Of a stretch of DNA of 64,000 bases, positions 1-64,000 are shown piece by piece. A program made the position numbers and the translations under genes. Location of the stretch: the NCBI GenBank assembly GCA_022072055.1, contig JAJVIK010000019.1, positions 62,001 to 126,000 of the forward strand, given 5' to 3'. This stretch comes from a bacterium. GTDB lineage: Bacteria > Hinthialibacterota > Hinthialibacteria > OLB16. The notes below the pieces were generated by a model. That model was not told the DNA's origin. It ran no database searches and saw nothing but the letters and a program-made list of their open reading frames with translations. The stretch's first letter is position 1. Every line of letters begins with the position of its first letter.

Positions 1-1
1 G

Positions 2-199
2 CGCGAGTACTTCAATGTGCTCCGCTCCGAGGAGACCCTTCTTTCCCCTCGCGGGAGCCTCAAGTTCGGCAAGGAGGAAATCCAGGCCAGCCTCGCGCCC
101 CGTCCCCAGAACCGCGAGATTTGGCGTTGGGCGGCTTTCGCCGCGCTCGCTTTTCTCGTTCTGGAGTGGTGGCTCTATACCCATCGGGCGTGGGCGTGA
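2..199 (+). CDS. C-terminal end of a VWA/BatA-like membrane protein (partial)
   Basis: The reading frame is open from the first bases of the window to a TGA at 197-199, so only the last 65 codons or so are present. The visible part has a polar stretch followed by one hydrophobic segment (EIWRWAAFAALAFLVLEWW) and a short charged tail. This arrangement, with Trp/Glu next to the last membrane helix, is typical of the C-terminus of large VWA-domain or BatA-type membrane proteins. No catalytic or MIDAS residues are in view, so the family call is inference. The histidine kinase starts two bases after the stop, which suggests one operon. Confidence 0.55.
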   Translation, partial: REYFNVLRSEETLLSPRGSLKFGKEEIQASLAPRPQNREIWRWAAFAALAFLVLEWWLYTHRAWA

Positions 200-201
200 T
201 C

Positions 202-2190
202 ATGCAAAGCGCTTCCGCCGGAAGGTACCGTTTTCGGTTTCTCACCCTGTCTCTGGCGGCGGCGGTTCTCCTGATTGAGATCCTCGTGCTGGCGCTCTTG
301 GAGGGGAACTTCAAACTCCGGAAGAAGGAGATCACTTACGACCTCAAGAAACCGATCATGGAGATCCTGGAGCGCACCAAACAGATCGACCCCCAGGCGC
401 TCCGGGAAATCCGCGCGCCCGGGGCCCTTGCGGGGGAGGCCACCACTGTTCGTGTCCAGCGCGCATTCCGAGAAGTGATGGCCCTGATCAGCGAGGAGGA
501 TTTCCCGGCGGTGGAGCTGGAGATTGCCAACGCCACCGGGGAAATCCTCTACCGCGATTCCCCCGCCAACGCCGAGGTGAAGCGTCGCCACCTGAACACT
601 TGGGAGAACTCGCTTTTCACCCGGGATTTCGAATTCATCACTCGCGGCACCGTCCCTCCATATGAGTTTCGCGTTCATTTCGTGAGTTACCCGGGCATCC
701 CGGAGGTGCGCCAGTTGGTCCTGAGCTATCGTTCATACGCGGTGATCTTCACCCTCTCAAACCTTCTCGTGTCGTTCCTGCTGTACTCGGGCGCGATACG
801 CCCGCTTGCGCGCATTGCCCAGGCTCTGGAGTTCCCTCCAGGAGAGCTGCCCCCGATAGTCCCACGTCCCCGCCACACGGTCGAGCACGCCTACAACACC
901 CTGGCGCGCGCCACGCGCCTCACGAGCGTCAATTTCGGGCTATCCGACCTCGCCGAAAGCCGAGGCGGTCCCGAAGGCATTGTCCAGAGCCGCGAGTTCT
1001 GGACCGTGGCGGTTGGGATCATCTTAAGGGGCATGGGGTATCGCTGCGTGGTCTGGCTCCCTCAACCGTCCGAATTGGAGAACTGTCTCCCCATTCTGGC
1101 ATCGGAATCGGAGAGCCAAACGGCTCCAGCATGGACTGACTTGCAGATGATCGTTTCCGGCGAGGGAGAGGTTCTGTACCAATCGCGGGCGGGAGGGCGG
1201 CTCTCCCGCCGAAGGGAGTGGGAGCCTTGCGGAGCTTGGTTTGCGGGCACAGTCCAGTGCCGCGGGCAGGCTCAGGGGATCCTCTTGGCCGAGCCGGAAT
1301 CCTCCCATCTTTCCCCCGAAATCGACCTCCCCTATTTCCGGGCCACGATCGGACAGATCTCCCTGATCCTGACCCGCACGCTTGAGCGCATGGAGGCTCT
1401 CGACCGGGATCGCTATGAGGTCAGCATCGACCTCTCCGCCAGCATGGGACACGACCTGACCAACATTCTCGCGACCGGGAAACTGGAACTCGAAACCCTC
1501 CGCGCCGCCTTCCGGCGAGGGATTATCGAGGTCCCCGAGGAGAAGAAAGAGCCGGTCCTTGCGGCATTGGAGGGACTGCGGAAGACCACGGTCCTGCTTC
1601 AGGAGGTCGTGAATGTCTATCGCGCCTTCAGCTTCACCCGCGAACCGCGCTTTGAAAAGGTCGAACTGAACGCGCTGGCGTCGGAAGTGATCGACTTGTA
1701 CCGTCACTCCACTTCCCGCAAGGTGGAATTCGATCTCTCGGATGGAATCGAACCGGTTCGCGCCCAGGCGGATTGCAGGCTTCTCAAACTGGTCTTGTTC
1801 AATCTGCTCGCGAACGCCACTCATGCCATTGTGGAGCGTCAGGTCGTGGATCCGGAGCCTCCCGGCAAGGTGGAAATTTCGTGCGCGGAGCAGGAAGGCT
1901 GGGCGATTCTGCGCGTGTCGGATAACGGCACCGGATTTCAGAACCGTCTGGGGGAGCGCCTTGAGGGGGTTGAACTCCAACAGATCTTCCAGTTCGATTT
2001 CACCACCAAACGCCGTCAGGGCGGCCTGGGACTCGCCTGGGTCAAAAGCATAGTCACGGAGATTCATGGGGGGATGCTGATCCCCTCGAATCGACTGGAC
2101 GGAACCGGGGCGGTGATGGAGGTCCGGCTCCCGCTTTCCTCGGAGGGCGAATCGACCGACCCTTCCCCGACTCTTTCCATGCTCTCATGA
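202..2190 (+). CDS. Membrane sensor histidine kinase
   Basis: A protein of 662 residues that probably autophosphorylates and relays a signal to an unidentified response regulator. An N-terminal membrane helix (about residues 12-33) and a second one (about 185-205) flank an extracytoplasmic sensor region. A GAF-like segment follows, then the phospho-acceptor motif MGHDLTNILA with the candidate His near residue 417. The ATPase domain has an N box (LFNLLANATHAI, near 530-545), a G1 box (SDNGTGF) and a G2 box (GGLGLAW). The H box is of the HDxxN type, not the classical HELRTPL. I chose the ATG at 202 because it follows the previous stop by two bases; a longer in-frame start at 121 would overlap that gene. 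No receiver-domain gene is adjacent. Confidence 0.88.
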   Translation: MQSASAGRYRFRFLTLSLAAAVLLIEILVLALLEGNFKLRKKEITYDLKKPIMEILERTKQIDPQALREIRAPGALAGEATTVRVQRAFREVMALISEEDFPAVELEIANATGEILYRDSPANAEVKRRHLNTWENSLFTRDFEFITRGTVPPYEFRVHFVSYPGIPEVRQLVLSYRSYAVIFTLSNLLVSFLLYSGAIRPLARIAQALEFPPGELPPIVPRPRHTVEHAYNTLARATRLTSVNFGLSDLAESRGGPEGIVQSREFWTVAVGIILRGMGYRCVVWLPQPSELENCLPILASESESQTAPAWTDLQMIVSGEGEVLYQSRAGGRLSRRREWEPCGAWFAGTVQCRGQAQGILLAEPESSHLSPEIDLPYFRATIGQISLILTRTLERMEALDRDRYEVSIDLSASMGHDLTNILATGKLELETLRAAFRRGIIEVPEEKKEPVLAALEGLRKTTVLLQEVVNVYRAFSFTREPRFEKVELNALASEVIDLYRHSTSRKVEFDLSDGIEPVRAQADCRLLKLVLFNLLANATHAIVERQVVDPEPPGKVEISCAEQEGWAILRVSDNGTGFQNRLGERLEGVELQQIFQFDFTTKRRQGGLGLAWVKSIVTEIHGGMLIPSNRLDGTGAVMEVRLPLSSEGESTDPSPTLSMLS

Positions 2191-3191
2191 AGGTTCTCAT
2201 CCGTCTTCCGAATTGGATCGGCGACGCGGTCATGGCGACCCCGGCGATTCGGATCATCCTTTCCAAGTCAGGGCCCGACCGAAGCGCGGTGTGGGGGCCC
2301 TCCAAGACCGCCGCGCTGTTCCACTCATATCCGGGAATCGACCGGGTCTTCGAGCCGGATGAGAAGAATGAGCGGGCGCGCCTGGAAGAGATTCGCCGCG
2401 AGGAATTCACCCATGTCTGGTTGCTCACCAATTCCCATTCCACGGCCAAGGCCGCGCGCGACCTTGGGATTCCCAATCGAATCGGCTATCGACGCGATTT
2501 TCGCGGTCCGTTGCTCACCCGCGCGGTGTGGTGCGGCCCGCGTGTCCGCGCGCTGCACATGCGCGATTTCTATCTCCGATTGCTTCCCCCGGATTGGAGG
2601 TCCGGACCTGTCGATGCCCAGCCGCGACTGCACCTTTCGGAGACTGAGCGGGGTTGGGCCGCCGAAAAACTGACCGGCCTGGCGGGAGGCTCCTCGGATC
2701 CCATCGTGGGGATCGCCCCAGGGGCGGCCTTCGGCTCGGCCAAACAGTGGGACCCGGAGCGCTTTGAGGAGGTCGCCTCGGCCCTCTCTCGGCGCGGGGT
2801 CCACCCAGTCGTGTTGGGAACCGAAGCGGAACGCGAGATCGGCGATCGGATCCTATCGGGGATTGGAGCGGGTGGAGGAGCCAACCTGGCCGGGGAAACC
2901 ACTCTGCGCGAGCTTATGGCGCTCATTTCCGCATGCCGCGCCCTGCTCACCAACGACAGCGGGCCGATGCACCTTGCGGATGCTCTCGGAACTCCAACGG
3001 TCGCGCTCTTCGGGTCCACCGACTCGACCTGGACTGGTCCGACCGATTCTTGTCATCGAGTTCTCCAGGCCGAGGTCGCCTGCAACCCCTGCTTCCTTCG
3101 CGACTGTCCCCTCAACCGAGAGTGCATGAAATCCCTCACCGTTCCTCGGGTGCTGGAGGAACTCGGAATCCTCCTTGAAGGGAGCGGATGA
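2187..3191 (+). CDS. waaF: LPS heptosyltransferase (ADP-heptose:LPS, GT9)
   Basis: A cytoplasmic-face glycosyltransferase of 334 residues in the GT9 family, which transfers L-glycero-D-manno-heptose from ADP-heptose to the lipopolysaccharide inner core. Visible hallmarks are the N-terminal RLPNWIGDAVMATPAIR motif, the GIAPGAAFGSAKQWDPERF segment in the middle, and the C-terminal LLTNDSGPMHLADALGTP donor-binding motif followed by ALFGSTD. Length is normal for WaaF. The start codon overlaps the histidine kinase stop as ATGA, implying coupled translation. Its presence indicates a heptose-containing LPS core. Heptosyltransferase I (WaaC) is the main alternative; the RLPNWIGD motif favours WaaF. 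Confidence 0.9.
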   Translation: MKVLIRLPNWIGDAVMATPAIRIILSKSGPDRSAVWGPSKTAALFHSYPGIDRVFEPDEKNERARLEEIRREEFTHVWLLTNSHSTAKAARDLGIPNRIGYRRDFRGPLLTRAVWCGPRVRALHMRDFYLRLLPPDWRSGPVDAQPRLHLSETERGWAAEKLTGLAGGSSDPIVGIAPGAAFGSAKQWDPERFEEVASALSRRGVHPVVLGTEAEREIGDRILSGIGAGGGANLAGETTLRELMALISACRALLTNDSGPMHLADALGTPTVALFGSTDSTWTGPTDSCHRVLQAEVACNPCFLRDCPLNRECMKSLTVPRVLEELGILLEGSG

Positions 3192-3200
3192 AAGAATCAG

Positions 3201-3230
3201 TTGACCATGGACCGGGGACCCGGATATGTT
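3201..3230 (+). promoter_or_regulatory. Putative sigma-70 promoter for the secreted BNR-type gene
   Basis: TTGACC at 3201-3206 and TATGTT at 3225-3230 are separated by 18 bases. They lie in the 133-base gap between waaF and the next gene, about 95 bases before its start. Five of six -35 bases and four of six -10 bases match consensus. Confidence 0.4.
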
Positions 3231-3324
3231 GATCAATCATTGCCCGACACACCGCGCGAAGGGGGCCCGCAAGGGTGAACCCATCCCCTGACCGGGCGCG
3301 AGCCGGGCGAACTCGGAGCTGCCC

Positions 3325-4533
3325 ATGAACCCTACCGCCCAATGGCCGAGCGCCGCGATTCCGCTCATGTATGCCCTGAGCCTGGTCTTCGGACTCAGCC
3401 CCGCGCAAGGGGGCGATTTGAACTGGAGCGATGAGGTCATCCTCGAGGCCTCCACCTTTCTCATCACCGCCTTCAACAACGCCCAACCCATGATCCGTTC
3501 GAGGGACGAACAGTCGGTCTTTGTGGGGTACGAGACCGACTCGGGCCTTCACGCGGCCGTGATCGAGAATGCGACCCTGGTCCATTCCCAAGCCATCGCC
3601 AGCCTCCCCAACGCCGGGGGCCTTACCTTCGAGGACTCCCCCGACGGAACACTTTACGCCGCCTATAGTTCCCCAGCCGGGGTCCATGTCCGCGCCTCCA
3701 CGGACGCGGGTCGCTCCTTCGGACCTGAAGTCACCATACCCAACGCCGGTTCGCCCGCATCCTCCCCCTCGATGAGCTTCGCGGCGGATGGCGTCGGCTA
3801 TCTGACTTGGTTTTCCGGCGCCTCGGGAGCGACTTCGGTCCGCTACTCGGTTCGTGACCCGAACGCCGAAACCTGGAGCGCGGGCGTGGACTGCGATCCG
3901 GGCTACACCCAATCGGCCTTCCCGTGTGTCTGGGCGCGCGGCGCTTGGCCGCTTTTTGCCTGGAGGACCGATTTCGATTCGAGCGCCTCGGAAAAATGGG
4001 TGATCCGATTCGCGGAGCTGAACGGGCCGACGCTCAATGTCTCCTCGCTCACGAGCTCGACCAGTTCGGCCTTTGACCCATCCGTCTGTCGGACCGCCGA
4101 TGGAACCGTTCTTGTGGGCTTCTTCCTCGGAGGCGGCGAGATTCGCTTCCTCCGGCGACGCCCCGGGGAGGCGGCTTTCGACCCTCCCCAGCCGCTCGGA
4201 GACTACGGAAGGTTTCCCCGCGTGGTTCCCAACAACCGAGGAATGGTGGGGGTTTCCTACGAGTACTCAGCGGTTCCAGGGGGACCCCAACAGGATGAAA
4301 TCAAGGAGGTGGGATTCGCGCTTTCGGAGGGCAATGGAGCCTCCTACACCCTACGCGCGATCCCAGTCGACATGCAGGGAATCCACTATCAGACCTTTTC
4401 CCATGTCTGGCTGAGCGACCATTTCGTGGACCTGATCTGGATTGACGGGCGGACACCGGGGATTCGAGCGCTCAAGTGGCGCTCGGCTCAAATCCCCTCC
4501 GAGAGTCATGTCTCCAATTGGAGGCTGTATTAG
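3325..4533 (+). CDS. Secreted BNR/sialidase-like propeller protein
   Basis: A 402-residue exported protein of unknown substrate. The first 30 residues form a signal peptide (hydrophobic core around LMYALSLVFGL, probable cut after AQG). The mature part has repeated beta-rich blocks with an Asp-box-like motif (STDAGRSFGP) and phrases such as SPDGTLYAAYS and FAADGVGYLTWF, which resemble BNR/Asp-box repeats of six-bladed propellers (sialidases and related folds). No sialidase arginine triad could be identified, so enzymatic function is not claimed. It lies 133 bases after waaF behind its own putative promoter and converges on the next gene. Confidence 0.65.
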   Translation: MNPTAQWPSAAIPLMYALSLVFGLSPAQGGDLNWSDEVILEASTFLITAFNNAQPMIRSRDEQSVFVGYETDSGLHAAVIENATLVHSQAIASLPNAGGLTFEDSPDGTLYAAYSSPAGVHVRASTDAGRSFGPEVTIPNAGSPASSPSMSFAADGVGYLTWFSGASGATSVRYSVRDPNAETWSAGVDCDPGYTQSAFPCVWARGAWPLFAWRTDFDSSASEKWVIRFAELNGPTLNVSSLTSSTSSAFDPSVCRTADGTVLVGFFLGGGEIRFLRRRPGEAAFDPPQPLGDYGRFPRVVPNNRGMVGVSYEYSAVPGGPQQDEIKEVGFALSEGNGASYTLRAIPVDMQGIHYQTFSHVWLSDHFVDLIWIDGRTPGIRALKWRSAQIPSESHVSNWRLY

Positions 4534-4563
4534 CGCCGCTCAGCCCGATGATTTGGGGGGCCT

Positions 4564-7314
4564 CTATCGGCCCAGGTAATAGGCCAGCGCGGGAGTGTTC
4601 CAGAAACAGTTCAACACATCGTTGAGCGTTCCCTCGACCACGGTCTGTTTCCATGCCGCAAGCGCGGCATTCCGGAATTCCTCATCTCGCGTTAGATCAT
4701 GGGAGAAAAAGAGGCACGGCGCGATCAGCACATGGTAGCTGCTGTTCTTCTTGAAATGCGGATTGTGGGAGTATCCGAAAATGTCCCCCGGAACCCCGCG
4801 CGTTTGATTCTCACAGAGGATGGACTCCGCCAAACCCGCCGCGATTTTCGCCGCCGCCAAGTCGCCCGTTGCCCGATAGAACAGATAAAGCGGCTCGATG
4901 AGTTGAGCCACCATCCAGGGCACATTCCCGCGGTAGTTCCAGTTGCCATGCACCTCCGGGTAACACCCTCGAAGCGGATCGATTCGGTTTGCGGCGATAT
5001 CTCGGATCAATCGTTCCGCGCCCTCCCGAAAGATCGGTTCACGGGTTTCGCGGTAGGCGCTCACTAGGGACATCAGCACTCCGGCGTGATCGCGCACGGA
5101 GCCCGCGCCCAGCGCGCGGCTTGTCTCGACCAAGCGTCGCGCCATCGAGAGCGCGCGAGCGTGAAACTCATGGTTACCCCAGATGTGAGCCGCTCCCAGA
5201 ATCCCGTTCATCCGTAGAATCGGGTTCCATGGCTCCATGCTGGTGTGGTTGGTTCCATACCCATGCGGGAGCCCAACCCATTCGGGATGGTCTGGACAAG
5301 AATGAATCCAGTCCACATCGATCGTGTGCCGGACAGTCTGCTCCAGCGCATCGGCCCACACCCGGTTACCGGTCAGCAGATAGGCGGCGATGAAACCCTG
5401 CCGAAGGTCATAGTATCCGTTGCGCCATGAATCCGTGGCGGTGTAGATAAGGTCGCCAAAGTCGCGGGGGCCTTTGCCCCATCCGAGGCTTGCTCCCAAC
5501 GGATCGGGGTATCTTTCCTCCAGGAAACGGGAGAGTTCTCGGTTCGATTCCTCGTCCGCCGGACGCGCCAGCCCGAACGCCCCGGACCGGCACAGGTTTG
5601 TGGCGTTGACCAGCAGGGGTGGGCGCTCAAAATTCTCCGCGATGTGTCGGGCCTCCTCCTGACCCGCCTTGTCCGACAAGGTCGCCAGGAGCATCTGAAA
5701 GGTCTTGGCCTCGCCGGGAGTGAAGGGATAACCGCGAGTGGAGTGGACGTTGGTGAAGGCCAGCCAGGAAACTCGAGTCTCGCGGGAGGTCTCTCGAATC
5801 TCGATCCCCGCCTGCCCGGTGGCTCGGGCGTGACGGACCCCCGCGAGGCGCCGGGGCGCGCCCTCCGAAAGAAGCCAACCGCTGAACTCGCGCTCGGATG
5901 TCGAATCCCCGATCCAGTGACGCCCCCGGTCATCCAAGAGGGAGTGGGTTTTCCCCGACCCGTCCGCACTTCCCTTGGGGAGCTGCGCCTCGACGCGCAG
6001 CTCCGCGAGCGGACTTGGAAAAACATCCTCAAAGAAGACCCGGAGTTCGACTTGGTGAATCGCGCATGCCACGAAACCCACGACGGACAACTCAACACGG
6101 CACGGCAACGACTCGCCGTCCTCCCTGCGGAGCAGCCCCATTGCGGCGGCCTTCCCGGAGAACCCATCCGGTTCAGTCCGGACTCCCTCAAGAGCGGTGG
6201 ACCACTCGGTTTCATCCGAGAGCGTTGCCACGGCCCGGAACACCAGCTGATCCGTTCGAAACCCCTTTCGATCCGGGGTGAGTTCCGAGGAGATTGCGGG
6301 GATTGCGGTGTCCATCTGGGTCTGCTCCGGAGAGATTCCGACCTCAAAGGTCCGCCCCTCCTGTCCGCGCTGAGTCGTGAACCGGACCACCGCCCAGCGG
6401 ACCGAACCGTCCGGCCAGGTGGACATGCGCGTGAAGCCGGCTGGAACGAGCTCGCCTTCCGGTCCACGGAGCGCAAGGTCCGAGACCTTGGTGGTCCTCC
6501 CCTCCGGCAGCGGAACCCCACAGTGAACCGGAAAACCGCTCGCCGGAATCGGGGCCACGGTCTCCAATCGGAAAGAAAGGGGCCGGGTCAAGTCCGGATC
6601 GCTCTCCGAGCGAATCGGCCAGCCTGTCTTGTGGATTTCCTCGACCTTTCGGTGGATCGGCGGTGCAAGGGGAGGGAGTGCCTCATCCTCGCCAAGGAGG
6701 TGGATGTTTCCCCAATACACATGGGTCATGAAGCGTGGCGGATCGCCCGGAGCTTCCGCGGCGGTTTCCGTGGTCCCGATGTGCTGAGTGTCGGAGGCAA
6801 GCCGGATATTTGAGGCCACCCTGTCCGCCACACGGAAGGCGATTTCGATTCCGTCTTCCGGCTTGAAAAGACTTGGGAGCGGAACCACGTATGTTCCGGA
6901 GACCGAGGGTGGGTTCGGGTCGGCCACATCCGACTCCCATGCCAGGGTTCGATTGACCCAGACCTGTTTATAGCGGTGCCCCAAGAAGCCATCGCCGCCC
7001 AGCCAACTGTCGTTTCTCGCCCGCCAGAAGTCGTTGAAGTAGTCATCACTGACCGAGAAGGACAGCCGTTGTGGGGCCGGCGCGCCTTGTGGAAATTCAA
7101 TGGTCGCGCGGGCTTCAGCGAAGGAACCGGTGCATGAGGGAACCCAAGGGTGGGACATCACGATCAGTTCCCGGCGGTCTGTCCAGACCTGATAGGCGCC
7201 GGTGGAGGCAAGGACAAAACGGTCGGCGGCGAGGCTCGAATCGGTCGAGGAGACGGCGGATACTGGGAGTAAGGCGGCAAGGAGCAGGCATCCGAGAGCA
7301 CCCTCAATCCTCAC
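4564..7314 (-). CDS. Secreted RIFT-barrel (PcRGLX/YetA-like) protein
   Basis: A 916-residue exported protein. Residues 1-24 or so are a signal peptide. A segment near residues 255-340 contains FPVHCGVPLPEG, a basic/aliphatic linker, and STWPDGSVRWAVVRF, which match the N-terminal RIFT barrel of the exo-rhamnogalacturonan lyase-like PcRGLX/YetA family. The C-terminal 350 residues look all-helical with repeated aromatic/Gly motifs (YYDLRQGFIAAYLLTG, GLPHGYGTNHTSMEPWNP), consistent with an alpha/alpha toroid as in polysaccharide lyases. A role in uronate or pectin-type polysaccharide cleavage is inference from the family; catalytic residues were not assigned. The start overlaps the 3' end of the sigma-54 activator by 11 bases, so the two are probably cotranscribed. 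Confidence 0.7.
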   Translation of the reverse strand: MRIEGALGCLLLAALLPVSAVSSTDSSLAADRFVLASTGAYQVWTDRRELIVMSHPWVPSCTGSFAEARATIEFPQGAPAPQRLSFSVSDDYFNDFWRARNDSWLGGDGFLGHRYKQVWVNRTLAWESDVADPNPPSVSGTYVVPLPSLFKPEDGIEIAFRVADRVASNIRLASDTQHIGTTETAAEAPGDPPRFMTHVYWGNIHLLGEDEALPPLAPPIHRKVEEIHKTGWPIRSESDPDLTRPLSFRLETVAPIPASGFPVHCGVPLPEGRTTKVSDLALRGPEGELVPAGFTRMSTWPDGSVRWAVVRFTTQRGQEGRTFEVGISPEQTQMDTAIPAISSELTPDRKGFRTDQLVFRAVATLSDETEWSTALEGVRTEPDGFSGKAAAMGLLRREDGESLPCRVELSVVGFVACAIHQVELRVFFEDVFPSPLAELRVEAQLPKGSADGSGKTHSLLDDRGRHWIGDSTSEREFSGWLLSEGAPRRLAGVRHARATGQAGIEIRETSRETRVSWLAFTNVHSTRGYPFTPGEAKTFQMLLATLSDKAGQEEARHIAENFERPPLLVNATNLCRSGAFGLARPADEESNRELSRFLEERYPDPLGASLGWGKGPRDFGDLIYTATDSWRNGYYDLRQGFIAAYLLTGNRVWADALEQTVRHTIDVDWIHSCPDHPEWVGLPHGYGTNHTSMEPWNPILRMNGILGAAHIWGNHEFHARALSMARRLVETSRALGAGSVRDHAGVLMSLVSAYRETREPIFREGAERLIRDIAANRIDPLRGCYPEVHGNWNYRGNVPWMVAQLIEPLYLFYRATGDLAAAKIAAGLAESILCENQTRGVPGDIFGYSHNPHFKKNSSYHVLIAPCLFFSHDLTRDEEFRNAALAAWKQTVVEGTLNDVLNCFWNTPALAYYLGR

Positions 7315-8833
7315 CGCTGTTCGACCCCTTTTCGGTGGAGGCGATCCCTAGCGTGCGCATCAGGCGAGAGAGGTTGGGTTGACGCAGCCCCAGGCGCTTC
7401 GCCGCGCGAGTCTGGTTTCCACGCTCCAGCATCAACGCACGGCGCACCAGCCGAGCCTTGAACTCATCCACGGCCTCCGATAGCGGGAGGTTTTCCAGCG
7501 GGTCCTCGGCGCCCACCGAGGCTCCCCCGACCTCAATGGGGAAATCCTCCTCGACAAGGACCTCCCCGCGAGCCAGGACCACCGCTCGCTCGATCAGATT
7601 GGCGAGCTGGCGCACATTCCCCGGCCACTCATACCCTTGCAGTTTCTTGAGCGCTCCATCGCTGATCTCGATCTCAGGGACCCCGAGATCGCGGCAGGTC
7701 TTGCGGATAAAGTGACGCGCCAGCGGAGTGACATCGTCTCTGCGTTCACGCAGCGGCGGGAGGTGGATCGAAACTACATTCAGGCGATAATAAAGGTCCT
7801 CGCGGAACTTGCCCTCCGCCACCGCCTTTTCAAGCGGCCTGTTCGTCGCGGCGATCACCCGGATGTCGGCGGAGATGTCCTTGGTTCCGCCGACACGCTG
7901 GAATTCATGCTCCTGGAGAACGCGCAGCAGCTTGGTCTGAATGTCCGGACCGATATCGCCGATCTCATCCAGGAAAACGCTCCCGCCCTCCGCGAGCTCA
8001 AACTTCCCTTTCTTTTGGGCGATGGCTCCGGTGAAGGCCCCTTTTTCATGGCCGAACAGCTCGCTCTCCAGCAGTTCCGGGGAGAGCGCCACCGTGTTGA
8101 CCACCATGAGGGGCTGTTCCGCGCGCGGGCTCCACTTATGGATGGCGCGCGCGAATATCTCCTTGCCGGTCCCGCTTTCGCCCCGGATGAGGACCGTGGA
8201 CTTGGTCCGGGCGGCGCGCTGGGCGATGTCGATCACTTCCTTGAGCGACTTTGACTCGCCGACAATCGCTCGAAACTGGTTGCCCAGCTCTTGACGGTAC
8301 GCCTCCTTTTCGAGCTGCACATTGGCCAGGGTCTGCGCGTTCCGAAGAGCAACCGCGGCTTGCGAGGCGAGCGCCTCCAGCAGGCGGAGGTCCTCCGCCT
8401 GAAACCCAGATGAGTTTCGGGAATTAATGGCCTCGATGGCTCCGACCACTCGACCCCGAAACTCCATCGGGGCGCAGAGGATCGATTGGGTCTGGAATCC
8501 GACCTGGCGGTCGAGGTCGGAATAAAACCGAGGGTCTTTGGCCACCTCATTGACCAGGACCGACTGGCGGTTGCTGACCACCCACCCGACAATCCCCTGG
8601 CCGGGCTTGAGACGGACTTGTTTGAGGTTGTCGCTCCCCCCCTCGATGGTGTGAAACAGGATGTCCCCGGTCTCCGGCTCGACCGTGAGGAGGCTGCACC
8701 CCTCCACGTCAAACAGATCCCGGATCGTGCTCAATATGGTCGAAAGCAGCTCGGAGGTGTCCAGCGTGCTGCTGATCAAGCGGTTGACCTCGATCAGGCG
8801 CTCAAGTCGATGTTGCGAGGGGGTGGGGGGCAT
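7304..8833 (-). CDS. GAF-domain sigma-54-dependent activator (NifA-like architecture)
   Basis: A 509-residue enhancer-binding protein that remodels RNA polymerase-sigma-54. An N-terminal GAF domain (about residues 15-165) probably senses a small ligand. The AAA+ domain (about 190-425) has Walker A GESGTGKE, the sigma-54 contact loop GAFTGA, and Walker B SVFLDEIGDI. A Fis-type helix-turn-helix (about 465-500, GNQTRAAKRLGL) ends the protein. No receiver domain is present, so it is not a classical two-component regulator. The downstream lyase-like gene overlaps it. A sigma-54 type promoter is found at 22297-22312, a possible target. The ATG has no visible Shine-Dalgarno sequence. Confidence 0.92.
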   Translation of the reverse strand: MPPTPSQHRLERLIEVNRLISSTLDTSELLSTILSTIRDLFDVEGCSLLTVEPETGDILFHTIEGGSDNLKQVRLKPGQGIVGWVVSNRQSVLVNEVAKDPRFYSDLDRQVGFQTQSILCAPMEFRGRVVGAIEAINSRNSSGFQAEDLRLLEALASQAAVALRNAQTLANVQLEKEAYRQELGNQFRAIVGESKSLKEVIDIAQRAARTKSTVLIRGESGTGKEIFARAIHKWSPRAEQPLMVVNTVALSPELLESELFGHEKGAFTGAIAQKKGKFELAEGGSVFLDEIGDIGPDIQTKLLRVLQEHEFQRVGGTKDISADIRVIAATNRPLEKAVAEGKFREDLYYRLNVVSIHLPPLRERRDDVTPLARHFIRKTCRDLGVPEIEISDGALKKLQGYEWPGNVRQLANLIERAVVLARGEVLVEEDFPIEVGGASVGAEDPLENLPLSEAVDEFKARLVRRALMLERGNQTRAAKRLGLRQPNLSRLMRTLGIASTEKGSNSGED

Positions 8834-8842
8834 GATATGGTG

Positions 8843-8848
8843 ATAATA
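8843..8848 (-). promoter_or_regulatory. -10-like element for possible leaderless start of the activator
   Basis: TATTAT on the minus strand ends ten bases from the A of the activator ATG at 8833. This would put transcription start at or within a few bases of the ATG. With no Shine-Dalgarno sequence present, a leaderless mRNA is possible. No good -35 was seen. Confidence 0.3.
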
Positions 8849-8914
8849 TTCGGAGAATCCGTGAAGGAATAGGCGGGTGAAGTGTTAACGACGGACTGAT
8901 GGAAGGGACCTGAA

Positions 8915-9163
8915 ATGGGAGTAATCGAAGTCCTCAACCTTGTCCAACCTAAGCTGAGCCATGCACACCCCGACTCAAGCGGCACGGTTCGCCTCATGCG
9001 TGGAAGTGGTCGGCGAGACGGGGATTGGTGGTATAATCCGGTGGTGGCGGACCCCGAACCGGCTCGTCTTTTTCCCTTCTACGAGAACTTGGCTGAGATA
9101 GAGGAAGATTTGGAGGAAATGAACGATTTGAAAGTCATGTTCGTCCCTTGTTCGGAGGAATAA
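8915..9163 (+). CDS. Doubtful small open frame (82 codons)
   Basis: An open frame with a weak ribosome site (GGAAGGGA, about eight bases before the ATG). The translated C-terminal half is acidic (ENLAEIEEDLEEMNDL) and the N-terminal half resembles no family I know. An extended -10 promoter element (9029-9037) lies inside the frame, which argues that the segment is the leader of the following gene and not a coding sequence. A shorter start at 8998 is possible. I list it only because the acidic helix-like tail is not typical random translation of GC-rich DNA. Confidence 0.2.
   Translation: MGVIEVLNLVQPKLSHAHPDSSGTVRLMRGSGRRDGDWWYNPVVADPEPARLFPFYENLAEIEEDLEEMNDLKVMFVPCSEE
9029..9037 (+). promoter_or_regulatory. 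Extended -10 promoter element
   Basis: The sequence TGGTATAAT is a perfect extended -10 (TGnTATAAT). It lies about 170 bases before the ATG of the DPFG-repeat gene at 9209. No matching -35 is seen, which extended -10 promoters can do without. Confidence 0.5.
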
Positions 9164-9208
9164 CACGCCGATATCTCACTCCGTTTCGGATCCAGGACCT
9201 TACATCCA

Positions 9209-11593
9209 ATGACCCAACGCCTTTTTCCGATGTTTCCTGTCGCGTGCCTCTTCCTCCTCGGCGCGGCCACCCCCACGCCCCGGCCCACCGGACCGCAGAT
9301 TATCCTGACTCCGATCAACGGCGCGCCGAGCGTCTTCGAACTGGTCCGGGTGGAAGGGGAGACCGTGGAGGTCCGCAAGGAGGGGGTGCGCCTTCAGTTC
9401 TCCCGCGCGCAAGTCAAGAGCGCTAGGAACGCCGAGGCTGAGGCTCTATTGGAAGAGGCCAGCCGAACCCTGGCGGAGGTTGAATCGCAAGATCTCGGTC
9501 GCTTCGAGGCCCTCGTCGGTCGTCTGGATCGGCAATCCAAGGCCCTTTCCGGAGTCGCCTCCCGGTTCGCCTGGTTGATTCCGGCCGCGTCTCCAACCCT
9601 TACCTCGCTGAACCAAGCCCTCTCCGATGTTCAATCCACGCTGGATGCGGTCCAGACGCTTCAAGGAGAAGGGGACCGACTGGAGAAGATGGCGCGGGGC
9701 AGCATCCCGCTGGATGCCACCTGGGAGGAGTCTTTCAATGTCGCGCTGGAGCAGGCCAACCTCATCCCCTATCCCGTGATCCGCAAGGACATCGTGGACC
9801 GCCTGGTGGGGCTGAGGCGGGACATTCGACTGGATCTCGCCAAGGGGGCGCAAGCTTCCGCGGACCGAGTGGCGAAGCTGAACGATGAGTTGCAGGCCGC
9901 CCTCGTCAAGGGAGAGTTGACCGAGGCGCGCGCCACGCTCCTGATCAAGGAGATGAGGCGATACGCGATCAAGGTGCCGGAGGCCGACCGTCGCGCGGAG
10001 CTGGAATCCCTGATTGCGAGGACCGAAACATTCGTGGCCTCGTCCTTAGAGAGGCTTGCTCGAACGCGAGCGGAAAAGGCGGCCCGCGCGACCATTCAGG
10101 AACTCCAGGAAAATGTCGGCAAGGCGGCTTCCCAGCGTGACTTGGCCGGTTTTTCGGCTCGGCTTGAGGACGCGCGAGAGGCTGCCGCGGCGCTCTCCGC
10201 TCCGACCTCGGAGGAGCTGGTGGCATTGCTGGAGGAGGTGTCCCAGCATTTCTCCGCCCTGCCCGCCGAGCCTCCCCAACCGGCCACCGCCGCGGTGACC
10301 GGCGCAGTGCAAGAGCCTGCTCCCGCTTCTGCTGAACCTCAGAGTGCTGGGAAGCCGGGGGACTTGGTATCCCAGGTGCTGGCGTATGTCCCCGAATCCC
10401 TTCGGCCTCACCTCTCCAACCTTTGGTTCTGGAATGGCGTGCTTGCAGTCCTCTTGGTCACGCCCAAGCGCGTGCTGGTTCCCGCGCGGCGCAAGAAGGC
10501 GGCGGCGGTCCGCTCCGAGTCGCCTGAACTCGCCCGGGTCTCCCGGAGAGCGTCAACAGCGACGGAGGATGACGAGCTCTTCGGGCCTGCTGTGTCCCCA
10601 GTGGCGGCCTCTGCTCCCTTGGCCGCGGTGGTCGCGGCTTCCAGGCCCGAACCGGTGGCGCCGAAGAAACCTGAGGAAGATGTCTTTGGCTTCGGGCCCG
10701 GCACGTCAGTCACAGCCGAAGCGATGCACGCTCCGGCTCAGCCGGATAGCCCTCCAGCCGCGCCGGTCACCGTGTCACCAAAGGTCCCCAAAGAGGAAGA
10801 CCCGTTCGCCGTGGTGGATGAAGTTTTTGCCACCGCTCCCCCCACGGTTCAGGAACCGAAGGTCGAACCCGAACCGGTCGCGCCCACCCCACCATCCTCC
10901 GCGGCGAAAGAGGCGGATCCCTTTGGCTTCGGAGACACGCCGGTGGAGTCGATCTTGGCCTCCGCTCACAAACCGGAGCCGCCCAAACCAGTGGAGAAGG
11001 AGCTCGAGGCCAAGAAGACATCTGCCGAGGAGGACCCCTTCGGGTTCGGCCCCGAACCCCTGGAAGACTTCGCGCCGGTTGCCGCGCCACCAGCCCCCGC
11101 GCCGACTCCGTCGCAAGTTCAAACGGCCATCAAGCCGCCCGAGGAGGATCCCTTTGGGTTCGGCTCCGAACCGGTGACCGAGATTCCTGAACCGCCGCCT
11201 CCAGCCCGACCCCCTGAGCCCGCAGCGCCACCGCCACCGGTGGCGGAGACTCCCCCACCCCCCGTGGCCGAGTCGGCGCCCCCAGCGCCCGAGCCGGACT
11301 TGTCGCTTGTGGCCGCCGGGGAGGAGGATGAGGATCTCCTCTTGCTGGATCCGTTCGGGTACGAAACCGATCCCGAAACCCTTCTCCCACACGAACTCGA
11401 GGCTGCGCCAAGCCCTGGCCCCGCCCACGCCCCGGGCGGGGGGTCGGACGACCTTGGGTTTGATGTCGAGGACCCGTTCGGGCTGATCCAGGGGAGTGTG
11501 TTCGAGGAGGAGCCGCGCCCCTCTCCCGCGCCTCCACCGCCGGATGTTCTCGACGAGGAAGACCCCTTCGGACTTGGGAAGGATAACGGCTGA
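9209..11593 (+). CDS. Membrane-anchored coiled-coil protein with eight DPFG motifs
   Basis: A 794-residue protein I cannot assign to a family. Residues 1-22 form a signal peptide or anchor, followed by a small beta-rich stretch (SVFELVRVEGETVEVRKEGV) and a long helical, charged, coiled-coil-like region (about 70-360). A single hydrophobic segment near residues 405-425 (NLWFWNGVLAVLLV) is followed by a basic stop-transfer patch (RRKK). The last 330 residues are Pro/Ala/Glu-rich and probably disordered, carrying eight copies of a motif close to EEDPFGFG, the first five 38-40 residues apart. With a signal peptide in front, the motif tail should face the cytoplasm. A cytoplasmic tail with repeated short motifs suggests a scaffold or multivalent binding partner; this is inference. 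Confidence 0.75.
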   Translation: MTQRLFPMFPVACLFLLGAATPTPRPTGPQIILTPINGAPSVFELVRVEGETVEVRKEGVRLQFSRAQVKSARNAEAEALLEEASRTLAEVESQDLGRFEALVGRLDRQSKALSGVASRFAWLIPAASPTLTSLNQALSDVQSTLDAVQTLQGEGDRLEKMARGSIPLDATWEESFNVALEQANLIPYPVIRKDIVDRLVGLRRDIRLDLAKGAQASADRVAKLNDELQAALVKGELTEARATLLIKEMRRYAIKVPEADRRAELESLIARTETFVASSLERLARTRAEKAARATIQELQENVGKAASQRDLAGFSARLEDAREAAAALSAPTSEELVALLEEVSQHFSALPAEPPQPATAAVTGAVQEPAPASAEPQSAGKPGDLVSQVLAYVPESLRPHLSNLWFWNGVLAVLLVTPKRVLVPARRKKAAAVRSESPELARVSRRASTATEDDELFGPAVSPVAASAPLAAVVAASRPEPVAPKKPEEDVFGFGPGTSVTAEAMHAPAQPDSPPAAPVTVSPKVPKEEDPFAVVDEVFATAPPTVQEPKVEPEPVAPTPPSSAAKEADPFGFGDTPVESILASAHKPEPPKPVEKELEAKKTSAEEDPFGFGPEPLEDFAPVAAPPAPAPTPSQVQTAIKPPEEDPFGFGSEPVTEIPEPPPPARPPEPAAPPPPVAETPPPPVAESAPPAPEPDLSLVAAGEEDEDLLLLDPFGYETDPETLLPHELEAAPSPGPAHAPGGGSDDLGFDVEDPFGLIQGSVFEEEPRPSPAPPPPDVLDEEDPFGLGKDNG
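10673..11580 (+). repeat. Eight-copy DPFG amino-acid motif array
   Basis: Motif Asp codons lie at 10679, 10799, 10916, 11033, 11147, 11348, 11471 and 11561. The first five are spaced 120, 117, 117 and 114 bases apart. Motif versions seen include EEDVFGFG, EEDPFAVV, EADPFGFG, EEDPFGFG (twice), LLDPFGYE, VEDPFGLI and EEDPFGLG. The linkers between motifs are Pro/Ala/Val-rich and vary, so selection appears to act on the motif itself. Confidence 0.85.
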
Positions 11594-11617
11594 GAATGGA
11601 GGCGGATTCCGGGTGGC

Positions 11618-11645
11618 TTGACACCGTGCGGCAATTTGCTATTGA
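11618..11645 (+). promoter_or_regulatory. Putative sigma-70 promoter of the initiator tRNA
   Basis: A perfect TTGACA at 11618-11623 is followed after 16 bases by TATTGA at 11640-11645. This places the transcription start about 30 bases before the mature tRNA 5' end at 11685. Confidence 0.5.
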
Positions 11646-11684
11646 TTCAAGGTGTAAGCACTGCCGGCTTGCCAAGTTTTCGGA

Positions 11685-11759
<75 letters not shown>

Positions 11760-11811
11760 ATCCCCATCGTCATTCCAGATTCCGTTCCGTCATCAAGGGT
11801 GAGCGAGTCTC

Positions 11812-12144
11812 GTGACCAAAAAAGAGATCATTGAGGAAGTGTCGGAAAAGACGACCACCAAGAAGGCTCACACCCGAGCGATTGTGGAGTCCGTGCTCGA
11901 TGTTTTCATGGAGATCCTCGCCAGCGAGGGGCGGATCGAGATTCGGAATTTCGGAGTTTTCAAGGTGAAAGACACTCCCGCGCGTATCGGTCGCAACCCG
12001 GTGACCCGCGAGGTGGCGGATGTCCCCGCGCGACGGATCATTCAGTTCAAGGCCGGGAAGTTCATGAAAGACATTGTGAACGGGGCCGAGGAATCCGCCG
12101 TGTCGGTCGTCAAACCCAAGCGATTGGAGGCCACGGGGGGATGA
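11812..12144 (+). CDS. HU/IHF-family DNA-binding protein
   Basis: A 110-residue nucleoid protein that bends or compacts DNA as a dimer. The N-terminal helices (TKKEIIEEVSEKTTTKKAHT) and the signature IEIRNFGVFKVKDTPARIG-RNP place it firmly in the family; the Pro of RNP is the intercalating residue at the tip of the DNA-binding arm. The IHF-like wording VPARRIIQFKAGK follows the arm. The 18-residue C-terminal tail beyond the usual end (ESAVSVVKPKRLEA) is extra. The start is GTG, 52 bases after the tRNA. The stop overlaps the next ATG as ATGA. Confidence 0.92.
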   Translation: MTKKEIIEEVSEKTTTKKAHTRAIVESVLDVFMEILASEGRIEIRNFGVFKVKDTPARIGRNPVTREVADVPARRIIQFKAGKFMKDIVNGAEESAVSVVKPKRLEATGG

Positions 12145-12605
12145 GCCAGGAAATCGGCGTGATCCAGGTCTCCGATGAGGTGATCCGCTCCATTGTCCAC
12201 ATTTGCTCCCAAGAAGTCCCGGGGGTGGCCTCGGTTTCCGAGGAGAGCCTGATCAACGGGGCCTTCAAGATGCTCCGCTCGACCGACTTCCCCAAGGGCA
12301 TCCGCATCACCAACGGTCCCGATGACCAGCACAAGAAGGTGGATGTTTCCATCCGTGTGGAATTCGGCGTCGCCATTCCCGCCATCGCCACGGAACTCCA
12401 GCTCAAGGTGAAAAGTCAGGTGGAACGCATCACCGGGATCATTGTGGATGAGGTGAATGTTCACGTGGATGGGGTGCATGCCTCCGCCGAAACTCCATCC
12501 GGTCCGAGGGTCATGTCCCTGCCGCCCGTGTCCGGCGCGGTTCAGGAGTCGCAGGTTCAAGACATGGGGACAGTGGAGGAAGAGACCGGGGAACAGTCTC
12601 GGTAG
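12141..12605 (+). CDS. Asp23/Gls24-family protein
   Basis: A 154-residue protein of the Asp23/Gls24 (DUF322) family, small alpha/beta proteins linked in Firmicutes to cell envelope stress; their biochemical role is not settled. The family is visible in the opening (IGVIQVSDEVIRSIVHICSQ), VPGVASVSE, the central KVDVSIRVEFGVAIPAIATE strand-helix, and ITGIIVDEVNVHVDGV. About 35 residues after the domain are Pro/Glu-rich and variable. It is translationally coupled to the HU-like gene (ATGA), so both are probably expressed together. Confidence 0.85.
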   Translation: MSQEIGVIQVSDEVIRSIVHICSQEVPGVASVSEESLINGAFKMLRSTDFPKGIRITNGPDDQHKKVDVSIRVEFGVAIPAIATELQLKVKSQVERITGIIVDEVNVHVDGVHASAETPSGPRVMSLPPVSGAVQESQVQDMGTVEEETGEQSR

Positions 12606-12654
12606 CCCCCCATCCACGCTTCAGGGTCTAGAGCATTTCTCATTCGAATCTGGC

Positions 12655-12725
12655 GTTGGAGGGACGCGCGCCGTTGCGTCCCATGCCCCCCCCAAGACCG
12701 GCCACGACTGAGCGTGGCACTCCAA
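12655..12725. repeat. Structured palindromic intergenic element
   Basis: In the convergent gap between the Gls24-type gene and dtd, two hairpins stand side by side: GGGACGC (12661-12667) pairs with GCGTCCC (12676-12682), and GCCACG (12701-12706) pairs with CGTGGC (12713-12718). An outer pair, TTGGAG (12656-12661) and CTCCAA (12720-12725), can enclose both. The layout is like REP or MITE-like elements and could also act as a bidirectional terminator, although no T tract is present. Confidence 0.5.
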
Positions 12726-12729
12726 GGCG

Positions 12730-13194
12730 CTACACGATGGCGTTAAATGCTCCAGGGGGAGACTCCAGGATCACTGTCACCGGTCCGTCATTGACAATCT
12801 CTACCTCCATCTTCGCCCCAAAGACCCCGGTTTCGACGGGAACCCCTTCGAGCCGGAGTCGCTTACAGAACGACTCGTACAACGGAACAGCGACCTCCGG
12901 GCGGGCCGCCTCCACGAAACTGGGGCGACGACCTTTCCGACAGTCGGCATAGAGGGTGAACTGGGACACCACGAGCGCCGATCCTCCGATCTCCTGAAGG
13001 GAAAAGTTCATCTTTCCCTCGGAGTCCTCGAAGATCCGCAACTGCGCGGTCTTCAGCGCCAGCCACTCCACCTCCTCAAGCGTGTCCGATTGATGGACTC
13101 CGAGTAACAGGCAGATTCCCGGTCCAATCTCCCCCACAACCCGCCCCTCGACCCGGACACGGGCCTCGCGGACCCTCTGAATGACCGCTCGCAC
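12730..13194 (-). CDS. dtd: D-aminoacyl-tRNA deacylase
   Basis: A cytoplasmic homodimeric enzyme of 154 residues that hydrolyses D-amino acids mischarged on tRNA. Both active-site motifs are present: [17 protein letters not shown] (around residues 78-94) and, near the C-terminus, NDGPVTVIL containing the cross-subunit Gly-cisPro element. The start is a GTG at 13194, which gives the family's normal N-terminus (RAVIQRV) and lies 10 bases after the previous gene; a longer open frame upstream would overlap that gene and adds unrelated Arg/Ser/Pro-rich sequence. Length is normal. It is probably cotranscribed with the DUF1844 gene. Confidence 0.95.
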
Positions 13195-13204
13195 GGCAAG
13201 CGCT

Positions 13205-13630
13205 TCAGGGAATGATGATGCGCGGCTGGGACTCAGCCGAGGAGGCGGGTCGCCCATCCGGAGTGAGGATTCGGCTCGGCTCCTCCTCGTGGGAGGCTTG
13301 CGCGGTTCGCTGGGCCAGCTCTCGCGCTCGCGGATCACGGACGGCATGAACAAAGGCGATCTTGAGCTCATCAATCAGGGCGGTAAGGGCCCGATCCTCC
13401 TGATCATCCAAGTTGCCGCGAGTCTTTTCCTTGAGAAGCTCCAGGATTGAGATGCTCTCCTGAGCGGCCTCGAAACTCACATACACCTGACCGGTCATCG
13501 GGTGCGGCATGGCCCCGAGGGCCATGGCCCCCTGGTTGAAAAAGACGCTCACCAGCTCCATGAAGGAAATGCCATGCGGCGCTTCCTGTTCTTCTCCCGG
13601 CTCGACTCCGGGACTGGCTTCTTCACTCAT
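13205..13630 (-). CDS. DUF1844 family protein
   Basis: A 141-residue protein of unknown function. The DUF1844 core is visible at about residues 22-92: [18 protein letters not shown], a Pro-rich turn, and [30 protein letters not shown]. The C-terminal 45 residues are charged and low in complexity. The ATG at 13630 has a good AAGGAG site. In other genomes the family often neighbours tRNA or translation genes; here it precedes dtd by 10 bases. A TTGACA promoter candidate lies just upstream. Confidence 0.8.
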
Positions 13631-13659
13631 GATGGGATTCTCCTTCGCGCGGAACCGGC

Positions 13660-13689
13660 ATTGTGGTTCGCGCCGCCTTGGCCTGTCAA
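13660..13689 (-). promoter_or_regulatory. Putative promoter of the DUF1844-dtd pair
   Basis: On the minus strand a perfect TTGACA (13684-13689) and CACAAT (13660-13665) are 18 bases apart. They sit at the very end of the MFS gene, 30 bases before the DUF1844 start. Confidence 0.45.
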
Positions 13690-14984
13690 CGAGGCCGGAT
13701 TGTTTCACCTTTTCCGCGCGGCTCCTCGATCCAGCGGGTGAAGATCATTGCCGCGATCATGGCCAGCGCGGTGGGAACGGCGAGACTGGTCATGCTTTCC
13801 CCGCTCCAGGTCCACAGCCGGCTGCTCCCCCAAGAGGCCAGCAGCATGGTCGGCATGGTGAGTGTGGCCATCATCGCAAGGTATGTCGCGCGCCGGCGCG
13901 GTGGAGAGATTTCAATGCCGAGAGTGGTGATCCCGATTTGATTGGCGAAAAAGCCCACCCCAAAAAGGAACATGATCCCCAGGAACTCCCACTCGGTTCG
14001 CGCAAACGCGCACCAGACCGCGATGGCCAGGAAAATCCCTCCGCTCAGCTCCATCGCGATCTTCCCCCCGCGCCGATCCCCAAGGAAACCCGCGACCAGG
14101 TTCCCGGCGATCCCACCGATCATCTGCGCGGTGACCAGGCGCCCCAGGTAGCTTTCCGGACGGTTCAGCACATGCAGGGCGTGAATGGAAAGAAATGGGG
14201 TGAGGATGAAAATGCCGTGCAAGAGGGCGCGCGCGACAAGGTAATGGCGAAGTCGTGGATCCTCCGCGATTAAGCCTGGAATCGCGCGCAGGTTTTCGAG
14301 CAGCGGCGGGGCCTCTTCCACGGGGTGGGGCGGATTGTTCTCCCGCACCATCGCGAAGAGGATGTATGAGACGGCAACCAGAGCGAAGGCCATCAGATGG
14401 AGCAAGCCATATCCGACCGCGCCGGGGTGTCGTTCCAAGACTTCCGCGATCACCCACCCCGCGCCGATCCCAACCAGGGATGAGAGGATGTACCGATAAG
14501 CCCAGACCGAGGAGCGGCGATGCTCCGGGATGGTCTTGGCCACCAGCTCCAGCCACGCGGTCATGGTCAACCCCCCGATCATCCCGGAGACAAACGGAGC
14601 CAGGGCCACGGACACCAGCGCGCCGGTCGGGTGCCTCGAGGAGAGGAACACCAGAAACAGGCCCGTGATCAGATAGGGGAGCCGCTGGAAGACCCCGGAA
14701 AGGAGCAGCGGGGGTTTCACCCTGCGGCGCTCCTCGATCCGGTGGGCGGTAAACAGCGGGGGCCAGACAAACCCAAGGGTCATCATGATCGGCATCAGGG
14801 CGACCAGCCAGGGCGGCCCGCCAAGGGATTCGACCATCGGCGGTAAGACCGTGTTGGGGGCCACGAAGGCGATTCCTCCCATGTAGAAACCGCCCTCAAT
14901 TGAATGAAGGGCGTAGTTCCAGCGGAAGTTGCGTTGGGCCTCGAGCTCAGCTTTTGGGGCGGGTTTGGTGGCGCCAAGTGTCAT
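13686..14984 (-). CDS. MFS transporter
   Basis: A 432-residue inner-membrane protein of the major facilitator superfamily with about twelve hydrophobic segments in two halves. The N-terminal half starts with RNFRWNYALHSIEGGFYMGG and has the short cytoplasmic RIEERRR loop between helices 2 and 3. A central loop (MVRENNPPHPVEEAPPLLEN) separates the halves, and LVAGFLGDRRGGKIAMELSG in the second half is the pseudo-repeat of the MFS motif A. The substrate cannot be read from the sequence. No Shine-Dalgarno site was seen. It is divergent from pilT and precedes the DUF1844-dtd pair. Confidence 0.85.
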   Translation of the reverse strand: MTLGATKPAPKAELEAQRNFRWNYALHSIEGGFYMGGIAFVAPNTVLPPMVESLGGPPWLVALMPIMMTLGFVWPPLFTAHRIEERRRVKPPLLLSGVFQRLPYLITGLFLVFLSSRHPTGALVSVALAPFVSGMIGGLTMTAWLELVAKTIPEHRRSSVWAYRYILSSLVGIGAGWVIAEVLERHPGAVGYGLLHLMAFALVAVSYILFAMVRENNPPHPVEEAPPLLENLRAIPGLIAEDPRLRHYLVARALLHGIFILTPFLSIHALHVLNRPESYLGRLVTAQMIGGIAGNLVAGFLGDRRGGKIAMELSGGIFLAIAVWCAFARTEWEFLGIMFLFGVGFFANQIGITTLGIEISPPRRRATYLAMMATLTMPTMLLASWGSSRLWTWSGESMTSLAVPTALAMIAAMIFTRWIEEPRGKGETIRPR

Positions 14985-15114
14985 GGAAATGGAAAGCCCG
15001 ATAGTCTACCACACCCGAAGAGGAGAAGCGGAGGCCTCCCGGATGCGCTCTACACACCCCCCACCGTTTTCCGTACAATCAGTCGGCTCTTAATGTGACA
15101 TGGAGGTTGGCTCA

Positions 15115-16272
15115 ATGTCTGAAGCGGTTCTCACTCCCCCAGTTCCGCCGATTGCGAGCGAGGGTCCCGCCAAGGACCCCCGCAAGGTGAATATCAAGGT
15201 CCTGCTTGAGGAAATGGTCCGGTTTAACGCCTCCGATCTGCACCTCAAGTGCGGCAGTCCGCCCTGTTTCCGGATTAACGGCGTTCTCAAGAAGGCCAAC
15301 ACGCCACCCTTGATGCCCGATGACACTCTCGGGATGGCCAAGGAACTGGCCCCCGCGCGAGTGACTGAGATTCCCCCCATCGGATCGCTGGATTTCTCCT
15401 ACGCCATCCCAGGAGTGGCCCGCTATCGCGTCAACGTTTTTCACCAACGCGGCAACATCAGCCTGGTCATCCGCAAGGTCAACATCGAGCTCCCCAAGTT
15501 CGAGGACATCAATCTCCCGCCGGTGATTGAGAAGTTCGCCGACTACGAGCGCGGGATCATTCTGGTCACCGGGGTCACCGGCAGCGGCAAATCCACCACC
15601 CTGGCCGCGATCCTGAACCGGATCAACAAGACCCGCAACGCCCACATTGTCACCATCGAGGACCCGATTGAGTTCCTCTACCGGGACGAGAAATGCATCA
15701 TCAACCAGATGGAGCTGGGGATCGATTTCGAGTCCTTTGAGGATGCGATGAAGCGGGTTCTGCGCCAGGATCCTGACATCATCCTGGTGGGTGAGATGCG
15801 CGACCGAACCACGATCCGCGCGGCGATCACCTCCGCCGAGACCGGCCACTTGGTGTTCAGCACCCTCCACACCGGCGACACCGCCACCACGGTCGAGCGT
15901 ATCCTGAAGCATTTCGACGCCGACGAGCATGAGTTGGTGTTGCAGCAGCTTTCCAACAACCTCCGAGGGGTCATTTCCCAGCGCCTTCTCCGGCGCGCGG
16001 ACGGAAAGGGGCGAGTCCCGGCGCTCGAAATCATGGTCGGAACGCCGATTGTCCAAAAGCTCATCTATGAGGGCCGCCTTAAAGACCTCAAGGCGGCTGT
16101 CCAGAACCGCGAGGGGGGAATGCAGACCTTCAATCAGCACCTCCTGGAGCTGCTCGAGGCCGGAACGGTGACGAAGGAAGAGGCCCTGCGTTATGTGGAC
16201 AACATCCCTGCCTTTGAGCGGATGCTGCGCGGCGGGCTGTCATCCGGCGATGGCACCGGGTTGATCGGTTGA
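15115..16272 (+). CDS. pilT: Type IV pilus retraction ATPase PilT
   Basis: A 385-residue hexameric motor ATPase that depolymerises type IV pili for twitching motility. After a Pro-rich lead the PilT N-domain begins (LLEEMVRFNASDLHLKCGSPP), followed by Walker A GVTGSGKSTT, the Asp box TIEDPIEFLY, Walker B DIILVGEMRD, and the His box TGHLVFSTLHT. I prefer the ATG at 15115, seven bases after GGAGGT; the in-frame ATG at 15100 overlaps that ribosome site. PilU is the alternative, with no second copy here to compare. Two pilin-like genes are elsewhere in the window. The stop overlaps the next start as TGATG. Confidence 0.93.
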   Translation: MSEAVLTPPVPPIASEGPAKDPRKVNIKVLLEEMVRFNASDLHLKCGSPPCFRINGVLKKANTPPLMPDDTLGMAKELAPARVTEIPPIGSLDFSYAIPGVARYRVNVFHQRGNISLVIRKVNIELPKFEDINLPPVIEKFADYERGIILVTGVTGSGKSTTLAAILNRINKTRNAHIVTIEDPIEFLYRDEKCIINQMELGIDFESFEDAMKRVLRQDPDIILVGEMRDRTTIRAAITSAETGHLVFSTLHTGDTATTVERILKHFDADEHELVLQQLSNNLRGVISQRLLRRADGKGRVPALEIMVGTPIVQKLIYEGRLKDLKAAVQNREGGMQTFNQHLLELLEAGTVTKEEALRYVDNIPAFERMLRGGLSSGDGTGLIG

Positions 16273-17081
16273 TGGCCGCCCCGGCGGAATTGGCGGAGCT
16301 GGCGGCCTCCCTTCGAAGGCTGGGAGTAGAGCGCCTGTACCTCTCGGAGGCGGCCCACTCCGCGCTTCATCGAAAGGAACCACCCATGGCAAAGACCGCT
16401 TCGCCCCTCGCGGCCAAACCCGCCGTCCCGCAGCCGTTTGTTCGTGATTTCCCCAGACCAGACCCAACGCGAGTTGCCGACAAGGCGGCTCGTCTGTGCG
16501 CCCTGGAGGAGCCGCTCCGCACCTGCGAGGCGTGCCGTCTGTGCTCCGGAAGGACCCATTTGGTCTATGGGGTGGGCAACCCGGACACCGCTCTCATGTT
16601 CATCGGGGAGGGGCCCGGACGGGATGAGGACCTTCAGGGTGAGCCTTTCGTGGGGCGCGCCGGGCAGCTCCTCACCGAGATGATCACCAAGGGGTTGCGA
16701 GTGCGGCGCGAGGATGTCTATATCGCCAATGTGGTGAAGTGCCGTCCCCCGGAAAACCGGGCCCCTCAGCCGGACGAGATGGAAGCCTGCCTCCCCAATC
16801 TGATCCGGCAGATCGAGATCATCCAGCCCAAGGTGATTGTGACGCTGGGCGCCATCCCGGCCAAGGCGCTGCTCAAGGATTCCACGGGGATCACTCGGCT
16901 GCGGGGGAATTGGCGCGCGTTCAAGGGGATTCCGGTCATGCCCACGCTGCACCCCGCATACCTACTCCGAAATCCCCCGGCCAAGAAGGACTGTTGGGAG
17001 GATTTGAAGCGGGTGATTGCCTTCCTCAATGGGGAGTTGGACTTGAGCGCCCCCAAGGCCGGGGAAGAGGACCTATTCTAG
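16272..17081 (+). CDS. Family 4 uracil-DNA glycosylase (Fe-S)
   Basis: A 269-residue DNA repair enzyme that removes uracil from DNA. Family 4 features are clear: the N-terminal Cys pair CEACRLC, the active-site block FIGEGPGRDEDLQGEPFVGRAG, NVVKCRPPENRAPQP with the third Cys, CLPNL with the fourth Cys of the 4Fe-4S cluster, and the C-terminal HPAYLLRNP loop. About 85 residues precede the catalytic domain; the first 40 look like a separate small helix. The ATG at 16272 is used because it overlaps the pilT stop (TGATG). In-frame Met at residue 40 (MAKTASPL), which follows AAAGGAA, is an alternative start. Confidence 0.92.
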   Translation: MAAPAELAELAASLRRLGVERLYLSEAAHSALHRKEPPMAKTASPLAAKPAVPQPFVRDFPRPDPTRVADKAARLCALEEPLRTCEACRLCSGRTHLVYGVGNPDTALMFIGEGPGRDEDLQGEPFVGRAGQLLTEMITKGLRVRREDVYIANVVKCRPPENRAPQPDEMEACLPNLIRQIEIIQPKVIVTLGAIPAKALLKDSTGITRLRGNWRAFKGIPVMPTLHPAYLLRNPPAKKDCWEDLKRVIAFLNGELDLSAPKAGEEDLF

Positions 17082-17113
17082 TCGCGCCCGCTTTTGATTA
17101 ACGTAAGGGACCC

Positions 17114-19516
17114 ATGAAATTCACACCTTTCCTCTGTTTCTTCGTCATTTCATCCGGCGCTTGGTGCGTTCCGGACGAGGGGACCTCCGCATCCCCCCAG
17201 GCGGCAACCACGGAGTACTATGTCGAGGGCTTGGGCGAGCGCCCCAAGGTGGTCGATCAGGTCCTCACCGCCACCGATCAGGCCCGACTCAGGCACCGCC
17301 AGCTCCTCGCCCAAGGGCTTCTGGAGATCCGCGAGGGGAAATTCGCGGAGGCGATGAAGACCTTGGAAGCCTCCCTGGAGGCCAATCCCAACTCCTCGGT
17401 GGTCCTGGTGCAGCTTGCGGAGCTGTGCTTCCGGGATGACACCCCCCGAGCACAGGCCTACCTGGACCGCGCGTCCCAGGTCGATCCGGACTACTACCGG
17501 CTGCACCTGATTCAAGCCCAAGTTCACCAGAAGGGTGGCAAGTTCGAGGCCATGCTGGCCTCCCTCAACCGCTGCCTGGAACTCTCCCCGGGACAGTCCC
17601 TGGCCCGCAAGCTCCGCGCGGACTTTCTCCAAGGGCAGACCAACTCGCCGGAATCGTTGCGGATGGCCATCGACGATTACATGATTCTCCAACAGGCCAT
17701 CCCGCAGCAGGCGCTCTTCCTGAGTTTTTACATTGGGCGCTGCTATTACCATCTCAAGGAGTATGAACGCGCCCTCAAGCACCTCGAACCGGTGATCGGA
17801 ACCCCGCTCGGGGCGCAGGCCGCCTACTATGTGGGACTCTGCAAACAGGAACTCGGGAAATACGAGGAGGCGCTCGATTACCTGAGCCGGATTCGGGGCA
17901 ACCCGATGGCCAACGAGAGCGTGGCGCGCATCGCCTTGATCCAGGCGGAATCCGCCACCGGCGAAATGCGCCTCAATTATCAGGCGCGCGCGCTGGAGGA
18001 GCTCACCCTCCTGCTCAAGAACTCCGCCTATCGCGCCCGACCGGATCAGTATCTGACCGCCGGCCGACTCGCCCTCGAAGTGGGCCTGCCCCAGGCCGCG
18101 GTCCAGTATCTTGATGAGTATCTGGGGAAGTTTCCCGAGGACAAGGAGGCCAAGTTCCTCCTCCTGCGTTCGCTGATGCTGGAGGGCAATCCCGCCAACG
18201 AAGGGCGGATCGAGGAGCTGTACAAGGCCCATCTCCTGACCACCTCCGCCACCGAGTCCTTGCCCATCCGCCGACAGTATCTCGATTACCTGGTCCAGGC
18301 TCGGAAATGGGAATCGCTCGAGCCGGAGCTGGCCGAATACGAGCGTCTGATCGGCAAGGATGGGGAGATTGCGCTGCTGCGCGCGCGGATTGCCTTTGGG
18401 CGCGAGCGCTATGGGGAGGCGGTGGACTGCGCCAAGCGCGCGCTCGATTACCTCCCGAAACAGCGCGACGAGATCGAAATCCTGATCGGCTCGGCCTATC
18501 TCCAATCCGCTTCGCTGGAACGGGCTCGGGAAGCCTTCGAAGTGGCCATTGGATCAGCCTCCGACTCGCTCAAGGGGCTCCGTTGCCTGGAGGTTGGAAA
18601 CCTCTACCACGAACGGGAGATGCTCCGCGAGAAGGTTGAATACTGGGACCGCGCACTGACCTTCAATCCGAACAATCAGCGCCTGCGCTATGAGATTGGC
18701 ATGGCGCTGCTTCGGGCCGGCTCCTCCGAAGAGGCGTTTCCTTATTTCGATGTGATCTCCAGGGACTCGAAGGAGTCCAACCTCCGCTCCCAGGCGGACA
18801 CCATCAAGGCCTATCTCTCGGTGGTGCGGGGCGCGACCGCGGAGGCCGAGAGATTCTACCGTCAGGCTCTCGACACCTGGCCCGCGAACCCTTCGGCCCT
18901 TAAGGGCCTGGCGCACTTGATGAGCGACCAGGAGCGTTACGAGGAGGCTCGGGACGCTTTCCAACGCGCGGTGGCCCAAGAGCCGAATGATGCCACGCTG
19001 CAGATTCAGCTGGGCATTGTCTGCGACAAGCTCAACGATGTCCCGGCCGCGGAGGAGGCCGCCCAGGCCGCCATGCGCGCCGATCCCGACTACGCCGAGG
19101 GGTACAACTTCCTGGCGTACATGTACGCCGAACGTGACATCAAGCTGGAGCGGGCCCTGGAACTGGTCGAAACCGCGCTCCGCCTCGAACCCTCCAACCC
19201 GAACATCACCGACACTCTTGGGTGGATCTACTTCAAGATGGGGGACTATTCCAAGGCGACCGAGGCTCTCGAGAAGGCGGTCTCGCTGCTCACCGAGGAT
19301 TTCGAGGCCGGTTCCTCCGTGATTTTCGAGCACCTCGGCGACGCCCACGAAAAACTGGGCAAGCTCCCGGAGGCGCGCGAGATGTGGCAACGAGCCGCCG
19401 AGGGCAACCCCAAGAGCGAAACGGCCATCGAGAAACTCAAGAGGACTGAAAGCCTCAAGGGGACAAAGGACGCGGAGGATTCACCCACCGGGAAGCGACA
19501 GTCCTCAAACCCCTGA
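17114..19516 (+). CDS. Exported TPR-repeat protein
   Basis: An 800-residue protein with a signal peptide (MKFTPFLCFFVISSGAWC) followed by TPR helical repeats along nearly the whole chain. Typical repeat fragments are KTLEASLEANPNSSVVLVQL, YYVGLCKQELGKYEEALDYL, ALKGLAHLMSDQERYEEARD and TDTLGWIYFKMGDYSKATEA. Such proteins act as periplasmic or outer-membrane scaffolds; no enzymatic domain is seen. The last 30 residues are charged and probably disordered. It follows the glycosylase by 32 bases and converges on the TPR/membrane gene. Cell-surface or pilus assembly is a guess from pilT nearby. Confidence 0.85.
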   Translation: MKFTPFLCFFVISSGAWCVPDEGTSASPQAATTEYYVEGLGERPKVVDQVLTATDQARLRHRQLLAQGLLEIREGKFAEAMKTLEASLEANPNSSVVLVQLAELCFRDDTPRAQAYLDRASQVDPDYYRLHLIQAQVHQKGGKFEAMLASLNRCLELSPGQSLARKLRADFLQGQTNSPESLRMAIDDYMILQQAIPQQALFLSFYIGRCYYHLKEYERALKHLEPVIGTPLGAQAAYYVGLCKQELGKYEEALDYLSRIRGNPMANESVARIALIQAESATGEMRLNYQARALEELTLLLKNSAYRARPDQYLTAGRLALEVGLPQAAVQYLDEYLGKFPEDKEAKFLLLRSLMLEGNPANEGRIEELYKAHLLTTSATESLPIRRQYLDYLVQARKWESLEPELAEYERLIGKDGEIALLRARIAFGRERYGEAVDCAKRALDYLPKQRDEIEILIGSAYLQSASLERAREAFEVAIGSASDSLKGLRCLEVGNLYHEREMLREKVEYWDRALTFNPNNQRLRYEIGMALLRAGSSEEAFPYFDVISRDSKESNLRSQADTIKAYLSVVRGATAEAERFYRQALDTWPANPSALKGLAHLMSDQERYEEARDAFQRAVAQEPNDATLQIQLGIVCDKLNDVPAAEEAAQAAMRADPDYAEGYNFLAYMYAERDIKLERALELVETALRLEPSNPNITDTLGWIYFKMGDYSKATEALEKAVSLLTEDFEAGSSVIFEHLGDAHEKLGKLPEAREMWQRAAEGNPKSETAIEKLKRTESLKGTKDAEDSPTGKRQSSNP

Positions 19517-19521
19517 CCTTC

Positions 19522-20619
19522 TTACTCCTCTCCCGAGCGGTAAATCTGACGGTAAGCCTCCGCCTGGACCAAATTGAGGAGAGGATATCCGAGGCCGAGA
19601 AAGAGCACGGCGGGCAGGAAGAGGATCAGCTGCCCGGCGATCAAGACAAAGACCCCGAACCAGTTCCTTCCAGTTCCTCGCAGGGCCTTCGCGACCGCCT
19701 CGGCCGGATGGAGCTCCTCGATCCCTGTCACCAAATTCAAAAACCAGCAGCGCGCGACAATCAGCCCCTGGGCCGCCAACAGCCCGCTGTCCCACCACAG
19801 CATTTCATGCGAGCCGAGCATCCCCCACGCCAATCGGAGCAGGAGCGGAAGCAGCATCAAGCCGTTCGCGGCGCACATGCCGAACACCTGTTCCAGGGCC
19901 TCGCGCCCCATCCGACGCATCGGCGGATCCGTCTCGGTGAGGACTCGATGGCAGTAAAGAGCGTGCATCCCCAAGAGGGAGTTGGAGAGCAATCCTCCAA
20001 CCAGGGCCAATAGAGTGGCGATGAAGGGAGAGGAGCCCGCGAGGGGGATCACCCAGGAGAGGAACAGACTGATCACCCCGACCTGGGCCACCAGGGCGAT
20101 CAGGCCGCTGAGGTAGAGTTTCCGGAACGAACCGCGATAGACGCTCCGCGCGGTTCGCCACACCGCCCCCAGGCGCAACACACCCGGGTCCAACTTCTCG
20201 CCCGCGCGCACACGCTCCGCGAAAGTGGGCCGCGCCGGCATCGGCGGCGCCCACTCCGGAATGATCTCGCGGGAGCGCTCGGCCGCGCCGGTTCCGAACG
20301 GGTCCTCCTCTTCGCCGGGCAGCAGGAACGGCTCCTCGCGCGAGGGGAGGCTCGCAAGGGCCAACTGCTCACGCCGGATCTCTTCCTCCAGCTGCCGCGC
20401 GGCCGCGTTCACGGGGGCGATCCGGAGCAGCGTTTCAAGAACCCGCGCCGCCTCTTCAAGCCGTTCCAGGCGCAGGAGACAGGCCGAGGCGCCATACAAG
20501 GCATCCGGGTTTCCGGGATTGTGTTCCAGAATCAGGTGAAACTCCTCGAGGGCGTCCCGATAGTACCCCCGGCGGGCGGTTTCGTAGGCCGAGGACACCA
20601 GGGTCCGAAGGTCGCTCAT
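19522..20619 (-). CDS. TPR/membrane protein carrying one DPFG motif
   Basis: A 365-residue protein without a known family. Residues 1-90 form TPR-like repeats (AYETARRGYYRDALEEFHLI, LYGASACLLRLERLEEAARV). A charged linker around residues 100-120 contains GEEEDPFGTG, almost the same as the repeated motif of the 9209-11593 protein. The C-terminal half has about five or six hydrophobic helices with short loops, like Yip1 or similar multipass domains. The N-terminal TPRs should be cytoplasmic. Its ATG overlaps the stop of the aldehyde dehydrogenase (ATGA), so it is translated after that gene. Confidence 0.7.
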   Translation of the reverse strand: MSDLRTLVSSAYETARRGYYRDALEEFHLILEHNPGNPDALYGASACLLRLERLEEAARVLETLLRIAPVNAAARQLEEEIRREQLALASLPSREEPFLLPGEEEDPFGTGAAERSREIIPEWAPPMPARPTFAERVRAGEKLDPGVLRLGAVWRTARSVYRGSFRKLYLSGLIALVAQVGVISLFLSWVIPLAGSSPFIATLLALVGGLLSNSLLGMHALYCHRVLTETDPPMRRMGREALEQVFGMCAANGLMLLPLLLRLAWGMLGSHEMLWWDSGLLAAQGLIVARCWFLNLVTGIEELHPAEAVAKALRGTGRNWFGVFVLIAGQLILFLPAVLFLGLGYPLLNLVQAEAYRQIYRSGEE

Positions 20620-22058
20620 GAACCCACCCAGATGAAAACGTTCTTCACCTCCGTGAACGCCTCCAGCGCGTAGAGGCCGCGCTCGCGCCCGATTCCGCTC
20701 TGTTTGAAGCCTCCGAAGGGGGCCTCGTTGAACACGCTGTTGTTGCAGTTGACACTGAGCACGCCGCTTTCAACCGCCTTGGCGATGCGCAGCGCCCGAG
20801 CCACATCCCGTGTCCAGATCGAACCGGAGAGGCCATACTTGCAGTGGTTCGCCTGCCGGATCATCTCGGCCTCGTCCTTGTATGGAATCACGCATAGAAC
20901 CGGTCCGAAGATCTCCTCCTGGGCCACCCGCATCTCGTTGCGCACATTCACCAAGACCGCCGGAGTCAGATAGTTTCCGTCCTTAAGCTCGGGCGTGTCG
21001 ATGACCTCGCCGCCGTGGACCCGCTTAGCCCCCTCCTTTTCGCCCAGTTGGATATAATCGAGACTGATCTGGCGCTGCGAGCGGGAGACCATCGGCCCCA
21101 CCTCGGTCTTGTCGTCCAACGGGTATCCGATCACCAACTTCTTGGTGGCGGCCACAAAGCGCTCCACAAACTCATCGAGAACTTTTTCGTGGACGAAGGC
21201 GCGGCTGCGCGCGCAGCAGTCCTGCCCGGTGTTGCCGAACACCGCCAGCGGGGAGGTGCTCGCGGCGCGCTCCAGGTCGGCGTCCTCGCAGATGATGTTC
21301 GGGGACTTGCCGCCGAGCTCCAGGGAGAGCCGTGCGATCCGATCCGAGGATTTTCGCAGCAGCTCCGCTCCGGTGGTGGTTTCCCCGGTGAAGGAGATCT
21401 TCCCGACCAAGGGGTGCTCCACGAGGGCATTGCCCACAGTGGAGCCGGGTCCGCAGACCACCTGAAGGACTCCGGCGGGGAGTTCAGCTTTCTCGACGAT
21501 TTCCGCGAGCGCGAGGGCGCTGAGCGGGGTGTAGCTTGCCGGCTTGAGGATCACCGAGTTCCCGGCCGCCAGCGCGGGGGCCACCTTCGAGCAGGCCATC
21601 ATGAAGGGGTAATTCCAGGGGGTGATGCAAGCCGCCACTCCAATCGGCTGACGAAAGGTCAGATCGACGCCCGGACGCGACACCGGGAGTGTCTCTCCCC
21701 CGAAGATCGCCACCGCTCCGGCGTAGTAATCAAAGAGCTCCGCGCCCGCGTTGACCTCCCAGCGCGAGTCCCCGATCGGTTTGCCCACATTCATCGACTC
21801 AAGCCGACTGATCTCCTCCAACCGATCGCGAATCCCGGCGGCGATCCTTCTGAGAAACGCGGCGCGCTCATGGGGGAGCGAGGTTCCCCACCCGCCGCGG
21901 AAGGCCTTTTCCGCCGCCTCCACCATGGTCCTGACATCTTCCACCGAGCCTTCGGACACCTCCTCAAAGACCTTGTTGGTGTGGGGATCGGTGACCTGGA
22001 TGACTTTACCGGCGCTCCCTTCGACAAACTTGCCGTTGATGAACAGTTTCTTGGCCAT
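20616..22058 (-). CDS. Aldehyde dehydrogenase (betaine/aminobutyraldehyde type)
   Basis: A 480-residue NAD(P)-dependent enzyme oxidising an aldehyde to the acid. The general-base Glu lies in LSLELGGKSPNI, the catalytic Cys in NTGQDCCARSR, and the cofactor-binding SFTGETTTG precedes them. The oxyanion Asn lies in ITPWNYPF. The wording around the Cys and the ending FGGFKQSGIGRERG point to the betaine-aldehyde or gamma-aminobutyraldehyde dehydrogenase branch; substrate is not certain. The ATG has a good AAGGAGAT ribosome site. It is the first gene of a pair with the TPR/membrane protein, an odd partner. Confidence 0.9.
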   Translation of the reverse strand: MAKKLFINGKFVEGSAGKVIQVTDPHTNKVFEEVSEGSVEDVRTMVEAAEKAFRGGWGTSLPHERAAFLRRIAAGIRDRLEEISRLESMNVGKPIGDSRWEVNAGAELFDYYAGAVAIFGGETLPVSRPGVDLTFRQPIGVAACITPWNYPFMMACSKVAPALAAGNSVILKPASYTPLSALALAEIVEKAELPAGVLQVVCGPGSTVGNALVEHPLVGKISFTGETTTGAELLRKSSDRIARLSLELGGKSPNIICEDADLERAASTSPLAVFGNTGQDCCARSRAFVHEKVLDEFVERFVAATKKLVIGYPLDDKTEVGPMVSRSQRQISLDYIQLGEKEGAKRVHGGEVIDTPELKDGNYLTPAVLVNVRNEMRVAQEEIFGPVLCVIPYKDEAEMIRQANHCKYGLSGSIWTRDVARALRIAKAVESGVLSVNCNNSVFNEAPFGGFKQSGIGRERGLYALEAFTEVKNVFIWVGS

Positions 22059-22359
22059 GAGAATGGGATCTCCTTGAGAATGAGCTGCCCGAATTCACGA
22101 ATCAGCGGAAGGACGCTAACTCCACACATTTTGGGGCGCAAGGGTGGTCCGATGGAGGCGCGCGCCGCCTAATGGACTCATAGAAGGAGCCACTGAGGGG
22201 AGGGATGGGGTTGGGTGGGGGGGAGAGGACCGCTCCCTCACGGTCGCGGCTCGGTGTAGTCGCGGCTTGCATCAACATGCTGACAGATGCTCTTCCTGGC
22301 ACGATTCTCGCACTTTCCCAATCAGCCTTGCCGGGCATGGGGGACAAGGCGTGATAGAA
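22059..22359. other. Divergent intergenic region
   Basis: The 301 bases between the aldehyde dehydrogenase and the SUMF1-like gene contain a short palindrome (GACCG 22228-22232 with CGGTC 22241-22245, in a CGCTCCCTCACGGTCGCGG context) and a sigma-54 type promoter at 22297-22312. No coding frame in it is convincing. Confidence 0.5.
22297..22312 (+). promoter_or_regulatory. Putative sigma-54 (-24/-12) promoter
   Basis: TGGCACGATTCTCGCA, preceded by C, matches the sigma-54 consensus YTGGCACG-N4-TTGCW at every fixed position except one T in the -12 box, with the correct GG-N10-GC spacing. It lies 47 bases before the ATG of the SUMF1-like gene, which fits a leader of about 37 bases. The window also encodes a sigma-54 activator at 7304-8833. 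Confidence 0.65.
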
Positions 22360-25062
22360 ATGAGACAAGTCGGACCGATTCTTTTTCGGATGGGGCCCCT
22401 GTGCGCCCTTATCGCCGCATTAACCGCCCATGCCGGGGGACCCTATTCAGACCCCCCGGTGGCCGCGATCGAGGCGGAAGTGGGAGAAAAGATGCTCATC
22501 CCCGCCGGGGAATTCCTCATGGGCCGGGATGAAGACCCCACTGCCCCGGAGGCTCCACGTCACCCCGTGTGGACTGATGCCTACGAAATCGGCAAATTCG
22601 AGGTCACCTGGGACCAGTTTCAGCGCTTTATCGACGCTGGAGGGTACCAGGATCGAGCAAACAACGGGTACTGGAGCCGTCGCGGAGCCGCTCTCGCGGA
22701 GGTTCAGCTGTGGTGGGTCGACGGGCAGCCGCGACAAAAGCTGGAGGCCCCGGCCTGGACTCCCGGCGGGAGTGGTCCGCCGGAATTCGCCCAAGCGGGT
22801 CACTGGCCACCCAACCCCAACGATCCCGTGGTTGGGGTCTCATACTGGGAGGCGGAAGCCTATTGCCGCTTTGTGGGGGGACGATTGCCGACCGAGGCGG
22901 AGTGGGAAAAGGCCGCCGTTTGGGGACCCGATTTCACCGCACCCCGGACTTTTCCGTGGGGGGAGTCCTCCACCCTTCCCCTTCCCTGCAACGGGTATGA
23001 GGCGAGCGAAGGGCACTCCTCCATCGCTTCGGTTGATCTGCCTCGATACTCCGGGGATCAAAGCGCTTACGGCGTTCGCGGTCTGGGAGGGAATGTCCAG
23101 GAATGGGTCGCCGACATGTGGGATCCGGAGTTCTATCTTCAGGGTCCCGCCCTTGTGGAGACTTGGCTGAACCCGTTCAATTTCCAGGCGCGCCGCTTCG
23201 ACCATGTGGACGCGGTGGGAGGGCAGCCGCCGATCGCCTTCTGCATTCGCGGCGCGCACTGGGGCATGGGCACGAACATCCTCGCCCCATTCCGCTCGGC
23301 CACGCGTTTCAATGTCAATGAGTTCTTCCGGAACCAGGTTCTCGGTTTCCGAGTGGCGTGGGATGTCCGAGCCAAAGCCCCTCCACCGCCCGTGACCCGC
23401 CAGGGCGAGCCGGGCGAGGCCGTGTTCATCCCCGGTGGAGAGTATCTGGTGGGGCACACGACTGGGATGCCGGTGGACACGGGGGCTTCGCCTGCGGAGA
23501 GCCCCCAGCATCCGGTGTGCCTCGATCCGTTCTGGATCGGGAAGTTCGAGGTGACTTGGGGCGAGTACAAGCGCTTCATGGAGCTCGGCGGGTATGGGGA
23601 TCCCACCGGGCCACGCCCCTCCTGGTGGACCGAGGAGGGGTGGAGGTACCGACTGCATCCCAACTCGGAAAACGGCGGACCGGGAATCCCGGTCGAACGC
23701 CCCGTTCTGCTCGGACTGTCGCGACCGAAGCTGGGGACCGAGCAGTTCGTGCTCTGGAAAGGGCCTTGGGCGGAGAATGGAGCGTGGTCGTCCCCGCCCG
23801 ATGACCATCCGGCGATGAGCATCTCCTGGTTTGAGGCGGAGGCGTACTGTCGGTTTGTCGGGGGACGGTTGCCCAAGGAGGTGGAGTGGGAGGTGGCGGC
23901 GACCTGGAATCCCGAAACAAACCGTCCGATGCAGTACCCTTGGGGCAACCTGTTCACCTTTCCGACGGAGGATGTGTTCGGAAACAGCGGAGACGATCCC
24001 AAGTATCGGGGGGTGCAGACCTGCCCGGTGGGGATGTATCCCGAGGGAAGGAGTCCCTTCGGCTGTTTCGACATGGCGGGCAATGTTTTCGAGTGGACCG
24101 AGGATTGGTTTAGCGATCGCTCTTACACCTTCCATGAGTCGCGGTGCGGGGGACGGATCACCACGCCCGACAGCGAACGTCAACAAGGGGCCTGCGTGGC
24201 CTGGGGGGTCAAGGTGAATCGGGGCGGAGGCTTCGATCCGGCCTTTGAGGGAACCGGAAGCCAGCGTGGACGTTCACGTGGCCACGATGGTTGCCAGGGG
24301 TTCCGTCATTACACGTTTGGGGTGCGGGTGGTCTGGGACCGCGATCCCGCTCAGCTTCCGGAGGCTCAGCGTGTTCGCCCGCCGCGCCAGGTCGAACAGG
24401 CGCGACAGGCCGCCGTGGCCGCGAAGGTCTCCGCTCCGGTCCTGAAAGCAGTTTCTTTGGGCCTTGCGCCGGTGGAAGAGAGCGGGGCCCTCGACAGACC
24501 GGGGAAAGAGTATTGGTATCGGGTGGAGGGAGCGCCGGGGGAATGGGTCACAATCGACTTGGACGCCAACGGCGGCTCGGACGACAAGACCGGCCTGTCA
24601 AACCTGGACGCGGTCATTGAGATTCATCAGCCCGGCTTTGAGGTTCCGGTAAGACGTCTGGATGACGAACTGGTCCCCATCGCGGACTCGGCGCACCGCG
24701 ACTACTTCCTCGATCCTCCGATCTTCCGGCATCGGATTCCGCGCGAGGGGTATTTCACGGCGCGGGTGAAGGCTTATTCCTGGCCCGCTGAAGGGTCCCA
24801 GGCAGGACTCTCCGAGGGAGAGCGTTCACACACCGGAGCGGATTATCTCTTCCGAATCACCTTCACCGGAGGAACGGTGGAACCGAATACCGCCGATCTG
24901 GACGGGAACGGATGGGTCAACGCGGAGGACCTTCTCTTGATCCTGGAGGGCCGTCACGCGCCGGGCGAGGGTCAGGGCAAGACCGACCTCTCCGGCAACG
25001 GCGTGTTTGACGCCGCGGACCTCTTCCGTTTTTCGATGAGCTGGGCCGGAACGAACCCGTAG
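22360..25062 (+). CDS. Secreted double SUMF1-domain protein with dockerin-like tail
   Basis: A 900-residue exported protein. A signal peptide (to about residue 27) precedes two formylglycine-generating-enzyme-like (SUMF1) domains, about 35-340 and 345-660. Each has PxGEFLMG or PGGEYLVG, GRLPTEAEWE or GRLPKEVEWE, and GNVQEW or GNVFEW. The Cys pair of true sulfatase-activating enzymes is absent from the terminal segment of both, so they probably bind ligand or have another activity. A PPC-like beta domain (about 680-840) follows, then two dockerin-type calcium loops (DLDGNGWVNAEDL and DLSGNGVFDAADL). The dockerin suggests assembly onto a cohesin partner or cell surface; no cohesin is in the window. 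Start chosen for the signal peptide; a GTG at 22351 is possible. Confidence 0.85.
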   Translation: MRQVGPILFRMGPLCALIAALTAHAGGPYSDPPVAAIEAEVGEKMLIPAGEFLMGRDEDPTAPEAPRHPVWTDAYEIGKFEVTWDQFQRFIDAGGYQDRANNGYWSRRGAALAEVQLWWVDGQPRQKLEAPAWTPGGSGPPEFAQAGHWPPNPNDPVVGVSYWEAEAYCRFVGGRLPTEAEWEKAAVWGPDFTAPRTFPWGESSTLPLPCNGYEASEGHSSIASVDLPRYSGDQSAYGVRGLGGNVQEWVADMWDPEFYLQGPALVETWLNPFNFQARRFDHVDAVGGQPPIAFCIRGAHWGMGTNILAPFRSATRFNVNEFFRNQVLGFRVAWDVRAKAPPPPVTRQGEPGEAVFIPGGEYLVGHTTGMPVDTGASPAESPQHPVCLDPFWIGKFEVTWGEYKRFMELGGYGDPTGPRPSWWTEEGWRYRLHPNSENGGPGIPVERPVLLGLSRPKLGTEQFVLWKGPWAENGAWSSPPDDHPAMSISWFEAEAYCRFVGGRLPKEVEWEVAATWNPETNRPMQYPWGNLFTFPTEDVFGNSGDDPKYRGVQTCPVGMYPEGRSPFGCFDMAGNVFEWTEDWFSDRSYTFHESRCGGRITTPDSERQQGACVAWGVKVNRGGGFDPAFEGTGSQRGRSRGHDGCQGFRHYTFGVRVVWDRDPAQLPEAQRVRPPRQVEQARQAAVAAKVSAPVLKAVSLGLAPVEESGALDRPGKEYWYRVEGAPGEWVTIDLDANGGSDDKTGLSNLDAVIEIHQPGFEVPVRRLDDELVPIADSAHRDYFLDPPIFRHRIPREGYFTARVKAYSWPAEGSQAGLSEGERSHTGADYLFRITFTGGTVEPNTADLDGNGWVNAEDLLLILEGRHAPGEGQGKTDLSGNGVFDAADLFRFSMSWAGTNP

Positions 25063-25066
25063 CCCC

Positions 25067-25960
25067 TTACTCCACCCAGATGGGGACGGGAATCGACTGC
25101 TGGTAGCCCGCGCAATTGCCGAAACCGCAGTGACGGTGCCGGACCTTGACCCACAGGACATGCAGCCCCGGCTCGATGTCACTCCGGGCCTGAACCGCGA
25201 GGAGCATCTCCGTGGAGACCGAAACCTCCTCGTTCAGCTCGGCGCGATAGACCGACTCCTCAAACCCACCCTCGGTTTTGACCTCAAGTTGAATCGGACT
25301 GTGGAATCGAGCTCCTGGACGCGCGGTGGAAAAGGTCGGCAGGGCCACCAGGCGAACATCGAAGGATTCACCCGGACGGATGGTGTCGGGCACACTGTCC
25401 GCGAGGTAAAAAAGCGTGTCTCCCCGGAAGACAAAATAGGTCTGGTTCCAGGCCCCGGAGTAACCGACCCATGTGGGATCAAAGTATTCCGAGAGCGCTT
25501 TCTGAACGACCTCTTCGTTGATTCGCTGACGGCGCAGGCGCCCGTAGCGGTCCACCAGGAAATATTCGCGGTCCTCCACGATCTGGTATCGCGAACGGGT
25601 CTGCCCCTTGGAGTCGCGCGCGACCAGGATTTCGGGAACCAGCCCCACGGGAGCGTTGGCGTCCTCGGTGACCACCACCACTTGAAGGCCGCGCGGACCA
25701 AGGCGCTGCTGCCATTCATTTACCCGCTGAACGGTTTCAAAGGGGACCTCGGTGTTCCGCCCCACATAAAGGAGCAACATCACCTGGCCCCGGTGGTTCA
25801 CCCAGGTGGGATCGAACCCGCGCGGGGAGCCTTCCACAACAATCGGGGGCGCGGACATCCCGGCCTTGGGTGGCAGGGCCGCGTCCGACGGGCTGAACCC
25901 CTCAAGACACAGAATTCCCCCAACCGCAAGCACAAGGCGCATCCGGATCAGCAGTCTCAT
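25067..25960 (-). CDS. Secreted thioredoxin-fold (redoxin-like) protein
   Basis: A 297-residue exported protein. A signal peptide (MRLLIRMRLVLAVGGILCLEG) is followed by a redoxin-like domain (about 45-165) with strand-helix wording such as HRGQVMLLLYVGRNTEVPFE and GLQVVVVTEDANAPVGLVPE, then YFLVDRYGRLRRQR as in TlpA/ResA proteins. No CxxC active site is present, so it is probably not a disulfide reductase. The C-terminal 120 residues form a beta-rich region of unknown role with a Cys pair (CGFGNC). Start at 25960 is nine bases after AGGGAG; the in-frame ATG at 25969 is too close to that site. It converges on the SUMF1-like gene with a 4-base gap. Confidence 0.65.
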   Translation of the reverse strand: MRLLIRMRLVLAVGGILCLEGFSPSDAALPPKAGMSAPPIVVEGSPRGFDPTWVNHRGQVMLLLYVGRNTEVPFETVQRVNEWQQRLGPRGLQVVVVTEDANAPVGLVPEILVARDSKGQTRSRYQIVEDREYFLVDRYGRLRRQRINEEVVQKALSEYFDPTWVGYSGAWNQTYFVFRGDTLFYLADSVPDTIRPGESFDVRLVALPTFSTARPGARFHSPIQLEVKTEGGFEESVYRAELNEEVSVSTEMLLAVQARSDIEPGLHVLWVKVRHRHCGFGNCAGYQQSIPVPIWVE

Positions 25961-26103
25961 GGCATCCATCTCCCTGAAACGAAAATCGCTCCCCTCCCAG
26001 CCGAGGCCTATCGTAGGGAAGTCCGGGTCGAATGGGGAGAGGAGTGGCGTCACCGGAAACATGTCCACAAACCCGGCTCGATCTGTCATCCTGTGCTCCG
26101 AAC

Positions 26104-28530
26104 ATGAACGCCTCCGACATCCCGACCGTTGAGCGCGAATCGCGAGGGGGAGAGCCATCCGGCGAGACACGCCGCGCCCGGTCGTTTTTCCGGACTCTCC
26201 TCAAGACCATCCTGTTGGTCCTGGGCATCCCGGTTCTCCTGGTCATTCTCGGAATTTTGTTTGTCGTCGGGGTCTATTGGAATGTGGTCCGAGTGTCGCC
26301 GGGGGGCCTTGGAACCGCCATTAAGGCGGGCGAGCGCGGGGCTCTTGTGAATCCCTTCATCGGCACGGGCGGAGTCCCATGGGTCTGCGCCTACAACAGC
26401 CCGGGGGCAACCCTGCCCTTCGGGATGGTTCGTCTCGCGCCGGACACCGCCTCGATCCTGGTCGACCAACAGTGCCTGAGCGCCGCCGGGTACTATTTCG
26501 GGGATAACAAGATCGTGGGCTTCAGCCACACCCGCCTCCTGGGCGCGGATGCCTTGGAGGGGGGACACTTCCGGATCACCCCCGCGATGGAATCGGGAGT
26601 GGAGTCGGCCTGTCGGAAGGAGCGTTTCGCGCGCTTCTCGCATCGGGAGGAGACCGCCTTCCCAGGCTACTACGCAGTCCGTCTGCCCGACGAGGAGATC
26701 CTGGTGGAGCTCACCGCCACGACCCGGGTCGGCGTTCACCGTTACACCTTCGGCGGAAAAGAGCGGCCGCATCTCTTGCTTGATGTCACCAGCTCGCTGG
26801 GGGATGTCCGGACTGAAAGCGGAACGCTGCGGATCCTTCCGGAGGCGCGGGAGATTGAAGGTTCGGTGCGAACCTTCGGATCGTTCGCTCGTCGCTATGG
26901 CGGCCTGGATGTCTATTTCGTGGCGCGGTTCGACCGGCCTTTTGCCGACCATGGGGTTTGGACCGGAGACCGGTTCTCGCGCGACCAGACCGAGGGGCAA
27001 GGGGCGCGGGTGGGCGCAGACCTGTGTTTCGCATGGGAAGGGACCTCGCGCGTGGTTGAGGCGAGAGTCGCGCTTTCGTATGTCTCGGTGGAGAACGCGC
27101 GAGCGAACCTGGAGGCGGAGGCCGGGGGGGCAGAACCCTTCGAGGAGGTTTTCATGGCGGCGCGTGATGCCTGGGAGGACCGACTCGCCAGGATTCGCGT
27201 CGAGGGCGGAACCGAGCGCGAGCGGCGCATCTTCCACACCGCGCTCTACCGGGCATTTCAGATGCCGACCACCTTCACGGATGTGAACGGGGAATACCGG
27301 GGTTTCGACAAGCAAGTCCACCGCGCGGAGGGTTTTCAGTACTACACCGACTTTTCCCTGTGGGACACCTTTCGAACCGTGCATCCGCTGTACAACCTGA
27401 TCGCGCGCGAGGACGCCCGCGACATGATGGTTTCACTGGTGGAGATGGCCAGCGCGGGAGGCGGCCTCCCGCGCTGGCCCGCCGGGTGCGGATACACCAA
27501 CTGCATGATGGGGACCCCGGCGGACATGGCGGTCACCGAGGCGTATCTCAAGGGGATTCGGGATTTCGATGTCCGCGCGGCTTACGACAGGATGCGCCAC
27601 ACCGCCCTGGTCGGTCGTCCGGAGGGTTCGCGGTTCTCCGGACGAGAAGGTCTGGATTGGCGCCTCAAGTTGGGGTACTGCCCTTCGGACAAGATGTCGG
27701 AGGCGGTTTCCAAGGACCTGGAGTACGCCTACGCGGACCACTCGCTCTCGCTGCTGGCGCGCGAGTTGGGCGAGGAGGAGGATGCCGCGCGGTTTGAGGA
27801 GAACTCCCGTTCCTATCGCCACTTGTGGAACCCGGAAACCCAGTACTTCCAACCCCGGGACAGCCAAGGCAGATTCTTCGCGGAGTTCCGTCCTCTCGCA
27901 TTGAGTTACACGGACTCCGGCAGGAAATACACCGATGACTATGTGGAGGGGAGCGCGCTGCAGTGGCGTTGGGGGGTCCCTTGGGACCCGGAAGACCTGG
28001 TCACTCTCTTCAAGAGCAAGGAGTATTTTGTCAACGAGTTGAACGCATTCTTCGAGGGATCGCGCCGCTGGGTGGGGTGGTGGCACCCCGGATCGCACTA
28101 TTGGCATGGGAACGAGCCGGACCTCCATGCGGTGTATCTGTTCAACGCCGCGGGGCGCCCGGACCTCACCCAGAAGTGGGTTCGAGCGCTTCTGGAAGCC
28201 AAGTACAGCGATGGCCCGGTGGGGCTGGACGGAAATGATGACGGCGGCACTCTTTCCGCCTGGTATGTTTTCAGCGCCCTCGGGTTCTACCCCATCGCGG
28301 GGACCACTCGCTATGAGATCGGCTCGCCGCTGTTCGAGCGCGCGGAGATCGACATGGGAGCCCTTAGGATCCTTGAGGTGATCGTGGAGAACACGGGGCC
28401 CGATAATGTTTATGTGGAGGCGGTCCACCTGAACGATGTCCCGCTGGAAGAGCACCGCTTCACGCACGACGCCATTCGGGGGGGCGGAACCCTCCGGTTC
28501 AAAATGAGAAAACAACCGACTGGGAACTGA
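26104..28530 (+). CDS. GH92-family alpha-mannosidase, membrane anchored
   Basis: An 808-residue exo-acting, calcium-dependent alpha-mannosidase of family GH92. The full domain is visible: VNPFIGTGG at the start, GFSHTRLLGAD, ETAFPGYYAV, the YRAFQMPTTFTDVNGEYRG block, YTDFSLWDTFRTVHPLYN, GGLPRWPAGCGYTNCMMGTP, HGNEPDLHAVYLFN and GTLSAWYVFSALGFYP. Instead of a cleavable signal peptide, it begins with 34 polar residues and then a strong hydrophobic helix (about 38-60), so it is probably an N-in membrane anchor with the enzyme outside the inner membrane. Substrates of the family are alpha-mannosides from N-glycans or mannans. The gene stands alone between a divergent gene and tRNA-Cys. Confidence 0.93.
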   Translation: MNASDIPTVERESRGGEPSGETRRARSFFRTLLKTILLVLGIPVLLVILGILFVVGVYWNVVRVSPGGLGTAIKAGERGALVNPFIGTGGVPWVCAYNSPGATLPFGMVRLAPDTASILVDQQCLSAAGYYFGDNKIVGFSHTRLLGADALEGGHFRITPAMESGVESACRKERFARFSHREETAFPGYYAVRLPDEEILVELTATTRVGVHRYTFGGKERPHLLLDVTSSLGDVRTESGTLRILPEAREIEGSVRTFGSFARRYGGLDVYFVARFDRPFADHGVWTGDRFSRDQTEGQGARVGADLCFAWEGTSRVVEARVALSYVSVENARANLEAEAGGAEPFEEVFMAARDAWEDRLARIRVEGGTERERRIFHTALYRAFQMPTTFTDVNGEYRGFDKQVHRAEGFQYYTDFSLWDTFRTVHPLYNLIAREDARDMMVSLVEMASAGGGLPRWPAGCGYTNCMMGTPADMAVTEAYLKGIRDFDVRAAYDRMRHTALVGRPEGSRFSGREGLDWRLKLGYCPSDKMSEAVSKDLEYAYADHSLSLLARELGEEEDAARFEENSRSYRHLWNPETQYFQPRDSQGRFFAEFRPLALSYTDSGRKYTDDYVEGSALQWRWGVPWDPEDLVTLFKSKEYFVNELNAFFEGSRRWVGWWHPGSHYWHGNEPDLHAVYLFNAAGRPDLTQKWVRALLEAKYSDGPVGLDGNDDGGTLSAWYVFSALGFYPIAGTTRYEIGSPLFERAEIDMGALRILEVIVENTGPDNVYVEAVHLNDVPLEEHRFTHDAIRGGGTLRFKMRKQPTGN

Positions 28531-28540
28531 GCGGGAAGGT

Positions 28541-28614
28541 TGGAGGCGACGCCCGGATTCGAACCGGGGATAAGGGCTTTGCAGGCCCCTGCCTTACCAC
28601 TTGGCCACGTCGCC
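28541..28614 (-). tRNA. tRNA-Cys (GCA anticodon)
   Basis: A 74-base cloverleaf on the minus strand with encoded CCA. Acceptor GGCGACG pairs with CGTCGCC; the T arm is CCCGG-TTCGAAT-CCGGG; the anticodon loop CTGCAAA reads GCA. The discriminator base is T, the identity element of bacterial tRNA-Cys. Confidence 0.96.
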
Positions 28615-28632
28615 TCGGTCAAGGAGCGCAAA

Positions 28633-28661
28633 CAGGTATCGAAACCGGTCCCCCTTGTCAA
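28633..28661 (-). promoter_or_regulatory. Putative promoter of tRNA-Cys
   Basis: Minus-strand TTGACA (28656-28661) and a weak -10 TACCTG (28633-28638) are 17 bases apart, with the -10 about 19 bases before the tRNA 5' end. The -35 is perfect and the -10 is poor. Confidence 0.4.
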
Positions 28662-28675
28662 GGCAAGCCCGCTCG

Positions 28676-28969
28676 CTAGGACTCCTCTTCCTCTTCCACG
28701 AATTCAACCTCGGTTTCACCCGGAAGAACAGTCTGGATGACCTCGATGGCTCGGTCGGCATCTTCCTCAAGGACTTGGATCACCCCGAAGTCATGGCGCC
28801 CATCCTGGATTCCGAGGAGAATCCGATCCTGGTCGGACAAAAAGACAAAGTGGATCCCGGCGTCCGACAGGGCCTCCTGGACAATTGCCGCCTCAATTTC
28901 ATCCTCGGGGTTGAAGACCTCGACCAGTGGCTTTTCCGGCGCTTCGGAGTGGGCAGTTTCGTCATTCAT
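28676..28969 (-). CDS. DUF2007-like small protein
   Basis: A 97-residue acidic protein. The middle (PLVEVFNPEDEIEAAIVQEA, then LSDAGIHFVFLSDQD) resembles the DUF2007 fold, a small ferredoxin-like domain called a putative signal-transducing protein in some family descriptions. The C-terminus is a run of Glu. I chose ATG 28969, eight bases after GGAGG; an upstream in-frame ATG at 28990 is possible. Function is unknown. It sits alone between tRNA-Cys and the LegB-like gene. Confidence 0.65.
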   Translation of the reverse strand: MNDETAHSEAPEKPLVEVFNPEDEIEAAIVQEALSDAGIHFVFLSDQDRILLGIQDGRHDFGVIQVLEEDADRAIEVIQTVLPGETEVEFVEEEEES

Positions 28970-29142
28970 GGCGGTATCCTCCGTTTTCATTGAGCCGGGG
29001 AGCGCCCCGGACCGTCACCTTTCTTGCCGAAAGGATTATAGCAGATAGCTTGGTTCAGGTTCAGGCGCGTGGGATTGCCCGACTGTTCGTGGGCTTGTAC
29101 GCTTGAAATCGCCGGGCTGCAAGGGGAATGCTCCACTTTTCC

Positions 29143-30135
29143 ATGAACTGGACGGGAACAAAGGTTTTGGTCACCGGCGCGGGAGGCTTCATCGGGAGCC
29201 ACCTTGCCGAGGCGCTCCTCACGGCCGGGGCTGAGGTGACCGCCATGATCCGGTACACCTCCCGGGGCGATTGGGGGAACCTGGAGCGCCTTCCCTCGGA
29301 CAGGAAAGGCTCCCTTCGGGTGTTGGCCGGGAACATCGAGGATTCCGATTTCGTGGATCGCGCGGCGGCGGGCCACGCGGTCGTCTTCCATCTCGCCGCG
29401 CTGATCGGCATCCCCTACTCCTACACCGCGCCAAGGAGCTACATCCGCACAAATGTGGAGGGGACTCTCAATATCCTGGAAGCGGCGCGTCGCCACGGAG
29501 TCCGGCGCGTGATCCACACCTCCACCTCCGAGGTCTACGGGTCGGCCCGGTTCACTCCGATGACCGAAGACCACCCCCTTCAGGCCCAATCCCCTTACGC
29601 GGCCGGCAAGATCGGCGCGGACCAGCTCGCGCGGAGCTATCACCTTTCCTTTAACCTTCCGGTGTCGATCCTCCGCCCCTTCAACACCTATGGCCCGCGC
29701 CAATCCGCGCGCGCGGTAATCCCGACAATCATCTCCCAAGCGCTTTCCGGAGAACGTGTCCGGGTCGGCTCGCTCACCCCCGTCCGAGACCTGCTCTTTG
29801 TCGAGGACACGGTTCAGGGGTTCCTGCGGATGGCGGAGTCCGAGGAGGCCGTGGGGGAAACAGTACACATCGGAACGGGACGCGGAACCTCCATCGGAGA
29901 CCTCGCGCGGACCCTGCTCACGCAGATGGGGAAGGGCCAGGTGGAGATGGTCCAGGAGGAATCCCGCAAACGACCTGAAGAGAGCGAGGTGACCCGGCTG
30001 ATCTGCGACGCAAGCCGCGCAAGGAATCTGATCGGATGGAGACCGAACGTTCCCCTGGAGGAGGGCCTGCGACGCACAATCGAATTTGTTTCAAATCATC
30101 TCGACCTTTATCGCCCGACGGAGTATGCCCTATAG
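29143..30135 (+). CDS. LegB-like NAD-dependent 4,6-dehydratase (extended SDR)
   Basis: A 330-residue nucleotide-sugar dehydratase. It has the NAD-binding Rossmann motif TGAGGFIGSH, FHLAALIGIPYSY, the SDR triad region STSEVYGSARFTPM with SPYAAGKIGADQ (catalytic Tyr-x3-Lys), and RPFNTYGPRQSARAVIPTII. These phrases match LegB, which forms UDP-4-keto-6-deoxy-N-acetylglucosamine in the legionaminic acid route, more closely than RmlB or GMD. The next gene, 10 bases on, is a sugar-nucleotide transferase, supporting a pathway for an activated deoxysugar. The ATG at 29143 starts close to the Rossmann fold; 29128 is an in-frame alternative with poor ribosome-site spacing. Confidence 0.82.
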   Translation: MNWTGTKVLVTGAGGFIGSHLAEALLTAGAEVTAMIRYTSRGDWGNLERLPSDRKGSLRVLAGNIEDSDFVDRAAAGHAVVFHLAALIGIPYSYTAPRSYIRTNVEGTLNILEAARRHGVRRVIHTSTSEVYGSARFTPMTEDHPLQAQSPYAAGKIGADQLARSYHLSFNLPVSILRPFNTYGPRQSARAVIPTIISQALSGERVRVGSLTPVRDLLFVEDTVQGFLRMAESEEAVGETVHIGTGRGTSIGDLARTLLTQMGKGQVEMVQEESRKRPEESEVTRLICDASRARNLIGWRPNVPLEEGLRRTIEFVSNHLDLYRPTEYAL

Positions 30136-30144
30136 GAGCCCATC

Positions 30145-30855
30145 ATGCAGGCAGTGATCCTCGCCGGAGGGAAAGGGAGCCGCCTCCAACCATACACCAC
30201 CGTGCTGCCCAAGCCGCTCATGCCGGTGGGGGACATGCCGATCCTGGAAATCATCCTGCGGCAGCTCGCCAAGGCCGGATGTCGGACCGTGTTCCTTACC
30301 GTGGGGAGGGCCCTGCCGCTCTTCCGCGCGGTGTTCGCGGAGGGGGAGCGTCTCGGCCTCAAAATCCGCTACGCCCTCGAGGAGGAGCCGCTCGGCACCG
30401 CGGGCCCCATCGCCTCCCTGGTCGATGACCTGGAGGAGGACTTCCTGGTCATGAACGGAGACCTGCTGACCACCCTGGATTACCGTCGCTTCTTCGAGTT
30501 TCACCGCGAGCAGGGCTGCGCGGCGACGCTCGCCGCTCACGAGCGCTCCTCGCTGATCGATTTTGGGGTCCTGGAGCCGGACTCTGAGGGCCGCCTGGTG
30601 AACTATATCGAGAAGCCCACTTACACTTTCACCGTGAGCATGGGGGTTTATGCCATGCGCAAGAGCCTTGTGGCTCCACACCTCGGAATAGGGGAGCGAT
30701 TGGATTTCCCCGACCTGATCCGTCGCTTGCTCGACTCGGGGACTGTGGTGCGCTGCCACCATCCGGACTGCTTCTGGCTCGACATCGGCAGGCTGGATGA
30801 CTTCCAGACCGCGCAAGAGGTGTTTGAGAAGAGACGGGCGGAGTTTCTGCCCTAG
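30145..30855 (+). CDS. NDP-sugar pyrophosphorylase (nucleotidyltransferase)
   Basis: A 236-residue enzyme that joins a sugar 1-phosphate to a nucleotide. The signature LAGGKGSRLQPYTTVLPKP is the NTP-binding motif of the RmlA/ManC family, followed by EEPLGTAGPI and MNGDLLT with the metal-binding Asp. Only the catalytic domain is present, with no left-handed beta-helix or CBS domains. Nucleotide and sugar cannot be read from sequence; next to a LegB-like dehydratase, a LegF/PtmE-like role is plausible. The ATG has AGGAG seven bases upstream. It ends the two-gene unit. Confidence 0.85.
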   Translation: MQAVILAGGKGSRLQPYTTVLPKPLMPVGDMPILEIILRQLAKAGCRTVFLTVGRALPLFRAVFAEGERLGLKIRYALEEEPLGTAGPIASLVDDLEEDFLVMNGDLLTTLDYRRFFEFHREQGCAATLAAHERSSLIDFGVLEPDSEGRLVNYIEKPTYTFTVSMGVYAMRKSLVAPHLGIGERLDFPDLIRRLLDSGTVVRCHHPDCFWLDIGRLDDFQTAQEVFEKRRAEFLP

Positions 30856-30897
30856 CGCACGCGACAGGATGGACCGTAAACAGCGTGATCGCCCATC

Positions 30898-31743
30898 TCA
30901 CTCCAGGCGCTTGGATGGGTTTCGCAACACCCCAATCCCTTCGATCTCAACTTCGAGCACATCCCCAGGGTTGAACGAATCAACCGGCGGAGGGGTGCCC
31001 ATGAAGATCAGGTCGCCGGGCTCGAGGGTGATGTAGCGGCTCAGGAAGCTCACGGTCTCCGCGACTGTGAAGTTGTAATCGCGCGTGTTGCCTTTCTGCT
31101 TCACCTGGCCGTTCACCCGCAATTGAATGTCCAAATCGCCCGGATCGAGGCCCGACACAATGTAGGGGCCGCAGGGGGCGAAGGTGTCGCACCCTTTCAC
31201 TCGCAACCATTGGACATCCTGGCTCCAATCCCCGCCGCTCACATCGTTCCCGCAAGTGTATCCAAGGACATGCGCCGGGGCCTTTTCGACCGGGACATCC
31301 TTGGCGCGCTTGCCGATCACCGCCACAAGTTCGGCTTCGTAAAGGGGGCGCGCGAGGTCGCGTGGGATCTGAATGGCCTCCTCGGGACCAATCACTCCAG
31401 TGGGGGACTTGAAGAAAAGCTGAGGATGGGGCGGCTTGGGCGCGTCCGGCTTGTCCGCGGAACGATAATTGCCCGCCGCTCCAAACACCTTCGAGGGAGC
31501 GCATGGCGCAAGCAATCGAATCTCGGAGCGGGACACCAGGTTTTCGGTCGGGTTCCACTCTCCGAAGAGGTCTCCTTCCAGTAGCCGAATCCGATCCCCT
31601 TCGACAATTCCGAAGGAGACCTTGCCTCCCACCTCAACGCGCGCGAACTTGCGGACCTCGTCCGCTTGGGATAGGGCTTGATGGACGAATAGGAAGAGAA
31701 CCGCCAGGAAGTGGTTCATGAGTTTGAAGCGGGCTGGACACAT
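30898..31743 (-). CDS. Fumarylacetoacetate hydrolase-family protein with signal peptide
   Basis: A 281-residue FAH-family protein. The domain shows FGAAGNYRSADK, PLYEAELVAVIGKRAKDV with the metal-ligand Glu pair, GYTCGNDVSGGDWS, and the substrate-lid region GPYIVSGLDPGDLDIQLRVN. Family members hydrolyse, decarboxylate or isomerise acylpyruvate-type substrates in the cytoplasm. Unusually, residues 9-27 are hydrophobic with a positive lead (FKLMNHFLAVLFLFVHQALS), which reads as an export signal. The ATG at 31743 has AAGGGGA about nine bases upstream; the internal ATG at 31719 lacks a ribosome site but also keeps the hydrophobic segment. Divergent from the RbsD/FucU gene. Confidence 0.85.
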   Translation of the reverse strand: MCPARFKLMNHFLAVLFLFVHQALSQADEVRKFARVEVGGKVSFGIVEGDRIRLLEGDLFGEWNPTENLVSRSEIRLLAPCAPSKVFGAAGNYRSADKPDAPKPPHPQLFFKSPTGVIGPEEAIQIPRDLARPLYEAELVAVIGKRAKDVPVEKAPAHVLGYTCGNDVSGGDWSQDVQWLRVKGCDTFAPCGPYIVSGLDPGDLDIQLRVNGQVKQKGNTRDYNFTVAETVSFLSRYITLEPGDLIFMGTPPPVDSFNPGDVLEVEIEGIGVLRNPSKRLE

Positions 31744-31841
31744 GCTTGGAATCCCCTTTGCGATCCCCCCTTGATGGGGGCTGTTCTTGGAATACCCTTG
31801 GAGAGGTTACCGAAAACTCCACAACGTGGAAGGAGACTGAG

Positions 31842-32258
31842 ATGCTCAAGGGCAAGCTGCTCCATCCGGAAATCCTCGCGGCGCTGGCCGGCGCGGGGCA
31901 TGGCTCCAAGGTCCTGATCGCGGATGGAAATTTCCCGCATTCCACCAAGGCCGCGCCGGGAACGGCACTGGTGTATCTGAATCTTTCTCCCGGAAGGGTG
32001 CTGGTCACCGAGACGCTGGAGGCGATCCTTTCGGTGGTTCCGGTGGAAGCCGTGGAGGTCATGCAACCCGCGGATGGAAAGGACGCTCCCATTTTCAAGG
32101 AGTTTCAGAAGCTGGTCGGAAAGAAGATCCCGTTCCATCGCCTGGAACGGTTTGCATTCTATGACGCCGTGGGGGACCCCGATGTGTGCCTGCTGGCGGC
32201 GACGGGCGATCAACGGCTGTACGCCAACATTCTATTGACCATTGGGGTGGTCGCCTGA
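31842..32258 (+). CDS. RbsD/FucU-family sugar mutarotase
   Basis: A 138-residue protein of the RbsD/FucU family, which interconverts anomers or ring forms of ribose or fucose. The opening MLKGKLLHPEILAALAGAGHG contains the catalytic His region, followed by VLIADGNFPHST and, near the C-terminus, the EFQKLV and DAVGDPDVCLLAATGDQRLYAN elements. The Ala/Gly wording and length fit FucU-type proteins. The ATG has a good AAGGAG site. Sugar specificity is open. The 3' end overlaps the convergent glycosyltransferase gene by 27 bases. Confidence 0.85.
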   Translation: MLKGKLLHPEILAALAGAGHGSKVLIADGNFPHSTKAAPGTALVYLNLSPGRVLVTETLEAILSVVPVEAVEVMQPADGKDAPIFKEFQKLVGKKIPFHRLERFAFYDAVGDPDVCLLAATGDQRLYANILLTIGVVA

Positions 32259-34580
32259 AGCGGGGCCGGTTCGCGACGCGAGTTCCGCGGGATCGGCGGG
32301 GAGGGTCCCCTTGTCCACCACGCGCTCCATCGAATCAATCGCTTCGAACCGGCACGAGTCGGCGGTGAACTCCAAGAGGAGCGCGATGGTGGTCTGATCC
32401 TCGCCCGCGAGGAATTCGGAGGCTGCGCGGTTGAGCGTCCCGGGCGCTACCTTCCCTCCCGAGCCGGCGATGAAATAGTGTATCCCATGTTGAGGCCGGA
32501 TCCGTTGATAGAAGTGATGGTGCCCGGAAAGCACGATGTCCGCCCCGCCTTCGATCAGGATCGGCTCGATCTGCTCGCGAAGGTTGGGGAGCGGGGTCTC
32601 GCGCTTGAGGCTTGAGCCATAGAGCGGGTGATGCATGGCCACCACCTTCCAGGATGCCGGGCTGGTGGCGAGCTCGCGCGCGAGCCAGGAGCGCTGAGCT
32701 CGGTCCGCGGCCAGGGTGGTGGAATCCAGGAAAAAAACCTCGACAAACCCATCCCCGAAGACGCGCGAGTAGTATCGCCGCCCCCTCATCCCCAGAAGCG
32801 GATGGTTGATCTGGAAGCCCGCGAAACCGCCGCTGACATCCTGGTTCCCGAGGACCGCGAAAAACCGCACCCCGTTGCGCAGCAGTGGATTGTAAGGGCG
32901 CTCGAAATGCTCCTCGAAGTATCGCGGGTCCCCCTCGAAGGCGAGGTTGTCCCCCAGCAGGATCACCCCATTCAGGGTCCGCTCTTCATCCACATGGTAG
33001 AGCGCCGAACCAAGCTGAATCTGAAGGCTGTCCCCGGAGCGCGTGTCCCCCATCGCGGCCAGGCTGACCGAGTGACGGTCCTCGGGGGCCGGAGGGCAAA
33101 TCAGGAGCCGGTGACCGCTGGGGCCAGGTTTGTCCTCGAATGGAAAGCCGGTCCGGGAGAGACGTTCGAGCACGGGTGTATAGTCCCTCGGATCACGGAC
33201 CAGGAAGACATGGTATTCCCGGCTGGTCGGGAGTTCATGGACTTCGCTCTCGAAGGTTTCCGGCATGAAAAAGGTGGGGTAGGGGTCGGTTCGAGTCGTG
33301 ACCCACTCGACATTGCCCCCGCTGTAGAAGCTCAGGCCATGACGAATTCCGTTCACAACAACCAGCTCGCGCCGCCCTTCGGGGATCAAGTCCTTGAGGC
33401 TGTTCCAGAACGCCCGGGTGTCCTTGTCGGTGGGCCAGTGGGCCATGGTCAGCCGGGAAATCACGAGGACCAGACACCAGACAGCGAGCGCCCCCGCGCG
33501 CGCGCCGTTCCACCGCGGTTCAAACCACGCGGGCTTCCAGGACAGCCAACATCGAGCCGAGAGAATCGCGACCGGGGCGAAAAGGGGAAGGATGTACAAA
33601 ACCAAGCGCGACTTGGCGACAAAGAACACCGCCAGCGGAACAAGGACCCAGAGCGCCAAGAAAAGGGTCGGCTGGTTGGCCCCGCTTCTAAGATCCCGCC
33701 GCCATTCGGCGAAAGACTCTCGCATCGCGCCAATCTTCGCGAACCACGCCACGGACCAGGGTAGCGATCCGACCACCAGAATCGGGAGATAGATGACGAA
33801 CGGTTTGTAGAACTCGGGATTACGGTCATATTTCTCGGTGAACAACCGTCCCATGATCTGATTGTCCCAAGCATAGGCCAGCGCGCCCGGGACAACCTGG
33901 TGGATCAGAACATACCAACTCCCTCCGATCGCGGCGGCGGCGGTGAGCGCCGGGAGGGTCTCCCAGCGCGCGAGGAAGCGCGCCACCTGACCGGTGAGCA
34001 GGAGATACAGACCCATCGGCCCCAGAAGCACCAGGATGGCTGGTCCTTTGGCCAGGATCCCCAATCCCAGGCAGAGACCGAGGGAGAATTTCCAAAGGAC
34101 CTCCGAACCCCTCTTTGGAGCGGACACCGCCATCCAGAAGGAGGCCATGGAGGCGGTGGTCCATATCGCCAGTGGCGTGTCGGGGGTCACCATGTTGGCG
34201 GCCACAAAGGGGACCGGCATGGTGAGGTAACAAAGCGCTGAAACCGCGCCGAGACGGTTCCCCCCAAGACTCCGTCCAAGAAGCCCCACCACCAGGACAG
34301 TGAGCGAAAGCCACAGCGCATTGCCGAGGCGAGCCGCCCATTCATTAAAGCCAAAGAGGACCATCCCAGAAGCCGACCCCCAATAGACAAGAGGAGGCTT
34401 CTCCAGGAACGGGCGCAGGTTGACCTGCGGGACAGTCCAGTCCCCGCTCTCAACCATCGAGCGCGCGGCGCCAATGTAATACCCCTCGTCCGGCTCCCAG
34501 ACCCCACGGGTTCCCTGGAATGCCAAAGCCAAGGCGAGCGTCAACGCCGCCAGCGCCAATGCAACGCGGAAAGTCGACAT
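32232..34580 (-). CDS. Glycosyltransferase (ArnT/PMT-like) fused to a metallophosphatase domain
   Basis: A 782-residue protein with two parts in one continuous frame. Residues 1-490 or so form a GT83/ArnT-like integral membrane glycosyltransferase with many hydrophobic helices; the N-terminal catalytic motif GVWEPDEGYY and FLEKPPLVYW are present. Such enzymes use polyprenyl-phosphate sugars. From about residue 501 a calcineurin-like metallophosphoesterase domain follows: MGDTRSGD, LLGDNLAFEGD, LGNQDVSGG, AMHHPLYGSS and SGHHHFYQR. The usual GNH[DE] motif reads GNQD, so the His that commonly acts in catalysis is missing. The start at 34580 puts the first helix directly after the ATG; a longer frame exists but adds unrelated sequence. 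Confidence 0.85.
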   Translation of the reverse strand: MSTFRVALALAALTLALALAFQGTRGVWEPDEGYYIGAARSMVESGDWTVPQVNLRPFLEKPPLVYWGSASGMVLFGFNEWAARLGNALWLSLTVLVVGLLGRSLGGNRLGAVSALCYLTMPVPFVAANMVTPDTPLAIWTTASMASFWMAVSAPKRGSEVLWKFSLGLCLGLGILAKGPAILVLLGPMGLYLLLTGQVARFLARWETLPALTAAAAIGGSWYVLIHQVVPGALAYAWDNQIMGRLFTEKYDRNPEFYKPFVIYLPILVVGSLPWSVAWFAKIGAMRESFAEWRRDLRSGANQPTLFLALWVLVPLAVFFVAKSRLVLYILPLFAPVAILSARCWLSWKPAWFEPRWNGARAGALAVWCLVLVISRLTMAHWPTDKDTRAFWNSLKDLIPEGRRELVVVNGIRHGLSFYSGGNVEWVTTRTDPYPTFFMPETFESEVHELPTSREYHVFLVRDPRDYTPVLERLSRTGFPFEDKPGPSGHRLLICPPAPEDRHSVSLAAMGDTRSGDSLQIQLGSALYHVDEERTLNGVILLGDNLAFEGDPRYFEEHFERPYNPLLRNGVRFFAVLGNQDVSGGFAGFQINHPLLGMRGRRYYSRVFGDGFVEVFFLDSTTLAADRAQRSWLARELATSPASWKVVAMHHPLYGSSLKRETPLPNLREQIEPILIEGGADIVLSGHHHFYQRIRPQHGIHYFIAGSGGKVAPGTLNRAASEFLAGEDQTTIALLLEFTADSCRFEAIDSMERVVDKGTLPADPAELASRTGPASGDHPNGQ

Positions 34581-34801
34581 GCGGATCCTGTCAGGCCCGA
34601 TCTGAAAACATCGGATATCTCCCCCCCCCAAAGCAGGGAGCCTAACCCCCCGGTTCCATTGTATCTGAGATTCCGCTTCGGAACACCGCCCCACGCTTCG
34701 TTCGTGACTAACGGGCCCGGCGCAATGGACAAAAGCACATTAATCCGGTACCATAATACTGTCTTATGCCGCCGTTTCGGCGGCCACCGTGGAGGTTCTA
34801 T

Positions 34802-35947
34802 ATGTGGACCATCCAGCCGCGAGGTTTGGGAGATTTGCTCGAGGCCCTCAGGAACAGAGGGTATCGCGTGGTCGGTCCGGTGGTCCGAGACGGGGCGATC
34901 TGTTACGAGGACCTTGGCTCGATTGAAGACCTTGCTCTCGCGTGGTTGGATGAACAGGAACCGGGGAACTATCGACTAACCGGCTCCGGCAATGGCGACT
35001 TGTTCTCCTACTCCCCTGGGGCGCACACCTGGAAGAAATTCCTTCACAAGCCCTCGGTAACCTTGTGGCGCGCCACGAAGGATCAGAAGGGCCTCCATCT
35101 GAAGGAGGAACCGACCGCCGAGGGCAAGGTGGCGCTATTCGGCGCAAGACCGTGCGAGCTGGCGGCCATTGCCATCCAAGACCGGGTCTTTCTGGAGGGT
35201 CCGTTCGTGGATTCCTTCTACGCGGCCGCCCGGAAGGAAATGTTCGTGGTGGCCCTCAACTGTTCCCACCCCTCGAAATCCTGTTTCTGCGTCTCCATGA
35301 AGACAGGCCCACGCGCCGCCACCGGCTTTGACCTGTGTTTGACCGAAATCCACCCGAATGGGGAGGCCGAGCTCGTGGTCGAGGTCGGCAGCGAGACCGG
35401 AGGGTTAATCCTCGCCGACCTCCAGCGCCGGGAAGCCACCGAGAAGGACCTCGAGGCTGTCCGGAAGACCCTTGAGGAGGCCGAACAGAGGGTTGAGAGG
35501 AGTCTGGACACCGAGGGAATCCAGGGTCTGTTTGACCGGAGTTTTGAGAGCCCACAGTGGGATGATGTCGCGCGGAGGTGCCTGGGCTGCGCCAACTGCA
35601 CGATGGTCTGCCCCACTTGCTTCTGCACCACGGTGGTGGAGTCCTCCGACCTGGCCGGAGCGGAGGCCACTCGGACAAGGATCTGGGATTCCTGTTTCAC
35701 CAAGGATTTCACCTACATCCACGGGGGGAGTGTCAGACCGTCCGGGTATTCCAGGTACCGCCAATGGATCACCCACAAGCTGGCGAACTGGATCGAGCAG
35801 TTCGGAACCTCGGGGTGCGTGGGCTGTGGCCGATGCATCACCTGGTGTCCGGTCGGAATCGACATCACCGCGGAGGTCGAAGCCCTGCGCGCGAGGGAAA
35901 GAACAGGATCCGGATCGGGAGGATCGAGTCATGAAGGAAATGCGTAA
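34802..35947 (+). CDS. hydB: NiFe hydrogenase group 3b, beta subunit (Fe-S)
   Basis: A 381-residue iron-sulfur subunit of the cytoplasmic NADP-linked (sulf)hydrogenase, homologous to subunit A of anaerobic sulfite reductase. The C-terminal part carries two 4Fe-4S signatures: [14 protein letters not shown] and [14 protein letters not shown]. The N-terminal domain includes [12 protein letters not shown] and [11 protein letters not shown], additional Cys clusters of this family. It conducts electrons between the flavin subunit and the NiFe dimer. The ATG at 34802 follows GGAGGT by six bases; an in-frame ATG at 34766 is less likely. First gene of the six-gene operon; its 3' end overlaps the next gene by 17 bases. 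Confidence 0.92.
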
Positions 35948-36416
35948 TCTGTTGGCGGAACATCCCTTCTTCGAGAGCTTGTCGCCGACCCACTTGGACC
36001 TGGTGGCCGGGTGCGGAAAGAACGTGGTCTTCGAGGCGGGAAGACAGATCTTCCGCGAGGGGGAGCCGGCGGAGTACTTCTACATCATCCGTCACGGGAA
36101 AGTGGCGATTGATGTCTACGCCCCTGGATTGGGGAACATGTCGATCCAGACCCTCGGAGAAGGTGAGGTTCTGGGCTGGTCGTGGCTCGTGCCTCCGTAC
36201 GAGTGGAGATTCGACGCGCGCGCGGTGGAGCTGACTCGGGCCGTTGCGTTGGATGGGAACTGTCTGCGCGGCAAGTGCGAGGGGGACAATGCCTTAGGGT
36301 TTCAGCTTCTGAAGAAATTCAGCCAGGTGATGGCCCAACGGCTGGAGGCCACGCGCATGCAATTGCTCGACATGTACGGAACGAGTATGAAGGGCGGAGG
36401 GAGGAAGCTCTCGTGA
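35931..36416 (+). CDS. Cyclic nucleotide-binding domain protein in the hydrogenase operon
   Basis: A 161-residue protein made of a single cNMP-binding (CRP-type) beta-roll with no DNA-binding helix-turn-helix. The roll is visible as [20 protein letters not shown] and [20 protein letters not shown]; a C-terminal helix with repeated charged residues follows. Its position between the beta and gamma subunits suggests a role in hydrogenase regulation or as an accessory subunit; this is inference. The ATG at 35931 overlaps the hydB stop by 17 bases, and its own TGA overlaps the next GTG start (GTGA), so translation is tightly coupled. Confidence 0.85.
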
Positions 36417-37249
36417 TCGCCGCCGCGGACCCCATGGTCCCCAACCTGCACCGCATTCAGAAAGTGACCCAGGAGACCTCGGACACCTTCACCCTTGCCC
36501 TCGCGCCCTCCTGCGGGCGCAAGTGTCCCGCGTTTCGGCCCGGACAGTTCAACATGCTGTATGTGTTCGGAGTGGGTGAGGTCCCGATCTCCATCAGCGG
36601 GGATCCCGCGACTCCGGAAACTCTTGTGCACACCACCCGCGCGGTGGGCGCGGTCACCGCCGCGATGAAGAAGATGCGACCCGGGGACCAGCTCGGTGTT
36701 CGGGGCCCGTATGGAACGGAGTGGCCGGTGGCGGAGGCTCATGATCGGGACGTGGTCATCGTCGCGGGTGGAATCGGCCTGGCTCCCCTTCGGCCGGCCT
36801 TGTATTCGCTCCTCAATCATCGCGAACGGTACGGTCGAGTGGTTCTCCTGTATGGAACGCGAAGCCCCGAGGACATCCTTTATCGCACCGAGATCCAGAA
36901 GTGGCGCTCCCAGTTTGACCTGGATGTCCATGTGACCGTGGACCGCGCGACCGGGAAGTGGCGCGGAAATGTGGGGGTGGTGACCTCCCTGATCCCCAAG
37001 GCCCCCTTCGATCCCTATCACGCCACCGCCTTCGTGTGCGGGCCGGAGATCATGATGCGTTACACAATCCTCGCCCTGCTCAAGAGAGGGGTTGAGAAGG
37101 ACTCGATCCATCTGTCGATGGAGCGAAACATGAAGTGCGCGGTGGGGTTCTGCGGACACTGCCAAATCGGACCGCTGTTTGTGTGCCGGGATGGGCCGGT
37201 GTTCGGATATCCGCGCCTGGAAAAGCTGCTGGACAAGCGGGAGCTCTAG
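36413..37249 (+). CDS. hydG: NiFe hydrogenase group 3b, gamma subunit (flavin/NADP)
   Basis: A 278-residue ferredoxin-reductase-type subunit that binds FAD and NADP(H). The FAD-binding [21 protein letters not shown] and nucleotide-binding [15 protein letters not shown] motifs are present, and the C-terminal Cys cluster [17 protein letters not shown] binds a 2Fe-2S centre, as in dihydroorotate dehydrogenase electron-transfer subunits. It couples NADPH to the NiFe centre. The start is a GTG at 36413 overlapping the previous stop. The next gene starts one base after its stop. Confidence 0.92.
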
Positions 37250-37250
37250 C

Positions 37251-38033
37251 ATGGTCGCCAAGCCCAAACCCAAACTCGCGGTCTGGAAGTTCGCTTCCTG
37301 CGATGGCTGCCAGCTCTCGCTCCTCGACTGCGAGGAGGAGCTCCTCGCGATCACCGGGATGGTGGATATCTGCTATTTCCCGGAGGCCACCCGCGCCGAG
37401 GTCAAGGGCCCCTATGATCTTTCCCTGGTGGAAGGCTCGATCACCACGCCGCACGACGCCGAACGGATTCACAAGATTCGGCGCTCCTCGCGGACATTGG
37501 TCACCATCGGCGCCTGCGCCACGGCGGGAGGAATTCAGGCGCTCCGAAACTTCAAGGATGTCAAGACTTTCATCCCCCTCGTGTACGCCCAGCCCTCCTA
37601 TATCGAGACCTTGAACAAGTCCACTCCGATCTCGGAGCATGTCTTCGTGGATTTCGAGCTGCGTGGGTGTCCCATCGACAAGGGGCAACTGGTGGAGGTC
37701 CTGAACGCCTATTTGTGGGGCAGGAAACCCGCGATTCGTCCCCATTCAACGTGCATCGAGTGCAAACTGGCCGGGAATGTGTGCGTGATGGTGGCCAAGG
37801 GTATCCCCTGCCTGGGGCCGGTCACGCACGCCGGGTGCGGCGGACTTTGTCCCACCTATCAGCGGGGATGCTATGGATGCTTTGGGCCGAAGGAGGACTC
37901 AAACACCCGTTCGCTTGCCGCGCGGCTCGCCTCCCCGATTGGGATGGAGGAAGACGACTTGGTTCGTCTCTTCCGTTCCTTCAACGCCTACGCGGAGGAT
38001 TTCCGGAAGGAGAGCGAAGCCCATGAGGACTAG
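37251..38033 (+). CDS. hydD: NiFe hydrogenase group 3b, delta (small) subunit
   Basis: A 260-residue small subunit that carries three iron-sulfur clusters relaying electrons to and from the NiFe site. The proximal cluster motif is [12 protein letters not shown] with [10 protein letters not shown]; the C-terminal region has [29 protein letters not shown] and RGCYGCFGP, giving the remaining cluster ligands. No signal peptide is present, in keeping with a cytoplasmic bidirectional enzyme. Start ATG at 37251; the 3' end overlaps the large-subunit gene by 11 bases. Confidence 0.94.
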
Positions 38034-39315
38034 AACGGTTCGAGTGGACTATCTCGCGCGGGTCGAGGGGGAGGGCGCCTTCCACATCAAGGTGAAAGAC
38101 AACCGCGTGGTGGACTCGAAATTCAGAATCTTCGAGCCTCCCAGGTTTTTCGAGGCCTTTCTGCGCGGGCGAAGGTTCGAGGAGGCCCCGGACATCACCG
38201 CCCGCATCTGTGGGATTTGCCCCATCGCTTACCAGAGCAGCTCGGTTCAGGCGATGGAGGAGATCTGTGGGGTTAAGGTCGCCGGCCCGCTCCGGGATTT
38301 GCGCCGACTGATCTACTGCGGGGAATGGATCGAAAGCCATGTTTTGCATGTCTACATGCTCCACCTTCCCGATTTCCTGGGGTATGAGGACGCGATTCGC
38401 CTGGCTAAAGATCACCCGGATGCGGTCAAGCGCGGACTACGGCTCAAGAAACTCGGCAACGACTTGGTGAGAGTGCTTGGAGGTCGTGAGATCCACCCGA
38501 TCAACATGCGGGTCGGGGGGTTTTACCGAACCCCATCGCGGAAGGAGTTTGAGACCTTTCTCCCGGAGCTTGAATGGGCGCGCGAGGCTGCCCTGGAAAC
38601 CATCCGCTTGGTTTCCCATCTCGAGTTCCCCAAGTTCGAGCGGGACTATGAGTTTGTGTCGCTGCGCCACGGGGACGAATACCCCATGAACGAGGGTCGT
38701 CTGGTTTCCAACAAGGGGTTGGACATTCCCCTTTCGGAGTATTTCGATCACTTTGAGGAGCGCCATGTGTCGCACTCCAACGCCCTGCAGTCCGTGCTCA
38801 AGGCAAGGGGGGCGTACCATGTGGGGCCGCTCGCGCGGTACAACCTGAATTTCGACCGACTGTTTCCCTCGGTCCAACAGGCCGCGCGGGATGCGGGGCT
38901 TGCGGAGACATGTCGGAATCCGTTCCAAAGCATCATCGTCCGGAGCGTGGAAACCCTCCAGGCCGTGGAGGAGGCTGTCCGGATCATCGAGGGCTACCAG
39001 CCGCCGGAAACTCCCGCGGTCAGAGTGCAACCGCGCGAGGGGGTCGGCCATGGCTGCACCGAAGCCCCTCGCGGAATCTGCTTCCACCGCTACCGGATCG
39101 ACTCCAAGGGGATTATCCGGGACGCGCGGATTATTCCACCCACCTCGCAGAATCAGGTCACCATTGAGGAGGACCTTCTCGACCTGGTCTCAACGAAGCT
39201 GGCGCTGCCCCAGGAGAAGCTCACTTGGCTGTGCGAGCAGGCGATCCGGAACTACGATCCCTGCATCTCCTGCGCCACTCACTTCCTCAAGCTCACCGTG
39301 GAGCAAGTCACCTGA
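38023..39315 (+). CDS. hydA: NiFe hydrogenase group 3b, alpha (large) subunit
   Basis: A 430-residue catalytic subunit. The two Cys pairs that bind the NiFe centre are present: [11 protein letters not shown] in the N-terminal third and [13 protein letters not shown] at the C-terminus. The few residues after the last Cys pair end in LTVEQVT, typical of the tail that is removed by the maturation protease, encoded next. The length and motif wording fit group 3b enzymes, which catalyse reversible H2 oxidation with NADP and can reduce sulfur. It overlaps hydD by 11 bases. Confidence 0.94.
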
Positions 39316-39341
39316 GGAGCCTTCCGGAGGAGCCGCCCCCC

Positions 39342-39863
39342 ATGCCGCCGTCCGCTGTCCTGATCCTTGGAGTCGGTAACGAATGGCGTGGGGATGACGC
39401 TATCGGGGTGTTGCTCGCGCGTCGTCTTCGGGAGCGCGCCCCCCCCGGGGTGGAGGTGAAGGAGCACAGTGGTGAGGGGGCCGGCCTCATGGAGGAATGG
39501 GTCGGTCATGATGCGGTGATCATCCTGGATGCGGTCCGGTCCGGTTCCCCTCCGGGAACCATCCACCGACTGGATGCCTCCCGAGAAGCAATCCCCTCGA
39601 GATTCTTCCACGCCAGCAGTCATGCGTTCAGTGTCGCGGAGGCCGTGGAACTCTCCCGCGCGCTGGGGGCGCTGCCCGAGGTGGTTCTACTCTATGGGAT
39701 CGAGGGGCGGGAATTCGCGGCAGGCGCGGGGCTTTCCGAGGAAGTCCGCATGGGCGGCGCTGTGGTGCTGGAGGAGGTGATGGCTCTTATTGAATCGCAC
39801 GCAGGCCGACTCGCCGTCAAATCCCGTACGGGCACAGGTACAGGAAGCGCGAGCCGGTCTTGA
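39342..39863 (+). CDS. Hydrogenase maturation protease
   Basis: A 173-residue M52-family endopeptidase that removes the C-terminal tail of the large subunit after nickel insertion. Key elements are LGVGNEWRGDDAIGV with the nickel-binding Glu, the Asp in ILDAVRSG, and SSHAFSVAEAVEL with the His ligand. The C-terminus has an extra basic/Ser tail (GTGTGSASRS) that overlaps the convergent sppA gene. GGAGG lies before the ATG. Genes hypABCDEF are not in the window. Confidence 0.9.
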   Translation: MPPSAVLILGVGNEWRGDDAIGVLLARRLRERAPPGVEVKEHSGEGAGLMEEWVGHDAVIILDAVRSGSPPGTIHRLDASREAIPSRFFHASSHAFSVAEAVELSRALGALPEVVLLYGIEGREFAAGAGLSEEVRMGGAVVLEEVMALIESHAGRLAVKSRTGTGTGSASRS

Positions 39864-41040
39864 GGAAATCGGCGGAGAGCCGGACCCCGAAAAGACCCCT
39901 CGGCTCCTTTTTCTTGCGGGTGGTGGTGGGAGGATCCTCCCCCAGTCCCGCGAGCTCCCCGGCTCGGTCAATAGCATCCTGAAGCGTCCCGAGGGAATCG
40001 ATCAACCCGACCTCCAGCGCTTGGCGGCCCGTGTAGATTCTTCCCTCCGCGAGCGCTTCGACCCGTTTGCGGATCGCGTCCCGGGTAAGTCCATCCGCGA
40101 ACATCTTCGTGAGCTTCTCATTCACCTCCGAGGCCGGCGCGGCGGGAATCGAGGCGGTGGGCGTGGCCGTTGCGGTCTGGCTTGGGGCCACAACTCCTTC
40201 CGCGGTCGCGCCCTCCGGCGATCCCGTGGCGGCAAGGATGTTGGGCGCGGACAGGCCCAGGCTGGACCACGCTGGAGAGGGATAGATCACACCCCCAAGT
40301 CCCGCGACCTCGGTTTCACCCTCAACCACTCCTCCCGGAAGCTCCTTGTTCCAACCCCGCGCGAGCGACACCTTGTTGCGAGTCCGCGAGTCCGCCACGG
40401 CATCCAGGAATTGGCGGTAGTAATCATCGATTACCGACTGAAACATGGCGCGTTCGTGCCCTTTCATCTCTCGTGAGAAATCCCCCGCGGTCTTGAACGC
40501 GCCCTTCTTGACCGTGTCAAATTCGACCCCGAGCTTTCCGAGCAGGTCGGAGAGATTCATCATCTGCATGTAGACCCCGATGCTGCCGGTCAGCGTGCCC
40601 GACATGCCCATGATCTCATCCGCCCCACAGGCGGCGTAGTAACCCCCGCTCGCCGCCACCGAGGCCATATAAGCGATAACCGGCTTCCCCTCCCCGGCGA
40701 TCTTTCGGGCGGCCTCATAGATTTCCTGGGTCGGGGAGATGGCTCCACCGGGGGAATCGATGTGGAGGACCACCGCGGAAATCCCATTGTCCTCCGCGCA
40801 GTCCTCGAGGAGTTCCACCCAGTCGGAGGCCTCGAAGATCGTGCCGAATATCTCGACAACAGCCACCCTGTGCCGGAACACTCGGAGGCCATCCTCGTGG
40901 TCGGCGAAGACCAGCGAAAACAGCGCGACCATCAGCGCGATGAACACAAGCAGCACGATAACGAAAACCACGGCGAGGGGCGAATGGCCCCTGGGGGTCC
41001 TCGGCGGAGGGGCTGGGAGCGGTTGATGAAAGGTGGCCAT
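39817..41040 (-). CDS. sppA: Signal peptide peptidase SppA with inserted linker
   Basis: A 407-residue inner-membrane serine protease that degrades signal peptides. A Pro-rich cytoplasmic lead (about 25 residues) precedes one membrane helix. The protease domain has the HIDSPGGAISPT block, the nucleophile region ASVAASGGYYAACGADEI, and the Lys region FDTVKKGAFKTAGDFSREM. Between the helix DYYRQFLDAVADSRTRNK and the conserved ALAEGRIYTGRQALEVGLID there is an extra segment of about 100 residues rich in Thr/Ala/Pro (SQTATATPTASIPAAPA), normally only a short loop. Its 3' end overlaps the hydrogenase protease gene by 47 bases. Confidence 0.88.
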   Translation of the reverse strand: MATFHQPLPAPPPRTPRGHSPLAVVFVIVLLVFIALMVALFSLVFADHEDGLRVFRHRVAVVEIFGTIFEASDWVELLEDCAEDNGISAVVLHIDSPGGAISPTQEIYEAARKIAGEGKPVIAYMASVAASGGYYAACGADEIMGMSGTLTGSIGVYMQMMNLSDLLGKLGVEFDTVKKGAFKTAGDFSREMKGHERAMFQSVIDDYYRQFLDAVADSRTRNKVSLARGWNKELPGGVVEGETEVAGLGGVIYPSPAWSSLGLSAPNILAATGSPEGATAEGVVAPSQTATATPTASIPAAPASEVNEKLTKMFADGLTRDAIRKRVEALAEGRIYTGRQALEVGLIDSLGTLQDAIDRAGELAGLGEDPPTTTRKKKEPRGLFGVRLSADFLKTGSRFLYLCPYGI

Positions 41041-41049
41041 GGCTTCGGT

Positions 41050-41832
41050 TTATTGGCTTCCTGGGATTGGATTGGGATTTCTCGCGGCCTGATCCCGAAA
41101 ACGCGTGTTGTACCCGGTTGGATTATAGCCACGCGGCTGGACCTCGAAATTCCGCACATCGAGGGGTCCGTCAAACTGCGCGGTGAAGGTCCCTGTTCCT
41201 CCGGGGGGAAGCAGGTCCGGGGTCACCTTGACGGTCTTGCTCTTCTTCCCACCCTCATTCCGGATCTTCCCGGTGTCGCCATAGAGGGTGACCTCGACCT
41301 GAACGTTGAACACCCCGACTTCGGCTTGGTTGAGGACCTGTCCGGTCACCACGGTCTTTCCGCCCTGGTGGCTGATTTGGGAGTTTGAGATCGCCATGCG
41401 CGCCTGGGCGTTCAGATCGAGGGTCCGCTCCACCAACCTTTGGGCCTGCCGCTCCTGAGCGACCTGCACTCCTCCGAGCTGTTTTTCGATGTTGGATATG
41501 ACCATCATCAGGTTATCCAGACGCTCGGCCAGGCGCTGCTGGTTCGTCATGATCTCCTCAAACGGAAACGGAGTCGGCTCGGCGTCCGGCTTGCGATCGA
41601 TCTTGAAACTCTTGACCTTGTCGAGGGGCAGGACCTGGAGGCCGCCTTCGGTGTCGATGGAGAGGTTACCCTTGTCCATCGAGAGGATTGTGCCGGTGAT
41701 CAGGCGGTCCTGTGAATCGATCAAGGCGTCCGCGCGGGCTTTCCCGGCAAGGCTTGAGAATACCGTGAGCGCCCCAAGCCAGCAGGCCAGGGTCCAATGC
41801 AGAAACCGGTTCCAATCATCGCGCCGGGTCAT
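41050..41832 (-). CDS. Exported protein with FxLYD-like domain
   Basis: A 260-residue exported protein of unknown function. It starts with a basic signal peptide (FLHWTLACWLGALTVFSSLAG), then an SH3-like beta strand pair (LITGTILSMDKGNLSIDTEGG), a coiled-coil stretch (NQQRLAERLDNLMMVISNIE) and a C-terminal beta-sandwich that resembles FxLYD domains (VTGQVLNQAEVGVFNVQVEV). The ATG at 41832 is about ten bases after AGGGAG; a GTG at 41871 overlaps the upstream stop and is an alternative. It follows the oxidoreductase gene in the same direction. Confidence 0.65.
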   Translation of the reverse strand: MTRRDDWNRFLHWTLACWLGALTVFSSLAGKARADALIDSQDRLITGTILSMDKGNLSIDTEGGLQVLPLDKVKSFKIDRKPDAEPTPFPFEEIMTNQQRLAERLDNLMMVISNIEKQLGGVQVAQERQAQRLVERTLDLNAQARMAISNSQISHQGGKTVVTGQVLNQAEVGVFNVQVEVTLYGDTGKIRNEGGKKSKTVKVTPDLLPPGGTGTFTAQFDGPLDVRNFEVQPRGYNPTGYNTRFRDQAARNPNPIPGSQ

Positions 41833-41867
41833 CGAGTGTTTCTCCCTTCCCATCCGGAAAAGCGCGC

Positions 41868-42848
41868 TCACAGCTGATGAGCTAGCTCCGTTTCAGACTG
41901 GCGTCGCGCCTCCTCCGTGACCTGGATCGCGAGCTCAAGCGCGCGACGTCCATCCTCGCCCGAAACCACCGGGGGTTTCCCCTCCTGGACACAGCGGATG
42001 AAATCGGAGAGCTCCGTGGTGAGGGCATCCTCCTCGCGGTTCATGTGCAAAGTGTAATGGTTGATCCCCGGCAGGGGGTCCCCCATCATCCGCTCCTCAT
42101 TTTGAGCAAGTTTCCGGAAAACCGCGATCTCCTGTTTCTGGTAGTCCAGCGAGAAGTAGCTGTCGCGCTGAAAGATGCGGATGCGTCTCTGCGGCTCGAG
42201 TGACACCCGGCTGGCGGTGAGATTGGCCACACAGCCGTCCTCGAAGGTGATCCGCGCACTGGCGATGTCCTCGTGTTGGGTAAGCACCGGGACTCCCACG
42301 GCGTCAAAGCGAGCCACTTTGGAGGGGACCAAGGAGAGGATCAGATCGAGGTCATGGATCATCAGGTCCACCACCACTCCGATATCCTTGACTCGGGGGC
42401 TGTAGAGAGTGAGGCGGCTGGCCTCGATGTAGCGCGGGCGGTCCAGGACGCGCTTGATCTCCATCACCGCGGAGTTGAAACGCTCGATGTGGCCGACCTG
42501 AAGGACGAGGTTGTTTCGCGCGGCTAGGTCGATCAGGTCATCGGCCTCGGCCACCGTCTTGGTCATCGGTTTCTCGACAAAAACATGCTTTCCGGCTGAA
42601 AGCGCGGGAGCGGCCAGGGCGTGGTGGTAGGTGGTGGGGGTGACCACATCCACGGCCTCGCAACGATCGAGGAGGTCCTCCCAGCGTTGAAAATAGGGGA
42701 CCCCTTCCCGTTCGGCGATCTCCTCGCCGCGCTGCCGGTCCACATCGTGGACCCCCACAAGTTCGGTGCTGGGGAGTGCGTTGAGAATGCGCGCGTGGTG
42801 CTTGCCCAGGTGCCCGACCCCGAACACACCGATTTTGGTCTTGTTCAT
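41868..42848 (-). CDS. Gfo/Idh/MocA-family oxidoreductase
   Basis: A 326-residue NAD(P)-dependent sugar or sugar-nucleotide oxidoreductase. The Rossmann motif IGVFGVGHLGKHHARIL, the family signature SAGKHVFVEKPMTKTVAEAD and VGHIERFNSAVMEI are clear. The wording with GHIERFN resembles proteins placed near lipid A genes, some of which oxidise UDP-GlcNAc at C3 (GnnA type); there are no lpx genes here, so this is only a possibility. It is first in a small unit with the FxLYD-like gene. Confidence 0.87.
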   Translation of the reverse strand: MNKTKIGVFGVGHLGKHHARILNALPSTELVGVHDVDRQRGEEIAEREGVPYFQRWEDLLDRCEAVDVVTPTTYHHALAAPALSAGKHVFVEKPMTKTVAEADDLIDLAARNNLVLQVGHIERFNSAVMEIKRVLDRPRYIEASRLTLYSPRVKDIGVVVDLMIHDLDLILSLVPSKVARFDAVGVPVLTQHEDIASARITFEDGCVANLTASRVSLEPQRRIRIFQRDSYFSLDYQKQEIAVFRKLAQNEERMMGDPLPGINHYTLHMNREEDALTTELSDFIRCVQEGKPPVVSGEDGRRALELAIQVTEEARRQSETELAHQL

Positions 42849-42932
42849 ACTCTAAGGACTTTGGGGAAATTTCGGGGGGTTTCAAGGGGGATGGGGAAAG
42901 CGGTAAACCGAGGGCAAGGGAGGAGCGGAGCA

Positions 42933-43160
42933 ATGACGGTGGAAGAACAGATACACGAGGTTGTGAAGGATTTGCCTCCCGAGAAGGCGGTGCGGGTCCG
43001 GGCATATGCCGAGTCGCTTCTTTCAGACAAAGGAGGAGTGGAATCGGTCCATCCACCGGATGGAGTCCTATCCCACCTCGACTTCGACATCTCCTTTGAG
43101 GAATTCAAGGACCTTCGCCGCGAAATGTGGGGAGAGCCTTCTCGAGATGCCCAAGAGTGA
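42933..43160 (+). CDS. Orphan VapB-like antitoxin
   Basis: A 75-residue protein like the short antitoxins that precede PIN toxins: an N-terminal helix pair VEEQIHEVVKDLPPEKAVRVRAYAESLLSD fragment (residues 3-32), then an acidic toxin-binding tail ending FEEFKDLRREMWGE. GGGAGGAG precedes the ATG. Its stop overlaps a GTG that begins a truncated PIN-like frame (next entry). It is divergent from the oxidoreductase gene. Without toxin it may be a decayed module. Confidence 0.6.
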   Translation: MTVEEQIHEVVKDLPPEKAVRVRAYAESLLSDKGGVESVHPPDGVLSHLDFDISFEEFKDLRREMWGEPSRDAQE

Positions 43161-43198
43161 ACCATCTCCTCCTGGACACACACTCTGTCATCGGGTGA
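43157..43198 (+). pseudogene. VapC (PIN toxin) N-terminal stump
   Basis: GTG at 43157 overlaps the antitoxin stop (GTGA) exactly as a VapC start normally does, and the frame reads VNHLLLDTHSVIG before a TGA at 43196-43198. LLLDTHxxI is the first strand of the PIN domain, with its metal-binding Asp. The rest of the roughly 130-residue toxin is missing: the following 36 bases lead straight into the pilin gene on the other strand. Confidence 0.6.
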
Positions 43199-43234
43199 CT
43201 GCCCCCTCGTGTCAGCAGGGAAAAGGAATCCGCC

Positions 43235-43867
43235 CTACCCCCGATACCGTGTCATCCCCCCGGTCTTGGGGATGTCCCCAGCGCTTCTCGTGCCGTTGGT
43301 CGGGCTGTAAATGATCACTTGCCCGAAGGGAACCATCCCTCGGGCCCAGATCTCGGTCATCAACCCCTGATTCTTCGCGCCATCCGGCCCCATGCTGTTC
43401 AGAATCCAGACTGGAACCGTGAAGCCTGGGAAATCCGCCGTCCGGAAGCACTCGTGGTTGCGGTAATTGTAATAGTACCGAGTGAGATCGTCCCCGTACC
43501 CTCCCGCCTCGAAGGCGAGGAAGGGGTCACGAAAGCTCACGTTGTTGATGTAGCACGTCGGAGTGGTCAAAGGGATCAGGCGGTAAATGATCGGGCTGTA
43601 GCTCCCTCCCCCGCCCCAGGCGTCGTAGTACGGGTATTTCTGGAAATCGAGCCGGTAGGCCTCAAGCGCGGTGGCCAGGGATTGGAACTCTGACTTGACC
43701 CGGACCAGCTTCGCTCGAATCTGGGTCTCGAGGAAGTTCGGGAGGGCGATGGCGATCAGAATGAGGATTATTGCGATGACGATCAAGAGCTCGATCAGGG
43801 TGAAAGCGGATCGTCCCCCCGTTCCAACGCGCAGGCCAGGCTTGCTTGGGACATAGGCTTGCACGCT
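43235..43867 (-). CDS. Type II secretion/type IV pilin-like protein (prepilin)
   Basis: A 210-residue pseudopilin-like protein. A leader of about 21 residues ends in RSA, followed by FTLIELLIVIAIILILIAIA, the class III prepilin sequence recognised by prepilin peptidase; the residue before F is Ala, not the usual Gly. The conserved Glu at position 5 of the mature protein is present. The C-terminal globular part is Tyr/Gly-rich with a Cys pair. It resembles GspG-type proteins of PVC and related phyla. ATG at 43867; an in-frame start at 43912 is possible. Confidence 0.8.
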   Translation of the reverse strand, partial: SVQAYVPSKPGLRVGTGGRSAFTLIELLIVIAIILILIAIALPNFLETQIRAKLVRVKSEFQSLATALEAYRLDFQKYPYYDAWGGGGSYSPIIYRLIPLTTPTCYINNVSFRDPFLAFEAGGYGDDLTRYYYNYRNHECFRTADFPGFTVPVWILNSMGPDGAKNQGLMTEIWARGMVPFGQVIIYSPTNGTRSAGDIPKTGGMTRYRG

Positions 43868-43923
43868 CATTCGGATGCGCGCCGAAGGGAGGCTTTCCCC
43901 ATATACACGCATAACAGTACCAC

Positions 43924-43951
43924 ATTATGCTCACTTGTCGCGCCAAGTAAA
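43924..43951 (-). promoter_or_regulatory. Putative promoter of the pilin-like gene
   Basis: Minus-strand TTTACT (43946-43951) and CATAAT (43924-43929) are 16 bases apart, about 57 bases before the ATG at 43867. Confidence 0.4.
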
Positions 43952-44040
43952 CACGCCTGTTAGAGGGATCGGACGCGCAGGGTGTGTATGAAGACTGGGA
44001 ATCCGCCGAAATGAATGGTCCCAGGAGACCTACCGGTCGA

Positions 44041-44430
44041 TCAGCACTCTTCCCTTTCGGGCTGCAGGACGCCAAACACGTTCCCTTCGGTGTCCTTGAA
44101 GTAGGCCAGGAGGCCGACAGTGGGGATGGGCATTTTCGGGACAGCGATAATTCCCCCGGCCTTCTCGATACGCTCCAGGGTGGAGTCGAGCGAATCGGTT
44201 CCGATGGTGCAGACAAAGGCGTTCACGGCAGCGTGTTCGGAAGGGGCGGCGCCCATTCGTCGAATGAGCCCGCCATTGACTCCGGGTTCCCCGTCTTCCC
44301 CGGCGCGGATGGTCCAGTATTCGATCGGACCATCCCACTTGGTAAACCGCCAACCGAGCGCTTCGGTGTAGAACCTGATGGCGCGCTCAGGGTCCGTCGC
44401 GTGGATTTCAAAATGGATGACTTTGGACAT
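44041..44430 (-). CDS. VOC (glyoxalase-like) family protein
   Basis: A 129-residue single vicinal-oxygen-chelate domain protein. The first module starts IHFEIHATDPERAIRFYTEA-LGW and ends with GGLI; the second is FVCTIGTDSLDSTLERIEKAGG, with the terminal TEGNVFGVLQPE. The metal-ligand positions (His in FEIHA, Glu in ITRAGEDGE region, and Glu near GNVFG) are partly kept. Members range from lyases to resistance proteins; substrate unknown. It follows the HicB-like gene by two bases, so the two are probably cotranscribed. Confidence 0.85.
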   Translation of the reverse strand: MSKVIHFEIHATDPERAIRFYTEALGWRFTKWDGPIEYWTIRAGEDGEPGVNGGLIRRMGAAPSEHAAVNAFVCTIGTDSLDSTLERIEKAGGIIAVPKMPIPTVGLLAYFKDTEGNVFGVLQPEREEC

Positions 44431-44432
44431 GA

Positions 44433-44648
44433 TCAGACACTCCAATTTGGAACTCGCAGACTCCTTGAAATCCGAGAAAGCAACCACTCCTCCAAAACCT
44501 CCTCCCGCTCCTCGCGACACCCCTCAACCGTCGGTGCGTTGGCGTAGACCCCTTGGAACCCTGGAATCTCGCCGTAGAACGACCGGTCATCCTGCAGAAT
44601 CTCGTAGCGCGCTCTCGTCATCGCGGCTCTAAGGCACTGGCTCAGCAC
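44433..44648 (-). CDS. HicB-family antitoxin, truncated and without HicA
   Basis: A 71-residue protein of the HicB group. The family's typical opening is present (LSQCLRAAMTRARYEILQDD), then SFYGEIPGFQGVYANAP and TVEGCREEREEVLEEWLLSR. Family members usually continue beyond the helix with a Pro-containing tail of about 15 more residues and are next to hicA. Here the frame stops at RVPNWSV and the next gene is a VOC protein. The start is GTG at 44648, seven bases after AGGGAG. It probably no longer forms a toxin-antitoxin pair, though it may still bind RNA or DNA. Confidence 0.7.
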   Translation of the reverse strand: MLSQCLRAAMTRARYEILQDDRSFYGEIPGFQGVYANAPTVEGCREEREEVLEEWLLSRISRSLRVPNWSV

Positions 44649-44668
44649 GGTCTTCTCCCTTCGCCGGT

Positions 44669-44689
44669 GGACAGGCGGGATGCCTGTCC
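44669..44689. repeat. Perfect 8-bp palindrome (REP-like)
   Basis: GGACAGGC and GCCTGTCC flank a 5-base loop (GGGAT) between the divergent hicB-like and yjbQ genes. The bounded, perfect palindrome looks like a dispersed intergenic repeat unit. There is no T tract. Confidence 0.5.
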
Positions 44690-44750
44690 TACATGACGCT
44701 CGGTTCGTCTATGATGCTCCAGGCCAATTGGGAAAGGAAGGCGGCGTTCC

Positions 44751-45164
44751 ATGAGATTTCACACCGAATACCTCTGGTTCAACACTCGCAGCCATCGCGA
44801 GTACATCAACATCACCGACAAGGTGGAAGAGGCGGTTCGCAAGAGCGAGGTTCTTGAAGGCATGGTTCTGGTTTCGGCCATGCACATCACCGCCGCCGTG
44901 TATGTCAATGATGCCGAGTCCGGTCTGATTCAGGACATCGACGATTGGCTGGAGAAGCTTGCCCCCACCGGTCCGGACTACCGTCACCACCGCACGGGCG
45001 AGGACAACGGCGACGCGCACCTTAAAAATCTCCTGATTCACCACCAGGTGATTCTGCCGATCACCAACGGCAAGCTCGACCTCGGCCCCTGGCAGCAGGT
45101 GTACTATGCCGAGTTCGACGGCCAGCGGAAGAAGCGGGCGGTCATCAAGGTGATGGGGGAATGA
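44751..45164 (+). CDS. YjbQ/UPF0047-family protein
   Basis: A 137-residue protein of the YjbQ (UPF0047) family, small trimeric proteins, some of which have weak thiamin-phosphate synthase activity. The conserved core is [34 protein letters not shown], the [11 protein letters not shown] helix, [19 protein letters not shown] with the His/Asp cluster, and [19 protein letters not shown]. Its length is normal. It is divergent from the hicB-like gene and converges on def with a 25-base gap. Confidence 0.9.
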
Positions 45165-45189
45165 GCTCCGACGGCGGAGATGGTTGGAC

Positions 45190-45696
45190 TCAGGCGGGCG
45201 TGCAAGCCTCAAACTTCTCAAGCGCGCCCCGCAGCCGTTCGAGCTCTTCGGGGGAGACCCGGTCGATGAACAGCACCCCTTCCAGGTGATCGATTTCGTG
45301 CTGGAACACACGGGCAAACAGGCCGGAAGCGTGGATCTGAACCTGTTTTCCATCCACGGTCAGACCTATGACCTTGATCCGCGTCGGGCGGACCACTTCG
45401 CCTTCGACCCCGGGAATGGAGAGACAGCCCTCGGAGAGTGAAGCCAGTTCATCGCCGACCCAAACGATCTCGGGATTGATCAGGGCGGTCTTCTCCCCCG
45501 GCTCGCGCGTGTCCACCAGAATGATGCGCTGGGAAAGCCCGACCTGCGGGGCCGCGAGACCAATCCCCTTGGATTCATACATGGCCGTCCACATCCCCTC
45601 GATGGTTTGGAGGGTGGAGGAGGTGATCTTCTCAACCCTGCGCGCCTTCTTGCGGAGGATGGGGTCGCCGAGGTATCGGATGCGGAGCTTCTTCAT
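45190..45696 (-). CDS. def: Peptide deformylase
   Basis: A 168-residue metalloenzyme that removes the formyl group from the N-terminal Met of new proteins. All three motifs are present: GIGLAAPQVG, EGCLSIPG with the metal-binding Cys, and QHEIDHLEGVLF with the two metal-binding His and the catalytic Glu. It begins with the usual IRYLGDPILRKKA. Length is normal. It is the only gene in its unit; TTGACA at 45739-45744 on the minus strand has no good -10 partner. Confidence 0.96.
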   Translation of the reverse strand: MKKLRIRYLGDPILRKKARRVEKITSSTLQTIEGMWTAMYESKGIGLAAPQVGLSQRIILVDTREPGEKTALINPEIVWVGDELASLSEGCLSIPGVEGEVVRPTRIKVIGLTVDGKQVQIHASGLFARVFQHEIDHLEGVLFIDRVSPEELERLRGALEKFEACTPA

Positions 45697-45787
45697 TGAG
45701 GGTCCTTGAGTTTCTCTTGTGGGTTGATTTTGGGATTCTTGTCAACAATACGGAAGAGTCAAGGACACAAGTCGATAAGAAGCAAGA

Positions 45788-45817
45788 CCGGGGTGGCCCC
45801 AAGCGGAGCCACCCCGG
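45788..45817 (-). terminator. Strong hairpin downstream of the pal genes
   Basis: CCGGGGTGGC (45788-45797) and GCCACCCCGG (45808-45817) form a perfect 10-base stem with a 10-base loop, 34 bases beyond the stop of the last pal gene. On the minus strand a T-rich run (TCTTGCTTCTT) follows. This probably ends the Tol-Pal transcript. Confidence 0.7.
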
Positions 45818-45850
45818 ATCATGGTCCTAATTCTGTAGACCCCGCGCCGA

Positions 45851-46432
45851 TCAGCCCGCGACCTTGAACTCCGCGCGGCGATTCATCATGCGAGAGGATT
45901 CATCCGTGCCGGGCACGGCCGGACGGAGCTCTCCGTAAGAGATGATGTCGATCCGCGAGGGGTTGATGCCGAGCTGGATCAGGTATTCCCGCACCGCCAG
46001 CGCCCGGTTCTCGCCCAGCGCCTGGTTGTATTCCTCGGTGCCGCGCTCATCGCAGTTCCCCTCGATAAGGACCCGCATGCGCGGATTGCTCCGCAAATAC
46101 TCGGCGTTGTTCAGCAGGGTTCGACGCGCTTCCTCGGACAGATCATAACGGTCATACGCGAAGTAAACCGTCTCCAGATTCGAGTCGGAGGACCAATCGC
46201 CGGAGCCGGGGCGGCGGGTGAGCGCCTCGTCCCCGGTCCGCTCCCAGTCCGTGTTCAGATTTCCGGCGTTCGGATCGCCGAAATCACTCGGCCCCGACCC
46301 GGTATAGTCGTCGATGCCCTCCTCGGTGGAAGAGAACCCCTCCGAGAGCGGGGGCGGTTGGTTGACTCGCGGAGAGCAGGCCACGAGCAACACCCCCGAA
46401 ATGGCGATAATCAGCACTTTGAGCTTTCTCAT
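45851..46432 (-). CDS. pal: Peptidoglycan-associated lipoprotein (copy 1)
   Basis: A 193-residue outer-membrane lipoprotein. Residues 1-19 are a lipoprotein signal with lipobox LVAC. A variable linker follows, then an OmpA/Pal domain (about 85-193): TVYFAYDRYDLSEEARRTL, LIEGNCDERGTEEYNQALGE, and NRRAEFKVAG at the end. It binds peptidoglycan and connects to TolB. It follows a second pal gene on the same strand, 88 bases away, and the Tol genes upstream. The hairpin at 45788 ends the unit. Confidence 0.92.
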   Translation of the reverse strand: MRKLKVLIIAISGVLLVACSPRVNQPPPLSEGFSSTEEGIDDYTGSGPSDFGDPNAGNLNTDWERTGDEALTRRPGSGDWSSDSNLETVYFAYDRYDLSEEARRTLLNNAEYLRSNPRMRVLIEGNCDERGTEEYNQALGENRALAVREYLIQLGINPSRIDIISYGELRPAVPGTDESSRMMNRRAEFKVAG

Positions 46433-46520
46433 GATCGCATCCCTTCTCCCGGATCCTCAGAATTCCCCTTCCGTATCCGGAAACCCTTTACCTTAAGCGG
46501 ATCCCCACTGGACCGCTTTG

Positions 46521-47105
46521 TTACTCCAGCACCAGGAACTCGGCGCGGCGATTCTTGGCCCACGCGGACTCATCATGGCCCGGATCCGCCGGCTCGACCT
46601 CGCCCTTGGACACGCTCTGCATCCGCGAGGCGTCCACGCCGTGGTCGATCATCCAGCTGCGCACGGCGTCCGCGCGACGGTCCCCGAGGGCCAGATTGTA
46701 TTCCTCGGTTCCGCGCTCGTCGCAATGCCCCTCGATCCGAATCGGAGCGTTCGGGTTCTGGCGCATCCACGCCAGGTTCCGCTCCAACGCAGCCGTCTGA
46801 TCCTCGCGGATATACGATTGGTCGAAGTCGAAGTAAACGGTGTCGAGCATGTACTTCGGTTCGCCGTCAAAACGAGTCTTTCCGGCGCCATCGCCCCATT
46901 CGCCGCCGGGACCATAGCCCCCGCCGCCATTCTGACCATAGCCCGAACCGTTGCCGTATGCCCCGGGACCAAAGGGTCCGCTGTAGCAGTTCCTTCCGGG
47001 ACGCAGATACCATCCGCATCCGACCAACTGGGTCGCCAGCAGAGCCAGCGCCACAATTCCCCTCACTTGGACCTGGAATGTCCCCTTCCTCATTGTCGCC
47101 TGCAT
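46521..47105 (-). CDS. Peptidoglycan-associated lipoprotein (copy 2)
   Basis: A 194-residue Pal-like lipoprotein with a signal and lipobox QLVGC. The mature N-terminus is Gly/Tyr-rich (YGNGSGYGQNGGGGYGPGG), which is unusual and may be a flexible spacer. The OmpA-type domain (about 90-194) carries TVYFDFDQSYIREDQTAAL, RIEGHCDERGTEEYNLALGD and NRRAEFLVLE. It differs enough from copy 1 that they are old paralogues. It lies between the Cys-rich lipoprotein gene and copy 1. Confidence 0.88.
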   Translation of the reverse strand: MQATMRKGTFQVQVRGIVALALLATQLVGCGWYLRPGRNCYSGPFGPGAYGNGSGYGQNGGGGYGPGGEWGDGAGKTRFDGEPKYMLDTVYFDFDQSYIREDQTAALERNLAWMRQNPNAPIRIEGHCDERGTEEYNLALGDRRADAVRSWMIDHGVDASRMQSVSKGEVEPADPGHDESAWAKNRRAEFLVLE

Positions 47106-47137
47106 GTTTCTCCCCCTCAGAACCGATTGGTGTTTCC

Positions 47138-47482
47138 TCAGTAATAGCCGGTCCCTGATCCTCCCGAATCAGAGTCGCTCAGGTAGCCGGAATCTTGATT
47201 GCCAGACCTGCTCGCGCTTCCACTGGTTACTTTACCCCCAAACGGGTAACAGGGGTCATAGCAGCACCCGCTGTTGCACCCGAAGCTCGGCTTGAATCCC
47301 ATCTCCAAGTAGCCGTTTGGCCACGGTCCGCAGCCAGAGCCACAATGTCCGCACGAGTTGCACTGTCCGCAGGGACTCCCGCAGCGGTAGCCAACGCCGC
47401 AGCACCCGCCGAGGAGCGCCGCCACCGCCAGGATGACGATGAAAACCGATGCCCTTTGTCCCAAGCCATTGGTATTGAACAT
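47138..47482 (-). CDS. Cys/Gly-rich small lipoprotein
   Basis: A 114-residue lipoprotein candidate. The signal ends with lipobox LLGGC followed by CGVGYRCGSPCGQCNSCGHC, a run of Cys pairs spaced by two or three residues, then more Cys in NSGCCYDPCYPFGG. In total there are about 13 Cys. The C-terminus is Ser/Gly-rich. Cys this dense could bind metal or form multiple disulfides on the cell surface; no known family was recognised. It has its own promoter (47569-47596) and is first in a unit with two pal genes. Confidence 0.65.
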   Translation of the reverse strand: MFNTNGLGQRASVFIVILAVAALLGGCCGVGYRCGSPCGQCNSCGHCGSGCGPWPNGYLEMGFKPSFGCNSGCCYDPCYPFGGKVTSGSASRSGNQDSGYLSDSDSGGSGTGYY

Positions 47483-47568
47483 TTTCTTCCCCCTAGTCTC
47501 CCGTTAATTCGAGGTAAATGTTCATAAACTGAACACTAGCAGGAAGTATCGTCAATTTCAAGAGAAAA

Positions 47569-47596
47569 ATTATAACCCGACTGAACGTTTTTTCAG
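47569..47596 (-). promoter_or_regulatory. Sigma-70 promoter for the Cys-rich lipoprotein and pal genes
   Basis: On the minus strand a perfect TATAAT (47569-47574) lies 16 bases after CTGAAA (47591-47596), inside the most AT-rich stretch of this part of the window. It is about 87 bases before the ATG at 47482 and separates tolB from the lipoprotein genes. Confidence 0.55.
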
Positions 47597-47669
47597 GAAA
47601 CCCCTAAAATTGAGGCTGTTACGTTGCATTTCCGTCCGTGATCGAGGGCCTCCGAGGTCCGGATCGAAC

Positions 47670-49094
47670 TCAAGGCCCCCATGCGGGCGACGAGTTCTCG
47701 CCGGGCAGGCGGTCGGAGCTGGTGATGTAGCGCCGGTCGCTCCCATCGGCGTCCATCACCACAATCTGCCCTCGATGGGTGAACACCAAGTGCCTGCCAT
47801 CAGGCGCCCAACTGGGGTGTTCACAGTTGCCGCCAAGATCACCGGTCAGATTCCGGGCGTTGCCCCCGTTCAAGTCCGCCACCCAGATATTGAAGCCTCC
47901 CCCCCCAGCGCTGGAGGTGTAAGCGATTTTGTCCCCCTTCGGGCTGACGGCCGGGTCGTCGTTCTGGCCCGACCGGACCACCGCGCTGGGCTGCCCCCCG
48001 GAAGCGGCCATCCGCATGATTTGTGGAGCGCCATAGCGGTCCGAAATGAAATAGATCGCGGACCCATCCGGGGTGTAGACCGGCGAGGTGTCCACATCCC
48101 GCGAGCGGGTGAGCCGAACCGGATTGCTCCCATCCGCGTTGATGCGGTAGATCTCCGGGTTGCCGTCCCGCGAAAGGGTGATCGCAAGGCTCCCCCCGTT
48201 GGGGTGCCATGAAGCCGCGCTGTTCATCCCCGGGAAGGCCGCGAGCACCCGGATTCTCCCCGTGTCCAGGTTGTAGACATACAGGTCGGGGTTGGCCTGG
48301 CGATAGGAGGTGTAGACCAGCTTACGGCCATCGGGCGACCAAGCCGGGGACAGGCACAGATTACGGTCTTGGGTGATCGGACGGATATTCCGGCCGTCGT
48401 AGTCCATGATGTAGATCTCGTGGACTTTCATCTTCTTTCCGCCGGAGTCCGCGCGCCACTGTGCGTTCACAAAGGCGATGTATGTGTGGGCGCACCCCGG
48501 AAAGCCATCGGGATCGTATTTCTGAACCATGCCATCCACAAAGTTGTGGATGGCTCGGCGAACCTCCCGGATCTTCTTTTCGGGGCCATCAAATTGAAGC
48601 GTGAACTCAAGCGCCGAAATGGTTTCCTGCTCGCCCACATCGTAAGCATAGAGGCGAATGTTCCCGGAGTTGCCTTGGTTCTCGAATTCCCCCTTGACGA
48701 TGACATCCGCGCCGAGCTGCTGCCACGCGCCATAGTTGATCTGACGTCCGGCCTGGTCCTTGCGGTTTTGAGCGACCATCTCGGTCGAGTTTGGGAGCGG
48801 ATTGAAATAGTCGGAGAAATCCAGGTCATAGCGAATGGTCTTGTCGTATTGGACCTGGAGGTCGGAATCCTGCCCGCGCGGCAGTTCGATGTCGGTGACC
48901 GCCACTCGCAGCGAGGAAGTCCGGCCCACTCCGGTGACTCGAAGCTGGCCGGTGGCGGAGGTCTCGGAATCTCGGAAACTCCGGATACCCCCGCGGGCCG
49001 CCTGAGCCTGGACGGATAGGACAACCGCGTTCGCCGCCAGCGCGACGATGGCCGCTTGGGCCAAAAGGAAGGATTTACTCCACAACGAACTCAC
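47670..49094 (-). CDS. tolB: TolB periplasmic propeller protein
   Basis: A 474-residue periplasmic protein with signal peptide (to about residue 32, AQA). It has the N-terminal TolB domain (LRVAVTDIELPRGQDSDLQ, IRYDLDFSDYFNPLPNS, WQQLGADVIVKGEFENQG) and a C-terminal six-bladed beta-propeller with repeats such as LSPAWSPDGRKLVYTSYR, AASWHPNGGSLAITLSRDG and DTSPVYTPDGSAIYFISDR. It links Pal to the TolQRA complex for outer membrane constriction in division. Its start overlaps the TolA/TonB gene by 20 bases. Confidence 0.95.
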   Translation of the reverse strand: MSSLWSKSFLLAQAAIVALAANAVVLSVQAQAARGGIRSFRDSETSATGQLRVTGVGRTSSLRVAVTDIELPRGQDSDLQVQYDKTIRYDLDFSDYFNPLPNSTEMVAQNRKDQAGRQINYGAWQQLGADVIVKGEFENQGNSGNIRLYAYDVGEQETISALEFTLQFDGPEKKIREVRRAIHNFVDGMVQKYDPDGFPGCAHTYIAFVNAQWRADSGGKKMKVHEIYIMDYDGRNIRPITQDRNLCLSPAWSPDGRKLVYTSYRQANPDLYVYNLDTGRIRVLAAFPGMNSAASWHPNGGSLAITLSRDGNPEIYRINADGSNPVRLTRSRDVDTSPVYTPDGSAIYFISDRYGAPQIMRMAASGGQPSAVVRSGQNDDPAVSPKGDKIAYTSSAGGGGFNIWVADLNGGNARNLTGDLGGNCEHPSWAPDGRHLVFTHRGQIVVMDADGSDRRYITSSDRLPGENSSPAWGP

Positions 49095-49986
49095 AGGTCA
49101 CCCCCAAATCACTGGTTCCGGGCGGAAGCGGCTCGAAGGGAGTCACCGCCTCCACCGCGCGCTTAGCCGCTTCGTCAATCCGGCGATTGCCGGATGTATC
49201 CCGCACCGCGATATCGACAATCTCGCCGCTGCGAAGAATCTTGAAATAAACCGTGACCACACGCTCGCCCTGACGCATCGAGTGCGGCGGAGCGAAGTTG
49301 GCCTGAAGCTCCTCGCGGAGCCTTCCAAGATAGGCCCCGTCTCCGAAGGCCCGCGAGAGGCTCATGCCCGTTCCGGCTCCGGCGGAGTAGTTTGTGCTGG
49401 GAATCGCCTTCTCGGCGGTCACGATCGCATCCTTGAGGTTCTTGACCGCTTGCGCGACAACCGTCGCGGTCTTGTTGGGCGTGGGCGAAGCCGTTGGACC
49501 GGGAGTGTTGGTCGGCTTGGGCGTGGGTTTCTTTGTGTTTGTCGGCTTCGGAGTCGGTTTCTTGGTGTCCGTGGGTTTGGGAGTCGGCTTCTTGGTGTCG
49601 GTGGCCTTGGCGGTCGGCGTGTTCGTGGCCGGTTTCGCGGTGGCGGTTTCGGTCGGAGTCTTGGTCGGCTCCACCTCGGTGGGTGTGAGGCTCGGGGTGG
49701 AGGTCGGCTTGTCGGTTCGGGTCGCAGTCGGCGACAAGGAGGGGGTGGGAGTCGGTAGGAGATCCCCCACCAAGGACTTGGCCTGAGTCAAATCGGGAGT
49801 GGGCGACTTTTTGGGGGTTTCCTCCGGTGTCGGGTCCTCTTCCTCCGGCTCGATCATCGGCGGCGGCAAGACCAGTTCGAGGGCCATCGGCGGAGGGGTG
49901 TCCCGCACCCAGAGGAGGGTCGGCAGATAAAAGGCCAGAAACACCAAGAGGTGCAAGGCCGCCGACAGAAGCACATATCGTTTCAT
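49075..49986 (-). CDS. TolA/TonB-like energy transducer with Thr/Pro repeats
   Basis: A 303-residue protein spanning the periplasm. A short cytoplasmic start and one helix (VLLSAALHLLVFLAFYLPTL) anchor it in the inner membrane. Residues 50-180 are rich in Thr, Pro and Lys, with three near-identical DTKKPTPKPT-type units; this rigid linker replaces the helical domain of E. coli TolA. The C-terminal domain (about 215-303) looks like TonB: YLGRLREELQANFAPPHSM, ERVVTVYFKILRSGEIVDIA, NRRIDEAAKRAVEAVTPFEP. It connects TolQR to TolB/Pal. The 3' end overlaps tolB by 20 bases. Confidence 0.85.
   Translation of the reverse strand: MKRYVLLSAALHLLVFLAFYLPTLLWVRDTPPPMALELVLPPPMIEPEEEDPTPEETPKKSPTPDLTQAKSLVGDLLPTPTPSLSPTATRTDKPTSTPSLTPTEVEPTKTPTETATAKPATNTPTAKATDTKKPTPKPTDTKKPTPKPTNTKKPTPKPTNTPGPTASPTPNKTATVVAQAVKNLKDAIVTAEKAIPSTNYSAGAGTGMSLSRAFGDGAYLGRLREELQANFAPPHSMRQGERVVTVYFKILRSGEIVDIAVRDTSGNRRIDEAAKRAVEAVTPFEPLPPGTSDLGVTCEFVVE
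49512..49608 (-). repeat. Tandem Thr/Pro/Lys coding repeats
   Basis: Three imperfect repeats of about 30 bases encode consecutive (D/N)TKKPTPKPT units in the linker of the TolA/TonB-like protein. Confidence 0.75.
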
Positions 49987-50027
49987 GGTTCCCCACAGCC
50001 ATCCCGGCGCACCCAGTCATCCCCACG

Positions 50028-50444
50028 TCAGTTCTCAATCGGCTCCAGCTCGGGAGCGATGGTCTCCACCCCGGCGGCGCGAATCTGGCCCATCACCCCC
50101 ATCATGAATCCGTAGGAAAGGTTTCTGTCCGCGCGAACGTGCACGGGAACCTTGCCATATTGGTCCACCAGGGCCTTGATCGTCGTTTCCAGTTCTGACA
50201 ACACAATCAGCGAATTATTCACCTGGAGGGTGCCCTCCTTGTCGCACTCCACCAGAATCGCCTTGTCATCCGTGGTGATGGTTTCCACGACCGGGGATTT
50301 GGGAAGCTCGATGATCAGCCCTTGCTTGAGCATCGGGGCCACGATCATGAACACCACCAGCAAGGTCATGGTGACATCCACCAGATTGGTGATGTTGATC
50401 TCCGCGGTGGGATAAACTCTCCTGCCTCGTGAAGCGCGAATCAT
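50028..50444 (-). CDS. TolR/ExbD-family protein
   Basis: A 138-residue inner-membrane protein of the proton-driven TolQR or ExbBD motor. One helix near residues 18-40 contains the essential Asp (NITNLVDVTMTLLVVFMI). A short periplasmic domain follows (IELPKSPVVETITTDDKAI, GKVPVHVRADRNLSYGFMM). Context between TolQ- and TolA-like genes and TolB supports TolR. The TolQ gene stops 10 bases upstream. Confidence 0.93.
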   Translation of the reverse strand: MIRASRGRRVYPTAEINITNLVDVTMTLLVVFMIVAPMLKQGLIIELPKSPVVETITTDDKAILVECDKEGTLQVNNSLIVLSELETTIKALVDQYGKVPVHVRADRNLSYGFMMGVMGQIRAAGVETIAPELEPIEN

Positions 50445-50454
50445 GGCCGCCGTG

Positions 50455-51138
50455 TCACTTCGCCTGACGCAGCTGGTGGCGGACCAGGATGTTGCTGATC
50501 ATGCCCGCGAAGTTCTCCAGCATCGCCAGCATCCGATTCACCCGAACCAGGAAGAGGTTGTAGGCCGCGGCGGCCGGCATGGCGGCCAAAAGGCCGAAGA
50601 CAGTGGTGACCAGCGCGGCGGAAATGCCGGGGGCAATGTCCTTAATCGAGGGGGCCGCCGCGCGGTCCATGGCCTGGAACACCTCCAGAATCCCCCAGAC
50701 AGTGCCGAGCAACCCCATCAGCGGACTGATCGAAGCGGTCATGGTCAGGACCGACAGGCCCCTTTGAAGCAGGATTTCGGTTTCGGTGATGGCGCGTTCC
50801 GAGGCGCGCTCCACGCCTTCGACCACCTCGGCGCGAATCACCGCCATGTTCGAGTCCCCACGCGGGGCCAGAAGGTGAATCTCCCGGTAGCAGGCTTGGA
50901 AGAGCTTGCTGGCCGGGTTACCCCTGGAGTGAACAGTCTGCTCGTAAAGGGCGTCGAGATTACCCCCCAGATGGTCGAAAAGCTGGCGAAACTGCTCAAG
51001 TTCACGCTCCCCGCGCCGGAACTGGCGCGCCTTGAACAGGATGATCGCCCAGGAGAAAATCGAGGCGCAAATGATGGCGAGAACGATAACTCGTCCCGCC
51101 CAGCTGGAATCCAAATAACCTGAAACAAGCGTTCCCAT
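50455..51138 (-). CDS. TolQ/ExbB-family proton channel
   Basis: A 227-residue MotA/TolQ/ExbB protein with three helices. The first is near residues 15-35, followed by a large cytoplasmic loop (residues 40-130), then two helices containing LSVLTMTASISPLMGLLGTV and ISAALVTTVFGLLAAMPAAA, the most conserved segments of the family. It pairs with the TolR-like protein to harvest proton motive force for envelope constriction. AGGTG precedes the ATG. Confidence 0.94.
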   Translation of the reverse strand: MGTLVSGYLDSSWAGRVIVLAIICASIFSWAIILFKARQFRRGERELEQFRQLFDHLGGNLDALYEQTVHSRGNPASKLFQACYREIHLLAPRGDSNMAVIRAEVVEGVERASERAITETEILLQRGLSVLTMTASISPLMGLLGTVWGILEVFQAMDRAAAPSIKDIAPGISAALVTTVFGLLAAMPAAAAYNLFLVRVNRMLAMLENFAGMISNILVRHQLRQAK

Positions 51139-51320
51139 GGCACCTGCTCAACTCCCTCGCGCCCTCCCCGGAGAAATGCCCTGAGGGACTCCGCGCGAGG
51201 TTCTGAAGAATGAGCCCCTGCTTCCCCTCGGGGTCTCTAAACGAAACGTGCCCCAGACCGCGCGGTCGCGGCCGGGAGCGCCCACGATTCAACTCCAGGA
51301 TGGGTCATACGCCGATTCCC

Positions 51321-52151
51321 TTACGGAATTGCCAGGGATTGGCCCATCCTGAGACCGCTGGGGTCGGTGAGTCCATTGAGTTCCTGGATCTCATCTTGGG
51401 AAACGCTGAAGCGTTTCGCAATGGTCGAGAGGGTGTCCCCCGGACGGACCTTGTAGGTGCGCGAGGCTTTAGCCACCTTGGTCTTGGTTTCCCCCGGCAT
51501 GGGAGGAAGCGTGTCCGGCACAAACGACCCTGCGGTGTCGGTGGACACGCCGGCGGTCGGGCCTTCCACGGTGGTCGACGAGGCGGAGGACTTGGTCGTG
51601 GGGGCGCCGCTTGAAGGGGAACCGTGGGTTGAGGCTGACGGGGCCGAGCCTTCCTCGCCAAACTCCTCCATCAGGACCTGGATGACATTCTTGGTTTCAG
51701 CGCGGAGCGAATCGAAGGTCTTTTCGAGATTCTCCACCTTGCGGCCCAGAGCCTGGGTCTCACGCGAGTTCTCGGTCACCTTGCGCTCCAGGGCGGCCAC
51801 CGAACTCCGCTCCCCAGGGGCCATCGAGACCGAGGCGCCGGCGCCGGTTTTGACATCCGCGTAGTTCTGACGCAGGCTCGAAAGCTCCTCGGCCATATCC
51901 GCCTGCTTGAGGGTCACTTCATTGAGACGGTCCTCCAGTTGGAGGGCCGCGCCGGAGGGCGCCCCCTTGGCGGACTGGGTCTCCTTATTCTTCAAATTGA
52001 GGGAGTGGATTTTCCGGTCCAGGGTGTCGAGGTCCTTCTGAATCCCCTCGATCTGGCGGGTGTAACACCCCCCCAGCAGAACACAAGCGGAAATTGCCAG
52101 GATCGCGCGCGCGTGGCGCGCCGGTGAATTTCGGCGCAAAGCCCCAATCAT
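51321..52151 (-). CDS. LysM lipoprotein with coiled coil (CpoB-like position)
   Basis: A 276-residue lipoprotein. Signal with lipobox LLGGC is followed by coiled-coil helices (about residues 30-150) like those of YbgF/CpoB, then a Ser/Thr/Pro-rich linker and a C-terminal LysM domain (about 230-276: YKVRPGDTLSTIAKRFSVSQ and LRMGQSLAIP) that binds peptidoglycan. CpoB normally has TPR repeats in place of LysM, so this would be a substitute. GGGGGAG lies seven bases before the ATG at 52151; a longer frame exists but starts outside the lipoprotein signal. It lies between the 2TM gene and tolQ. Confidence 0.8.
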   Translation of the reverse strand: MIGALRRNSPARHARAILAISACVLLGGCYTRQIEGIQKDLDTLDRKIHSLNLKNKETQSAKGAPSGAALQLEDRLNEVTLKQADMAEELSSLRQNYADVKTGAGASVSMAPGERSSVAALERKVTENSRETQALGRKVENLEKTFDSLRAETKNVIQVLMEEFGEEGSAPSASTHGSPSSGAPTTKSSASSTTVEGPTAGVSTDTAGSFVPDTLPPMPGETKTKVAKASRTYKVRPGDTLSTIAKRFSVSQDEIQELNGLTDPSGLRMGQSLAIP

Positions 52152-52266
52152 TTCGATTCTCCCCCTTAGAATGATCCGAACCCCTCTCGCATGTCCCCAC
52201 ATGCGTCCCCTGGAAGGGCCGGTGAATCACGTCGCTTCGGTTCATGCCCGCGCGGATCCCCCGCGC

Positions 52267-52743
52267 TCAGAGGTCGGTGTCGAAGCGCTCGACCTCTCGC
52301 AACGCCATCTTGTGCAGGCGCATCTCAATCACGGATCGAATATCCCGGCCGCGAAACAGGAAACACTTGATGACCGGGAATGCCATCACCACGGCCCAGA
52401 ACCCGATCGGCCAATAGCACCACCACACCCCGGGGTACAGGAACACATTCAGCGCGACCAGGGCGCCGGAGACCAGGACATAGGCGATCAGCAGCTTGAT
52501 GGTGTTGAACTTCATCTCAGCCACGCGTCTGGCGCGGAGGTAACTCTCGCTGTTGGCCTCATAGAACGAGGCCGGGAGCTCCACCGCCTGGGGTTTGAGC
52601 GCGGGCTTGGGCGGCGGGGTCGGCGCCGGGTTTCTCGGCGTGGGCTTGTCGTGGATCCGTTGTCGAAAGAGCGGGTCGCTTTGATCCAGCGTGAAGACAT
52701 CACGCTGCGGTTCTTGGCTGGAATAATCGACAGGCGTCGGCAC
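52267..52743 (-). CDS. 2TM-domain membrane protein
   Basis: A 158-residue membrane protein that starts with a Pro-rich cytoplasmic segment (about 60 residues) and ends with a 2TM domain: ARRVAEMKFNTIKLLIAYVL, a hairpin with LYPGVWWCYWPIGFWAVVM, and RDIRSVIEMRLHKMALREVE. The 2TM domain is also found next to histidine kinases and in other proteins; function is unknown. The start is GTG, six bases after GGGGGAG. It is the first gene after the promoter at 52935-52964, so it may belong to the Tol-Pal unit. Confidence 0.75.
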   Translation of the reverse strand: MPTPVDYSSQEPQRDVFTLDQSDPLFRQRIHDKPTPRNPAPTPPPKPALKPQAVELPASFYEANSESYLRARRVAEMKFNTIKLLIAYVLVSGALVALNVFLYPGVWWCYWPIGFWAVVMAFPVIKCFLFRGRDIRSVIEMRLHKMALREVERFDTDL

Positions 52744-53108
52744 AGCGTTCTCCCCCTTTTCCCCTCACTGCCGGTTGACCCAACAGTTTTCCCCGCATCG
52801 GTCGATAACGATCCCGGAAGAATCCAAGAGCCCACCCCGGAACCGTGATCCATTCAAACCACCGGGTCCCTTTTCCCGGCTTGTAAGGCGCCCTCGACAC
52901 TCAGGCAAAACGGCTGCGGGTCGCCTCGCCGAGGATACTAAACCGCTCCCTTCGCCCATGTCAAGCGATTATTGAGCCTGACCGCCCTAACTTTAGTAAA
53001 CCACACAAGTTAAATCACACCAGCCTGGGCCGATGGACAGGGTGCGAATCTCCCCTTAAGATTGAGAAGGTCTGAAGTTTCGGAAATTCTTGCTGGGAGG
53101 CGCGCATC
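52744..53108. other. Divergent promoter region of the Tol-Pal unit and the ferritin-like gene
   Basis: The 365 bases between the 2TM gene (minus) and the ferritin-like gene (plus) hold a good minus-strand promoter (52935-52964). An AT-rich part at 52980-53020 could hold a promoter for the plus-strand gene, but no clear hexamer pair was found. No coding frame is convincing. Confidence 0.5.
52935..52964 (-). promoter_or_regulatory. Sigma-70 promoter of the Tol-Pal unit
   Basis: On the minus strand a perfect TTGACA (52959-52964) and TAGTAT (52935-52940) are 18 bases apart, about 190 bases before the GTG start of the 2TM gene. Confidence 0.6.
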
Positions 53109-53573
53109 ATGGCTAAGCCCAAGAAGGGGAAGGTCCTGGAACACCTGATCCAGGCTTACACAATGGAATGCGAGACCATCCTCAACTATCTCGCCAACTC
53201 AGTCATGCTGGATGGGGTCCGCGCCGAGGAGATCAAGTCCAGCCTCGCCGCCGATGTCGCCGAGGAGCTCACCCACGCCACCGAGCTCGCCAAGCGGATT
53301 AAGCAGGTGGGAGGACGAGTGCCCGGCTCGCTTAGCCTGGATTTCGGCCAGAAGGTCCTCCAACCCCCCAAGGACACCACGGATGTCACCGGTGTCATCA
53401 AGGGAGTGATCGCCGCCGAGCAAGCGGCCATCGACAACTACAAGAAGTGCATCAAGGCCTGTGAACAGGAAGATGATTATGTCTCGCAGGACCTGTGCAT
53501 TCGCACCCTGGCGGATGAGGAGGGGCACCTGATCCAGTTCAAGGGGTTCCTCAAAGAGTATGAGAAAAGGTGA
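53109..53573 (+). CDS. Ferritin-like (bacterioferritin-type) protein
   Basis: A 154-residue four-helix bundle protein. Di-iron ligand patterns are visible: MECETILNYL in helix 1, EELTHATELAKRI (ExxH) in helix 2, AAEQAAIDNYKKC in helix 3 and ADEEGHLIQFKG (ExxH) in helix 4. These fit bacterioferritins and related Dps-like ferritins that oxidise iron with O2 or peroxide. Whether heme is bound is unclear. GGGAGG lies upstream of the ATG. Its 3' end overlaps the transglutaminase-like gene by 14 bases. Confidence 0.88.
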   Translation: MAKPKKGKVLEHLIQAYTMECETILNYLANSVMLDGVRAEEIKSSLAADVAEELTHATELAKRIKQVGGRVPGSLSLDFGQKVLQPPKDTTDVTGVIKGVIAAEQAAIDNYKKCIKACEQEDDYVSQDLCIRTLADEEGHLIQFKGFLKEYEKR

Positions 53574-55197
53574 CCCTGAATTGATCCCCTCGAAGACGCT
53601 GATCTTGACCCTGTTGCTCCTGACCCCCGCATCGATTGGGGCAACCTCCCACCGGGAGAACTGGATGGGAGCCTATTTGAACCATTCCAAGATCGGGCAC
53701 AGTGTGCTCGTGCTTGAGCCGACCGAGCGCTTCCCGTCCGAAATCAAGGGAAAACTGGCCCCGCCGGAGGGAGCGGATGAGCCGGGTGGAAAGCAGCTGT
53801 TCGCCGAGTCTGAGATTGGGATCAAGGCTTATGGCAAGCGCAAGCCACTGGCTTGGATGGTGGCGGCGGCGCTCAAGGCTGATTTTTCCCTTTCACGGCT
53901 CGCGTTCCGGATGGAAAGCGACGATTCCCGGACCGATATTCGCGCGCGGGTGACCACTCGGGGGCTGGAGGTTGAGGTGGAATCCTCCGGCGACACCCGG
54001 CATCAGGTCCTCCCGCTCGAGCTGGGCCGAGTCTACCTGGCCGAGGCGCTCCCGGCGCGGTTGGCGGCGCTCCTCTCCGAGGGCCAGGATATCGAGGGCG
54101 AGTATCCGGTTTTCGAGCCGCACCAGCTTTCGGTGGCCGAATGGGGGGTTCGTCTGGAGGGGACCGAGCTGCTCGATGTGGGCGGACGCTCACTGACCAC
54201 CTATCGGGTCGAACAGGACACGGGCGGATTCAAACCTTTGACTTGGTTTGACTCCTCGGGATGGGTCTGGAAGGAATGGGCCCCGCTGGGGGAGCGTGTC
54301 GGGTATCTCTCCTTCTCCGAGAGTCGCGAACAGGCGCTCAATCTCGATTATGTCCATCCGGATGTTTCCCTCGGCGCCACGATCGAAGGGGAGCGCGATC
54401 CGGACCTGATGTATTCCACCTCGGTTGAGGCCGGGCGCGCGATCTCGGATCCCGGGGCGGTCCGCCGAATGGTGGTGGATCTCTACGAGTTTGACCTGGA
54501 ACGCCCCTTCCCCTTCGATGAGTATCAGAGAAAGCTCCCGGGAAACCCAAGCCAAACCCCCGATCGCCCCTCGGCTTTTCGTCTGGAGGTGATTCAGGCC
54601 ACTCCGCCAGTCGAGACATCGGGGGCGAGACTTGCCTCGGATCTGCCCGCGAAGTTGCGCCACCACCTGGAGCCGGAGGCGATGGTTCAGGTCGGGCATG
54701 CGGAAATCCAGGCCCGCGCCGCCGAAATTGTTCGTGGGATTTCGGACCCATGGGACAAGGCGCTCGCGATTCACGCCTGGATGGGGAAGAACATCCGAAC
54801 CGAGTTTCGGATCACCATGCCCTCAGCCATTGAGGTGCTGCACACCGCCAAGGGGGACTGCAACGAGCAAGCGCACCTCTTCGCGGCGCTGGCGCGAGCG
54901 GCGGGGGTTCCCGCTCGGATCGTGTCAGGGCTGGTTTACCAGCGCGGGGCATTCTACTACCACGCCTGGAATGAGGTCCTGGTCGGTGTGGCCCCGGAGC
55001 GGTGGATTCCGATGGACGCCACGCTCCGCCAGACCATCGCCGACGCCACCCACATCAAGTTCGGCGAAGGCGGGGTTTCCGAGCAGAGCTACATCACCGG
55101 CCTGATTGGAAAAATTCGCGCGACCATTCTCGAGATCGAAACGGATGATCCGGATCAAGCAACTCACCCGGCGATTCGGCCGGACAATCGCGGTTAA
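53560..55197 (+). CDS. Exported transglutaminase-like protein
   Basis: A 545-residue protein with a signal peptide (TLILTLLLLTPASIG). The N-terminal 350 residues are beta-rich without a recognised domain. A transglutaminase-like core lies near residues 385-490: TAKGDCNEQAHLFAALARAA with the catalytic Cys, FYYHAWNEVLVG with the His, and WIPMDATLRQ with the Asp. Such proteins act as proteases or peptide cross-linkers outside the cytoplasm. It overlaps the ferritin-like gene by 14 bases and the ABC gene by 53 bases. Confidence 0.87.
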   Translation: MRKGDPELIPSKTLILTLLLLTPASIGATSHRENWMGAYLNHSKIGHSVLVLEPTERFPSEIKGKLAPPEGADEPGGKQLFAESEIGIKAYGKRKPLAWMVAAALKADFSLSRLAFRMESDDSRTDIRARVTTRGLEVEVESSGDTRHQVLPLELGRVYLAEALPARLAALLSEGQDIEGEYPVFEPHQLSVAEWGVRLEGTELLDVGGRSLTTYRVEQDTGGFKPLTWFDSSGWVWKEWAPLGERVGYLSFSESREQALNLDYVHPDVSLGATIEGERDPDLMYSTSVEAGRAISDPGAVRRMVVDLYEFDLERPFPFDEYQRKLPGNPSQTPDRPSAFRLEVIQATPPVETSGARLASDLPAKLRHHLEPEAMVQVGHAEIQARAAEIVRGISDPWDKALAIHAWMGKNIRTEFRITMPSAIEVLHTAKGDCNEQAHLFAALARAAGVPARIVSGLVYQRGAFYYHAWNEVLVGVAPERWIPMDATLRQTIADATHIKFGEGGVSEQSYITGLIGKIRATILEIETDDPDQATHPAIRPDNRG

Positions 55198-55906
55198 CAG
55201 CCTCGATCTGACGATCGGGAAGGGGGGAATCTTCGGATTCCTCGGTCCCAACGGCGCCGGGAAGACCACCACGATCCGCATGATGGTGGGGCTGCTTGCC
55301 CCCTCGGAGGGGACCATCCTATTCGGGGAGGATGGGCGCGCGCTGGATATCCGCGTCGACAGCCTCGCCGCCCGCAGGCAGCTCGGGTACGTTCCGGACG
55401 CCCCTTTTCTCTACGAGAAGCTCACCGGCAGGGAACACCTTCGCTTTGTCGGGGAATTGTACAAGGTTCCCCGGAGGCCGCTTGAGGCCGAGATCGATGC
55501 CTTCATCGATCTGTTCAACCTTCGCTCGGTGGCGGATCAGCCCATTGAGGGGTACTCCCATGGGATGCGTCAGAAGGTGGTTATGTCCGCGGCGCTGCTC
55601 CATCGCCCCGAATATCTGATCGTGGACGAGCCGATGGTGGGGCTGGATCCCCGCGCGGCCCGGATTGTGAAGGATCTGTTCGTCCGCCTCGCGCGCGAAC
55701 GCGGAACAACCCTGTTCATCTCCACCCACAGTCTCGATCTGGCCGAGGAGATCTGCGACCGGATCGGAATTATCTCCTCGGGCCGTTTGGTGGCGGTCGG
55801 CAACAAGGAAGAGCTGCGTGAAACCTCGCGCAAGCGGGACTCGCGCCTGGAGGAAATCTTCCTCGCGCTCACCGAGGAGGAAACCTCGGACATGGAAGTG
55901 GGGTAG
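55145..55906 (+). CDS. ABC transporter ATP-binding protein (no permease nearby)
   Basis: A 253-residue ABC ATPase. Walker A is GPNGAGKTTT, the signature SHGMRQKV, Walker B YLIVDEPMVGLD, and the H loop STHSLDLAE. The signature sequence is a variant of LSGGQ typical of ABC-2 type exporters. The ATG at 55145 is 53 bases inside the transglutaminase gene, so the two are coupled. No permease gene follows; after a 48-base gap the strand changes. A membrane protein gene at 56261-56986 is on the opposite strand. Confidence 0.92.
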   Translation: MIRIKQLTRRFGRTIAVNSLDLTIGKGGIFGFLGPNGAGKTTTIRMMVGLLAPSEGTILFGEDGRALDIRVDSLAARRQLGYVPDAPFLYEKLTGREHLRFVGELYKVPRRPLEAEIDAFIDLFNLRSVADQPIEGYSHGMRQKVVMSAALLHRPEYLIVDEPMVGLDPRAARIVKDLFVRLARERGTTLFISTHSLDLAEEICDRIGIISSGRLVAVGNKEELRETSRKRDSRLEEIFLALTEEETSDMEVG

Positions 55907-55925
55907 GCCGCGCTGGGAGCTTGCC

Positions 55926-55949
55926 GGCGCGTGAATCCTTTCTCGCGCC
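55926..55949. repeat. Palindromic repeat copy 1 (GCGCG-AATCCTTTCT-CGCGCC)
   Basis: GGCGCG and CGCGCC flank 12 bases in the convergent gap after the ABC gene. The core AATCCTTTCTCGCGCC is repeated at 58681-58696. A terminator role is possible for either strand. Confidence 0.5.
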
Positions 55950-55954
55950 TTGCC

Positions 55955-56257
55955 TCATTTCCCCCTCATGCTCCGAATCGCATCCAACTCCCTCCAATAC
56001 TCGGCGATGGCTTCCCTGCCCCTCTCGGTGAGCCGGTAACATGTGCGAGTCACTTTGCCGTTGAAACCCTTGAGCACCTGGACATACCCCGCCTGCGCCA
56101 AGCGGTCCACATGCGACGAGAGGTTTCCCTTGGTCATCCCGAGAGCCGAAAGGAGAAACTTGAAATCCGCCTCATCCACCCCGGAGAGGACCATCAGGAG
56201 ACGGAGCCTGGCGGGTTCGTGGATGACTCGATCCAAACCAGTGGGGGTCTCGCTCAT
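55955..56257 (-). CDS. Winged helix-turn-helix regulator
   Basis: A 100-residue regulator. It resembles the small winged-helix family (HTH_34) with IHEPARLRLLMVLSGVDEAD, FLLSALGMTKGNLSSHVDRL as the recognition region, and YRLTERGREAIAEYWRELD at the end. No metal-binding Cys pair is present, so it is not a classical ArsR sensor. It follows the membrane protein gene by three bases, so it may regulate that operon or the convergent ABC gene. Confidence 0.87.
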   Translation of the reverse strand: MSETPTGLDRVIHEPARLRLLMVLSGVDEADFKFLLSALGMTKGNLSSHVDRLAQAGYVQVLKGFNGKVTRTCYRLTERGREAIAEYWRELDAIRSMRGK

Positions 56258-56260
56258 GGG

Positions 56261-56986
56261 TCACTCCTCGGCGCGCGCGATTTCCCGCAGGCGCTTGAGG
56301 GCATGGCGGCCCTGGAAGTGCCCGATCAGACCACACAGGGTCCCGTAGCCCACGGTCGGGATCAACATGTTGAGGGAAGGCCAGTCCTCAGACTGAATCG
56401 GGACCCCGGCAATGACAAGGATCGCGTGCAGGGTGTAGAGGCCCGGCCAGAGAAAGGGAATCCACCCTGCCACCGGTCGCAGCCAAACCGAAAGGAAGAC
56501 CAGGAAGGGCGCGACATAAAGGGCGGAGACCGGCTGCATGTAGCGGATCGGGATGAAGCCCGCCATGCCGAGAGCCACGGACGCCAGGATACAAACCATG
56601 AAGAGGCTGACCGCGAAGGCCACCCAGGCCTTCCCCCTGTCGGTTGTGGGGACACTGGAGCCGAGCGACACATGACCTTCACGCGAGTACATCCGCGCGG
56701 CGACTTTCTCCAGCCACTTTCCTCCCCACCAGGGATTGGCGAACCAGAAACAGAATCCGACCCCCGCCCCCGCAACCGCCATCGAAGCCCAAAACATCGG
56801 CAGGTTCCCCGCGCGGTAGGCTTTGCCTCCCAGGTACGAACCCCCTCCGATCGCAGCTGAGAGGAGCAGATAGATGAGCATGAAGAGCAGAAACGGAAGG
56901 GTCCGGTTCTGGGCATATCGCCGTGTCCACTTGGGGATGGCTTTGAGGTCTTCCAAGGTGTCCTTTGAGGTGTCTTGGTGGGTCAT
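56261..56986 (-). CDS. Multipass membrane protein
   Basis: A 241-residue inner-membrane protein of unknown function with about six hydrophobic helices (for example LPFLLFMLIYLLLSAAIGGG, MFWASMAVAGAGVGFCFWF and AWVAFAVSLFMVCILASVAL). No signature was recognised. AGGAGG lies eight bases before the ATG at 56986. It is first in a pair with the winged helix-turn-helix regulator. It could be the missing partner of the ABC ATPase, but orientation argues against it. Confidence 0.7.
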   Translation of the reverse strand: MTHQDTSKDTLEDLKAIPKWTRRYAQNRTLPFLLFMLIYLLLSAAIGGGSYLGGKAYRAGNLPMFWASMAVAGAGVGFCFWFANPWWGGKWLEKVAARMYSREGHVSLGSSVPTTDRGKAWVAFAVSLFMVCILASVALGMAGFIPIRYMQPVSALYVAPFLVFLSVWLRPVAGWIPFLWPGLYTLHAILVIAGVPIQSEDWPSLNMLIPTVGYGTLCGLIGHFQGRHALKRLREIARAEE

Positions 56987-57150
56987 GTGAAGTTCCTCCT
57001 TTCGCACCTGCCGGAATCATGTCACAAACCGGTCTGCACCACAAACCATTTCAGCCCCCGAAGCGAGAATCTCCCTTAACATGCATGAAATCAGTGGGTT
57101 ACCGCCGAAAGAAGAGGAAGAAACGGGGAGATTCAGCCAGTCAGGCCGCT

Positions 57151-58479
57151 TCAAAGGCGAGTCTCCTCGGGCTTGCGCCCCAGGAATCCCCCGGATGGGA
57201 GCGCATCGGTCCGGTATTCGTAGGAGGCGATTAGTTCAAACCCGAACCGTTCAAAATACTTCGGCATGGTGATCGGGGTGAAATAATGGAGGTGGCCGAT
57301 ATTGGCGTAGCCATGGTGAGGGTGCATCTTCTGAAGGTGGCTCGCCTTCGACAGGTCCGGAGTGGGAACCTCAACCACCAGAAAGCCGCCGGGCCGCAAG
57401 AGTCGGAGCGCCTTCTCGAAGAATTCCGAGGGTCTTTCCAGGTGCTCCAGTACATGAAACGCAAAGATGAGGTCGTAAGACGCATCCGGACGCTCCAGGC
57501 TCCGAACCGTGTCATGATGGACAAGCAGCCCCCGGTCCCTTACACACTCCTCGACCAAGCGCCGTCCGGTCTCGATCCCTTCGACCTCAAGCCCAAGTTC
57601 CCGGAGCAAGACCAGGAAGTTTCCACGACCGCATCCGACCTCCAGGGCCTTCGCGCCCTTTCCTGGAAAGGGTAAGTTTGCTTGGTCAAACAGTCCCCGA
57701 ACCGCCTGGAGGCGATGCTCGTTGATTTGGGGGATCGCCCACTCCTTCTCAAAATGCTGGAGAATCTCCTCCCCATCGTAGGAATTCAGGAACACATCCT
57801 GACTTTCGGGCGGTTTCTTCAGAACAAACTCAAGGCCGCAGTTCCCGCAGCGGACATTCTTCTGCATGCCATAGTAGAATACAGGTTTGAACCTCCGGCT
57901 TCCGCACAGGTCACAGGGAAGAGCCGGGTGTCGGCGCCAGTCCCCTTCCAGATAGTGTCGGTTCAGATAGCCCAGGAATTGGGCGACCCCCGAGGCACGA
58001 ATCGCCGCGATCGACCGTGGCAGCGAGGCCAGCTCCCGCGCGAACGCCGCGAGGAAGGTGGGGCTCAACAAGCGCTTACAGAGACGCGCGCACAGGGGCG
58101 CTCCTCGACGCCGGAGTTTGGAGAGGACGGACTCCGCCCGCGCTCTCTTTTCGAGGAGCGAAAGGGGAGGGTCGGAATGGAGCGCCGCGGCTCGAAGATA
58201 GGCCTGGTATGCGCGCGCGCGCATCCGCATCGCCAGAAAGCAGTCCCCGATTTTCTCGAATGAGGCCGGATCCTCCGGGGCGAGCTCGCCGTATTTCTGA
58301 TAGCACTCGATGGCTCGCTCCGATTCGCCGCGAAGTTCGTGAAGATAACCTAGATCTCCCCACGCCTTGGCAAATCCCGGATAATCCTCGGTGCAGCGTT
58401 TGAGTTCGGCGATGGCCTCCTCCACTTTCCCGAAGTGGACAAGGTCGGCGGCAAGTTCGGCGCGCCTCACGGGGTCCAT
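57151..58479 (-). CDS. TPR, zinc-ribbon and SAM-methyltransferase protein
   Basis: A 442-residue protein. Residues 5-115 or so hold TPR repeats (VEEAIAELKRCTEDYPGF, AKAWGDLGYLHELRGESERA). A zinc ribbon with two Cys pairs follows (CDLCGSRRF and CGNCGLEFV, about 205-240). The methyltransferase domain has SAM motif I LEVGCGRGNFL (about 290) and FHVLEHLERPSEFFEKAL. Such zinc-ribbon methyltransferases include sugar C-methyltransferases; here the substrate is unknown. I prefer the ATG at 58479; an open frame to 58722 adds Arg/Ala/Ser-rich sequence that contains a palindromic repeat. Confidence 0.78.
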   Translation of the reverse strand: MDPVRRAELAADLVHFGKVEEAIAELKRCTEDYPGFAKAWGDLGYLHELRGESERAIECYQKYGELAPEDPASFEKIGDCFLAMRMRARAYQAYLRAAALHSDPPLSLLEKRARAESVLSKLRRRGAPLCARLCKRLLSPTFLAAFARELASLPRSIAAIRASGVAQFLGYLNRHYLEGDWRRHPALPCDLCGSRRFKPVFYYGMQKNVRCGNCGLEFVLKKPPESQDVFLNSYDGEEILQHFEKEWAIPQINEHRLQAVRGLFDQANLPFPGKGAKALEVGCGRGNFLVLLRELGLEVEGIETGRRLVEECVRDRGLLVHHDTVRSLERPDASYDLIFAFHVLEHLERPSEFFEKALRLLRPGGFLVVEVPTPDLSKASHLQKMHPHHGYANIGHLHYFTPITMPKYFERFGFELIASYEYRTDALPSGGFLGRKPEETRL

Positions 58480-58818
58480 GCCGACCGTCGAGGGCCCGGC
58501 CGCTGAATTGTCCTGTCCACACACTTCGAGAGTCCTCGTGCTTTCCGTTCCCGGCGCCGATTTCGCGCCGCCGACGCGCGGCATTGTGGTGGAGAGGCGC
58601 GCGCTCGCGCAAGTGGACGCGGGGAGAAGACAGCCCGCCCTTTCCTTGAGCGCGTCATCATCCCTTGAACCGCGCGCGCGAATCCTTTCTCGCGCCAGAC
58701 GAAGCATCAGGGGGACATGCATCCTATTTGACTCGCCCAGAGGAGGGAGGGCATGTTTTCCCCGCTTGCTTCGGGGTATGATCCCTGCGCTTCATACATG
58801 AAACAAAGGCGGACCCTC
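58480..58818. other. Intergenic region before the second pilin
   Basis: These 339 bases between the methyltransferase and the second pilin hold the second copy of the palindromic repeat (58674-58696) and a TATGAT -10-like element at 58777-58782. The region is open in several frames, which is common at this base composition, but none resembles a protein. Confidence 0.45.
58674..58696. repeat. Palindromic repeat copy 2 (GCGCGCG-AATCCTTTCT-CGCGCC)
   Basis: Shares the core AATCCTTTCTCGCGCC with the copy at 55926-55949, 2.7 kb away. It lies in the divergent gap and argues that this segment is not coding. Confidence 0.5.
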
Positions 58819-59505
58819 ATGAAAACCTCTCGCCCCTCCCTACGCGCGTTCACCCTGATCGAGCTGCTGATCGTGATCGCGATTGTCCTCATCCTGATCG
58901 CCATCGCGCTGCCGAATTTCCTGGAGGCCCAGGTCCGCGCCAAGGTGAGCCGGGCGATGGGAGACATGCGCACCATCAGCATCGCGCTGGAGTCTTACCT
59001 GCTCGATTTCAAGATCTACCCCACCGATCACGAACCCGATGGGAACGACCGAGGGCTCAATCAGCTGACCTCTCCCATCAAGTACCTCCCCACGCTGCCG
59101 GAGGACCCTTTCTCCACCAACACCGGGATGCTTGATCCGCGCACCCAGGAAATCGGCTGGGAGATGGCCTCCACCGGCAACGCCCCGATCATGGTCCGCT
59201 TCCGAGCCACTCAGGACAACTGCAAGGTCAACGCCTACGCGCTGGCGAGCCAAGGTCCGGATGTGGCCAGCGGGGTCAGTTTCGGGAGCGCGCGCGGGGA
59301 TAACTTCATCTGCAACAGGGAATGGCCCTTCTGCGGGAGGACCCTGACCTGCCCCTCCAACCAAGGTTGGACCAATTACAATCCAACCAATGGGACCAAC
59401 TCGGCCGGGGACCTCATGCGGGTGGGGGGAGAACACCGCGCCGGGCGGTACTGCATCGACAGTTGGCAGCTTGTGGCGGGGCACTATCCCGTGCACATCC
59501 CCTAA
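58819..59505 (+). CDS. Type II secretion/type IV pilin-like protein (prepilin) 2
   Basis: A 228-residue pseudopilin-like protein. A short basic leader (KTSRPSLRA) precedes FTLIELLIVIAIVLILIAIA with the mature Glu5; the residue before F is Ala as in the first pilin. The GspG-like second part has the LEAQVRAKVSRAMGDMRTIS helix and LESYLLDFKIYPTDHEPDGN. The C-terminal part contains several Cys. Starts at 58753 (with GGAGGGAGG upstream) and 58798 are in frame; I chose 58819 because it gives the usual leader length and lies after the TATGAT element at 58777. Confidence 0.82.
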   Translation: MKTSRPSLRAFTLIELLIVIAIVLILIAIALPNFLEAQVRAKVSRAMGDMRTISIALESYLLDFKIYPTDHEPDGNDRGLNQLTSPIKYLPTLPEDPFSTNTGMLDPRTQEIGWEMASTGNAPIMVRFRATQDNCKVNAYALASQGPDVASGVSFGSARGDNFICNREWPFCGRTLTCPSNQGWTNYNPTNGTNSAGDLMRVGGEHRAGRYCIDSWQLVAGHYPVHIP

Positions 59506-60629
59506 GAGGAGGGTTCCGCTCCGCGCGGGTTGTGCGCGCGCCACGCCACCCTCGCGAGCCAGGCCACAACCGCGAGTCCGGCCACAAACACGGCCAGAAA
59601 CACAAGGATCGGTCCCCACTGAGTCCGAACGGTCCACTCCGGGAGGGTGAAGTGCTCCCGGAGGAGCTCCTCGCGAAGGGCCTCGTTGGTGGCGGACATC
59701 AGCAGCAGAACCGCAGCGGCCAGGGCCGAGGCAATCCAGCGAAGACGCGCGTGACTCGGAGCCTGTGAGAGAAAGAACAGGGCGAGAAACAGCCCCACCG
59801 CGAGCAGAATTCCAAGAATCAGGCTGAACGAACCCGGGGTCGCGAAGGTCAGGAAGCGTTTCAGGACTCCCTCCGGAAGCGAGAGCAAGTACCAGAACCC
59901 GATCACGATCTGAATCGCGGTGGCCACGAGCGAAACCATCGCGCCAAGGCGCGCTCCTTTCTCCGCCTCCTCGTCCGATCCGCGAAAGAGGGCGATCCAC
60001 ACCAACCAAAGTCCCCCGATCCCGAACGAACCGACGAGGTTGTGGAGAAATCGCGGGACCGCCAGTCCCGCTTCCCGCCACACCGAACCGACCGGAGAGC
60101 CCGCGCGCGCGAGTGGCCAAAGCTCCGGATGCTGGGAAAGGGCGGCGTTGGTGGTGAACAGGAAGGCAATCGCGGTGAAGGCCGATGCAACTCCCAAGTG
60201 CAGAAGAAGGCGCAATGGTCGCGCGGCGATGCGCTTCTCTCCTCCTTCGGGGCGCCGGGCTTTGAGGGCATAAACCGTGTAAAAGCCCACCATGAGCAGG
60301 GCCAGAATCGCCAGCCAGAAGAAGCCGAGCAACACATTGGCGACATAGAAGAACTGACCATACAGGACCTGGACAAACAGAAGCGGCGCGATCCCGAAAG
60401 TGATCGCGAGCGAGATCGCCACCGGCAGAACCGCCATCATCCGCTCGTAGAGCATCTTCTTCCATTCGCTCTCGCGCCCGACCATCAAAGCGCACAGCAC
60501 CCAGGATCCGGCCAGCGCGAAGTTCATGAAGACCATGTGGAGGGCATGGGTCACCACGAGCAGGGTGACCAGGAGCCAGACCGGGGCGGGGAGCCCGAGC
60601 GGATCAGGACCCGGAACCAGGTTGGTCAT
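59502..60629 (-). CDS. Second CydA-like membrane subunit
   Basis: A 375-residue membrane protein with about nine hydrophobic helices. Its start (LVTLLVVTHALHMVFMNFAL) has a His at the end of the first helix in the place where CydA has its heme b595 ligand, and the next helices (FGIAPLLFVQVLYGQFFY, LLGFFWLAILALLMVGFY) follow the same order as in the adjacent CydA-like gene. I read it as a diverged CydA-type subunit, not CydB; this is inference from pattern, not an alignment. It overlaps the upstream gene by 26 bases and is probably coupled to it. Confidence 0.6.
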   Translation of the reverse strand: MTNLVPGPDPLGLPAPVWLLVTLLVVTHALHMVFMNFALAGSWVLCALMVGRESEWKKMLYERMMAVLPVAISLAITFGIAPLLFVQVLYGQFFYVANVLLGFFWLAILALLMVGFYTVYALKARRPEGGEKRIAARPLRLLLHLGVASAFTAIAFLFTTNAALSQHPELWPLARAGSPVGSVWREAGLAVPRFLHNLVGSFGIGGLWLVWIALFRGSDEEAEKGARLGAMVSLVATAIQIVIGFWYLLSLPEGVLKRFLTFATPGSFSLILGILLAVGLFLALFFLSQAPSHARLRWIASALAAAVLLLMSATNEALREELLREHFTLPEWTVRTQWGPILVFLAVFVAGLAVVAWLARVAWRAHNPRGAEPSS

Positions 60630-61947
60630 TTCCCGCGGCCTCCTCTCCCCGATCTCCCGAGCCTTCCTTCAACTCCCACAAGGTGTCGGCGAGCGCGCGG
60701 CGCTCCTCCGGGGTTCCCACCAAGGGGGGCATGAACGGTTTCAACTCATGGATTCGGTCGAGGTTGTAGACCAGCAGCTCGCGGCTCCAGGGGCGGATGA
60801 GGGGAACAAGGTCATTGAAACCGCCGAGGACATGGCATTGCGAACACTGTAGATTGAAGAGGATTTCCCCCGTGCGCGGCCCCCCTCCGGCCTCGGCGCG
60901 AGTCGCGAGCGTTGCCCAAGGGGCATTGGGCAGGACCCCTTCCCGATTCACTTTCTCGATCTCCGATTTCACCAGTCCGTTGGAATACAGGTGATCGTAG
61001 ATCAGGTAAGGCTTGCGGACCCCCTCGCGCACAAATTCCATCGAGACGGTGGCGATCATGGCGATGGAAAGAAGCAGCAGCGAGGTCTCGAGGTTGATGT
61101 AACGTCGCGCGCGGATCAGGCCAAAATAAGCGTAGAGTCCCACCAGGGTGGAGGCCACAATCCCAAACAAAAAGAACATCATCATCGCCACCGCGCCGCC
61201 GGTGATCAGATCCTTGGCGAGTTGGGGGAGTTCCGCGAAATACCAGGCGGCGAAGGGGAGCATCAAGACCAGGGGGGAAAGGAACCAAGCGGAGAAGTTG
61301 ATCACGCGGGTCTTGCCCTCGCGATCCAGGGATCGACTCAGATTGGCGACCAGCATGGCGACCAGTCCGGCGATGGCGAGACAGGAGACCGTGCGCAGCG
61401 CCACGGTCGGTGGAAAGGTGGGATTCAGGAAGGCGTCCCACACATCCCGCGTTTCGGTCCATTCCCCTGGAGTGAGCATGAATGAGAGAATCCCGCTGAT
61501 CAGGAACAAGCTCATCCAGGCCGCGGCGGCGTATGTCCATCCAAGCGCTCGATGAACCGTACCCGGAACCTTGTCCCAGGTGGTGTAGTAGGCGTATCCC
61601 GCGACAATCTCCACCAGAAAAAAGACCCATTCCATCGCCCAGAACCAGACAAAGGTATGGATCAGCATGGAGGTGGCCCGGGTGGAGGCAATCGAAATCG
61701 AGAACCAGATGCCCACACCGGTGATCGCGCCGAAAACGAATCCGGCCAGGAGCAGCACCTTGGAGAAGAGACGGAGGAAATCGAGCAGGACCGCATCCTG
61801 GGTCTTTCGGGCGCGGCCCTCGCCGATGGCGAGCAGGAACCCCGCTCCGACTGAAAAGTGCGCGACCAGGACATGGATGGTGGCGATGGCGGCGATCACC
61901 ATCCCCCCACCGAGGCGGGGGACATTCCAATCCGGATATTCCCACAT
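60604..61947 (-). CDS. Cytochrome bd-like oxidase subunit with C-terminal cytochrome c domain
   Basis: A 447-residue membrane protein of the CydA family. The first helix contains the His-rich IATIHVLVAHFSVGAGFLLA, a region of heme ligation. Further helices follow the CydA order (VLLLAGFVFGAITGVGIWFS, FVWFWAMEWVFFLVEIVAGY). After the last helix (about residue 325) a cytochrome c domain contains the heme-binding CSQCH and the Met ligand region PFMPPLVGTPEE. Such C-type CydA proteins are known in several phyla. They would take electrons from cytochrome c or quinol and reduce O2. The ATG at 61947 has no clear ribosome site; start uncertain. Confidence 0.8.
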   Translation of the reverse strand: MWEYPDWNVPRLGGGMVIAAIATIHVLVAHFSVGAGFLLAIGEGRARKTQDAVLLDFLRLFSKVLLLAGFVFGAITGVGIWFSISIASTRATSMLIHTFVWFWAMEWVFFLVEIVAGYAYYTTWDKVPGTVHRALGWTYAAAAWMSLFLISGILSFMLTPGEWTETRDVWDAFLNPTFPPTVALRTVSCLAIAGLVAMLVANLSRSLDREGKTRVINFSAWFLSPLVLMLPFAAWYFAELPQLAKDLITGGAVAMMMFFLFGIVASTLVGLYAYFGLIRARRYINLETSLLLLSIAMIATVSMEFVREGVRKPYLIYDHLYSNGLVKSEIEKVNREGVLPNAPWATLATRAEAGGGPRTGEILFNLQCSQCHVLGGFNDLVPLIRPWSRELLVYNLDRIHELKPFMPPLVGTPEERRALADTLWELKEGSGDRGEEAAGNDQPGSGS

Positions 61948-62326
61948 GATGGTAAGCCCGAATGCGTATTCTACCTCTGGCCAACCCCAGAGCCTATTGG
62001 GAGGGCCTGTTCCGGCTTGGAAGAGTATCACCTAATAGCTTGTTTCCTCTAGACATTGAGTGCCATACATGCAAGAGTGCTTGAAGTTGATGGCCGTTTC
62101 CCGAGTGTCTCTGAGGGGAGTGACCGGGGAGAGTGGTGTCGTGCCGGAGGGGAGACCGGCTCGAAAGAGGGGGGAGTGTTCCTTTCGACCCGCTCAGTGG
62201 ATTCGTATACTTTGAGCAAGGGTCGTCTCTTTCGGGTTCTGTTTTCGCCATCGCTCCTCAGAGAAAGGAGCGCCCGAATCCGGGCGAGGCCCCTGAGGCC
62301 GATTCTCAACCAAGGTTCGAGAGCTC
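61948..62326. other. Divergent intergenic region
   Basis: A 379-base gap between the oxidase operon (minus) and the deacetylase gene (plus). A plus-strand -10-like TATACT is at 62206-62211. On the minus strand, TAGAAT at about 61968-61973 could serve the oxidase pair. No convincing coding frame or RNA was found. Confidence 0.45.
62206..62211 (+). promoter_or_regulatory. -10-like element for the deacetylase gene
   Basis: TATACT (five of six bases match TATAAT) lies about 115 bases before the ATG at 62327. No good -35 was found. Confidence 0.35.
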
Positions 62327-63925
62327 ATGAACCGTCCTTGCCGCTCCATTCTATTCCTGCTGTTGCTGTGGCCCGCGCTTGCGCGGGGTCAAGATTACGC
62401 CGAGGAGATGGTCCCGCCCCCGCTGGACTTGGACATACGGGGGACCTCGCTGCTCTGGGCCGGATCGCCTCAGAAGCAAGCGGTGGCGCTGACCTTTGAT
62501 GACGGACCGATCCCGGGCAAGACCGACGCGGTCCTGGCGATTCTGCGCGAGCAGGGGATCAAGGCCACCTTCTTCATGGTCGGGGAGCGCGTGCAGGCCA
62601 GCCCCGATCTCGCGCGCCAAGTCGCGCTGGAGGGGCATGATATCGGCAACCACTCCCAGACCCACCGCAACCTGACCAAACTCGGAAGCGGCGAGGTGAT
62701 CCGGGAGCTCAATCGCTGCCAGGATGCCATCGCCGAGACGCTCGGATTCAAGCCCACTCTGTTTCGCGCGCCCTATGGCGCGGCCAACATGACCACGCTC
62801 GCCGCGCTGTCGCATCTTTCGCTTTCGGCGGTGTTCTGGTCGATAGACACCCGCGATTGGAAGGCGCAGAGCGAGGCGGAGGTTCAGAACTCCGCGCTCA
62901 AGGGAATCAAGAACGGGGATGTGATCCTGTTTCATGAGCATTCCCGTTACACGGTCGGCGCGCTGCCGGGAATCATCAGCGCGATCCGGGAAAAGGGGTT
63001 TGCCTTCGAGACCGTGTCCGCCCTGTTTGACCGCCCGCAGGCGGCTCCGGCATTGATCGCCTCCGCCACCTCCCCGATCCAGCCTCTCGCCGCCGTTGTG
63101 GCCTCTCCGGAGATAGTTGAGGTCGCCAAGGCCGAAAACCCGCCCGGCATGGGCGGCGCGGTCAGTTTGGGGGGAAGTGAGACGCCCCCCGCTCCCACGA
63201 CCGTGGAGGTTCAGGCGGTTCCCGCGCCCCAAAGCCCCGCACAGGGCGGAAATCTCCCGCCAAAGCCCGAGTCCCTTGAGGTTCGCGTGGTGGCTGAATC
63301 CCCACAGGCCGCTGTCGAGGATGCCGCTCCAGAGGATCCGGTAGATTCGCCACCCCCTTCGGATGAGCCCGTTCCAACCACAGTCGCGGAGGTCCGGATT
63401 CCCTCCCCGGCTCAGGGAGGTGTGGCTCAGATGGAAGTGAACCCGGTGGACACGAGTGATCAGGTGGAAAAAGCGGTTCCGCCAGCAGTCGCGGAGGTCG
63501 CCGCACCTGTCCCCTCAACCGCCGAGGCGGAGGTCCCCCAGATTGAAACCCAGACCACCGCCGCGCCGCCGCTCGACGCAACCGCCACCGAAAAGGCGGT
63601 GGTCGGCGCGCCGAAGGCGCCCCCCCCCAAGACCGTATCGCCGAAGACAGGCCCTCCGATCAAGGCATCCGCGGCACTCGCGAAGAGCGACAAGCCATTC
63701 GAGGAGCCCGGCGAGGCGGGGAGAGTTCGACGTCTCCAGCCGGTGGCTCGTTTCAAGCAACGCTTGATCACTCCTGAACCCACCGAACCCCCGGCGGGAC
63801 AGGTGGCCAAGCCGAGACGGCTGATCCCGCGCGCGTCCGCGGGGGGTCCACTCCCGGTTGAGTCCGAGTTCCCCTCCACGAGTTGGGGTTACGCCTCCCC
63901 CAATACCGGGTTGTCGCGCCCATAG
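62327..63925 (+). CDS. Exported polysaccharide deacetylase with Pro/Ala-rich tail
   Basis: A 532-residue exported protein. The signal peptide is RSILFLLLLWPALARG. The NodB homology domain (about residues 45-235) has TFDDGPIPGKTD with the catalytic base and metal-ligand Asp, GNHSQTH with the two metal-binding His, RAPYG, WSIDTRDW and GDVILFHE. It removes acetyl groups from peptidoglycan or another amino-sugar polymer. The last 290 residues are Pro, Ala, Glu and Val-rich without a fold I recognise, as in cell wall-spanning linkers. GGAGG follows the stop for the next gene. Confidence 0.9.
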   Translation: MNRPCRSILFLLLLWPALARGQDYAEEMVPPPLDLDIRGTSLLWAGSPQKQAVALTFDDGPIPGKTDAVLAILREQGIKATFFMVGERVQASPDLARQVALEGHDIGNHSQTHRNLTKLGSGEVIRELNRCQDAIAETLGFKPTLFRAPYGAANMTTLAALSHLSLSAVFWSIDTRDWKAQSEAEVQNSALKGIKNGDVILFHEHSRYTVGALPGIISAIREKGFAFETVSALFDRPQAAPALIASATSPIQPLAAVVASPEIVEVAKAENPPGMGGAVSLGGSETPPAPTTVEVQAVPAPQSPAQGGNLPPKPESLEVRVVAESPQAAVEDAAPEDPVDSPPPSDEPVPTTVAEVRIPSPAQGGVAQMEVNPVDTSDQVEKAVPPAVAEVAAPVPSTAEAEVPQIETQTTAAPPLDATATEKAVVGAPKAPPPKTVSPKTGPPIKASAALAKSDKPFEEPGEAGRVRRLQPVARFKQRLITPEPTEPPAGQVAKPRRLIPRASAGGPLPVESEFPSTSWGYASPNTGLSRP

Positions 63926-63934
63926 GGAGGAGTC

Positions 63935-64000
63935 ATGCGTGAACGAGGGGAGAAAGTCCGCCTCGATCAGTTCCTCTTCGACCACGGCTATGCGGAGTCC
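63935..64000 (+). CDS. TlyA-like rRNA methyltransferase (N-terminal part)
   Basis: Only 22 codons are inside the window: an ATG with a strong GGGAGGAG site, then KVRLDQFLFDHGYAES, which is the start of an S4 RNA-binding domain in TlyA proteins (2'-O-methyltransferases of 16S and 23S rRNA). A pseudouridine synthase with an S4 domain is the alternative. The gene continues beyond the window. Confidence 0.65.
   Translation, partial: MRERGEKVRLDQFLFDHGYAES

Follow-up and report, generated by a model that had tools for sequence, protein, structure and literature searches.

A predicted envelope-anchored protein of Hinthialibacteria with repeated DPFG motifs in an acidic disordered tail

Eukaryotic membrane traffic and signalling make frequent use of arrays of conserved short motifs set in disordered tails that evolve fast; to our knowledge, few such arrays have been defined in bacteria, whose disordered regions are usually labelled low-complexity linkers. 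The acidic-FG peptides of the gamma-ear/GAE type, which belong to eukaryotic clathrin adaptors, consist of acidic residues followed by F-G-x-hydrophobic; they come close to EEDxFGF, the form of the motif described below, and we know of no homologous domain in bacteria. Caulobacter PopZ and PodJ, in which we know of no motif array of the DPFG type, are described in the literature as gathering clients through disordered acidic or proline-rich hub regions, a likeness to the protein described here that is not accompanied by any sequence or domain relation. In the eukaryotic endocytic protein Eps15, numerous DPF triplets in the disordered C-terminal part bind a shared partner, namely the alpha-adaptin appendage and also some EH domains (PMC2238750). 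Defining features of the Eps15 type further include EH domains and a coiled coil in the protein itself. The bacterial polar landmark proteins HubP, FimV and TspA possess a signal peptide, a periplasmic region, one transmembrane (TM) helix and a long unstructured acidic cytoplasmic region, and the imperfect acidic repeats of HubP differ in number and composition between genera (PMC12918733).

The protein described here, hereafter the rod protein, resembles both HubP/FimV and Eps15 in design. It combines one TM helix with a long acidic cytoplasmic region, in a predicted topology, and contains DPF seven times within a disordered region. However, neither the rod protein nor its orthologs yielded a Pfam match to a LysM-like domain up to E 1, no C-terminal FimV (TPR) domain was matched in it by Pfam or NCBIfam, and no EH domain was found in it by Pfam; because these searches did not detect the defining domains, the protein is best regarded as a member of neither group. 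In contrast to HubP/FimV, it is predicted to have a small beta-barrel and then spectrin-like helices in the periplasm, and its repeated unit has a sharp D-P-F-G core. Eps15 serves as a comparison of design only, since there is no homology, the rod protein is bacterial, and a G after F is nearly obligatory in its tail.

The open reading frame initially annotated at 9209-11593 on the plus strand of the window (the whole analysed stretch of 64,000 nucleotides) is present, and its features are collected in Table 1. By sequence and model, the protein runs from a signal peptide through approximately 370 periplasmic residues and one TM helix into the tail. A layout of signal peptide, periplasmic rod, single TM helix and cytoplasmic tail is thus predicted, the AlphaFold2 model having been built from three sequences. 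The basic stretch PARRKK directly after the TM helix suggests that the tail lies on the cytoplasmic side. In Foldseek searches, the barrel matched Hfq (rmsd approximately 1.5 Å over some 46 columns, E 0.2-0.5) and the top match of the rod was beta-spectrin (E 0.008, with low TM-scores); spectrin and Hfq-like shapes were the only matches of the model, none at E < 0.001, and the likeness is for this reason read as a resemblance of predicted shape and not as proven kinship. Neither Pfam nor NCBIfam covers the protein with any family (the top Pfam match, PLU-1, has E 0.097 and falls below the cut-off), in keeping with the initial remark that no described family with the motif was known. The disorder initially ascribed to the acidic, Pro/Ala-rich tail was borne out by the model, in which pLDDT is mostly < 50, and its length proved slightly greater than the 330 residues given (377, residues 418-794). 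The C-terminus is likewise disordered and ends in DPFGLGKDNG.

Table 1. Coordinates of the rod protein, its motif copies and related features in the window
Feature	Position	Strand	Basis
GAF + sigma-54 AAA+ + HTH regulator, divergent neighbour	7304..8833	-	Pfam
Membrane protein (rod protein), 794 aa	9209..11593	+	ORF; AlphaFold2 model; orthologs in two other genera
Small beta-barrel (predicted), Hfq/Sm-like shape, residues 30-74	9296..9430	+	five strands, pLDDT 85-89
Long-helix rod (predicted), spectrin-repeat-like, residues 75-349	9431..10255	+	pLDDT mostly 80-97
TM helix (predicted), about residues 396-417	10394..10459	+	sequence; helix 405-417 in model; same place in orthologs
Tail, predicted disordered, residues 418-794, 22% Pro, net charge -44	10460..11590	+	model, composition
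ELFG, degenerate copy, residue 456	10574..10585	+	sequence
DVFG, motif copy, residue 491	10679..10690	+	sequence
DPFA, motif copy, residue 531	10799..10810	+	sequence
EVFA, degenerate copy, residue 538	10820..10831	+	sequence
DPFG, motif copy, residue 570	10916..10927	+	sequence
DPFG, motif copy, residue 609	11033..11044	+	sequence
DPFG, motif copy, residue 647	11147..11158	+	sequence
DPFG, motif copy, residue 714	11348..11359	+	sequence
DPFG, motif copy, residue 755	11471..11482	+	sequence
DPFG, last copy, residue 785, C-terminus six residues further	11561..11572	+	sequence
TPR-membrane protein, 365 aa: N-terminal TPR, linker, multi-pass membrane domain	19522..20619	-	TPR_19 E 1e-9
DPFGTG, residues 106-111, in TPR-to-membrane linker	20287..20304	-	identical in OFTM149 (G002) ortholog

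The tail contains six exact DPFG copies together with DVFG, DPFA, EVFA and ELFG, with the consensus (acidic)(acidic)-D-[P/L/V/I]-F-[G/A]-[F/L]. The eight copies counted in the initial annotation are recovered as the six exact ones plus DVFG and DPFA, with EVFA and ELFG as two optional degenerate extras. When the tail was shuffled 200,000 times, DPFG occurred at most twice, so that composition cannot account for the six copies observed. The reported spacing of the first five copies (residues 491 to 647) at 38-40 residues was also reproduced, with gaps of 40, 39, 39 and 38 residues, a regularity that has P ~0.0006 under random placement. In the six exact copies, the codons for D, P, F and G agree throughout at their first and second positions and vary at the third in all four, which indicates that these copies do not stem from a recent duplication of the DNA. 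No array of the motif unit was detected by Tandem Repeats Finder. The linkers retain a weak mutual similarity beyond that of shuffles, and nearly all aromatic residues of the tail sit in evenly spread patches.

The source genome (5.86 Mb, 32 contigs) belongs to a family that contains two other genera; the ortholog comparison covers these three genera only and the phylum-level comparison 14 genomes. Orthologs of the rod protein were found in Candidatus Hinthialibacteria bacterium OLB16 (G001; contig LMZT01000104.1) and in a genome deposited as Omnitrophota OFTM149 (G002; contig JAJDBZ010000129.1), with approximately 37% and 29% identity, respectively, over the alignment. A family scan with the first alignment of seven sequences gave no usable pattern, and one with an alignment of three sequences returned the two known orthologs and nothing else. 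The OLB16 ortholog is complete and ends some 45 residues past the TM helix in a short tail, with no motif in this tail or in any frame downstream, which indicates that the motif-bearing tail is, as judged from this ortholog, not essential to the family. Since OLB16 is devoid of the whole tail and not merely of the motif, the situation named initially as contrary evidence, a motif lost from linkers that are kept, was not encountered.

On its contig (C34), the OFTM149 ortholog is cut off by the contig end right behind its TM helix and the basic residues that follow, and the motif would therefore be expected in the remainder of the protein if it matters. A scan of this genome for [E/D][E/D]DPF gave two matches, both in one short contig, C415. 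This contig opens partway through a reading frame of 259 residues, which is acidic and has the composition of a disordered region. The frame carries DDDPFGLS, SDDLFGIS, GEDPFGFS, PVDLFASA, EEDPFGLL, VDDLFGSP and, 14 residues ahead of the stop, EEDIFGFG, and thus seven D[PLI]F[GA] in all (three DPFG and three D[LI]FG among them). Its three DPFG compare with a maximum of two over 300,000 shuffles, and its six D[PLVI]FG with a maximum of two over 100,000, the broadened motif having been defined after C415 was seen and the exact DPFG count not. We infer a join of the two contigs in which the C415 tail is probably the remainder of the truncated ortholog on C34. Their ends do not overlap, and codon usage was not informative as to the coding strand of the C415 tail. 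A second truncated homologue in OFTM149, on C470, likewise breaks off where its contig ends, near residue 195-230; for it to be the source of C415, some 200 residues including the TM helix would have to be missing.

When the motifs were masked, the tails of the source genome and C415 aligned no better than shuffles (score 44, null 47 +/- 7.5), whereas the unmasked tails reached a score of 142; in the two tails taken together, all 17 F residues that come after [DE][PLVI] have G or A as their next residue. This combination is the pattern of a short linear motif that is conserved while its linkers vary freely, as had been proposed initially, and a multi-copy motif amid unrelated linkers in a second genus is strongly suggested. 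The copies on C415 are spaced at 35, 28, 34, 57, 23 and 17 residues; because regular spacing is not kept there, the 38-40 residue spacing in the source genome is likely a trace of an old duplication and not a functional ruler.

A single further copy had been placed at 20285-20315, and it was found in this stretch as the DPFGTG of a TPR-membrane protein encoded 8 kb from the rod protein. Within the phylum, a full-length ortholog of this protein occurs in OFTM149 only, with 31% identity overall; the linker is otherwise divergent, the blocks kept in it being DPFGTG and R-E-(EI)-IIPEW. IIPEW was considered as a second shared motif and rejected, its real coding contexts being the two TPR orthologs only. 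OLB16 encodes only an unrelated TPR-linker-TM protein that does not carry the motif, and the absence of both the tail motif and the TPR-membrane protein from this genome is consistent with a joint loss, of which three genomes prove nothing.

The enrichment of the motif across the genome that had been anticipated did not materialize: pattern scans found it in frame and in a disordered region in only two proteins, and exact whole-genome scans with five spellings ([E/D]DPFG, [E/D][E/D]DPF, DPFGxG, DPFGFG and [E/D][E/D]D-hydrophobic-FG) revealed no third protein with the motif in a plausible disordered region. This outcome had been named initially as contrary evidence, though a code limited to two proteins would give the same result. 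The other matches mostly represent wrong-frame open reading frames, prepilin-like proteins with the usual D-P-F/W-G turn, TPR-like loops and catalytic domains. Three apparent paralogs in the source genome (L006 and L033 on C6, L032 on C5) carry [KE]EDPF[SG]L in their C-terminal part, which is helical and TPR-like; there it is by appearance structural and not a tail motif. In another family of the phylum, a sialidase-like/Y_Y_Y protein (genome G005, contig C47, L261:1907-4978, minus strand) has its TM helix at the C-terminal end, and the short tail beyond it contains AEEDLFGEER, VDDDFLGGG and DDDLFSRD, which may represent the motif in an unrelated protein.

The retention of the motif while the linkers changed in another genus suggests a multi-site docking arm, and an envelope-anchored multivalent arm of this kind, itself a prediction, has about an even chance of being the correct reading of the rod protein. 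The beta-barrel, helical rod and single TM helix are predicted to anchor the protein in the inner membrane, with the wall- or envelope-facing rod carrying a long acidic disordered cytoplasmic arm of 8-10 motif copies. Each copy would bind weakly to one and the same groove of a cytoplasmic partner, and through the multivalency of many copies the partner would be gathered at the membrane. The TPR-membrane protein, given its conserved copy, probably competes for the same partner or is gathered by it; its TPR domain might, speculatively, be the partner itself. The scaffold system proposed initially for the two proteins likewise has the standing of a candidate. A wider proposal, more doubtful than the docking arm, is that Hinthialibacteria use a private docking code, (acidic)2-D-[P/L/V/I]-F-[G/A], on the cytoplasmic face of the inner membrane, by which several unrelated membrane proteins (the rod protein, the TPR-membrane protein and perhaps the sialidase-like single-TM protein) would be gathered by one undescribed adaptor, as a bacterial parallel, in design, to the DPF code of endocytosis. 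Should a partner be found, the protein would offer a clear-cut case of a multivalent docking code in bacteria, from a phylum whose cell biology is almost unexplored, and the motif peptide is simple enough for immediate use as bait.

Among the rival explanations, it is unlikely, though less so than for the others, that the aromatic/acidic patches act as generic stickers in a sticker-and-spacer condensate, in which the tail would self-associate or phase-separate at the membrane in the manner of a system with no specific groove. A long, highly charged, low-complexity disordered tail with evenly spread aromatic patches and linkers free to vary is what such a condensate calls for; however, generic stickers need neither a D before nor a G or A after the F, yet this arrangement holds in all 17 cases across two genomes, and the isolated copy conserved in the TPR-membrane protein is found where one sticker would do little. 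That copy argues equally against a lineage-specific low-complexity expansion of little or no function, in which an ancestral unit of approximately 39 residues was duplicated and is now drifting. The regular spacing of five copies, the residual linker similarity and the missing tail of OLB16 speak for such an expansion, while the restriction of differences between exact copies to third codon positions and the outlasting of the linkers by the motif in OFTM149 make it distinctly improbable.

Two further alternatives represent specific forms of the docking explanation. In a polar landmark of the HubP/FimV type, the periplasmic part would bind the cell wall and the acidic repeat tail would recruit polar clients such as pilus components. 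The shared plan, in which a periplasmic domain and a single TM helix precede a long acidic cytoplasmic part whose repeats differ between genera (PMC12918733), as well as a nearby pilT gene (PilT family protein, 15100-16272), agree with this role, which is nevertheless given a low chance: the LysM and FimV C-terminal TPR domains were not found, and pilT does not adjoin the OLB16 or OFTM149 orthologs in the stretches read. Short acidic peptides are frequent ligands of TPR domains, and the TPR domain in the TPR-membrane protein could accordingly have DPFG as its ligand, with the copy in that protein acting as a tethered pseudo-ligand that would be displaced by the 8-10 tail copies. The position of that copy just past the TPR domain fits this scheme, as does the presence of both proteins in the source genome (G000) and OFTM149 and the absence of both features from OLB16; yet co-occurrence is not established by three genomes, and the structure model of the TPR-membrane protein, built on a two-sequence alignment, leaves the motif undocked in a linker with pLDDT < 50, a placement of very low confidence, so that the pairing seems rather improbable. 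The multivalent docking arm in its general form is the reading we prefer.

With respect to gene neighbourhood, the rod protein gene has the GAF/sigma-54 regulator as its divergent neighbour in the three genera, and all remaining neighbours differ. No sigma-54 promoter was found upstream of the rod protein gene by the -24/-12 pattern with up to two mismatches, and the regulator is treated as genomic context of the rod protein. An operon with the downstream HU and Asp23 genes was rejected, as this pair lies together in OLB16 and OFTM149 but away from the rod protein ortholog. The rod protein also has paralogs in the source genome (L026, C11), OLB16 (L024, C42) and OFTM149 (L025, C601), for two of which a Pfam scan gave no significant match. 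A motif array in these paralogs was considered and rejected, their acidic tails being devoid of a DPFG array and at least two of them having an extra C-terminal domain. The paralogs comprise a TM helix and an acidic linker, with the extra C-terminal domain on the cytoplasmic side, repeat-like and possibly a beta-propeller. The OLB16 paralog, on the minus strand of its contig, is seemingly split across two overlapping frames by a frameshift in either the gene or the assembly.

Follow-up and report, generated by a model that had tools for sequence, protein, structure and literature searches.

The phosphatases LpxE and LpxF belong to the PAP2 superfamily. In rhizobia, they act in lipid A modification together with Rgt transferases, which depend on polyprenyl-linked sugars; Aquifex aeolicus has Rgt-type genes and no lpxE- or lpxF-like genes, so that "other types of unknown phosphatases" were supposed (both reported in PMC7663294). 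For ArnT of B. cenocepacia, another report states that Y43, K69 and R254 are required for function and that the C-terminus is periplasmic, with an ArnT-PhoA fusion being active there (PMC5377068). Among acid phosphatases, the non-purple TRAcP (aTRAcP) has lost the motif-II Tyr ligand, which became His, and has kept GNH, according to PMC2553084. Here, we describe a gene uniting two common enzyme classes in one apparently periplasmic protein, whereby the service of the phosphatase to the transferase becomes testable.

The window, i.e. the whole stretch of 64,000 nucleotides analysed, contains a stop-free ORF at 32232-34694 (-), in which an ATG at 34580 gives a protein of 782 aa. This single protein consists of a GT-C transferase, a periplasmic domain and then a PAP fold, with the following features:

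32232..34580, minus strand: whole gene, ArnT/PMT-like GT-C, periplasmic domain and PAP fold, 782 aa (ORF, Pfam, fold matches)
33438..34580, minus strand: GT-C membrane part, residues 1-381 (hydropathy, predicted helices up to residue 381)
33096..33419, minus strand: soluble alpha/beta domain, residues 388-495 (predicted secondary structure, partly of low confidence)
32271..33068, minus strand: PAP/TRAcP-fold metallophosphatase-like domain, residues 505-770 (pLDDT 91.6; match to 1ute_A)
33039..33047, minus strand: motif I, D512-T-R514, PAP consensus DxG (alignment)
32940..32954, minus strand: motif II, GDNLA 543-547, Ala547 at the metal-ligand Tyr of GDx2Y (alignment)
32838..32849, minus strand: motif III, GNQD 578-581, with the Asn ligand retained and Gln in place of the active-site His (alignment)
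32619..32636, minus strand: motif IV, MHHPLY 649-654, ligand His650 kept (alignment)
32508..32525, minus strand: motif V, GHHHFY 686-691, ligands His687 and His689 kept (alignment)

An initial annotation made from the sequence alone proposed that an ArnT/PMT-like transferase continues in frame into a calcineurin-like domain, and this was confirmed by Pfam matches to PMT (1.5e-22, residues 6-195; 80.8 bits, cut-off 22.7), PMT_2 (2.4e-18, residues 61-217; 67.3 bits, cut-off 26.1) and Metallophos (1.9e-8, residues 537-690). Fold matches of the 782-aa protein were ArnT (5f15/5ezm) and PAP (1ute).

The transferase half retains D31/E32/Y35, K61, D134 and R245. By motif position (RYA, EKP and the second-loop Arg), Y35, K61 and R245 correspond to ArnT Y43, K69 and R254; the mapping covered these three of four residues, the fourth being E493. 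Shared with ArnT (PDB 5EZM/5F15) are the GT-C core, the DE, EKPP, D134 and R245 positions and a periplasmic C-terminal domain, residues 388-495 occupying the place of the periplasmic C-terminal segment of ArnT, whereas about 285 residues forming the PAP fold are additional. With 152.7 bits, the protein did not reach the cut-off of 567 of the NCBIfam equivalog for ArnT (L-Ara4N transferase). These features point to a periplasm-facing GT-C transferase of the ArnT type that depends on a polyprenyl-phosphate-sugar, with a putative sugar and a putative acceptor.

In the predicted structure, the PAP domain matches 1ute_A with Z 34.5 and rmsd 2.0 over 259 aligned residues. This domain shares its fold and six of the seven metal ligands with the mammalian-type purple (tartrate-resistant) acid phosphatase. 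Unlike the latter, it is joined to a membrane transferase and deviates from the literature consensus at three of the five PAP motifs: GDTR, GDNLA and GNQD stand in place of DxG (I), GDx2Y (II) and GNH[ED] (III). Motifs IV (Vx2H) and V (GHxH) are satisfied by VAMH and GHHH. GNQD, as read in the initial annotation, is truly present in the sequence, with Q580 encoded by CAG at 32843-32841. The further metal motifs named there also exist (GDN at 543-545, HH within MHH at 649-651, GHHH at 686-689); the departures at the motif-I Arg and Ala547 had gone unmentioned.

Conservation of GNQD among homologues, which had been left for checking, was not found, and GNQD as a family trait was rejected. GNH occurs in 83 of 84 aligned rows, among them the paralogue L002 of the same genome (GNHD); GNQD occurs in the window copy only and was absent from all 14 further rows. 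The motif-I change from Gly to Arg and the loss of the motif-II Tyr (to Ser or Ala) are instead found in all four proteins of the window's family. The family thus resembles aTRAcP in lacking the Tyr ligand and differs from it by Ala/Ser at this position and by the motif-I Arg, to which the window copy adds GNQ. A base-calling error in an otherwise normal family member is improbable: CAG is one base from a His codon (CAC/CAT) and the Gln is based on one assembly, but the reading frame of the gene is clean and the other derived motif changes of the family recur in independent genomes. As a model for GNQ, wheat phytase H229A was dropped because His229 sits in PAPhy motif 4, outside GNH (PMC9073318).

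Comparison of the window copy with its paralogue shows constraint on the PAP domain (dN 0.30, dS 1.24); the dN/dS of ~0.24 is rough because dS is above 1. Decay of the PAP half was not supported, given this ratio and the similar end branches (0.35 and 0.31). The Tyr loss indicates that a PAP fold can stay under constraint without the hallmark iron ligand. Judged by its residues, the phosphatase half of the window copy is probably without much or all of its activity: with the motif-II Tyr, the motif-I Gly and the GNH His gone despite six metal ligands, it probably binds a phosphorylated substrate and hydrolyses it little, if at all.

The fusion of GT and PAP is no artefact and recurs in three bacterial phyla. 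It goes beyond chance because the same genome holds a full-length paralogue (L002, 59% identity over residues 2-766) and other genomes hold in-frame relatives, by which an assembly artefact was rejected and the same domain order, as sought in the initial annotation, was established. In the class of the window's bacterium, five proteins are GT-PAP fusions, one of them frame-broken. The phylum of G041 has one such fusion. In that of G025, where Pfam covered 9 of the 13 PAP proteins, PMT_2 exceeds its cut-off in three fusions, a fourth carries GT87, and two more are weaker. Two concerns about related genomes held in one case each: GT and PAP are separate adjoining genes in G037, whose PAP falls inside the clade of fused PAPs, and in G001 a frame change within the PAP domain breaks the fusion; elsewhere, the fusion is intact. 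The named survey comprised the 80 best-scoring among 277 relatives that were confirmed. Duplicates (L045, L086, L083), L111 and the wrong-frame ORF L203 2-1333(+) were left out, and 17 rows of well-sampled groups were thinned out prior to one tree. Among viral relatives, 47 pattern matches yielded none that was confirmed. A single clade of all fused GTs was rejected for the six then known (AU test, p 0.00067), with long branches as a caveat. Within the titles and abstract openings of the open-licence literature searched, a GT-PAP fusion was not described.

Unfused relatives of the same GT occur in the window's class (G010, G006, G003), and GTs without PAP from the phylum of G025 (G048, G059) have 41% and 43% identity to the paralogue over residues 10-497 and 8-500, respectively. 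The PAP half is therefore dispensable for transfer.

Repeatedly, related transferases are fused to a phosphatase or lie beside one, at times near an ArnC-like GT2 and a LAB_N protein; the phosphatases have either a calcineurin-like or a PAP2 fold, which are unrelated. In the window's class, a phosphatase was fused to or adjoined the GT or its GT2/LAB_N neighbours at 9 of 27 GT-bearing loci examined and was not seen nearby at the other 18, three weak matches in G004 and G005 (E 2e-5 to 1e-4) being excluded from these loci; 20 control windows (~305 ORFs) gave no PAP, MPE or PAP2 match. One family of another phylum pairs the GT with a fused PAP (G041), a separate PAP (G037) or a PAP2 (G042), and the gene row of G041 reads ArnC-like GT2, LAB_N, PMT and PMT-PAP. 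In G008 and G013, PAP2-PMT fusions are present. The joining of ArnT-like transferases to phosphatases has thus taken place on more than one occasion, with unrelated phosphatase folds. All PAP2 assignments lie far below cut-off: undecaprenyl-diphosphatases score best for G042 (58 bits) and the fused domain of G008 (35.8 bits), LpxE for L209 (an ORF outside the Pfam run), and PgpB, LpxF and others about equally for G007. Two loci were left uncounted, namely L048 (Blastocatellia), where a PMT gene adjoins a PAP that falls among stand-alone ones, and L166 (G007), where a PAP2 lies near a GT2 and a GT match was absent at the threshold used. A polyprenyl-sugar synthase-like GT2 with a lipid A-type partner also lies beside another GT in G002. 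LAB_N was present in 7 of 14 genomes of the window's class and was not found in the window genome (G000), G001, G008 and G013; the seven window neighbours searched with Pfam gave no match to GT2 or LAB_N. The window genome has the lipid A synthesis genes LpxC and LpxK.

The joint reading we prefer, with a probability of about 0.4, is a PAP-bearing ArnT-type GT-C transferase whose phosphatase acts on the same envelope lipid, so that a sugar can replace a phosphate, the window copy probably being weak or non-catalytic. The C-terminal extension would put the PAP fold in the periplasm, beside the lipid acceptor. Across the wider family, phosphatase and transferase would share one envelope lipid as their target: the former would strip phosphate from a lipid A-type acceptor, and the latter would then set a sugar where the phosphate was. 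The window copy would probably bind the phosphorylated substrate and hydrolyse it scarcely or not at all, and its sister L002 with GNHD may retain activity. Such a swap on a lipid A-type acceptor appears most likely and is our first choice, hydrolysis of carrier or donor being the main rival. It resembles LpxE/LpxF with RgtD/RgtF in combining a phosphatase and a polyprenyl-sugar-dependent transferase; there, however, the phosphatases are separate proteins, whereas the present PAP-fold domain is fused to its transferase, with a putative acceptor.

That the phosphatase half instead hydrolyses the polyprenyl-phosphate-sugar or polyprenyl (di)phosphate, by which the carrier would be freed or recycled after or instead of transfer, is rather unlikely. 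The best PAP2 scores of G042 and G008 fit this idea, but ArnT-type donors are monophosphates, and transfer leaves the carrier as polyprenyl monophosphate, ready for reuse, so that the product needs no dephosphorylation. For this reason, the suggestion of the initial annotation that sugar transfer could be coupled to elimination of the polyprenyl phosphate product is the less likely reading. A free hydrolase near the transferase would also squander donor. The B. subtilis metallophosphoesterase UpsH is reported to free UndP from UndPP-linked polymers, but works in the cytoplasm and on diphosphates (PMC11898649). Dephosphorylation of the sugar of a polyprenyl-linked donor ahead of transfer is very improbable: MPE, PAP, PAP2 and polyprenyl-sugar synthase-like GT2s do cluster with some GTs, and the processing of mycobacterial decaprenyl-phosphoryl-phosphoribose is a precedent, yet none of the observations suggests that a donor sugar in these genomes is phosphorylated.

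That the PAP fold serves throughout the window's family as a non-catalytic domain for binding or scaffolding is likewise rather unlikely. The four proteins, all with the motif-I Arg and without the Tyr, deviate at 8-9 of the 38 columns that stand-alone PAPs conserve, where the latter deviate at 0.85 on average, and Plasmodium GAP50 (3tgh, Z 32.5), a PAP fold whose entry is titled inner membrane complex anchor, is a close fold match and is not known to be an active phosphatase; it is, however, eukaryotic and lacks a transferase, unlike the window protein. Against this, all four retain six of seven metal ligands, the three other than the window copy keep GNHD, and the fusions of G005 and, in the phylum of G025, L193, L194, L195 and L198 have all five canonical motifs. 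The binding module considered in the initial annotation is plausible for the window copy, with its three altered motifs and six retained metal ligands.

A bolder form of the phosphate-for-sugar reading, in which the GT-C-PAP fusions are one-polypeptide exchangers on an envelope lipid and, after duplication of the gene in the window genome, one copy turned into a pseudophosphatase with its metal site serving as receptor for the phosphorylated acceptor, seems unlikely. If true, it would offer a solution to the lipid A phosphatases missing in some bacteria. PAP-type domains are in any case candidates to test for missing phosphatases such as those of Aquifex.

The 782 residues of the window copy are encoded by a minus-strand ORF running from an ATG at position 34580 to a stop codon at 32232. 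Pfam assigned PMT/PMT_2 within residues 1–217 and Metallophos to 537–690, and in phmmer searches of PDB sequences residues 13–352 matched ArnT (5ezm) and residues ~622–715 mammalian purple acid phosphatases (PAPs). Modelled from a 74-row alignment, the PAP half reached a mean pLDDT of 91.6 and matched pig PAP 1ute_A (Z 34.5, rmsd 2.0, 259 aligned). The full-length model was weaker (pLDDT 75.3, pTM 0.56); within it, matches were to 1ute for the PAP half (E 3.5e-15) and to ArnT 5f15 for the membrane half (E 5.3e-10, rmsd 9.9), the order being membrane helices to residue 381, a small soluble domain (388–495) and the PAP fold. Since the C-terminus of ArnT is reported to be periplasmic, based on PEGylation and a PhoA fusion (PMC5377068), the PAP domain should by analogy be periplasmic as well. 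The transferase half is probably active, retaining D31, E32, Y35, K61, D134, and R245, of which Y35, K61, and R245 correspond to the needed ArnT residues Y43, K69, and R254 described in the same source.

The single-frame fusion of an ArnT-like glycosyltransferase (GT) to a metallophosphatase, reported in the initial annotation, was confirmed by a second full-length copy in the same genome (the paralogue, 59% identity) and by fusions in other genomes. Isolate OFTM149 (G002) carries one lacking its N-terminus at a contig end, Ca. Hinthialibacteria OLB16 (G001) one broken by a frame change within the PAP domain, and isolate H5_UNCL2 (G005) a divergent one. A fusion from another phylum (G041) was 43% identical to the paralogue over paralogue residues 10–759. 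At E <= 1e-30, the 40 genomes searched in the phylum of G025 yielded 13 PAP matches, each in an ORF where simple hydropathy shows 3–10 hydrophobic, membrane-like segments ahead of the PAP domain, although several ORFs are cut by contig ends and a stop was present in 2 of the 13. Nine of these proteins were run through Pfam, giving PMT_2 above cut-off in three, GT87 in one, and PMT_2 below cut-off in one; another matched the custom GT profile only, and three lacked a GT match. The GT-C-PAP fusion family is seen in three phyla; its copy in the window is locally altered. At L193:5434-8133 (genome G048) a GT87 transferase is fused to a PAP domain, a stop codon being reported within the match. At L192:4562-6826, L200–L202, and L204, PAP domains follow 3–7 hydrophobic segments without a GT profile match (Pfam on L192 and L201 only), possibly reflecting another or a cut-off membrane partner.

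In a PAP tree of 83 rows, one clade (100/99) united the seven GT-linked PAPs known at that stage, and the separate PAP gene of G037, which adjoins a GT gene, fell with fused PAPs inside a six-row clade (100/95). With the rows of the G025 phylum included, a 100/97 branch split 20 membrane-linked PAPs from 57 others, all stand-alone except L117 (7092-8849), an acidobacterial 586-aa protein with 304 residues without assigned domain ahead of its PAP domain. In the GT tree, the GTs of the window copy, the paralogue, G001, and G002 formed one clade (100/100), nested in a nine-row clade (100/98) that also includes G025, the GT of the G041 fusion, and three class GTs lacking a fusion; the fused GT of G005 was placed outside. 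Grouping the six fused GTs in one clade was rejected (p 0.00067, with long branches as a caveat). The G005 placement, this rejection, and the GT87 partner in G048 together suggest that the PAP module was joined to more than one GT-C lineage.

The motifs published for PAPs are DxG, GDx2Y, GNH[ED], Vx2H, and GHxH (PMC2553084); the window copy reads DTR, GDNLA, GNQD, VAMH, and GHHH. The GNQD variant singled out in the initial annotation is not conserved among homologues: GNH occurs in 83 of 84 aligned rows (three duplicating others) and in 14/14 usable further rows, a count favoured by row selection because the scan pattern behind most rows includes GN[HQ]D. The motif-II Tyr is kept in 73/75 stand-alone rows and in only 9/20 non-redundant membrane-linked rows. 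Measured against 38 columns that stand-alone PAPs conserve, departures number 8–9 in the four proteins of the window's family (the G001 count being affected by its frame change), six in G037, three in G005, and 0.85 on average in stand-alone PAPs. Between window copy and paralogue, dN/dS was ~0.24 for the PAP part and 0.23 for the GT part (NG86; dS > 1, so rough). From these departures, motif changes, and ratios we infer that the phosphatase site is derived in the window's family and the domain still constrained. The Gln of GNQD, resting on one base (CAG), is an additional change confined to one copy. For the window copy, weak or no hydrolysis is expected, and the predicted function is possibly binding only.

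Phosphatases also occur beside related transferases. G041 shows the row GT2, LAB_N, PMT, PMT-PAP, its GT2 matching ArnC best in NCBIfam (172.8 bits, cut-off 529); in the same family, G037 has PMT with a separate PAP gene and G042 PMT with a gene of the unrelated PAP2 fold. At L131:9198-11596 the latter ORF lies ~60 bases ahead of the PMT ORF, which has PAP-paired relatives in G037 and G041. Within the class, G002 carries a row of PMT, GT2, LAB_N, and a Pur_ac_phosph_N-bearing PAP, and in G012 a metallophosphoesterase (MPE) gene is divergent from the GT; a partial fusion in G062 adjoins GT2, and in G059 a PAP2-like ORF directly precedes the PMT domain. In a Blastocatellia MAG (L048:44-3017), a PMT gene directly precedes a PAP gene whose product falls outside the clade of GT-linked PAPs. 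Two genomes of one genus in the class show a second, unrelated phosphatase fold fused to an ArnT-like transferase:

L041:6782-10426 (G008), PAP2-PMT fusion of 858 aa, calcineurin-like phosphatase gene adjoining
L040:5595-9252 (G013), PAP2-PMT fusion of 825 aa, calcineurin-like phosphatase gene adjoining

Among 27 class loci with a GT match, a phosphatase was fused to or adjoined the GT or its GT2/LAB_N neighbours in nine (five PAP fusions, two PAP2 fusions with adjoining MPE, one PAP in a GT/GT2/LAB_N row, one divergent MPE), and custom profiles found no phosphatase in 18. Because the query that retrieved the fused loci was itself fused, and some of the loci are closely related, 9/27 overstates the linkage rate. 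No PAP, MPE, or PAP2 match occurred in 20 hand-picked control windows of 20 kb (~305 ORFs); 18 of these lie on contigs also carrying a GT or LAB_N locus, and the other two share a contig that has a PAP-like gene. The MPE and PAP2 profiles derive from two sequences each, so that distant members are missed in loci and controls alike.

A lipid-linked-sugar transferase is repeatedly joined to a phosphatase. For rhizobial lipid A modification, the phosphatases LpxE and LpxF, the GalA transferases RgtD and RgtF, and the bactoprenyl-phosphate-GalA synthase RgtE are described in PMC7663294, whose authors suppose unknown phosphatases in Aquifex; LpxC and LpxK are present in the window genome. On the repeated joining, the rhizobial analogy, and these two genes, we prefer a family role in which the phosphatase half would strip phosphate from the acceptor and the transferase half would put a sugar in its place. 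A carrier-side role of the phosphatase half is a serious rival, two of the PAP2 partners matching undecaprenyl-diphosphatases best, though far below cut-off. The initially proposed mechanism, in which sugar transfer is coupled to removal of the polyprenyl phosphate product, is partly supported: the fusion is real, the coupling itself less likely. A strict need for PAP is opposed by close GT relatives that lack it, in G010, G006, and G003 as well as in G048 and G059, where the GTs are 41% and 43% identical to the paralogue across its GT and periplasmic portions in full.

The window fusion gene stands by itself, flanked by a FucU-like gene and an opposite-strand gene. Window positions 26032-32258 hold a glycoside hydrolase family 92 gene, followed by GDP-mannose dehydratase-like, nucleotidyltransferase, FAA hydrolase, and FucU-like genes. 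Starting ~185 bases from the fusion gene on its upstream side, the other strand (34766-39863) encodes an iron-sulfur protein and, after it, ORFs resembling NiFe-hydrogenase subunits and a maturation protease (Pfam on the first ORF only).
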